Shown: positions 1-36,285 of the stretch, piece by piece
Numbering within the stretch: the stretch's first letter is position 1
Layout of the letters: the number at the start of each line of letters is the position of its first letter
NCBI GenBank assembly: GCA_938016355.1
Contig: CALLWO010000012.1
Location: forward strand, 1 to 36,285
Length of the DNA: 36,285 nt
Reading direction: 5' to 3'
From: an uncultured Boseongicola sp.
GTDB lineage: Bacteria > Pseudomonadota > Alphaproteobacteria > Rhodobacterales > Rhodobacteraceae
Made by a program: the position numbers and the translations under genes
Notes under the pieces: model-generated
Told to the model about the DNA's origin: nothing
The model's input: the letters and a program-made list of their open reading frames with translations, nothing else
Databases searched by the model: none

Positions 1-42
1 CGGCTGCTGTCGGCTGAATTTCTGTGGATAACTCGGTGAGTT

Positions 43-648
43 CTAGTTAGCGTTGGCGTTTCTAAGCCGATCAATCTGCGCTTCTAGCGCGGCAATGCTG
101 TCTGCTCGTCCAATCGGCTCGCGAGACAATCCGACCAGCGAAACTGTTACAAATCGCCCCTCGATGTCAAAGACAGCGCGCCAATAATCTTCGGCCGCGT
201 TCACGGGCCATCCGCTTCGGTCAACCGCGTGAAGAATGAGTGTGTTGTCGTCGGCGCGAGTTTCAAGGATATCAACCGAGGTTGCCTGACCGTCACGTGC
301 AAGCGCAGAACGTCCTTGATCGGTGATAAGGAAGGCTTCTAGCATTTCCGCCGGAGGTGTGCCGTTCGCGGCTTCTTCAACCGAAACTGTTACCACTCCG
401 CGTACCGGTGGCCGCGGGAGAAGCGCGTTTTGCGCGATTGCTGCACAGGATCCGAAAACTACCGTTGTCGCGTCATTGCGGGTTTGGGTTGATGCACTAT
501 CAACGCACCATCCCCGGGCGCCCGCGATTACCAACCCGTCAGGCAAAGCAACTGCTTCTGGGGCTTTGCGCGTAACATTCAGCCCCGCATCGCAAGCTGA
601 AAGCACAACGAAAAAGAGCGCGGCGAAGGCGCGTTTAGAGATCGGCAT
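43..648 (-). CDS. Small putative lipoprotein of unknown function (201 aa; start at MPISKRAFAALFFVVLSAC)
   Basis: The ORF at 43..960 is longer, but the internal ATG at 648 gives a signal peptide with a lipobox-like LSAC. It overlaps the 3' end of ilvD by 14 bp, as is typical of operons. Confidence 0.7.
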   Translation of the reverse strand: MPISKRAFAALFFVVLSACDAGLNVTRKAPEAVALPDGLVIAGARGWCVDSASTQTRNDATTVVFGSCAAIAQNALLPRPPVRGVVTVSVEEAANGTPPAEMLEAFLITDQGRSALARDGQATSVDILETRADDNTLILHAVDRSGWPVNAAEDYWRAVFDIEGRFVTVSLVGLSREPIGRADSIAALEAQIDRLRNANAN

Positions 649-2362
649 AGATATGCTTTTCCTCTTTGGCACCGGGATGTGTGCATGCCCCATCCTTCGC
701 CGACCCCACAAGTTGCGCGTATTTCCAGAGCGCACCACTTGCATAGATCGTCTCGCGGGGCCCGGACCAATTGGATTTCCGCTCTGCCAACTCCTGATCG
801 CTGAGATTGACCGAAAGTTCGCCGGTTGTAGCATCCATCGTAATGATGTCGCCGTTTTGTAGCAGGCCGATTGGGCCGCCATGGGCGCTTTCGGGCCCCA
901 CATGGCCAACACAAAATCCGCGTGTTGCTCCCGAAAAACGACCATCTGTGATAAGCGCAACTTTCTTGCCCATGCCTTGACCGGAAAGTGCAGCTGTTGT
1001 CGCCAACATTTCCCGCATGCCGGGGCCGCCAGCTGGTCCTTCGTTGCGGATCACCAAAACTTCGCCTTCTTCGTATTGGCGTGCCTTGACTGCCTCAAAG
1101 GCATCCTCCTCGCATTCAAAAACGCGCGCGGGGCCAACGAACCGCTGGTGTTGTGTCGGGATCCCAGCGACTTTTACGATAGCGCCCTCTGGGGCGAGAT
1201 TGCCTTTGAGACCAACCACGCCGCCGGTTGGCGTGATCGGAACATCAACGGGAAAGATGACCCGGCCGTCGGCCTCGCGGGTAATCTTGTCGAGTTCTTC
1301 ACCCATGCTGTTGCCAGTCGCTGTTATGCAGTCTTCGTGCATGAGCCCCGCCTTGCGCAGCTCCTTCATGACCACCGGTACTCCGCCGACTTCGTAGAGG
1401 TCCTTTGCGACGTACTGGCCACCGGGCTTCAAATCCACGAAATAGGGTGTGTCGCGGAAAATTTCACAGACGTCATCAAGGCTGAAATCAATGCCTGCTT
1501 CGTGGGCGATTGCGGGCAGGTGTAGGCCCGCGTTTGTCGACCCTCCGGTGCAGGCAACAACACGTGCTGCATTCTCGAGCGACTTCAGCGTGACCACGTC
1601 TCGTGCTCGGATATTCTTTTCGATAAGATGCATAACCGCGACGCCTGACGCCTCGCCATATTGGTCTCGGCTTTCATAAGGCGCGGGCGCGCCTGAAGAA
1701 TTTGGAAGTGCCAATCCAATCGCTTCTGAAACACAAGCCATTGTGTTGGCAGTGAACTGCCCGCCGCAAGCACCGGCAGATGGACAGGCAACGCGTTCCA
1801 GGACAGCAAGTTGTTCATCAGAATAGTTGCCTGCCTGATGTTGTCCCACGGCTTCAAACACGTCCTGAACGGTAACGTCTTTGCCATCCAAGCGACCAGG
1901 AAGAATCGAACCTCCATAAATAAAGACCGATGGAACGTTCAGACGCACCATCGCCATCATCATGCCGGGCAGTGATTTGTCGCAACCAGCGAGGCCGACG
2001 ATTGCGTCGTAGCAATGGCCGCGCATGGTTAGCTCTACTGTGTCCGCGATCGCTTCACGGCTGGCCAAAGAAGACCTCATGCCCTCATGGCCCATAGCGA
2101 TGCCATCCGTGACGGTGATTGTCGTAAACTCGCGTGGTGTACCCTTGGCGGCTTTGACACCCATTTTCACAGATTGTGCTTGACGATTAAGCGCAATGTT
2201 ACATGGAGCAGCTTCGTTCCAACATGTAGCTACCCCAACCCAGGGCTGTTTGATCTCTTCTTCGTTGATGCCCATTGCATAGAAATAAGATCGGTGCGGT
2301 GCGCGGGCCGGGCCTTCGGTGACATGTCGGCTTGGCAATTTAGATTTGTCGAATTTGGTCAT
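635..2362 (-). CDS. ilvD: Dihydroxy-acid dehydratase
   Basis: Full-length IlvD protein with GCDKSLPGMMMA, CPSAGACGGQFTANTM, TDGRFSGATRGFCVGHV. Start set at MTKFDKSKLPSRH (the ORF opens at 2425). Confidence 0.97.
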   Translation of the reverse strand: MTKFDKSKLPSRHVTEGPARAPHRSYFYAMGINEEEIKQPWVGVATCWNEAAPCNIALNRQAQSVKMGVKAAKGTPREFTTITVTDGIAMGHEGMRSSLASREAIADTVELTMRGHCYDAIVGLAGCDKSLPGMMMAMVRLNVPSVFIYGGSILPGRLDGKDVTVQDVFEAVGQHQAGNYSDEQLAVLERVACPSAGACGGQFTANTMACVSEAIGLALPNSSGAPAPYESRDQYGEASGVAVMHLIEKNIRARDVVTLKSLENAARVVACTGGSTNAGLHLPAIAHEAGIDFSLDDVCEIFRDTPYFVDLKPGGQYVAKDLYEVGGVPVVMKELRKAGLMHEDCITATGNSMGEELDKITREADGRVIFPVDVPITPTGGVVGLKGNLAPEGAIVKVAGIPTQHQRFVGPARVFECEEDAFEAVKARQYEEGEVLVIRNEGPAGGPGMREMLATTAALSGQGMGKKVALITDGRFSGATRGFCVGHVGPESAHGGPIGLLQNGDIITMDATTGELSVNLSDQELAERKSNWSGPRETIYASGALWKYAQLVGSAKDGACTHPGAKEEKHIYADL

Positions 2363-2464
2363 CTGGTTCGGGCCTCCCACGCTCGGAACGCAGAAAGGAG
2401 TAGGCGAGGCTGCGTCGCTCGACAAGACCCACGAGCCTTGTTCGGCGGAATTTTGTCAGATATT

Positions 2465-2866
2465 TCAGTTTTTTGCGCGCTTGCGCCACGATGTGATCCG
2501 CAAAATCGACAATGCTGCAATGCCAAGCACTATGCTTGGGGGCAGAGGTATCTCGCTTGGTGGTTGAAAACCCGGAGGCGGATTCGGGGGACGGCCCGGC
2601 ACAGTAGTTGGGCGGCCACTGCCGACACCAAATGGGCGCCCAAGTCTCGCGTTGCTTGCCAGTTGCCCATACCTGTTCGCTTTGCTGGCGAGCGCGGCTT
2701 CTTGAAAGTAGAGAGTACTCGGGAATCTTTTGATCTCAAAACTCAAGGGACTTTGATTGCCTGAGGAAGAGGCGTCAAAGCGCAGGCTGGAAATGTGCCC
2801 TGCTTCCGCGGAAAGCGCGGTGAGCAATAAATAAATCAGTGCAAATGCTTGTGGCGCGCGCATCAA
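2465..2866 (-). CDS. Small secreted protein with VPLPA/PEP-CTERM-like C-terminal sorting signal
   Basis: 133 aa: N-terminal signal peptide (MMRAPQAFALIYLLLTALSAEAG), Pro-rich linker, and a C-terminal IPLPPS + hydrophobic helix + RKRAK tail. Confidence 0.6.
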   Translation of the reverse strand: MMRAPQAFALIYLLLTALSAEAGHISSLRFDASSSGNQSPLSFEIKRFPSTLYFQEAALASKANRYGQLASNARLGRPFGVGSGRPTTVPGRPPNPPPGFQPPSEIPLPPSIVLGIAALSILRITSWRKRAKN

Positions 2867-2946
2867 CTTCTGGTCCTAAACACCGCTTTGGAGAGGATTG
2901 ATACGCGGAATATGGTTAATCAACGGTTATCGCACGTGAGTGTCGA

Positions 2947-3879
2947 TTGACGTTGAACCTCTTGCGCCGCAAGTTTCCGAGAATGCTGGTTCGCTATTTC
3001 GCATATTCTCAAATGATCGATAGCGCGGCGCGATATAGCGCTCTTTGGCGTCTTGTGGCTGGGCTACTGACCGCCTTGATCGTGCTGGCGCTGTGGGTTG
3101 GAGGATTCTGCGGGCTTGTCGCGCTTCAACAAGACATTGGTATGCGTATCGCCATGGCGCGTGTTTTCGCTGGTGGAGACTCTCCAGAAGGCACGATCGC
3201 TCTACTGCTGTTTGTCGGAGGACTTGGGTATGGCGCTTATTTTGCTGCTCGGATTTGGCATCGCCGCGACGCGCGATCACTCTTTGGTCCCGGTGCGCGC
3301 ACGTTACGGCATTTCGCTGTTACCTTGGTAGTCTCGTCTGGCGTTCTAGGCCTTTTGGCAGCTTTACCACCTTATCCGCTAGAGGGCGAAATCGAACGCA
3401 ACCTTCAGTTTGGTCCGTGGTTACGATGGTTGCCTTGGGCGCTCTTGGCATTGTTGGTTCAAACTGGAGCGGAAGAGCTGTTTTTTCGCGGGTACCTTCA
3501 AAGTCAGATTGCAGCGCGGGTTCGCCATCCTGTTTTTTGGCTTGTATTGCCGTCACTCGCCTTTGGTTTTGCACACTATGTGCCGGGATTGCCGGGCGAA
3601 AATACTTGGATATACGTTGCGTTCGCTACATGTTTTGGCCTTATAGCGGCAGATTTGACCGCGCGGACTGGATCAATTGGCGCCGCTTGGGGTTTTCACT
3701 TCGCAAATAACTCGATGGGCGTTCTATTCGTTGCCAGTAGTGGGTCGCTTAGCGGCGTAAGCCTTTGGATAAACACGGCAGGACTGGACATGCCAATCCT
3801 CTTTTCGCCAGGTCTTATTCTGGAGTTGGCGATCCTATTAGGCATATGGCTGCTGGTTCGCAGAGCACTTGAGGTTTAA
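2947..3879 (+). CDS. CPBP (CAAX/Abi) family intramembrane glutamic endopeptidase
   Basis: Multi-TM protein with EELFFRGYLQ motif, FAHY, and a downstream HFANN motif. The start may be an internal ATG (MLVRYFAYSQM). Confidence 0.85.
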   Translation: MTLNLLRRKFPRMLVRYFAYSQMIDSAARYSALWRLVAGLLTALIVLALWVGGFCGLVALQQDIGMRIAMARVFAGGDSPEGTIALLLFVGGLGYGAYFAARIWHRRDARSLFGPGARTLRHFAVTLVVSSGVLGLLAALPPYPLEGEIERNLQFGPWLRWLPWALLALLVQTGAEELFFRGYLQSQIAARVRHPVFWLVLPSLAFGFAHYVPGLPGENTWIYVAFATCFGLIAADLTARTGSIGAAWGFHFANNSMGVLFVASSGSLSGVSLWINTAGLDMPILFSPGLILELAILLGIWLLVRRALEV

Positions 3880-3967
3880 GCGCTCCCAACAATAGGAGCG
3901 ATTGCAATCGCTGCTCGCGACATTTATCTCATACGTTAACAAATAATGGCCACGGGCTCGATCGCGC

Positions 3968-4885
3968 ATGAACTGGATCTCCAATTACGTTCGTCCAAAA
4001 ATCAACTCGCTCTTTTCGCGGCGTGAGGTGCCAGAGAACCTGTGGACCAAGTGCCCGGAGTGCGGAACGATGCTGTTCCATCGTGAGTTGGCTGAAAACT
4101 TGCACGTCTGCACCAATTGTCAGCATCACATGGGGATTACACCCCGTGAGCGATTTCATGCGCTTTTTGACAATTCGGTCTTCGTTGAAGTTACGGTACC
4201 TGATCCGGTGGTAGATCCGCTACACTTTCGAGATCAAAAGAAATACCCGGAGCGTTTGAAGACCGCGCAACGCAACACCGGCGAGAAAGAAGCGATGGTC
4301 GTTGCCGAAGGAGAAATCGGCCGAACTCCAATTGTGGCTGTCGGGCAAGATTTCAGTTTCATGGGCGGCTCCATGGGAATGTATGTCGGCAACGCGATCA
4401 TTGCTGGTGCGGAGCGGGCTGTTGAAACCAAGCGGCCTTTGGTTTTGTTTTCCGCCGCTGGTGGCGCACGCATGCAAGAAGGTATCTTAAGCCTTATGCA
4501 AATGCCGCGTACTACGGTCGCGATTGAGATGCTGAAAGAAGCGGGCGTGCCCTATATTGTGGTGCTCACGCATCCAACAACAGGAGGCGTGACCGCATCA
4601 TATGCGATGCTCGGTGACGTCCATATTGCTGAACCCAACGCCCTAATTTGCTTCGCTGGGCCGCGTGTTATTGAACAGACCATCCGTGAAAAATTACCCG
4701 AGGGTTTTCAACGAGCGGAGTATCTTCTCGATCACGGGATGCTCGATCGGGTGACGCACAGACGCGATATGAAGGAAGAGTTGGTCACGATTATTCGCAT
4801 GTTGCTGGGTCAATCACCTGCCGTGCGGGGAGACCTACCTGCGCCCGATCCAACCTCCGAGGCAATCGAAAAGGCTGCGGAATAG
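3968..4885 (+). CDS. accD: Acetyl-CoA carboxylase carboxyltransferase subunit beta
   Basis: Zn-ribbon CPECGTMLF...[41 protein letters not shown]. Confidence 0.97.
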
Positions 4886-4981
4886 ACGCAATCGCGCGCT
4901 GGAAAGCCGTAAACTACGCGAAAGCGGGGCAAGGCTTGTCGTATCAATGGCCAGCGACCGTGGGCAAGGAACCCAAACAAG

Positions 4982-6256
4982 ATGACGACACTGCGCTCTG
5001 ACGCCATTCTGGAAAGAATGATGGCGCTGCATCCCAAAATTATTGATCTCACTTTGGATCGCATGTGGCGCTGCCTTGCAGCCGTTGGCGATCCGCACGA
5101 GAACGTGGCACCGGTTATTCATGTTGCCGGCACAAACGGCAAAGGGTCAACGCAAGCCATGATCCGTGCCGGTTTGGAATCGGAGGGGCAACAAGTTCAT
5201 GCCTATACGTCACCGCATTTGGCTTGGTTTCACGAGCGGATACGTGTTGCTGGTGAGATCATCTCCGAAAAGGAACTGGCGAGCGTTCTGGATGAGGTTT
5301 ACCAACGCAATGGCGGCGGTTCGATAACTTATTTCGAAATCACAACCGTCGCGGCTTTTCTTGCATTCGCACGCAAGAAAGCGGACTGGACGCTATTGGA
5401 AGTGGGGCTTGGTGGGCGTCATGATGCCACCAACGTAATTGCGCGACCGCATTTGACAATCATCACGACTGTCGATCTCGATCATCAGCAATTCTTGGGC
5501 GAAACCATTCCCGAAATAGCCTTTCAAAAAGCAGGGATTATTAAGCGAGGCGTGCCCGTCATTGTGGGGCCGCAGCATGAAGCTGCGCTCGATGTTATAG
5601 AGGCCGAGGCCGCTCGTTTGGGCGCGCCCGTTTTTGCGTCAGGCCAACATTGGCACGCGCGCGAAGAACGTGGTCGTATGGTTTTCGAGGACGAAACGGG
5701 GCTGGTTGATGCTCCGCTACCGAACCTTCTTGGTGCGCATCAAATTGGTAATGCCGGGATGGCTTTGGCCGCGCTGCGACACTCCGGGTTCGGAGACGCG
5801 GCAATGGAGGGCGCAGTAACCAAGGCATTTTGGCCGGCTCGGCTGCAACGACTGGTAAAAGGGCCGCTTGTCGAATTGGCTGGACCAGCTGAGATTTGGC
5901 TGGACGGCGGGCACAATCCGGCAGCGGGAGCGGCTTTGGCTGCGGCCCTGAACGATTTCCCAACTCGACCGACCCACATGATCTGCGGCATGTTATCGAC
6001 AAAGGACGTAACTGGTTATCTTCGTCCTATGGCAGATGCGGTTAAGTCGCTTACCGCTATTGCAATACCTGGCGAAAGTGCAACGCTCCCTGCTGAAGAA
6101 ACCGCTGAAGCAGCACGAGAAGTGGGTATCGAAACGCGTGTCGCGGAGAGCGTTGAGGCCGCGCTTGAAGCAATTCTTGTCAACGACCCTAGTGCGCGTG
6201 TGTTGATTTGCGGCTCACTTTATTTGGCTGGAGCCGTATTGCGTGAAAATGGCTAA
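4982..6256 (+). CDS. folC: Bifunctional folylpolyglutamate synthase/dihydrofolate synthase
   Basis: VAGTNGKGST P-loop, YTSPHL, EVGLGGRHDATN, DGGHNPAAG. Confidence 0.95.
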   Translation: MTTLRSDAILERMMALHPKIIDLTLDRMWRCLAAVGDPHENVAPVIHVAGTNGKGSTQAMIRAGLESEGQQVHAYTSPHLAWFHERIRVAGEIISEKELASVLDEVYQRNGGGSITYFEITTVAAFLAFARKKADWTLLEVGLGGRHDATNVIARPHLTIITTVDLDHQQFLGETIPEIAFQKAGIIKRGVPVIVGPQHEAALDVIEAEAARLGAPVFASGQHWHAREERGRMVFEDETGLVDAPLPNLLGAHQIGNAGMALAALRHSGFGDAAMEGAVTKAFWPARLQRLVKGPLVELAGPAEIWLDGGHNPAAGAALAAALNDFPTRPTHMICGMLSTKDVTGYLRPMADAVKSLTAIAIPGESATLPAEETAEAAREVGIETRVAESVEAALEAILVNDPSARVLICGSLYLAGAVLRENG

Positions 6257-6315
6257 GCAGACCCAGGCTTGCGTTACTTGTTGTATTTTGGCTTAGAATT
6301 CGCACACTTGCCACT

Positions 6316-7386
6316 ATGAGCCAGACAGGGATGATCCGGGCACTTTTTGCGGCGTTAATATTATTCGCGTCGGGCAGTACGCTTTGGGCGCAAACAATAG
6401 ACGTGGCAACAGTAACGCGCGCGCCATTTTCGATGTCGGTAGAAGGCCAACACACCGGGTTCAGCATCGATTTGATGAATGCTGTTGGCGAAGTGCTCGG
6501 TCGCGAAATTTCTTACCAGCGGTTCGACACTTTTCCTGAAATGTTGCAGGCGGTGCAATCGGGTGCGTCCAACGCGGCAATCGCCAATATTTCGATCACC
6601 GCAGAGCGCGAAACCTTAATGGATTTTTCGCAGCCGATGTTCGGTAGCGGTATTCAAGTGATGTTGCCGTTTGACGGTAGTCGAAATCCCCTTTGGCCGA
6701 TCCTTTTCAATCGTGATCTCTGGATATTGGGTGGCGCGACGCTTTTGTTTCTATTTCTCGGTGGGATGCTGATGTGGGTTTTCGAACGTCATCGCCAGCC
6801 GTATTTCGATCTTGATGCAAAGGAAGCCAGCTTTCCGGCGTTTTGGTGGGCGCTCAACCTTACTTTGAACGGAGGATTCGAAGAGCGCATGCCACGCAGT
6901 CGGCCTGGGCGCGTGCTTGGCGTTGTGCTTGTGATAGGCAGCTTGTTTTTGGTATCAATCGTGGTCGGTCAGATCACGGCTTACCTGACAATAGAAGCGA
7001 TCAACGAAAGCGTCGACAACCTCAATGACCTGGACGGCCGACGCGTTGCGACAACCGCCAACTCTACTTCTTCGGCGTTTTTGGATGCGCGTCAAATTAC
7101 GCATGTACCCTTTGCATCGCTGGACGAAGTCACAGCGGCCTTTGAGGAAGGCAGCGTGGATGCAGTGGTTTTTGATGGACCAATTCTGGCTTACTACGCA
7201 AATGAAATAGCGCCCGGAACCGCACGGGTCCTTGATCGCATTTACTGGTCCGAAAATTATGGCATCGCTTTCCCAAGCGGCAGCGAGCTCCGCGAAGACG
7301 TTGATCGCGCGCTTTTGCAATTGCGAGAAGACGGCACTTACTACACGCTTTCTGCAAAATGGTTTGGTGCGGCATTCGGTCGTTAA
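6316..7386 (+). CDS. GluR0-like ionotropic receptor: periplasmic solute-binding domain split by a TM-pore loop-TM ion-channel module
   Basis: Signal peptide; SBP lobe 1 (FSIDLMNAVGEVLG, ISITAERETLMDFS); TM (LWILGGATLLFLFLGGMLMWVFE); P-loop (FWWALNLTLNGGFEERMPRSRPGR); TM (VLVIGSLFLVSIVVGQITAYLT); SBP lobe 2. Confidence 0.8.
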   Translation: MSQTGMIRALFAALILFASGSTLWAQTIDVATVTRAPFSMSVEGQHTGFSIDLMNAVGEVLGREISYQRFDTFPEMLQAVQSGASNAAIANISITAERETLMDFSQPMFGSGIQVMLPFDGSRNPLWPILFNRDLWILGGATLLFLFLGGMLMWVFERHRQPYFDLDAKEASFPAFWWALNLTLNGGFEERMPRSRPGRVLGVVLVIGSLFLVSIVVGQITAYLTIEAINESVDNLNDLDGRRVATTANSTSSAFLDARQITHVPFASLDEVTAAFEEGSVDAVVFDGPILAYYANEIAPGTARVLDRIYWSENYGIAFPSGSELREDVDRALLQLREDGTYYTLSAKWFGAAFGR

Positions 7387-7489
7387 ATAACTGTTTCTTG
7401 CTGATAACCTCAAAACGCAGGTCTTGCGAAACCTTGCCATTTATGTGCGCCAAGCGTAGCACGAAGCCGAGCAAACGCAGGGAGACGGT

Positions 7490-8341
7490 GTGATGTTCGA
7501 TGATCCAAAAACACTGGTTTCAACTTCGTGGCTGGAGTCACATCTAAAGGACCCCGATCTTCGGATATTTGATGCGTCATGGTATCTGCCCGGGTCCAAA
7601 CGAAACGGCTATTCTGAATACCAGCGCGGCCATATTCCCGGCGCGCGGTTCTTCGATATCGACGAAATCAGCGATCAGCGGTCAGAGATGCCCCATATGG
7701 CGCCACCTCCGGAGAAGTTCATTAGCCGGATGCGGGCGATGGGCGTTGGCGACGGGCATCAGGTCGTCGTCTATGATGGCGCGGGATTGTTCTCGGCTGC
7801 GCGCGTCTGGTGGTTGTTTCGCTTGATGGGAAAAACAGACATAGCCGTCCTCGATGGCGGCTACCCGAAATGGTTGTCGGAGGGTCGCCCAACCGAGGAT
7901 ATGCCGACGGTTATGCGTGATCGCCATATCACGGTGAGCCGACAAAATTCTCTCGTTCGTGACGTTACCCAAGTGGCTTCGGCCTCGAAACTTGGTGATC
8001 ACGAAATTATTGATGCCCGCTCTCCAGAGCGGTTTCGCGGCGAAGCCGCGGAACCGCGCGAAGGGTTGCGCGCCGGGCATATTCCTGGCTCCAAGAATGT
8101 TTTCTACAAGTCCTTGTTAAATGAAGATGGGACAATGAAATCTGTCGGAGATCTAAAAGCGACATTCGTCTCTGCCGGCGTCGATTTGGATCGTCCGGCA
8201 ATCACAAGCTGCGGGTCGGGTGTAACTGCAGCGATCCTTTCGCTTGCACTTGAGCGGATCGGCCATCGTCAACATTCGCTATACGATGGATCTTGGTCGG
8301 AGTGGGGTATGTACGATGATTTACGGGTTGAAACAGGATGA
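7490..8341 (+). CDS. sseA: 3-mercaptopyruvate sulfurtransferase (tandem rhodanese)
   Basis: Two rhodanese domains, GHIPGARFFDID, active-site loop CGSGVTA. Confidence 0.93.
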   Translation: MMFDDPKTLVSTSWLESHLKDPDLRIFDASWYLPGSKRNGYSEYQRGHIPGARFFDIDEISDQRSEMPHMAPPPEKFISRMRAMGVGDGHQVVVYDGAGLFSAARVWWLFRLMGKTDIAVLDGGYPKWLSEGRPTEDMPTVMRDRHITVSRQNSLVRDVTQVASASKLGDHEIIDARSPERFRGEAAEPREGLRAGHIPGSKNVFYKSLLNEDGTMKSVGDLKATFVSAGVDLDRPAITSCGSGVTAAILSLALERIGHRQHSLYDGSWSEWGMYDDLRVETG

Positions 8342-8904
8342 CTGTTCAGCGCGCAGGTACGAAACTAGATTACACCGTGACGTGGTTGGAAATGGATACC
8401 CGACCAGATTTCGATTGGCCGCATCTACCAATTGGTTCGACAGCAGCCTTGCTAAAGGCTGATACGCCTCCAGTCTGGTGGTTCTTGACGCTCTACGACG
8501 CCGTCGGGCGGGACTATGCGTGGGAAGATATTCACAAGCGAGAACACGACGACATCCAAAGTTGGCTTCACGCAGACACGATGTCGCTTTACACGCTATT
8601 TGATCATGGATGGCCTCAGGGCTTTTTCATGCTTGAGGGCAAAGACGATGAGAATGTCGATCTGGCCTACTTTGGCATGGTGCCGGAGGCGATTGGAAAA
8701 GGACTCGGCTCGTGGCTGTTAAAAACCGCTATCCTGACCGCCTGGGACAGACCTGGAACCAGAAAACTAACACTAAATACTTGCACGCTTGATCACCCGC
8801 GTGCGCTTCAAGTTTATCAAAAAGCCGGTTTTAAACCAGTTCGCCGCGCTGAACACACTCGAATCTTGACCCGCGACCGTGATTTGTCGCGCATTCCATC
8901 GTAA
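8338..8904 (+). CDS. GNAT family N-acetyltransferase
   Basis: GKGLGSWLL acetyl-CoA motif and ALQVYQKAGFKPV. 4-bp ATGA overlap with sseA. Confidence 0.88.
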   Translation: MTVQRAGTKLDYTVTWLEMDTRPDFDWPHLPIGSTAALLKADTPPVWWFLTLYDAVGRDYAWEDIHKREHDDIQSWLHADTMSLYTLFDHGWPQGFFMLEGKDDENVDLAYFGMVPEAIGKGLGSWLLKTAILTAWDRPGTRKLTLNTCTLDHPRALQVYQKAGFKPVRRAEHTRILTRDRDLSRIPS

Positions 8905-8918
8905 GGACTCTAAAGCCG

Positions 8919-10103
8919 ATGCTTACTGACCTCAAACCCCAGCCAGCCGACAAAATTCTCGCCCTCGTTCAGGCTTTTAAGGAAGATCCGAGGCAAAGCA
9001 AACTCGACCTTGGTGTGGGCGTTTATCGTGACGCGGAAGGTCGAACGCCTGTAATGCGCGCTGTAAAAGCCGCGGAGCGCCGGTTGGTAGATGAGCAGGA
9101 CACGAAAGCTTATACGACATTGGCGGGGGATCCAGAATTCGCCTCAGCAATGCGCGGTCTGATTCTCGGCGATGCAGTCGATGCCAGCCGTGTCGCAGCA
9201 GTGGCGACGCCCGGTGGTACGGGTGCGGTTCGTCAAGGTCTCGAGCTGATGCAGTACGCGGATCGCGCTTCATCCATTTGGGTGTCGACCCCAACATGGC
9301 CTAACCACCCTTCAATCATCAAATACCTTGGGGTCCCGTTGCAGCCATATCGGTATTTCGATGATGCGACGCGTGGCGTCGATTTTGATGGGATGATGGC
9401 TGACCTGGCAAATGTAAAGCAAGGCGATTTGGTTTTGTTGCATGGGTGTTGTCATAACCCGACAGGCGCGAATTTGACACTTGAGCAATGGCAGTTGGTA
9501 ACCGATCTTCTGTCCCGCAACGGGGCTGTGCCATTCATCGACATTGCTTATCAGGGGTTTGGCGATGGACTTCAAGAAGACGCCGCCGGCGTTCGGTTGA
9601 TGGCTTCGCAATTGCCGGAAGGCGTGATTGCTGCAAGCTGTTCAAAGAATTTTGGTGTTTATCGGGAGCGCACCGGAGTTCTGATGACGATCGCTGGTAA
9701 TGCCGCTTCCAAAGAATCCGCGCAGGCCACTTTGCAATTTTTGAACCGTCAGAATTATTCTTTCCCGCCTGACCACGGAGCCCGTGTAGTCACCATGATC
9801 TTGAATGACGCCGCGCTTCGATCGGATTGGGAAAGTGAGCTGGAGGCGGTGCGGGAAGGGATGTTGAAACTACGTACTCAATTGGCGGGTGAATTGCGTC
9901 AGCGTACGAATTCCGATCGATTTGATTTTGTCGCAGACCACCGGGGAATGTTCTCGCGGCTTGGGGCAAGCCCGGAACAGGTGGCTGAATTGCGGGATCA
10001 GCATGGAATTTATATGGTTGGTGACAGCCGTTTGAATATTGCTGGCTTGAACGAGACAAGTGTTCCTATCCTTGCGCAAGCCATCGTAGATGTTGGTGTA
10101 TAA
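8919..10103 (+). CDS. Aromatic/aspartate aminotransferase (class I fold, TyrB/AspC type)
   Basis: KLDLGVGVYRD, HGCCHNPTGANL, FIDIAYQGFGDG, SCSKNFGVYRERTG (PLP Lys). Confidence 0.93.
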   Translation: MLTDLKPQPADKILALVQAFKEDPRQSKLDLGVGVYRDAEGRTPVMRAVKAAERRLVDEQDTKAYTTLAGDPEFASAMRGLILGDAVDASRVAAVATPGGTGAVRQGLELMQYADRASSIWVSTPTWPNHPSIIKYLGVPLQPYRYFDDATRGVDFDGMMADLANVKQGDLVLLHGCCHNPTGANLTLEQWQLVTDLLSRNGAVPFIDIAYQGFGDGLQEDAAGVRLMASQLPEGVIAASCSKNFGVYRERTGVLMTIAGNAASKESAQATLQFLNRQNYSFPPDHGARVVTMILNDAALRSDWESELEAVREGMLKLRTQLAGELRQRTNSDRFDFVADHRGMFSRLGASPEQVAELRDQHGIYMVGDSRLNIAGLNETSVPILAQAIVDVGV

Positions 10104-10160
10104 CCCCGCCACTTCTAAGGTTCTGCGAGTTTTTGACCATTTGTTACCAAAGGTGCGAAA

Positions 10161-10196
10161 GCAAAAAAAAAGCCGCCAATATTGGCGGCTTTCTCG
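10161..10196 (-). terminator. Rho-independent terminator, strong on the minus strand and possibly bidirectional
   Basis: Perfect palindrome AGCCGCCAAT|ATTGGCGGCT (10171-10190) flanked by a run of A on the plus strand (a U-tract for minus-strand transcripts). It lies between convergent genes. Confidence 0.85.
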
Positions 10197-10212
10197 TCTT
10201 CACAATTTGAAT

Positions 10213-12060
10213 TTACTCTCCGGCAATCCGTTGGGCTGGGTTAAAACGGCTGTCATCAGCGACAGCAAATTGCCCGCGCTGGAGTTTGCGTATCTTACCC
10301 TGCCGCAACAACTGGCCAAACGAACGTAACCCCGCCTCGCGAGACACCTGGAGCGCGGGATCAACACGCGCAACGCGTTTCATGATTTCCGGGCGCGAGA
10401 AATGAGGTTGCCCCTCTATAAACACTGAGTAGGCAGCCGCGGCTTCCAACAAATCCGGAAGCTCGCGCGCACCCATGTCGGCTGCAAATTCCTTGAAGTC
10501 GCTGGTTTCAGGGTCGATCTCCGACTTTTTCTCAACTCTTTGCGGGCGAACATCGTCCGCGTCTTCTCCAAATTCGTCGACACGTTGTGAAGATACGAGA
10601 ACCAATGGCGCTGGGCGCTCTGGCTTTGCTGGCTCAGACGTATTTTCTGACGCGTTTTCCACGGTTGGCACATCAGGCGTTCGTGAAATTGCGCGATCCA
10701 AGTCGCTGCGATATGGCGATTGTTCCTGTTTCTCTTCTGTATCACGCGATACTATTTTCGAGAATATGCGGTCCGCTTTGGTTGCCGCGACCGCCGCACG
10801 CATCTGACTTATCACGCGACGGCGACGGACGCTGTCGTCTTCTGCGAATTTGTCGTCCGTTTCTTTTAGCAGGCGGCCAACGTCCCCATTACTTTCCCCA
10901 ATCGGTTCAAGCGGCTTTGAAACTCGGCGTTCTGTCTCGGAAACGGCTTCGACTTCCTGCGTTTCAACTGGATCGACAAGACCACGCGCGGCAACATTCG
11001 AAAGGAGAGCTGAAACATCTGTTTCGTCACCTTCATCCCCGCGCTCGCTTATGGCCGGCGGCGCGGGAGCGTCGCTTCCATCGATTTCTTCCTCGAGTTC
11101 ATCAACTTGTGCATCGACCGCCTTCGCAGCAACTTCATCATTTACGGATGCTTCGCTCTGATCTTCAGTATCTACTGGAGTGTCGATAACGACGGGTTCT
11201 TCTTCCTGATCCGCCGCCGCGTCAAATTCGACCCGAGTCGCTTCATCTTCAACTACATCGTCGTGTTCGTCCGCTAGATCGGCTTCACTTGCTTGTGTGT
11301 CGCTGGCATCATCGGCGAGAATGTCAGCAATCATTGAGCTATGAAATTTGTCGCTTTCGGCCTTCTCAGAGCTTTCTGTTTCGACATCCACTGCATTGGA
11401 TTCCGTCAAAGTTGCAAACTGATCGACATCATCTTCGTCCGCGAGATCCGCCGTAATACTGGCGATAGTTTCACTCAGCGCACGGTTTCGCTTTTGAGGC
11501 TTCCGAGCCGCGGCACCGGCGTTCAGAGCCTGAGCATCGCTAAAAGATTGGCCGGGTTCCTCAGGTTCGATTGAGCGCGACACAACTGCACGGATGCGAC
11601 GCAGTTTTTCCGCGACAGTCTCAACTTGGGCTGGTTCTCGCGACGGTGGTGCGGATGCGTCGACAGTTAAGATGTCCTCCGGTTCGTCGGACATTAAATA
11701 TTCATCGTCAAACGCCAACGGGCCGCTTTCAAGCATTTCTGCGTCTGGAACTGATGTCGCGTCTGGTGACATGGGCTCTGGCGGCACTTCCGACGCGGAT
11801 TCCATTTGCCGCAACGCGACACCACTGTCACCCATCCGTGCGTCAACGCGCCGATGGACCTCTTTTTGCGCGATGTTCTGGAGCATCTCAACGTCTGGCG
11901 TCGGAGGCTCAGCACCGAAGTACCGGTCGTCCGCTGCAAGATCGCGGAAATATTCGGCAATACCACGCATCGTGCCGAATGGGTCGTCGAACCCTTCGAG
12001 CGTGCAACTGAACGTGCCATAGGACACTGTGAGAATTTTATTCGAATTCGAGCCTGTCAT
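10213..12060 (-). CDS. Large acidic protein of unknown function with separate conserved-looking N- and C-terminal segments
   Basis: 615 aa ORF: folded-looking N-terminus (ILTVSYGTFSCTLEGFDDPFGTMRGIAEYFRDLAADDRYFGAEPP), long D/E/A/S-rich middle, ordered C-terminus (FKEFAADMGARELPDLLEAAAAYSVFIEGQPHFSRPEIMKRV...). Confidence 0.85.
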   Translation of the reverse strand: MTGSNSNKILTVSYGTFSCTLEGFDDPFGTMRGIAEYFRDLAADDRYFGAEPPTPDVEMLQNIAQKEVHRRVDARMGDSGVALRQMESASEVPPEPMSPDATSVPDAEMLESGPLAFDDEYLMSDEPEDILTVDASAPPSREPAQVETVAEKLRRIRAVVSRSIEPEEPGQSFSDAQALNAGAAARKPQKRNRALSETIASITADLADEDDVDQFATLTESNAVDVETESSEKAESDKFHSSMIADILADDASDTQASEADLADEHDDVVEDEATRVEFDAAADQEEEPVVIDTPVDTEDQSEASVNDEVAAKAVDAQVDELEEEIDGSDAPAPPAISERGDEGDETDVSALLSNVAARGLVDPVETQEVEAVSETERRVSKPLEPIGESNGDVGRLLKETDDKFAEDDSVRRRRVISQMRAAVAATKADRIFSKIVSRDTEEKQEQSPYRSDLDRAISRTPDVPTVENASENTSEPAKPERPAPLVLVSSQRVDEFGEDADDVRPQRVEKKSEIDPETSDFKEFAADMGARELPDLLEAAAAYSVFIEGQPHFSRPEIMKRVARVDPALQVSREAGLRSFGQLLRQGKIRKLQRGQFAVADDSRFNPAQRIAGE

Positions 12061-12195
12061 CGTCGGGTCGCTTTCAATCCGCTTTTATTCAACTGACTGT
12101 TTACCAAGCGGAGGGTCGGAAATAGGAACACTCTTAAGGAAAAGCCAAGATCATTTCGGGTCAGAATTGTGGCGGCAGAAGAAGGGCATTCGGGC

Positions 12196-12855
12196 ATGGA
12201 TACGCGTCAAGTGCAATCCCAGGTGGGTGTGACGTTGGTAGGTGGCGGCAATCCTACACGCGAAACCATTGAAGAAGCGTTGAAATTTGCGCCTTGCTTA
12301 ATGGCCGCGGATGGTGGTGCCAACCACGCAATTGCGGCGTCACGCATACCATCTGCGATCATTGGTGACCTTGATTCGCTGGATGACGAAACGAGGCAGC
12401 AACTAACGGCAACCAGAATTGTCCATGTCACCGAACAGGACACCACCGATTTCGAGAAATGTCTGCGCCATATCGATGCGCCTTATCTGATTGGCTGCGG
12501 TTTTTCGTCCGGACGATTGGATCACACATTGGCAGTATTCTCTGCACTTGTTCGCGACGAGGGGCCACCGACAGCCATTTTAGGCGATGAGGACGTTGTC
12601 TTTTCGCCTGGACGTTCTTGTCGTTTGGCACTCGACGTGGGCACGCGCGTTTCGTTGTTTCCCTTGGCCTCGGTTGCCGGGCGATCAAATGGTTTGCGCT
12701 GGGATATTGAAGGACTTCAATTCGATCCGTTGAAGAAGATTGGAACGTCAAATGAAGCGCTTGGTGCGATCGAAGTGACGTTTGATGGCCCAGGCATGCT
12801 GATTATTGTCCCGCGTTCGGCACTTAAGGCAGTCCTTAACTCTATTGCTGGCTGA
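12196..12855 (+). CDS. thiN: Thiamine diphosphokinase (thiamine pyrophosphokinase)
   Basis: AADGGANHA, IIGDLDSLDDETR, EQDTTDFEKCL, GRLDHTLAVFS. A GTG start at 12169 is also possible. Confidence 0.88.
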   Translation: MDTRQVQSQVGVTLVGGGNPTRETIEEALKFAPCLMAADGGANHAIAASRIPSAIIGDLDSLDDETRQQLTATRIVHVTEQDTTDFEKCLRHIDAPYLIGCGFSSGRLDHTLAVFSALVRDEGPPTAILGDEDVVFSPGRSCRLALDVGTRVSLFPLASVAGRSNGLRWDIEGLQFDPLKKIGTSNEALGAIEVTFDGPGMLIIVPRSALKAVLNSIAG

Positions 12856-13735
12856 GGCTTCGTTCTCGTAGAATAATATAAAGACCGGCTCCAATGGTGA
12901 TTGCGATTCCCAACAGCGCCAAACCGTTGGGAAAATCCCGAAAAACCAGCCAGCCGATAATCGTAGCGAACGGAATCTCCAAATATTGCATCGGGGCGAG
13001 TGTCGCCGCGGGCGCAAAGCGCAAGGACCAGGTCATAACAAGGTGCGCGATTGTGCCAAGTGTGCCAAGTGCGCCAAGCAACACCCAGTCAATGTCCGTG
13101 GGCCAAGAAAGCGCCATTCCTGGAAGCGCAAATGGCTGGGCCACAATCATCATTGGGACTAAAAAACCAACCGCCATCGCTCCCGATGCGGCTTGAAGCG
13201 TGATGGGGTCCACTTCTTTGGCAACCTGTCTTGTCACCAAGATGAACAACGCAAAGTCCACCGCGACGCCCAACGGCAAAAGCGCAGGCCAGCCAACGTC
13301 GGCAAAGCTTGGCTGGATAACGAGCAACGTTCCAATAAATCCTACCGCGCATGCGATGATGCGGCGTTTTCCGATCTCTTCGCTTAAAACATAATGACCC
13401 AAGATCAACATGATGAAGGGCATCACAAATGCGATTGCCACTGCGTCTGCCAAGGGGAGGTATCTAAGAGACAGGAACATCAGTCCAATGCCAACAATGT
13501 GCAGCATGGTGCGAATTGCGGTCAGTCGAAGCAACCTGCTGGACAAGCGAATTGAGTGCCCAGCATACCAGACGATGGGGCCCAGTATTGCAAGTTGAAC
13601 TGCAAAACGCACTGTAACCAGCTGCCCCACATCGATGCGAGGCCCCAGCACTTTTGCCGTTGCATCACCCATTGGGGCGAGAACGCAAAAACCAAGCATT
13701 AAAAGGATGCCAAGGACTGGTCTGTCTTTTGTCAT
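12842..13735 (-). CDS. DMT superfamily (EamA) transporter
   Basis: ~10 TM segments in two repeats (PLADAVAIAFVMPFIMLILGHYVLSEEIG; APAATLAPMQYLEIPFATIIGWLVFRDFPN). Confidence 0.88.
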   Translation of the reverse strand: MTKDRPVLGILLMLGFCVLAPMGDATAKVLGPRIDVGQLVTVRFAVQLAILGPIVWYAGHSIRLSSRLLRLTAIRTMLHIVGIGLMFLSLRYLPLADAVAIAFVMPFIMLILGHYVLSEEIGKRRIIACAVGFIGTLLVIQPSFADVGWPALLPLGVAVDFALFILVTRQVAKEVDPITLQAASGAMAVGFLVPMMIVAQPFALPGMALSWPTDIDWVLLGALGTLGTIAHLVMTWSLRFAPAATLAPMQYLEIPFATIIGWLVFRDFPNGLALLGIAITIGAGLYIILRERSLSQQ

Positions 13736-13802
13736 TCACGCACGCTAACCCGTCTTCATTCTGAAAACGAGCCACGACTTGGTGTTCTGAATGCCAGATT
13801 TT

Positions 13803-13860
13803 TTGGCTTTGGCGCAGTCCCATTTTTTGGCTATAAGGGGGCGGGTTGACTGGCCCTATT
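13803..13860 (+). promoter_or_regulatory. Direct-repeat operator candidate upstream of tpa (TTGGCTATAA-N13-CTGGCCCTAT, plus an upstream TTGGCTTTGG)
   Basis: Half-sites at 13827-13836 and 13850-13859 (23-bp period), preceded by a related copy at 13803. The same 10-13-10 layout occurs upstream of xsc. Confidence 0.5.
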
Positions 13861-13915
13861 TTGGCTGCCTGAACTACGTCATTTTAGGTCAGTTTTATTT
13901 CGGAAGGGATTCCAC

Positions 13916-15292
13916 ATGGCGATGGCACATTCGAACGATCTTTCTGCGGTGATCGAAGCAGACCGCGAGCATCTTTGGCATCATTTGATCCATCACAAGC
14001 CCTTCGAAACGATTGATCCGCGTATCATCGTTGAAGGGCGTGGAATGCGTGTCTGGGATGCCAACGGAAAAGAACACCTTGATGGTGTTTCTGGCGGTGT
14101 TTGGACAGTTAACGTCGGATACGGCCGTGAGAGAATCGCAAATGCTGTGCGTGATCAGTTGATCCAATTGCCGTATTTCGCAAATTCTGCGGGATCGATT
14201 CCCGGTGCACGCTTTGCGGATATGCTTATCGACAAAATGCCGGGTATGAGTCGGGTCTACTTCACAAACTCGGGATCCGAAGCCAATGAGAAGGCGTTCA
14301 AGATGGTGCGCCAGATCGCGCACAAAAAGTACGGCGGCAAAAAGCACAAGATTCTTTATCGCGAACGCGATTACCACGGCTCAACGATCACGACGATGTC
14401 GGCTGGTGGTCAGGAAGAACGCAACGCACAGTATGGGCCGTATACTCCCGGCTTTATCCCCGTACCCCATTGCATGGAGTACCGCGCACAAGTTGAGACC
14501 GAAAACTATGGCGAGTGGGCTGCAAATCAAATTGAAGAAGTCATTCTTCGCGAAGGGGCTGATACTGTCGGTGCGCTGTGCCTTGAGCCAGTAACGGCGG
14601 GGGGAGGTGTGATTGTTCCACCGGAAGGATATTGGGAACGCGTCCAGGAGATTTGCAAGAAGTACGACGTATTGCTCCACATTGACGAAGTTGTATGTGG
14701 CGTTGGCCGTACGGGTATTTGGTTTGGTTACCAGCACTATGGAATCAAGCCCGATTTTGTAACGATGGCCAAAGGCGTCGCGTCGGGATACGCTGCGATT
14801 GCCTGCATGGTTACCACCGACGAAATCTTTGAGATGTTCAAAGGTAATCCGGATGATCCGATGGATTACTTCCGAGACATTTCGACATTTGGCGGATGTA
14901 CTGCAGGACCAGCGGCCGCAATTGAGAACATGGCGATCATCGAAGAAGAAGGCCTACTTGAAAACACCACAAAGATGGGCGCACGGCTTGTTAGAAATTT
15001 GCAGGCCTTGTCAGAAAAGCATCGGGTCATCGGAGATGTGCGCGGTAAGGGGCTGTTCTGTGGTGCGGAATTGGTTGCAGACCGCCAAACGAAAGAACCG
15101 GCCGACGAAAAGAAAGTCATGGCAGTTGTCGGCGATTGTATGGCGCAAGGTGTCATTATCGGTGCCACAAATCGGTCGATCCCAGGCTTCAACAACACTT
15201 TGTGCTTTAGTCCCGCGTTGATCTCTTCGGCCGATGACATCGATGAGATAACCTCGGCCGTGGATAAGGCTCTCACCAAGGTTTTTAGCTAA
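13916..15292 (+). CDS. tpa: Taurine--pyruvate aminotransferase
   Basis: Class III aminotransferase with Tpa-like sequence throughout (LDGVSGGVWTVNVGYGRERIANAV, LHIDEVVCGVGRTG, MAKGVASGYAAIA). Adjacent to tauR and xsc. Confidence 0.93.
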   Translation: MAMAHSNDLSAVIEADREHLWHHLIHHKPFETIDPRIIVEGRGMRVWDANGKEHLDGVSGGVWTVNVGYGRERIANAVRDQLIQLPYFANSAGSIPGARFADMLIDKMPGMSRVYFTNSGSEANEKAFKMVRQIAHKKYGGKKHKILYRERDYHGSTITTMSAGGQEERNAQYGPYTPGFIPVPHCMEYRAQVETENYGEWAANQIEEVILREGADTVGALCLEPVTAGGGVIVPPEGYWERVQEICKKYDVLLHIDEVVCGVGRTGIWFGYQHYGIKPDFVTMAKGVASGYAAIACMVTTDEIFEMFKGNPDDPMDYFRDISTFGGCTAGPAAAIENMAIIEEEGLLENTTKMGARLVRNLQALSEKHRVIGDVRGKGLFCGAELVADRQTKEPADEKKVMAVVGDCMAQGVIIGATNRSIPGFNNTLCFSPALISSADDIDEITSAVDKALTKVFS

Positions 15293-15333
15293 CGTTGGAC
15301 TAACGCGGGCTCATTTGGTTTGTTTGGTTGGAG

Positions 15334-15362
15334 GGCGCGCAGGGAGACCTGCGCGCCTTTTT
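15334..15362 (+). terminator. Rho-independent terminator after tpa
   Basis: GGCGCGCAGG-gaga-CCTGCGCGCC-TTTTT: perfect 10-bp stem and U-tract. Confidence 0.92.
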
Positions 15363-15438
15363 GATTGGACGGAAGAGGGGTTGGCCTATTGCCGAGCTTC
15401 TGGCTATAAGTGTGGGAGAATTTAAGGCCAGATTGTTC

Positions 15439-16899
15439 ATGGCGATATCCGAAGAAACATTCTATCTCGACCCATCACACGAGGGGACCCTGCAAAAGCA
15501 GATCCAAACCATGGTGGCTGAAGGAATCTTGTCCGGCCGGTTTCGGTCCGGCGAACGGTTGCCCTCTTCGCGCAAGCTAGCCCAGCATCTTGGAATAAGT
15601 CGAATTACCGTCACGCTGGCATATTCCGAGCTTTTGGCGGACGATTATGTCGTCTCGAAAGGGCGGTCAGGATATTTTGTATCCGAGACTGCGCCGCGCC
15701 CGCGCATGGCTCAATCTAGCATGCCCCGCGAGGACGCCGTCGATTGGGCACGGATGATCGGTACGCGTTGGTCGACGGGCCCCAAGCTTGAAAAGCCCGG
15801 GGATTGGCGACGTTTCAAGTACCCATTCATTTATGGACAGGCAGATGCCTCCCTGTTTGATCACCGCAACTGGCGATTGTGCGCTTTGCAGGCACTCGGT
15901 CAGCGAGATTTTGCAGCAATGACAGCAGATTACTACGAGAGGGATGATCCCAAGCTCGTGGAATTCATCGCCCGTCACTCGCTGCCAAGGCGCGGTATTC
16001 AGGCGCGCCCGGACGAAATTTTGGTGACATTGGGGGCGCAAAACGCGCTTTGGTTGGCGGCTCAAATCTTATTGACGCAACGCCGAACGGCCGTCATTGA
16101 GGCGCCGTGTTATCCAGGTCTCCGCGATATTCTTAATCAAACGCGCTGCAGTGTTCTGCCTGTTGAGGTGGACGCAAAAGGGTTGCCGCCAAAGGCGATC
16201 ACGGGCGAAGCGGACGTCGTTTTTGCGACACCAAGCCATCATTGTCCTACGAGCGTGACAATGCCGTTAGATCGGCGCCGGGAATTATTGGAACGTGCAT
16301 CGACAGACAATTTTTTGATCGTCGAGGACGACTATGAATTCGAGATGTCTTTTCTCGAGCCTCCTTCTCCGGCGCTAAAGTCGCTCGATCGGGAAGGGCG
16401 GGTAATTCACATCGGCTCGTTCTCGAAATCACTTTTTCCCGGACTGCGACTTGGTTATCTCGTGGGCTCGGAACCGTTCATTCGTGAAGCACGCGCTTTG
16501 CGGTCTACAATCCTTCGGCACCCACCCGGACATGTGCAGCGCACCGCCGCATATTTTCTGTCATTTGGCCACTATGATGCATTGATCAAGCGAACGGCAA
16601 ATGCCTTTCGTGAGCGCCGCCGCGTTATGGAAGACGCCATACGCGTAAACGGACTGGAAGTTGCCGGCGGCGGAGGCGGAGGCTCAAGTTTGTGGATGCG
16701 GGCATCGGAACAGACCGATTCTGAGATCTTGGCGCGACGGTTGGCCGAGCAAGGCGTCCTTATTGAATCCGGAACGTCGTTTTTCCCCGGCGATGACCCT
16801 CCAAAAAATTTCTACAGGCTGGCGTATTCATCCATTCCGGTCGAACGTATTCCCGAAGGAATCGAATTAATTGCGCAAGCGCTTCGCAAATACCGATAG
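15439..16899 (+). CDS. tauR: MocR-family (GntR HTH + PLP aminotransferase fold) regulator of taurine catabolism
   Basis: GntR wHTH (GRFRSGERLPSSRKLAQHLGISRITVTLAYSELLADDYV) plus a class I aminotransferase-like domain (HIGSFSKSLFPGLRLGYLV). The internal ATG is preferred because the longer ORF (15328) would read through the tpa terminator. Confidence 0.88.
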   Translation: MAISEETFYLDPSHEGTLQKQIQTMVAEGILSGRFRSGERLPSSRKLAQHLGISRITVTLAYSELLADDYVVSKGRSGYFVSETAPRPRMAQSSMPREDAVDWARMIGTRWSTGPKLEKPGDWRRFKYPFIYGQADASLFDHRNWRLCALQALGQRDFAAMTADYYERDDPKLVEFIARHSLPRRGIQARPDEILVTLGAQNALWLAAQILLTQRRTAVIEAPCYPGLRDILNQTRCSVLPVEVDAKGLPPKAITGEADVVFATPSHHCPTSVTMPLDRRRELLERASTDNFLIVEDDYEFEMSFLEPPSPALKSLDREGRVIHIGSFSKSLFPGLRLGYLVGSEPFIREARALRSTILRHPPGHVQRTAAYFLSFGHYDALIKRTANAFRERRRVMEDAIRVNGLEVAGGGGGGSSLWMRASEQTDSEILARRLAEQGVLIESGTSFFPGDDPPKNFYRLAYSSIPVERIPEGIELIAQALRKYR

Positions 16900-17210
16900 T
16901 AAGCGGCTATTATCACTTACACAAATACAACAATTTCTGATGCAGGGCCCCAATAAACTCGGCACAATACTTGAAGTAAGTGCGCAATCTGTTTCTGGAC
17001 GCTTGAGCAAATCACGGACAGGTTTTTACGTGTCAATTCTAGAATGACTACAAGTAGGTGCGATTTGGAAAATAGAGCCGCTCAGAAAGGCTCTATAATG
17101 GGCAAGGCGCTAAAGTCCCAGAAATCGGTGAAATCGTGAAAAACTTGATGTCGCGACATGATGGCGCACTTAATGCTTCAAGGTGCTTGAGCTAAGAGGG
17201 TGTCTAACCT

Positions 17211-17243
17211 GTGGTACTAAAGCTGGTTTGTAACTGGACCTAA
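17211..17243 (+). promoter_or_regulatory. Direct-repeat operator candidate upstream of xsc (GTGGTACTAA-N13-CTGGACCTAA)
   Basis: Half-sites at 17211-17220 and 17234-17243, 23-bp period. CTGGACCTAA agrees with the TauR-box sequence CTGGACYTAA as I remember it. Confidence 0.6.
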
Positions 17244-17300
17244 CGGTTCGCCCGATGGCTACCTAGATAACGCCAGAACCCAATAAGAGGAATCCGCGCG

Positions 17301-19070
17301 ATGAAAATGACAACCGAAGAAGCCTTTATCAAAGTCCTCCAACTGCATGGCATTCGCCATTCTTTCGGCATTATCGGTTCTGCAATGATGCCGATCTCCG
17401 ATCTGTTCCCGGCTGCCGGGATTACATTTTGGGATTGTGCCCACGAAGGTTCAGCCGGTTTCATGGCAGATGGCTACACTCGTGCCACAGGCGAGATGAG
17501 CATGATGATCGCTCAAAACGGTCCAGGCATCACAAACTTTGTGACTCCAGTCAAAACCGCCTATTGGAACCACACACCTCTTTTGCTCGTTACACCGCAG
17601 GCTGCAAACAAAACCATTGGTCAGGGTGGATTCCAGGAAGTCGAGCAAATGAAAACGTTCGAGGACATGGTCGCATATCAAGAAGAGGTCCGCGACCCGA
17701 GCCGAATTCCCGAGGTTCTGAACCGAGTGATTTTGCAAGCTAAGCGCGCTTCGGCGCCTGCTCAGATCAACATCCCACGCGATTATTGGACGCAGGTGAT
17801 TGATGTCGATCTACCCGCGATTGTTGAGTTTGAGCGGCCATCTGGCGGCGCAACCGCGATCAAAGAAGCAGCTACTCTTTTGTCGAATGCCAAATTCCCC
17901 GTTATCTTGAACGGCGCTGGCGTGGTTCTTTCCGGCGCAATTCCGGCATCGATGAACCTTGCCGAGCGTTTAGAAGCACCTGTTTGCGTCGGATACCAGC
18001 ACAACGATGCGTTTCCAGGTTCGCACCCCCTCTTTGCCGGGCCGCTTGGCTACAATGGTTCTAAAGCCGGGATGGAGCTGATTTCGAAAGCAGATGTTGT
18101 CTTGTGTCTTGGTACGCGCCTGAACCCGTTCTCCACACTGCCTGGTTACGGCATCGACTATTGGCCCGCGGACGCGAAGATCATTCAGGTTGATCTGAAC
18201 CCCGATCGTATCGGTTTGACCAAAAAAGTTGCCGTCGGAATTGTTGGCGATGCGAAGAAAGTAGCAGAAGGCATCCTTGCAAATCTGAGCGACACTGCTG
18301 GCGACGAAGGCCGAGCAGATCGCAAGAATTTGATCGCAACTTCGAAATCAACTTGGGCGCAGCAGTTGTCCAGCATGGATCACGAAGATGACGATCCCGG
18401 CACATCCTGGAACGAGCGCGCTCGTCAGGCAAAGCCAGATTGGATGAGCCCCCGAATGGCATGGCGCGCCATTCAATCTGCCCTTCCGAAAGAGGCGATC
18501 ATTTCTTCCGACATCGGTAACAACTGCGCGATTGGTAACGCTTACCCTTCATTCGAAGAAGGTCGCAAATATCTCGCTCCGGGCCTGTTCGGTCCCTGCG
18601 GGTATGGCCTTCCGTCGATTGTTGGCGCGAAAATCGGTCAGCCAAACGTGCCTGTTGTTGGCTTTGCCGGCGACGGTGCATTCGGTATCGCTGTGAACGA
18701 ACTGACTGCAATCGGTCGCGGTGAATGGCCTCCGATCACACAGATCGTATTCCGTAACTATCAGTGGGGTGCTGAAAAGCGTAACACCACGCTTTGGTAT
18801 CAGGACAACTTCGTCGGAACCGAACTTGATACGCAGGTTTCATATGCCGGCATCGCGCAAGCTTGTGGCCTCCAGGGTGTTGTTGCCCGGACAATGGAAG
18901 AACTTACAGCGGCCTTGCACAAGGCGATCGATGATCAAATGAACCATGGTAAAACCACATTGATCGAAGCCATGATCAATCAGGAACTTGGCGAACCATT
19001 CCGCCGCGACGCGATGAAGGCACCGGTTGCGGTTGCTGGCGTCAGCGCCACGGATATGGCGGCTGAGTAA
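17301..19070 (+). CDS. xsc: Sulfoacetaldehyde acetyltransferase
   Basis: ThDP-enzyme with MKMTTEEAFIKVLQLHGIRHSFGIIGSAMMPISDLFP, GFMADGYTRATGEMSMMIAQNGPGITNFVT, VGFAGDGAFGIAVNELTA. Confidence 0.96.
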   Translation: MKMTTEEAFIKVLQLHGIRHSFGIIGSAMMPISDLFPAAGITFWDCAHEGSAGFMADGYTRATGEMSMMIAQNGPGITNFVTPVKTAYWNHTPLLLVTPQAANKTIGQGGFQEVEQMKTFEDMVAYQEEVRDPSRIPEVLNRVILQAKRASAPAQINIPRDYWTQVIDVDLPAIVEFERPSGGATAIKEAATLLSNAKFPVILNGAGVVLSGAIPASMNLAERLEAPVCVGYQHNDAFPGSHPLFAGPLGYNGSKAGMELISKADVVLCLGTRLNPFSTLPGYGIDYWPADAKIIQVDLNPDRIGLTKKVAVGIVGDAKKVAEGILANLSDTAGDEGRADRKNLIATSKSTWAQQLSSMDHEDDDPGTSWNERARQAKPDWMSPRMAWRAIQSALPKEAIISSDIGNNCAIGNAYPSFEEGRKYLAPGLFGPCGYGLPSIVGAKIGQPNVPVVGFAGDGAFGIAVNELTAIGRGEWPPITQIVFRNYQWGAEKRNTTLWYQDNFVGTELDTQVSYAGIAQACGLQGVVARTMEELTAALHKAIDDQMNHGKTTLIEAMINQELGEPFRRDAMKAPVAVAGVSATDMAAE

Positions 19071-19092
19071 ACGCTGTGACATGATGTGATAG

Positions 19093-19122
19093 AGGCCGGT
19101 GGGTGACCCGCCGGCCTTTTTC
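19093..19122 (+). terminator. Rho-independent terminator-like hairpin between xsc and pta
   Basis: AGGCCGG...CCGGCCT-TTTTC with an inner GGG/CCC. Lies in the 68-bp xsc-pta gap. Confidence 0.8.
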
Positions 19123-19138
19123 TTGGGAGACACTCGAT

Positions 19139-20107
19139 ATGCCTGTGATTGATGATATTATAGCGGCGAGTAGTTCGGCGTGCCCTCACATCGTTCTCTC
19201 CGAGGGTGATGACCCGCGAGTCCAAGAGGCAGCCGAGCGCGCAGCCAAGGATGGCGTGGCACGCCTGTCGCTGGTGGGCGCCAGTCTCGAAGCCACTGAA
19301 GGCATCGACGTCATTGATCCCGAAAATTCAGATCGCCTGGACGATTACGCGCAAGCATACTTCGAATTGCGCAGGCATAAGGGAATGACCAAAGAGACGG
19401 CGCTTGAAGCAATGTCATCGCGACTGGGATACGCAGCGATGATGGTTCGGCAGGGCGACGCCGACGGAACGCTGGGCGGTGCGGTAGAGACAACATCGGA
19501 TGTCGTTCGCACGGCACTCCAGGTCATTGGTAGGGCCAAAGACGCAGAAGTTGTTTCCAGTTATTTCCTGATGCTTTTGGGTGCGCCGTTTGATCGCCCT
19601 GTGATTTTTTCTGACTGCGGATTGATATTGCAGCCGACAGCCGAAGAGTTGGCTAGTATCGCTCTTGCGTCTTCCCAATCGCTCACGGCACTCACGGGTT
19701 TGACGCCGCGCGTCGCATTTCTTTCTTTTTCGACAAAGGGCTCAGTTCCTTCTCGCGCGCATGAATCTTTGGAACGAATTCAAGCAGCAATGGAAATCGT
19801 GTCTATGCGTGCGCCCGACCTTGCACTGGACGGAGAATTGCAGTTCGATGCGGCCATTGTTCCCGATATCGCAAAAAGAAAAGCGCCTGGATCACTCATC
19901 GAAGGTCAAGCAAATGTCTTTGTTTTCCCGAGCCTTAGCTCTGGCAATATAGGGTACAAGATAGCGCAACGGCTTGGCGGAGCGATTGCATTGGGGCCGG
20001 TGTTGCAAGGTCTCGCGCGCCCGGCAAATGACCTCAGCCGTGGTGCGACGGCAGATGATATCTATCAAATGATTGCAATTACTGGCGCACAGGCGGCTGC
20101 CACTTGA
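19139..20107 (+). CDS. pta: Phosphate acetyltransferase
   Basis: LSEGDDPRVQEAAERA, FSDCGLILQPTAEELASIA, ANVFVFPSLSSGNIGYKIAQRLGGA, GPVLQGLARPANDLSRGA. Confidence 0.94.
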   Translation: MPVIDDIIAASSSACPHIVLSEGDDPRVQEAAERAAKDGVARLSLVGASLEATEGIDVIDPENSDRLDDYAQAYFELRRHKGMTKETALEAMSSRLGYAAMMVRQGDADGTLGGAVETTSDVVRTALQVIGRAKDAEVVSSYFLMLLGAPFDRPVIFSDCGLILQPTAEELASIALASSQSLTALTGLTPRVAFLSFSTKGSVPSRAHESLERIQAAMEIVSMRAPDLALDGELQFDAAIVPDIAKRKAPGSLIEGQANVFVFPSLSSGNIGYKIAQRLGGAIALGPVLQGLARPANDLSRGATADDIYQMIAITGAQAAAT

Positions 20108-20164
20108 AGCCAAATGGCTTTCGTGTTCGAGATCGGTAACGAAAAAAATTGCGGAGAAATCCCT

Positions 20165-21622
20165 ATGCGCGCCCAACCTAAAGCCAGTCACTTTGTGAAC
20201 GGATCCTATTTCGAAGACGATGCCGGGGATGCGATTGATTGCATCTATGCGGCTGATGGCACGGTTGTTGCACGACTTTATGAGGCAACAGACGCCGTGA
20301 CCGAAGCTGCGATTTCGGCCGCGAAAGCGGCGGGGCCAGCGTGGGCGGCGATGACGGGAACCGAGCGGGGCCGTATTTTGCGACGGGCATCCGATATGAT
20401 GCGAGATCTTAATCAAAGCCTAAGCGAGACCGAAACCCTCGACACCGGCAAGCCACTTCAGGAAACGCTCGTTGCGGATGCGACGTCTGGCGCCGATGCG
20501 CTCGAGTATTTTGGAGGGCTGGCAGGCAGCATAACCGGTGAACATATCCCGCTCCCAGGTGGCGATTGGGCTTATACGATCCGTGAACCCTTGGGCGTGT
20601 GCGTTGGTATTGGTGCGTGGAATTATCCGACGCAAATCGCATGTTGGAAGGCCGCGCCAGCGCTCGCCTGCGGAAATACAATGGTTTTTAAGCCATCGGA
20701 AACGACGCCGCTTTCCGCGCTCAGAGTGGCGGAGATCCTCAAAGACGCAGGTCTGCCCGATGGCGTATTCAATGTTGTCCAAGGGCGAGGCGGCGTTGGT
20801 GCAGCGCTAATCGGCGATAATCGGGTCGCAAAAGTTTCGCTAACGGGGTCCGTTCCGACTGGGAAGAAGGTGTATGCGGCTGCAGCAGCTGGCATGCGAC
20901 ACGTCACGATGGAACTTGGCGGGAAATCACCGCTGCTTGTCTTTGCCGATGCAGATCTCGACAAAGCGGTCTCAGGAGCAATTCTGGGGAACTTTTATTC
21001 GTCGGGCCAGGTTTGCTCAAATGGCACACGCGTTTTTGTGGAAAATAACGTGCGCGACGACTTTGTGGCTCGGCTCGTAAGACGCTTGCGAGACGGCGTC
21101 ATTATGGGCGATCCAATGGACGAAGCTGTGAATTTCGGGCCTCTGGTCAACGAAGCGCAGATGGGCATCGTGCTTGATTATATCGAAAAAGGCAAAAGCG
21201 AAGGTGCGGTGCTGGCATACGGCGGACGCCGTACGGATCGAAATGGGTTTTTCGTTGAACCAACGGTTTTTACCGATGTTCGCGATGACATGACGATCGC
21301 GCAAGAAGAAATTTTCGGCCCTGTTTTGTCTGTGCTTGATTTTGCGACTGAGGAAGAAGCGCTGATGCGCGCAAATGCGACGCCCTTTGGGCTGGCCGCA
21401 GGCGTATTCACGCGAGACCTAACCCGCGCCCATCGCATCGCAGCTGGCTTCGAGGCAGGGACGTGTTACATCAATCATTATAACGCCGCGCCAGTGGAAA
21501 TGCCCTTTGGTGGCTCAAAGTTAAGCGGCGTCGGAAGAGAGAATTCTAAGGCAGCCATCAACCATTATTCTGAAGCCAAGACCGTTTATGTTGGCATGGG
21601 GGATGTAGAAGCGCCGTTCTGA
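20165..21622 (+). CDS. betB: Betaine aldehyde dehydrogenase-type ALDH
   Basis: ALDH with [40 protein letters not shown] (catalytic Cys), [10 protein letters not shown]. BetB-like around the active site. Confidence 0.85.
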
Positions 21623-21792
21623 CCAAGAGTGCTATCGAGCATTCCAGAGTTTTTTGATCATGATCGCTTGGCGTTTATTCGTTCGCCAATGGTGGCGAGA
21701 ATGAAAGCTTTCTGAGGCTCGCCAGATTCGCTGTCTTGCGTTAACCGCGGGCAACAGTCGCGCAGAAGTATGCAGCACACGAGAACATAAAG

Positions 21793-21872
21793 AAAAAGCG
21801 GCGACACCAGGGAGGAGGAAGGTGCCGCCGCCATTTTTCAGGAGGCCCAAGGGAGGAGGAGGACGCCCTGAT
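21793..21872 (-). ncRNA. 'Cuckoo'/CcsR-type small RNA: two stem-loops, each presenting CCUCCUCCC in the loop
   Basis: Minus-strand RNA: SL1 UCAGGGCGUCC-[UCCUCCUCCCUU]-GGGCCUCCUGA (21838-21871); SL2 GCGGCGGCACC-[UUCCUCCUCCCU]-GGUGUCGCCGC (21798-21831), then UUUUUC. It lies immediately downstream of a DUF1127 gene. Confidence 0.88.
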
Positions 21873-21884
21873 CCGAAATCGCGA

Positions 21885-22100
21885 TCAGCTGTCGTAAGCC
21901 GCGCGATAAGCGATAGAGCGAAGCTGGAGCGGCGAAACGCCGAGATCCGCCAGTTCGCGCTCTGAAAGATTTTCGAGTTCTTCGAGCGTTTGACGATAGG
22001 TTCTGTACCGCTGTACGCGAAGCGACAGACCGTTGATGAATCCGGACATCCGCGAAGGTTTTGAAACTGCGGACCGGGAAAAGAGATCCAAGGCACTCAT
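21885..22100 (-). CDS. DUF1127 small Arg-rich protein (CcaF1/YjiS-like)
   Basis: 71 aa from MSALDLFS with C-terminal RYRTYRQTLEELENLSERELADLGVSPLQLRSIAYRAAY. Alternative ATG at 22109. Confidence 0.88.
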   Translation of the reverse strand: MSALDLFSRSAVSKPSRMSGFINGLSLRVQRYRTYRQTLEELENLSERELADLGVSPLQLRSIAYRAAYDS

Positions 22101-22348
22101 GTTCGTCATCCTAATAAATGCGCCGTTCAACATGTCCGACGCGGGGTTGCTTGTTGACCATGAAGATATGCTCATGCTGCAGATGCACAATCCCCCAGTC
22201 ACTCAATGCTGCTATGCAGAATGCGCATGGGTCGGTGCGGCGTAAACGAGCAAATCGCATCGAAAAGTGGCAAAAGGGTTCGATGGGGTTGCTAAGCGTG
22301 CGGCTTCGGCACAGTTAAGCCACAGCAAAGCAGGAAAGAGCATACCAG

Positions 22349-23428
22349 ATGGCCGATTTGAAAGACCGAATCCTTGACAGTCTAAAGTCCGTACCGGTGC
22401 CCGGCGGCGGCACTTTGGTTAGTCGCGATCTCGTCCGAGCCCTGAATGTTGAAGAAGGCGCCGTGCGCTTTGTAATTGAAGCGCCGTCCGCTGAAGTCGC
22501 CGCTGGATTTGAACCGGCCCGAATTGCGGCTGAGAAAGCCATTCGTGAAATCTCGGGTGTTAAGTCTGTTAATGCTGTACTGACAGCGCATGGCCCTGCT
22601 GCGCCGGCACAAAAAGCGCCGCCATCCCTAAAGGTCGGAGGGCACCCAACGCCACAGCAGGGCGGGCCACAAAAAGTTTCGGGAGTAGACCGGATCATTG
22701 CTGTCGGTTCCGGCAAAGGAGGCGTTGGGAAATCAACAGTTTCGTCTAACCTTGCTGTCGCGCTTGCAAAACAAGGCCGCCGCGTTGGGCTGCTGGATGC
22801 AGATATATATGGCCCATCGCAGCCCAAGATGATGGGAATTCAAAAGCGCCCATCTTCGCCAGATGGAAAAACGATTATCCCGCTTAAATCCCATGGCGTC
22901 ACTCTTATGTCGATTGGCTTTATGGTTGAGCCGGAAAAAGCCGTCGTTTGGCGGGGACCTATGCTCATGGGCGCTCTTCAGCAGATGCTGGGCCAGGTCG
23001 AATGGGGCGAGTTGGATGTATTGATAATCGATTTGCCGCCCGGAACAGGTGATGTGCAGCTTACCCTTTGTCAGCGGACCGAGGTTACAGGGGCGATTGT
23101 GGTCTCAACTCCGCAAGATGTAGCCCTTTTGGATGCACGCAAGGCCATTGATATGTTCACTACGCTTAATACCCCGATTCTGGGTTTGATCGAAAATATG
23201 AGCACATATGTCTGCCCTAACTGTGGGAATGAAGAGCATCTGTTTGGGCATGGCGGAGTTCGCGCGGAAGCAGAGCGACTCGGGGTTCCGTTCCTCGGAG
23301 AACTACCTCTCTCCCTTGATGTTCGGCTTGCCGGCGATGCTGGCCAGCCTATCGCCATGGGCGAGGGGGCAGCGGCGGTTGCTTATGGTCACTTGGCAAG
23401 TCGGCTGATCGGCGGAGGCATGGGATAG
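22349..23428 (+). CDS. mrp: Mrp/NBP35 family Fe-S cluster carrier ATPase
   Basis: N-terminal MIP18/DUF59-like region, deviant Walker A GKGGVGKST, LIIDLPPGTGDVQLTLCQ, CPNCGNEEHLFGHGG. Confidence 0.95.
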   Translation: MADLKDRILDSLKSVPVPGGGTLVSRDLVRALNVEEGAVRFVIEAPSAEVAAGFEPARIAAEKAIREISGVKSVNAVLTAHGPAAPAQKAPPSLKVGGHPTPQQGGPQKVSGVDRIIAVGSGKGGVGKSTVSSNLAVALAKQGRRVGLLDADIYGPSQPKMMGIQKRPSSPDGKTIIPLKSHGVTLMSIGFMVEPEKAVVWRGPMLMGALQQMLGQVEWGELDVLIIDLPPGTGDVQLTLCQRTEVTGAIVVSTPQDVALLDARKAIDMFTTLNTPILGLIENMSTYVCPNCGNEEHLFGHGGVRAEAERLGVPFLGELPLSLDVRLAGDAGQPIAMGEGAAAVAYGHLASRLIGGGMG

Positions 23429-23531
23429 CCATCCCAGTTTCTTTTCCGACGGCTCCATATTCAAATAGGCCTCAAGAGTAATGATCCAAGAATGCGTAGC
23501 CTAGGCCTGCGTTTCCTTATGGCGTGTGTTT

Positions 23532-23546
23532 TGGGAAACTGTGGGA
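23532..23546 (+). promoter_or_regulatory. MraZ-box-like pair TGGGA-N5-TGGGA
   Basis: Two TGGGA at a 10-bp period (TGGGAAACTGTGGGAG) in the mraZ upstream region. Confidence 0.5.
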
Positions 23547-23635
23547 GATCGGCGCAGCGGTTTGCTTGTCTTACGGCTTGAGTTCTACGATTCGCGGTGT
23601 TTAACACACCAAAGAAGCTCAAGATCTAAAAAATC

Positions 23636-23650
23636 CGGGAAAATATGGGA
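23636..23650 (+). promoter_or_regulatory. MraZ-box-like pair CGGGA-N5-TGGGA
   Basis: CGGGAAAATATGGGAAAC, 10-bp period, one mismatch. Confidence 0.4.
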
Positions 23651-23781
23651 AACCGGAATTAGTTTTGAGTCACTACATATAGTTATAGATTTGCAATATT
23701 TGGTGAAAATCGCACAATATCTGGAAAATCAGATATGAATCTTTCGCATATCTCCATATTTTTATGAAAAAATTTGTTGTC

Positions 23782-23796
23782 TCCCATGAATTCCCA
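23782..23796 (-). promoter_or_regulatory. MraZ-box-like pair (reverse orientation) TGGGA-N5-TGGGA
   Basis: Plus strand TCCCATGAATTCCCA; reverse complement TGGGAATTCATGGGA, 10-bp period. Confidence 0.5.
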
Positions 23797-23819
23797 TGGC
23801 ATGTTCTCTTCATCGGATA

Positions 23820-24027
23820 GAGCGGGACAGTATCAAGGGGCGCAAAAAGACCCCGAACCCAAACAACAAGCAGGTTTCATACAGGCACCCAGCTTCATCC
23901 AATTGAGAGATCCGGCGCGCGGGCGAGCAGACATCCCCCCAGGTGGCGCGCGCAGCTGGACATTCCCGGTAACGGGACGAGGGCGGCGGATCGGACACAT
24001 GGCAGCAGTCCGATCCGCCGTTTTCCT
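23820..24027 (+). ncRNA. UpsM-like sRNA / terminated 5' leader of the dcw operon (3' end well defined, 5' end approximate)
   Basis: Sits directly upstream of mraZ. Contains GC-rich inverted segments (CCCG-GTAA-CGGG; GCGCGC blocks) and ends in a 13-bp perfect hairpin CGGCGGATCGGAC...GTCCGATCCGCCG followed by TTTTCC. Confidence 0.65.
23984..24026 (+). terminator. Rho-independent terminator/attenuator about 40 nt upstream of mraZ
   Basis: 13-bp perfect stem, loop acatggcagca, then TTTTCC. Confidence 0.85.
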
Positions 24028-24063
24028 ATTTTGGGGGGGTGAATTTTAGGGAGCTACGGGACA

Positions 24064-24558
24064 GTGGTTCGGATGTTCAGAGGTGAAGGTGTCCAGAAGG
24101 TGGACACAAAGGGCAGGGTGTCTATCCCGGCCCATTATCGCCGTGTACTGGAATCTGGAGACCCATCCTATAGCGAAGGCAAAGCGCCGGAATTTGTGAT
24201 AGTGTACGGCGATCATCGTCGCGACTTTCTGGAGTGTTTCACCATCGACGCCGCAAACGACGTCGACGCACGGATCGCCGAGTTGCCCCGTGGCTCGGCG
24301 CGCCGTCGCGCAATGGAAAAGCTGTTTCACGGCCAGTCGTTGCCACTGACAGTTGATGAAACCGGCCGGATCGTTCTGCCTGCCAAGCTTCGTCAGAAGA
24401 TTGGTATCGAAGGCGAGGCTTACTTTATCGCTATGGGGGATACATTTCAGATTTGGAAGCCTGCGACGTTTGAAAGTCAGGACAGCGACGTCGAAGCATT
24501 GCTCGACGATCTTGGCGGAGCTGACATCTGGACCCTTCTTGAGGGAGAGGAGGGCTGA
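24064..24558 (+). CDS. mraZ: Transcriptional regulator MraZ
   Basis: VQKVDTKGRVSIPAHYRRVL and LTVDETGRIVLPAKLRQKIGIEGEAYFIAMGDTFQIW (two MraZ/AbrB repeats). First gene of dcw. ATG at 24073 is an alternative start. Confidence 0.95.
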   Translation: MVRMFRGEGVQKVDTKGRVSIPAHYRRVLESGDPSYSEGKAPEFVIVYGDHRRDFLECFTIDAANDVDARIAELPRGSARRRAMEKLFHGQSLPLTVDETGRIVLPAKLRQKIGIEGEAYFIAMGDTFQIWKPATFESQDSDVEALLDDLGGADIWTLLEGEEG

Positions 24559-24561
24559 GTT

Positions 24562-25554
24562 ATGGCCGCCGCTGCTAGGGCCTCCTCTCACGCACCTCAT
24601 ATTCCTGTTCTTATCGGCCCAATTCTAGAGGCCTGCGCACCAATTTCCGGACGATGGTTGGACGGCACTTTCGGCGCGGGCGGTTATGCGCGAGCGCTTC
24701 TGGACGCAGGTGCCGAACTAGTTGTTGGAGTGGATCGCGATCCAACGGTTTTCGATCTCGCATCGAATTGGTCGGATGATTACGGCGAGAGACTAGTGCT
24801 CGTTGAGGGTGAATTTTCCGATTTAGACCAATATGTTGAAGGCGGGTTAGATGGCGTTGTTCTTGATCTGGGCGTCTCGTCGATGCAGTTGGATCAGGCG
24901 GAGCGCGGGTTTTCGTTCATGTCAGATGGTCCCTTGGATATGCGTATGAGCCAATCGGGAACCTCCGCAGCTGACATCGTTGCCGACGCGGATGAGGGAC
25001 AACTCGCGGACATCCTGTATCATTACGGCGAAGAGCGAGCGTCAAGGCGGATCGCTCGTGCCATTGTTGCCGCTCGGACGAGCGCTCCTATTGTGACAAC
25101 GGCCGCATTGGTCAAGATCGTCGAAGCTTGTTTGCCCCGACCGAAGCCTGGGCAAAGCCACCCGGCAACGCGGACGTTTCAGGCGCTTCGGATCGCGGTG
25201 AACGATGAATTTGGTCAATTAGTTGCCGGACTAGAGGCTGCCGAGCGCGCCCTAAGCCCGAACGGGTGGTTGGCGGTGGTCAGTTTTCACTCGCTGGAAG
25301 ATCGAGTGGTGAAGAGGTTTTTTCAGGAACGATCTGGCAAGGCCAGCGGAGGAAACCGCTATCAACCGCAAGTGCTCGCTGACGCGCCGCGATTCAAAGC
25401 GCGGAACAAAGGATTGACAGCGGATAGCGAAGAATTGAAGCGAAACCCACGAAGTCGGTCGGCAACGTTGCGCGTTGGGCAGCGAACCGAGGCTCCCGCA
25501 GGTATGGTCAATCGGCAGAAACTCGGATTGCCAAAATTGGTGTTGGACGGATAA
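24562..25554 (+). CDS. rsmH: 16S rRNA (cytosine1402-N4)-methyltransferase
   Basis: [66 protein letters not shown]. Confidence 0.97.
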
Positions 25555-25902
25555 ATGCGATCATTTTTCTTTGTTATTACAGGCTTATTTGTAATGGCGC
25601 TGGCCGTTTGGGCCTATCGTCAAAACTATGAGACGCAGGCAAGCCTTCGGGAAGTAGCCCAATTGCGATCCGAAATCTCTGGCTTGCGCGAGCGCGCGGG
25701 CGTATTGCGCGCGGAATGGGCTTATTTGAACCGTCCCGAGCGTCTGGCCGACCTCGCAGACATCAATTTTGACAGCCTCGGCCTCTTGCCGCTTCGCCCA
25801 GATCACTTTGGCCACATTGACCAGATCACATATCCCATTGAGCCTCTGCCACCGATCATGGTGCCGGTTGAGGTTATGAGCCGTTTGGGAGCAAACCAAT
25901 GA
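25555..25902 (+). CDS. ftsL: Cell division protein FtsL
   Basis: 115 aa, one TM and a coiled coil. Located between rsmH and ftsI; stop/start TAA|ATG junction with rsmH. Confidence 0.85.
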   Translation: MRSFFFVITGLFVMALAVWAYRQNYETQASLREVAQLRSEISGLRERAGVLRAEWAYLNRPERLADLADINFDSLGLLPLRPDHFGHIDQITYPIEPLPPIMVPVEVMSRLGANQ

Positions 25903-27680
25903 CACGTACACCGCTCCGCCCTTTAGCCCGAATTCTGGCGGCGCGTCGAGTCGGTGAGAACCCCGACTCGATAGAACGCGAAAACCTAGAGCAACGCCAC
26001 GAGGCGGCGCGGGATGACTCCCGCGCACGTGCCGAAGGCCGATTATTGATCCTCGGTGTCTTCTTCCTATGCGCATTTGTGATGGTTGCGATGAAGATGT
26101 CGGCCTTGGCCGCCAGCGATCCGTCCGAGCCAAAGATTGCCGCGACCGGCGCACAGATTGTTGCGGCCCGCGCAGATATTACAGATCGTAACGGTCGAAT
26201 CCTTGCAACAAATCTGTCGACACATGCGCTTTATGCCCAGCCGCCTTTGATGATAGAGCCCGAGCGCGCGGCAGCCGAACTGGCCGAGATCTTCCCCGAT
26301 TTGGATGCTGAGAAGTTACAAAGGAAATTTACGGGCAATAGGAAATTCATTTGGATAAAGCGGCGGATCAGCCCAGAGCAGCAGCAAGCCGTTTTTGATA
26401 TTGGTGATCCAGGACTTCTTTTTGGCCCTCGTGAAATGCGACTTTACCCTAACGGCCAAGTTGCCGCACATGTCTTGGGCGGAGCTGGGTTTGGTCGCGA
26501 AGGGGTTTCTTCTGCAGAGTTGATCGGTGTTGCGGGAATTGAGCGCGCCATGGACGAAACTCTGCGTGACCCAGGTCGTGGCGACGTTGCGCTGGCGCTT
26601 TCCATTGATCTGACCGTACAGGCTGCTGTCGAGCGTGTGCTTGAGGGTGGTATGCGCCTAATGAATGCAAAGGGCGCGGCGGCCGTTCTGATGAACATTC
26701 ACACCGGCGAGATCGTGTCTCTTGCAAGCCTACCGGATTTTGATCCAAACGACCGACCCCAGCCTTTGACTAGCGGCGATCCTGGTGACTCACCATTGTT
26801 CAATCGGGCGGTTCAAGGTGTCTACGAGCTCGGATCGACATACAAGATTTTTGCCGTGGCACAAGGAATAGACGAGAAAATCGTAAGCCGTTCCACGATG
26901 GTCGATATCACAGGTCCGCTTCGTTGGGGAAAGCATAAGATCCGTGATTTTCGCAACTATGGTAAAGCTTTGTCGGTTGAAGACGTTATTGTAAAGTCAT
27001 CAAATATCGGAACTGCACGGATCGCCCAAAAGATCGGTGTTGAACGTCAGAAATCATTTTTGGGCCAATTGGGGCTCTTGGATGCAACTCCAGTTGAGTT
27101 GGCCGAGGCACGGCGTGCAATGCCACTTCTCCCCAAGAATTGGTCCGAGATTTCGACCATGACGATCTCTTACGGCCACGGCATCTCCGCCAGCCCACTG
27201 CACCTAGCGTCAGCCTATGCAAGCCTTTTGAATGGCGGATTAAAAGTCGAGCCAACTTTGCTTCGTCAGGATCAATATGTGCGGGGCTCTCGGATCGTCA
27301 GCGAAAACACATCGAAACAAGCCCGTGAGATTTTGCGCCAAGTCGTGACAAGAGGAACAGCAAGTTTTGGCGAGGTGCCTGGTTATCGCGTCGGCGGAAA
27401 AACGGGTACGGCTGATAAGGCAAAAAGCACAGGCGGCTATTATGAGGACAAAGTGATTGCAACTTTTGCCAGCGTGTTTCCGGCCGATGATCCGCAATAT
27501 GTATTGGTTGTTTCGTTGGATGAGCCCGTTGAGACAAGCGGCAAGGAGCCTCGGCGTACAGCAGGCTGGACTGCAGTGCCGGTCTCGGCTGAAGTTATTC
27601 GTCGCGTCGCTCCACTTCTTGGGCTTGCACCGGGCGTTGAACAAGTAGCGACGAGCGGTATAACACTGGCGCGGAATTGA
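25899..27680 (+). CDS. ftsI: Peptidoglycan D,D-transpeptidase FtsI (PBP3)
   Basis: ADITDRNGRILATNL, ELGSTYKIF (SxxK), SSNIGTARIA (SxN), VGGKTGTA (KTG). Confidence 0.96.
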   Translation: MTRTPLRPLARILAARRVGENPDSIERENLEQRHEAARDDSRARAEGRLLILGVFFLCAFVMVAMKMSALAASDPSEPKIAATGAQIVAARADITDRNGRILATNLSTHALYAQPPLMIEPERAAAELAEIFPDLDAEKLQRKFTGNRKFIWIKRRISPEQQQAVFDIGDPGLLFGPREMRLYPNGQVAAHVLGGAGFGREGVSSAELIGVAGIERAMDETLRDPGRGDVALALSIDLTVQAAVERVLEGGMRLMNAKGAAAVLMNIHTGEIVSLASLPDFDPNDRPQPLTSGDPGDSPLFNRAVQGVYELGSTYKIFAVAQGIDEKIVSRSTMVDITGPLRWGKHKIRDFRNYGKALSVEDVIVKSSNIGTARIAQKIGVERQKSFLGQLGLLDATPVELAEARRAMPLLPKNWSEISTMTISYGHGISASPLHLASAYASLLNGGLKVEPTLLRQDQYVRGSRIVSENTSKQAREILRQVVTRGTASFGEVPGYRVGGKTGTADKAKSTGGYYEDKVIATFASVFPADDPQYVLVVSLDEPVETSGKEPRRTAGWTAVPVSAEVIRRVAPLLGLAPGVEQVATSGITLARN

Positions 27681-27703
27681 CCGAACGACAGTAGAGGGAC
27701 TCA

Positions 27704-29206
27704 ATGCAAACGCGGGCAAAGTCAAAGGCGCTTTCTGAGCTCGGATTGACCGCGCGCAATGCATTTGACGTGTCTGTTACGGGGCTGAGCGTGGACAGCC
27801 GCAACGTCCGAGAGGGGCATTTGTTTTTTGCGTTGCCGGGGAATGCGGTTCATGGTGCCGAGTTCATTCAATATGCGATCCGACAACACGCGGGCGCAGT
27901 CTTAACCGATCGCGAAGGGGCTGCAATCGCGGAGACAATTTTGGAAGAAAGCGGCGTCCCGTTGATCGTTGCCGAAGATCCGCGGGAAGCTTTGGCGTTC
28001 ACTGCGTCTTTGTGGTTTGAGGCCCAGCCGGAAGTTATAACCGCTGTTACCGGGACAAACGGAAAGACCAGTGTGGCGACCTTTGCGCGACAGCTTTGGG
28101 CTGAAATGGGTGCCGAAGCGGTTAACATCGGAACAACCGGCGTTGAGGGTGCGTTTTCAGCTCCATTGGCTCACACAACGCCAGAGCCAGTAACGCTTCA
28201 CGATATGCTCGCACGCATCGCGGATGCTGGGGTTACCCATGCTGCGATGGAGGCTTCCTCGCACGGTTTGGCGCAGCGACGCCTTGACGGTGTCCGGCTT
28301 GCGGCTGCTGCATTTACGAATCTTAGCCAGGATCATTTGGACTACCATCCAACGTTTGACGATTACTTCGAGGCAAAATCTGGCTTGTTCTCCAGGATTT
28401 TGCCGGAAGATGCGACAGCGGTGGTGAATATCGACGACGGTTGGGGTCCGCGAATGGCTGACATCGTAGATGTACGCGGCCAGGATTTACTAACTGTGGG
28501 TCGGAGTGAGGGAGCCGCGATTCGAATTTTGGGGCAACGTTTTGATGCGAAAGGTCAGGAGTGTCGTTTTGAATTCGGCGGGCGCGTTCGGCAAGCGCGG
28601 CTTGACCTTATTGGAGGTTTTCAAGCCGAAAACGCTCTTGTTGCGGCAGGTTTGTGCATTGCGACGGGAGCAGACCCGGACGAAACTTTCGATAGTTTGC
28701 GTGCGCTCCGTACGGTGCGCGGACGAATGCAATTTGCCGCACAGCGCGAAAACAGTGCGACGGTATTTGTCGATTACGCGCATACACCAGAAGCGTTGAA
28801 GACGGCATTGCAGGCGATCCGCCCGCATGTTTTGGGACGTTTGGTTGTCGTCTTTGGGGCTGGTGGAGACCGCGATCAGACAAAACGTCCGTTGATGGGC
28901 CGCGCGGCCGCCGACTATGCCGACATAGCATTCGTGACAGACGACAACCCACGTTCAGAAGATCCGTCGGTCATCCGCCGCTCTGTGCTGGATGGCGCAA
29001 AAAAGGGATCGGCTGAAGTTTACGAAGTTGGCGATCGAGCCGAAGCGATCTTGAGAGGCGTCGATGCGCTTGGCGCAGGAGACGCATTGCTCATAGCTGG
29101 TAAAGGGCATGAAACCGGCCAAGTGATTGGCGATGCAGTTCTTCCCTTTGACGACGTTGAACAAGCTAGTGTCGCAGTCGCGGCTTTGGACGGGAAGGGC
29201 TTGTGA
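27704..29206 (+). CDS. murE: UDP-N-acetylmuramoyl-L-alanyl-D-glutamate--2,6-diaminopimelate ligase
   Basis: VTGTNGKTSVATF, TTPEPVTLHDML, ASSHGLAQRR, DDNPRSEDP (DAP-type motif DNPR). Confidence 0.96.
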   Translation: MQTRAKSKALSELGLTARNAFDVSVTGLSVDSRNVREGHLFFALPGNAVHGAEFIQYAIRQHAGAVLTDREGAAIAETILEESGVPLIVAEDPREALAFTASLWFEAQPEVITAVTGTNGKTSVATFARQLWAEMGAEAVNIGTTGVEGAFSAPLAHTTPEPVTLHDMLARIADAGVTHAAMEASSHGLAQRRLDGVRLAAAAFTNLSQDHLDYHPTFDDYFEAKSGLFSRILPEDATAVVNIDDGWGPRMADIVDVRGQDLLTVGRSEGAAIRILGQRFDAKGQECRFEFGGRVRQARLDLIGGFQAENALVAAGLCIATGADPDETFDSLRALRTVRGRMQFAAQRENSATVFVDYAHTPEALKTALQAIRPHVLGRLVVVFGAGGDRDQTKRPLMGRAAADYADIAFVTDDNPRSEDPSVIRRSVLDGAKKGSAEVYEVGDRAEAILRGVDALGAGDALLIAGKGHETGQVIGDAVLPFDDVEQASVAVAALDGKGL

Positions 29207-30654
29207 GCGTGCTTTGGACACGGGACGCAGCGGTTGCCGCAACAAGCGGCCAAATGCAAGGGTCAGACTGGGTGTCGACAGGCGTCTCGATCGATACGCG
29301 TACTTTGAAACCGGGTGACATATTTGTCGCGCTTAGTGATGCGCGCGACGGGCATGACTTTGTGGCGGATGCTCTGTCAAAAGGCGCGGCGGCAGCCTTG
29401 GTGTCTCACATTCCATCGAATGTGGAATCGGCAGCACCGCTCTTGATCGTTGACGATGTTTTGGCCGGATTGGAAAGATTGGCGATTGCTGCCCGCGCGC
29501 GCACTAAAGCACAAGTGATTGCTGTCACGGGGTCGGCGGGAAAAACATCGACAAAAGAAATGCTCCGGCACGTTCTGGTCGCGCAAGGGCGCACCCATGC
29601 AGCCGAAGCAAGCTATAACAATCATTGGGGCGTGCCGTTAACGCTGGCAAGGATGCCCGCGGATACTGATTTTGCGATTGTCGAGATTGGAATGAATCAT
29701 CCCGGCGAAATCGCGCCATTGTCCAAGATTGCGCGCCCAAATGTGGCCATAATAACGACGGTAGCTGCCGCCCATTTGGAAGCTTTTGACGACATTGAAG
29801 GTATCGCTTTCGAAAAAGCATCGATCTTTGAGGGACTTGAACCCGAGGGCGCCGCCGTTTTTAATTCCGATGTCGAAACGGCGATGGTCTTACATGATTG
29901 TGCCAAACGTCATTCCAATCGATTAGTGAGTTTTGGCATCTTGCCAGGCGCGACACTCCATTGCCATGACCTTCGACTCTACGCCAATTCAAGCGTCGTT
30001 CGTGGAACCTTTCGTGGAGATAGCTTTCTGTTCAAAGTTGGCGCCCCGGGACGGCATTTTGCAATGAACGCACTTGCAGTTTATGGCGCGGCCTGTCTCG
30101 TTGGCGCGGATGCGGCTGTTGTGGCTTGTGACATTGCAACTTGGACGGTCCCAGAGGGGCGTGGCCGTCGCAAAACGCTGACACTGGATACGCTTGAAGA
30201 CTTACGTATCGATTTGATCGATGATGCGTTCAATGCAAACCCGGCGTCGATGATCGCAGCCTTTGAGGTTCTCGCGGCGCTTGACCCAACAGACGGCGTT
30301 GGGCGGGTCAACAAAGGAAGACGTGTCGCTATATTGGGCGATATGCTCGAGCTTGGGCCAAGCGAACAAGCATTGCACGCCGCATTGGCTGACCATCCAG
30401 CAATGGATTTGATCGACCAGGTGCATTGTGTCGGGCCAAAGATGCGCGCAATGTATGAGGCACTGCCAGAAGCGCGTCGCGGACGCTGGACCGAAAGTGC
30501 GAATGAACTCGCGAAAGACGCACACAAACTGATAGATGCTGGCGATGTGGTGCTGGTAAAGGGATCGAAGGGTAGTCGTGTCAGCCAAGTCGCCGCCGCA
30601 TTGGCAGCGCTCGACCGCGGATCGGCCAAGACAGACGAGCAAGGGTTGGAATAG
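29203..30654 (+). CDS. murF: UDP-N-acetylmuramoyl-tripeptide--D-alanyl-D-alanine ligase
   Basis: [51 protein letters not shown] start overlapping the murE stop. Confidence 0.96.
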
Positions 30655-30655
30655 T

Positions 30656-31735
30656 ATGCTTTATTGGCTGACAGCATTCTCTGATGGCGGTGATTTTTTC
30701 AACCTTTTCAGATACATAACCTTTCGTGCGGGAGGTGCATTTTTTACCGCGCTTATTTTTGGATTTATCTTCGGCCAACCTCTGATTAATGTACTAAGGC
30801 GTCGTCAAGGCAAAGGACAACCGATTAGAGATGATGGCCCGGAGGGGCATTTTGCCAAAGCAGGAACGCCCACAATGGGCGGCGTCTTGATCCTTGGGGC
30901 ATTGATCACCTCATCGTTGCTCTGGGCACGATTGGACATTGGGTACGTTTGGCTGATCCTTTTTGTGACGATTGCCTTCGGCGCGATTGGTTTCATGGAT
31001 GATTATCAGAAAGTGACCAAGAACAGCCATGCAGGTGTTTCCGGAAAAGTGCGGCTTGGTCTTGGATTTGTGATCGCCGCAATCGCTGGCATCTGGGCAA
31101 CGTCGATGCATCCTGCTGACTTACAAAACCAACTGGCTATTCCAGTCATTTCGATGCTTCTGAACCTCGGCATTCTATTTGTACCGTTTGCAATGCTCGT
31201 TATTGTCGGGTCTGCGAATGCAGTAAATCTGACTGATGGGCTGGATGGGCTGGCAATCATGCCGGTGATGATTGCGGCTGGCTCACTGGGCGTAATTGCC
31301 TATGCGGTTGGGCGAACGGATTTCACGGAGTATCTTGGCATCAATTATGTTCCCGGCACGGGTGAAATACTGATTTTCTCGGCTGGGCTGATTGGCGGTG
31401 GGCTTGGCTTCCTTTGGTACAATGCGCCGCCGGCTGCTGTCTTCATGGGCGACACTGGTTCTCTGGCGCTAGGTGGTGCTCTGGGCGCTATTGCCGTTGC
31501 GACGAAACACGAAATCGTCCTTTCGATCATCGGTGGATTGTTTGTTGTCGAAGCACTGAGTGTGATCATTCAAGTGGCCTACTACAAACGAACAGGGAAA
31601 CGCGTATTTCTGATGGCGCCGATTCACCACCACTTTGAAAAGCAAGGGTGGGCCGAACCGCAGATCGTAATACGTTTCTGGATCATTTCGCTAATACTGG
31701 CACTTATTGGCCTGGCGACTTTGAAAGTCAGATAA
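30656..31735 (+). CDS. mraY: Phospho-N-acetylmuramoyl-pentapeptide-transferase
   Basis: [59 protein letters not shown]. Confidence 0.97.
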
Positions 31736-31868
31736 AGTTGTGTGCCTAATTGCGTCGCTGGACAGAACGGGAAATCGGGTTCAGTGAAAATGCGTTGTCA
31801 CTCGCGGAAGTCTTGGGGCAAACTTGATCAATTGCGGCGCGCTGTCGCCCTATCGGAAAGGTGCGAAG

Positions 31869-32267
31869 ATGGGTTTTTTGTTGAGATGGCTGGGCGCATT
31901 TGTTCTGCTGACCGCAACGTATAATCCGACGGGCGTCAGTTTTGTCGGTTGGGCGCACGCGAATTGGGAGGAGTCATTACCCCTGATCGTTTTGTTTGGC
32001 TTGATCATCCTCGTGGCCTACGTGCTTTTTCTGACGGCTGTGTTTCGTGGCATTGGAACACTGGGAGTCGGTCTAATTCTCTCGGTCTTCGCTGCGCTCA
32101 TATGGGTTTTGGTGGATTTCGGTTGGTTGTCGCTAGACAACCCGGGAGCGCTCACCTGGCTTGCGCTGGTCGCGATGTCGGTCGTTCTTGCACTTGGCAT
32201 GTATTGGGGGATCTTGTGGCGCCGCATGTCGGGACAGCTCGAAGTTGACGACAACAGTGAGGCTTAA
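31869..32267 (+). CDS. Four-TM membrane protein of unknown function inside the dcw cluster (possibly DUF6524-like)
   Basis: 132 aa starting MGFLLRWLGAFVLLTATYNPTGVSFVGWAH; hydrophobic segments followed by an acidic tail. Short spacing to murD. Confidence 0.75.
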   Translation: MGFLLRWLGAFVLLTATYNPTGVSFVGWAHANWEESLPLIVLFGLIILVAYVLFLTAVFRGIGTLGVGLILSVFAALIWVLVDFGWLSLDNPGALTWLALVAMSVVLALGMYWGILWRRMSGQLEVDDNSEA

Positions 32268-32270
32268 GGT

Positions 32271-33689
32271 TTGATTCCTGTTCGTGGCGTCTCGGGATTA
32301 AAAATCGCGGTACTTGGATTGGGCCGGTCTGGTCTCTCCGCCGCGCGTGCACTTCAGGCCGGTGGTGCAGATGTACTTTGCTGGGACGACAGCGAAGACG
32401 CACGTGCCCGGGCGGAAAGTACCGGTCATTACATCGAAGACCTTTCCAAGACAGCCGCTTGGTCGGGTGTTGCCCGGCTCATTGTTTCGCCAGGGATTCC
32501 GCATCTCTATCCGCAGCCTAACTCAATCGTTGAGCTCGCGATGAAAACGGGTGTTCCGATTGATAACGACATTGGACTCTTCTTTCGCTCTTTCGGAATG
32601 GAAGGATGGGATCATTTCGCGGCGATACCAAAAGTCGTCGCAGTGACAGGGTCAAACGGCAAGTCAACAGTGTCCGCACTGATTCACCACTGTTTGGAAG
32701 CCGCGGGGCGGCCAAGTCAGTTGGCCGGGAACATCGGACGTGGTGTACTTGATATCGAACCACCGGAAGATGGCGGCGTCGTTGTCCTAGAGTTGTCGTC
32801 GTATCAAACCGAATTGGCGCGCGCACTGACGCCGGATATTGCTGTCTTCACGAATTTGACGCCGGACCATTTGGACCGCCACGGCGGGATCGGTGGTTAC
32901 TTTGCGGCCAAGAGAAGACTTTTTGCAGAAGGTGGCCCTGATCGTGCAATCGTGGGCGTCGACGAACCCGAAGGGCGATTTCTGACGGACCAGCTGTCAG
33001 AAGGTGCACAAGATGACCGCGTGATTCAGATTTCTGCCGGCAGAAAGCTGGATGGTCCGGGCTGGTCGGTGTTCGCGCGAAAGGGCTTCCTGTCAGAATA
33101 CCGAAAAGGGCGGCAAGTTGCCTCAATCGATTTGCGCAAATTGACGGGTTTGCCGGGCGCACACAATCATCAGAACGCCTGCGCTGCTTATGGTGTCCTC
33201 CGTTCACTAGGGCTTGCGCCCAAACTTGTAGAAGACGGTTTTGCGTCGTTCGAGGGACTTCCACATCGATCTCAAACGATTGCCGAAATAAACGGTGTGC
33301 GGTTCGTCAATGACTCAAAGGCGACTAATGTCGATAGCGCAAATATGGCGCTTTCTGCGTTCAAGGGCATTCGATGGATTGTCGGTGGGCAGATGAAAGA
33401 CGGTGGCATAGATGGCTTGCGATCTGGTCTTAAGAACGTTGCCAAGGCTTATGTCATAGGGCGACATGCGCGTGAAATCGCACTGTTGTTTGGCAATCTT
33501 CCATTAGAAGTTTGCGAGACGATGGACCGGGCCGTCGCGCGTGCGAGCGAAGAGGCTAAGTCCGGAGAGACAGTTCTTTTGGCCCCTGCAGCCGCGAGTT
33601 TTGATCAATACGATAATTTTGAAAGGCGTGGCGAAGATTTTATCGCCTGTGTGGAAGCCTTAGGAAATCAAGGAAAAGAAGATGAGTAA
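32271..33689 (+). CDS. murD: UDP-N-acetylmuramoyl-L-alanine--D-glutamate ligase
   Basis: [62 protein letters not shown]. Apparent TTG start. Confidence 0.95.
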
Positions 33690-34659
33690 TGAGAATCCGG
33701 TGCGCTGGGGCGTCCTAGGAGCCGCTAAATTCGCGAAGGACTTTATGGCTCGGGCCATTCATGCCGCGGACGGCGCGGAATTGGCAGGGCTTGCGACGTC
33801 AAGCGCCGAAAAGGCAAATGGATTCAAATCATTTGCTCCCAATATGCAAGTTTTTGACACCTACGATGCCCTACTGTCAGACCCGACAATCGATGCTGTT
33901 TACGTGCCACTGCCGAACCATCTGCATGTGGAGTGGACGCTGAAAGCACTGGCCGCTGGCAAGGCCGTGCTGACCGAAAAACCGATTGCCATGCGTGCGT
34001 CTGAATTCGATCAACTCATCGCGGCACGAGATGCCTCCGGAAGGCTTGCTGCCGAAGCCTATATGATCGTGCATCATCCTCAGTGGCAGATGGCGAAAAA
34101 GCTCGTGAAAGACGGCGCGATCGGCAAACTTCGGCATGTGCGAGGTGCGTTTTGCTACAATAACGCTGGCGCTACTGCGAATATCCGCAACAGACCGGAG
34201 ACTGGGGGGGGCGCTTTACGCGATATTGGTGTCTATACAATGGGGTCAACCCGCTATGTCACCGATCTTGAACCGACCAAAGTATCTGCAAAGATCGACT
34301 GGGAGAACGACGTGGATGTCTTGTCGTTAGTGCAGGCCGAGTTTTCAGAGTTCACGATGGAAACTATGATCTCGATGCGCATGGATAATCATCAGGAAAT
34401 GGCGTTCATGGGTGAGGATGGTTGCATAAGATTGACCGCGCCATTCAATCCAACTGTGTTCGGCGAAGCGACTCTGGTTTTGACCAGTGGCGGCGATACG
34501 CGCACATGGCGTTGGTCAGGGGTCAGCCATTACGTTGAACAGGTTCAGAATTTCGGCTCAGCAATGCGAGGAGAGATTGTGTACCCTTGTCCGCTGGAAT
34601 TTAGCCGCGGCACGCAGGTGATGATTGACCTAGCTTTAGAATCAGGTCGGCCAGATTAG
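33682..34659 (+). CDS. Gfo/Idh/MocA family oxidoreductase
   Basis: [59 protein letters not shown]. Confidence 0.93.
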
Positions 34660-35261
34660 GCACCGAAGCAGATCGTCACAGCAGTTGCACCTGGGAAATG
34701 TGATTTCAACATCGACTCTGGTACATTCAATTTGCCGTTGCCGCCAGTCGAAGCCTTGAATGTGAGGGACTGCGGCGCGACCGACCGACCGTCGATCAAC
34801 TGACCGGTTGGAACAACAACTGTGTTCTTCCCTGCCGACAGTGGTGTTTCAACAAAGTACACGACTTTGCGTCCAAGGCGCTCAACACGATGCGCAAAAT
34901 GACCTTCATCGCCCGCGATTTCAGCAAGTTCGTTCAATGCGTTTTCACCAAGATCGGTAACGCGCGGCTTCAATGAAGGGCGCGGGCTTACTTTGCCGGC
35001 GTTAGGAGCTGTAGCAGGTTTTGCAGCTGCCTGTGCATTCGCTGGCTGTTGAAGCGGGCGCGAGACTGCACGCTCCTTTAGCAACGAATATGCAGCATTG
35101 ATGTTGGCCAGCTCTGCATCCGATCCCACCCCACGATCCGGGTGCATTGCAAAGGCCAACTTTTTCCATGCATCACGAATTTCAACATCCGTCGCATGCG
35201 CACCGACACCAAGTGTCTGGTGGGCATCATTGACGGCTTGTGCTTTTTGAATTGGCGACAT
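34656..35261 (-). CDS. J-domain (DnaJ-like) protein with unfamiliar C-terminal domain, copy A
   Basis: J-domain with HPD (DAWKKLAFAMHPDRGVGSDAELANINAAYSLLKE); C-terminus GKNTVVVPTGQLIDGRSVAPQ...HFPGATAVTICFG. Confidence 0.85.
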   Translation of the reverse strand: MSPIQKAQAVNDAHQTLGVGAHATDVEIRDAWKKLAFAMHPDRGVGSDAELANINAAYSLLKERAVSRPLQQPANAQAAAKPATAPNAGKVSPRPSLKPRVTDLGENALNELAEIAGDEGHFAHRVERLGRKVVYFVETPLSAGKNTVVVPTGQLIDGRSVAPQSLTFKASTGGNGKLNVPESMLKSHFPGATAVTICFGA

Positions 35262-35571
35262 GGGGCACTCGTTACTTTTTCAGGCCGGTAGGTACGGGTG
35301 GGTACCTTGTTCGGCGGGGGACACTCATAAACAACGCCAAAACACTGGCGATGAAGAGTGTATAGCACAGAGTTGCCTAAATTTCGACAGAAACGGACCA
35401 GAAATCGGCACATTTCGAGGGAACAAACTGTTTCTATTAGGCTTATTAATGATGTATTAGAAAATAAATACTAATAATTTCAAATATTTAACACAGTTAC
35501 TCTCTTCGCTGCGATAAGGTATAGCGTTTCAAAGAATATGGCAAAAGGGCGACGCGCGTGCTGCCTAGCCT

Positions 35572-36189
35572 TTACCAGTCGCAGTTTGCGAAGTGAATAT
35601 GGACGCTGCGTGCGCCCGGGAAATGGGCATTCAGCACATCTGCAGGGACTTCAAAAATCATAGGACCCTCCGCGGGTGCATGGATGCTAACTATTGTTGG
35701 TAAGACTTTGCGCCCATCTACGAGTGCACCCGTCGGAACGGCGACGCGATTTTCTCCTGCAGCCAAAGGAAGATCGACGCGATATGAAATCCGTCGCCCG
35801 GTTTGGCGCATAGACGTTGGAACGTGGTTTTGTTTAGACGTATTGCCGTCGGAAAGAATTTCTTCGCAAGCTTGAAGCGCATCGTCACTCAGCGTCATAA
35901 CGCGCACACGTGCCGCTGGGCGTGGGCGAATATTGCCCTTTGCTGGGGCTGCCTGAGTATAGGCCTGACTGACGATAGAGTCGTTGGCGGGCGCCTCTGC
36001 GATATTTTTGAGCAACGAATATGCATTGTTGATGAGCGAAAAGTCGTCGTTCGTGCCAACCCCCCGATCAGGATGGAGTTCGAAAGCACGCTTTTTCCAA
36101 GCGTTTCGAATCTCATCGTAGCTGGCGTTGGGGCGGACACCAAGCGCGGTTTCTGCGCTGGCACGGGCAATTTCGGCGCGTGTATTCAT
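35572..36189 (-). CDS. J-domain (DnaJ-like) protein with unfamiliar C-terminal domain, copy B
   Basis: J-domain with HPD (NAWKKRAFELHPDRGVGTNDDFSLINNAYSLLKN); C-terminus GENRVAVPTGALVDGRKVLPT...HFPGARSVHIHFA. Paralogous to copy A. Confidence 0.85.
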   Translation of the reverse strand: MNTRAEIARASAETALGVRPNASYDEIRNAWKKRAFELHPDRGVGTNDDFSLINNAYSLLKNIAEAPANDSIVSQAYTQAAPAKGNIRPRPAARVRVMTLSDDALQACEEILSDGNTSKQNHVPTSMRQTGRRISYRVDLPLAAGENRVAVPTGALVDGRKVLPTIVSIHAPAEGPMIFEVPADVLNAHFPGARSVHIHFANCDW

Positions 36190-36285
36190 TGGTCTGGTAC
36201 TCACAATCACTCAATAACATGCCACCGAACACTTGGCGACTTTTGTTATTAGACACGAAAAATGTGCGCTGAATTTGACGAAAAT

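Follow-up and report, generated by a model that had tools for sequence, protein, structure and literature searches.

The window (the whole 36,285-nt stretch of DNA analysed here, from an uncultured Boseongicola sp.) carries mraZ behind a leader that closes with a perfect 13-bp hairpin, its arms at 23984-23996 and 24008-24020 enclosing an 11-nt loop as read from the window sequence (5′ arm CGGCGGATCGGAC, loop ACATGGCAGCA, 3′ arm GTCCGATCCGCCG, tail TTTTCCTATTTT). No other perfect hairpin of at least 13 bp with a loop of 3-14 nt occurs in the 36 kb, and none was found in five base-shuffled windows. The initial annotation had described a 13-bp perfect hairpin with a U-tract some 40 nt before mraZ, which is borne out, with a weak U-tract (UUUUC) and a measured 43 nt between the end of the stem and the GTG at 24064. 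A stock terminator scan overlooked this hairpin because the loop exceeds the 8-nt maximum of the scan. The same annotation had called the leader hairpin-forming and devoid of a convincing ORF; positions 23800-24030 fold at -98.3 kcal/mol, against -73.5 ± 4.7 kcal/mol for shuffled sequence (z = -5.3), and an ORF of 16 codons begins within the terminator loop in a frame that relatives do not keep. The features of the leader are collected in Table 1.

Table 1. Features of the mraZ leader in the window (positions in window coordinates).
Feature	Position	Strand	Basis and remarks
Predicted promoter	23777-23805	+	-35 TTGTCT (23777-23782), 17-nt spacer, -10 CATGTT (23800-23805); spacing from sequence
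Probable MraZ operator, CCCAT-N5-CCCAT	23783-23799	-	Occupies the -35/-10 spacer
UpsM ortholog, 213 nt, at the 5′ end of the dcw leader	23813-24025	+	Alignment to R. sphaeroides
Match to covariance model R1	23867-24028		E = 4.8e-41; window is among the model-building sequences
P0, long-range closing helix	23815-23900	+	Arms ~23815-23826 and 23888-23900; predicted
P1, hairpin enclosed by P0	23837-23854	+	Predicted
Site 1, GCAGGTTTCATACAGGCA	23870-23887	+	Near-invariant; complements the second sRNA perfectly
Positions homologous to the RNase E 5′ end	23893-23901	+	Published R. sphaeroides cut
R2 stem-loop, near-invariant loop CGAGCAGACATCCCCCCAGGTG	23912-23959	+	Stem covariation in 7/9 pairs
CGAGCAG in R2, possible second contact (site 2)	23924-23930	+	Present in 123/129 relatives
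R3 hairpin, CCCGGTAACGGG	23965-23976	+	Sequence and fold; equals R3 of PMC5089854
R4 intrinsic terminator, loop with TGGCAGC, tail TTTTC	23984-24025	+	10/12 stem pairs compensatory
mraZ, GTG start	24064-24558	+	ORF; homologs in 389/397 family genomes

We compared this arrangement with that of R. sphaeroides, where UpsM (RSs0682) is a 206-nt RNA within a 268-nt dcw leader, transcription starts 268 nt upstream of mraZ, mraZ has no other promoter, and read-through after partial termination, in about 1 of 100 transcripts, is the sole source of dcw transcript (PMC5089854). Dependence of the R. sphaeroides RNA on Hfq and RNase E has also been published. A match to the reaction-centre H protein (100% over 260 aa) picked out the R. 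sphaeroides genome, in which mraZ is located at 694,904 on chromosome 1, near the NtrX peak listed for mraZ, and counting 268 nt back from mraZ and then 206 nt forward leads exactly to the end of the terminator. The initial annotation had proposed a UpsM-like sRNA, recalling the R. sphaeroides RNA as about 200 nt long and ending shortly before mraZ, and had called for an alignment to Rhodobacter UpsM. That length agrees with the 206 nt reproduced from the genome, and the window aligns with the R. sphaeroides leader end to end, at 76.4% identity over 208 aligned nucleotides. By homology the window RNA spans 213 nt, compared with 206 nt in R. sphaeroides, and the leader runs over 23813-24063 (251 nt, compared with 268 nt), leaving a gap of only 38 nt between the end of the RNA and mraZ.

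The resemblance extends to the locus directly upstream of mraZ, the orientation on the same strand, the R1-R4 architecture with its homologous sequence and R2-R4 structure, the strong intrinsic terminator with a covarying stem at the 3′ end, the promoter, whose position is homologous in the alignment, and the restriction to Rhodobacteraceae (see below). One difference lies in site 1, which in the window matches the second sRNA described below perfectly and in R. sphaeroides has one internal mismatch. Rfam searches of the leader gave chance hits only, with no match above the gathering score. Given the alignment, the distribution of the covariance-model matches, the covarying stems and the near-invariant UGGCAGC loop, we conclude from comparative sequence evidence that the window leader RNA is an ortholog of UpsM, and thus of a known kind. 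By analogy with R. sphaeroides, partial termination and read-through would gate the dcw genes in the window organism as well, and its UpsM would be expected to bind Hfq and to be processed by RNase E at the predicted site homologous to the published cut, which would fall after 23893 if that cut is at nt 77 (130-nt product) or after 23900 if it is at nt 85 (694,720). SreA and SreB of Listeria likewise arise by termination within a 5′ leader (per PMC5089854); they are trans-acting sRNAs derived from SAM riboswitches, whereas no ligand aptamer has been shown for the window leader.

Covariance model R1 matched 392/395 Rhodobacterales genomes, all of them Rhodobacteraceae, in single copy and in 139/141 sampled genera, and it matched none of the 380 genomes sampled from the class outside the family; E-values from these home-made models are rough. 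The published case is thereby widened from a few species to nearly every sampled genus. Among the three genomes missed, one has the site-1 motif less one base together with a further strong hairpin; the remaining two, which belong to the same genus, are without the site-1 motif and keep a GC-rich hairpin. Apparent second copies of UpsM turned out to be opposite-strand matches on the terminator palindrome, a copy split between contigs, or weak matches.

The covariation reveals which structures of the leader are kept. Across 41 diverse leaders, 17/21 pairs of the R2 and R4 stems carry compensatory changes; 97.5% of cells are paired, the 17 pairs have changed on both sides, no measure was equalled in any of 500 shuffles, and the signal exceeds that of every slid control. 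The sequence TGGCAGC is present in the terminator region of 124/129 relatives, and among 130 upstream regions sampled in the family, 129 have the site-1 motif AGGTTTCATACAGGC within two edits and 105 have GAGCAGACATCCCCCCAGGTG exactly. The 5′ domain had been called hardly conserved in a 2016 report. Contrary to that report, modelling indicates that it keeps a long-range helix, as the native P0 arms are predicted to pair at -19.5 kcal/mol, compared with -16.6 ± 0.25 kcal/mol for arms swapped between genera, over 129 leaders.

Upstream of the leader, three NCCCA repeats with a 10-nt period and at most one mismatch are found in 95/129 relatives, whereas shuffles give 0.15; the third MraZ-like box is degenerate in the window. 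MraZ recognises TGGGN-N5 repeats, and the CCCAT repeats in the promoter spacer are probably an operator for autoregulation by MraZ.

With the complement of the invariant UpsM segment as query, we searched 200 genomes. Besides UpsM itself, a second match to the 15-nt site was present in about 156 of them, the reversed control giving 15 matches in all. These matches come from one predicted sRNA gene of about 72 nt, recovered at 39 loci of Rhodobacteraceae and consisting of a promoter (TTCAAACTTTTNNCTTGG-N17-TATAAA, with a constant 6-nt gap from the -10 to A+1), the block ACTGCTCGATAGGTTTCTTGCCTGTATGAAACCTGCCTCA, and a covarying terminator with T8. The block is invariant at 40/40 consecutive nucleotides in 37 aligned copies, and the RNA measures 72 nt from the predicted A+1 to the fourth U, with the predicted 5′ end ACUGCUCG. 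At the loci looked at, it is flanked on one side by a 3-hydroxybutyrate-dehydrogenase-like gene and on the other by a putative peptide-transporter binding protein, which had no family hit; the R. sphaeroides copy lies at ~1,444,0xx on chromosome 1. Outside Rhodobacteraceae, none of the sRNA-model matches examined had the seed. The gene was not found in the 255-contig draft genome of the window organism, which is about 80% complete, with either the model or a pattern allowing at most one mismatch. Rfam gave sub-threshold matches only (SorX at 22.5 bits in R. sphaeroides), and identity with SorY, SorX, PcrZ or UdsC was rejected, since their published R. sphaeroides positions differ. An oligo-sequence search of open papers turned up no mention of the RNA; it is apparently undescribed, with an earlier catalogue entry possible. 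Separately, one genome with a strongly diverged leader has lost site 1, and the second-sRNA seed is unmatched there too, possibly a joint loss.

The second sRNA contains UGCCUGUAUGAAACCUGC, the perfect 18-nt complement of site 1 in the window. This 18-bp run is the longest between the sRNA and the window UpsM, compared with at most 11 in 1000 shuffles, and the predicted duplex has an energy of -32.4 kcal/mol; the mismatch in R. sphaeroides site 1 is an internal C-A that leaves a 12-nt run. Within the sRNA, UUGCCUGUAU lies in the hairpin loop, and the 5′ stem arm AGGUUUC is repeated as part of UpsM site 1, so that strand displacement starting at the loop would be the natural route of pairing. 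The homologue of the published RNase E cut lies 5-13 nt 3′ of site 1. A cut a few nucleotides 3′ of an sRNA duplex is a known geometry for sRNA-guided cleavage; guided RNase E cleavage of the MicC-ompD type shares it, whereas here the target is both an sRNA and an mRNA leader and the guide role is putative. The invariant 5′ end of the sRNA, CUGCUCG, complements the R2 motif CGAGCAG in the 123/129 leaders that have it. A contact between the sRNA 5′ end and the R2 loop (site 2) is only suggestive, because by our own estimate a 7-nt match of this type would arise by chance in a few per cent of cases. Cofolding opens P0 upon pairing with the second sRNA, but nested models force this result, and we give it no weight. 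These complementarities and their conservation point to the second sRNA as a conserved partner of UpsM.

Given its 72 nt and its complementarity to UpsM, the second sRNA was at first taken for StsR (RSs0827), an R. sphaeroides sRNA that binds UpsM as well as the dcw leader and brings about RNase E cleavage of UpsM (PMC8307010, PMC11354728). We rejected this identity because the target of the published StsR Northern probe, CCGTTCTACCTTCACTGTCC (PMC11354728), is absent from the second sRNA and maps to another locus, R. sphaeroides 858,073 on chromosome 1, the only place among all sequence searched; shared length and complementarity to UpsM are insufficient for membership. The RNA at 858,073 begins CCGGAACCCCCGTTCTACCTTCACTGTCCCTCGTTCCGCACTAGCGCC, measures 72 nt to its fourth U, and can pair through 11 nt with the UpsM 5′ arm (UpsM nt 13-23) and through 12 nt with the mraZ Shine-Dalgarno (SD) region (leader nt 245-256), whereas the second sRNA would pair at site 1. 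The two RNAs have in common the 72-nt length, an intrinsic terminator and complementarity to UpsM; Hfq binding is known as a property of StsR, of which rpoE is also a target. In two genomes, the complement of the R. sphaeroides UpsM 5′ arm was matched only by UpsM itself and by one site with three mismatches. The pairing regions of StsR are recognisable in a minority of relatives only, so it is the site complementary to the second sRNA that the family as a whole keeps. The suggestion in the initial annotation to look for StsR-like partners elsewhere in the genome therefore held in part: a candidate partner was found, yet the conserved site matches a different sRNA and not StsR. The published processing of UpsM is explained by StsR without any further RNA, and this counts against a role of the second sRNA.

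From the leader, its structure, covariation and distribution, and the complementarity at site 1, all evident in the sequences, we favour the following course of events. RNA polymerase would start near 23813, from a promoter whose spacer holds the MraZ-box-like repeats; most transcripts would end at R4 near 24025 to give the 213-nt UpsM, and the others would continue past it into mraZ and the dcw genes. Site 1 would serve as docking site for the separate ~72-nt sRNA, distinct from StsR, with UpsM pairing first at the sRNA loop and displacing the stem; the resulting 18-bp duplex would lie shortly before the RNase E cut. The second sRNA would then guide cleavage of the leader and UpsM, or UpsM would sponge it. 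We put the probability of the explanation as a whole, a UpsM-type dcw leader with termination at R4 and site 1 docking the second sRNA, at roughly 0.8; that the same transcription events occur in the window organism, and that the second sRNA acts as guide or is sponged, we infer from the relatives. For the more specific proposal, a family-wide sRNA with the UpsM/dcw leader as its conserved partner, loop-first 18-nt pairing beside the RNase E site and a possible contact with R2, our confidence is moderate, somewhat better than even. If it is correct, cell-wall gene expression would be tied to whatever controls the second sRNA, StsR would be a second input with sites in a minority of the family, and the two RNAs would form a family-wide module tied to cell-wall genes, which would be rare. 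The second sRNA also offers a concrete reason for the single invariant segment of UpsM, and narrows the search for the purpose of UpsM and its processing to one 18-nt pairing site.

The direction of the effect is less settled, and a sponge is a serious contender that we hold a little below even odds: UpsM, abundant through termination, would draw the second sRNA off its mRNA targets and so couple the activity of this sRNA to transcription of dcw. The sRNA block stays unchanged even when site 1 of UpsM varies, which suggests other targets; site 1, for its part, is next to the RNase E cut and forms part of the full dcw mRNA as well, suggesting control in cis. An attenuator that senses a ligand or protein in the manner of a riboswitch, with binding at invariant loops and refolding that switches read-through, would account for the near-invariant R2 loop CAGACAUCCCCCCAGG and the UGGCAGC terminator loop, neither of which the 18-bp pairing explains, and a riboswitch was proposed for R. 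sphaeroides (PMC5089854). We regard it as unlikely, as the same report found no conserved alternative pairing of R2-R4 (PMC5089854) and the leader has no Rfam match. Intrinsic terminators upstream of operons are common, and the hairpin might simply end transcription of the Mrp-like ATPase gene that lies upstream (22349-23428), mraZ having a promoter of its own; this is highly improbable, given that a candidate terminator closer to that gene is present at 23421-23436, that a promoter would hardly fit into 38 nt, and that the leader is kept across genera as described. Equally remote is leader-peptide attenuation, in which [A/G]UG GCA GC in the terminator loop would be a start codon: of the 124 relatives with TGGCAGC, 112 have GTG or ATG at the beginning of the loop, but the first stop lies anywhere from 4 to 46 codons away, with none within the stretch read in 55 cases, and we rejected this reading because the stop distance scatters among relatives and the frame is not kept.

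Two minor observations concern other parts of the leader. The invariant ACATCCCCCCAGGTGG of the R2 loop (23931-23946) and the TGGCAGC of the terminator loop (23999-24005), for which no partner was found, are candidate binding sites for a protein, a ligand or a further RNA. The sequence GGGACAGT(G) occurs both within the 5′ arm of UpsM (23824-23831) and at the mraZ start (24056-24064); similar sequences in R. sphaeroides pair with StsR, the second of them over the mraZ SD region.
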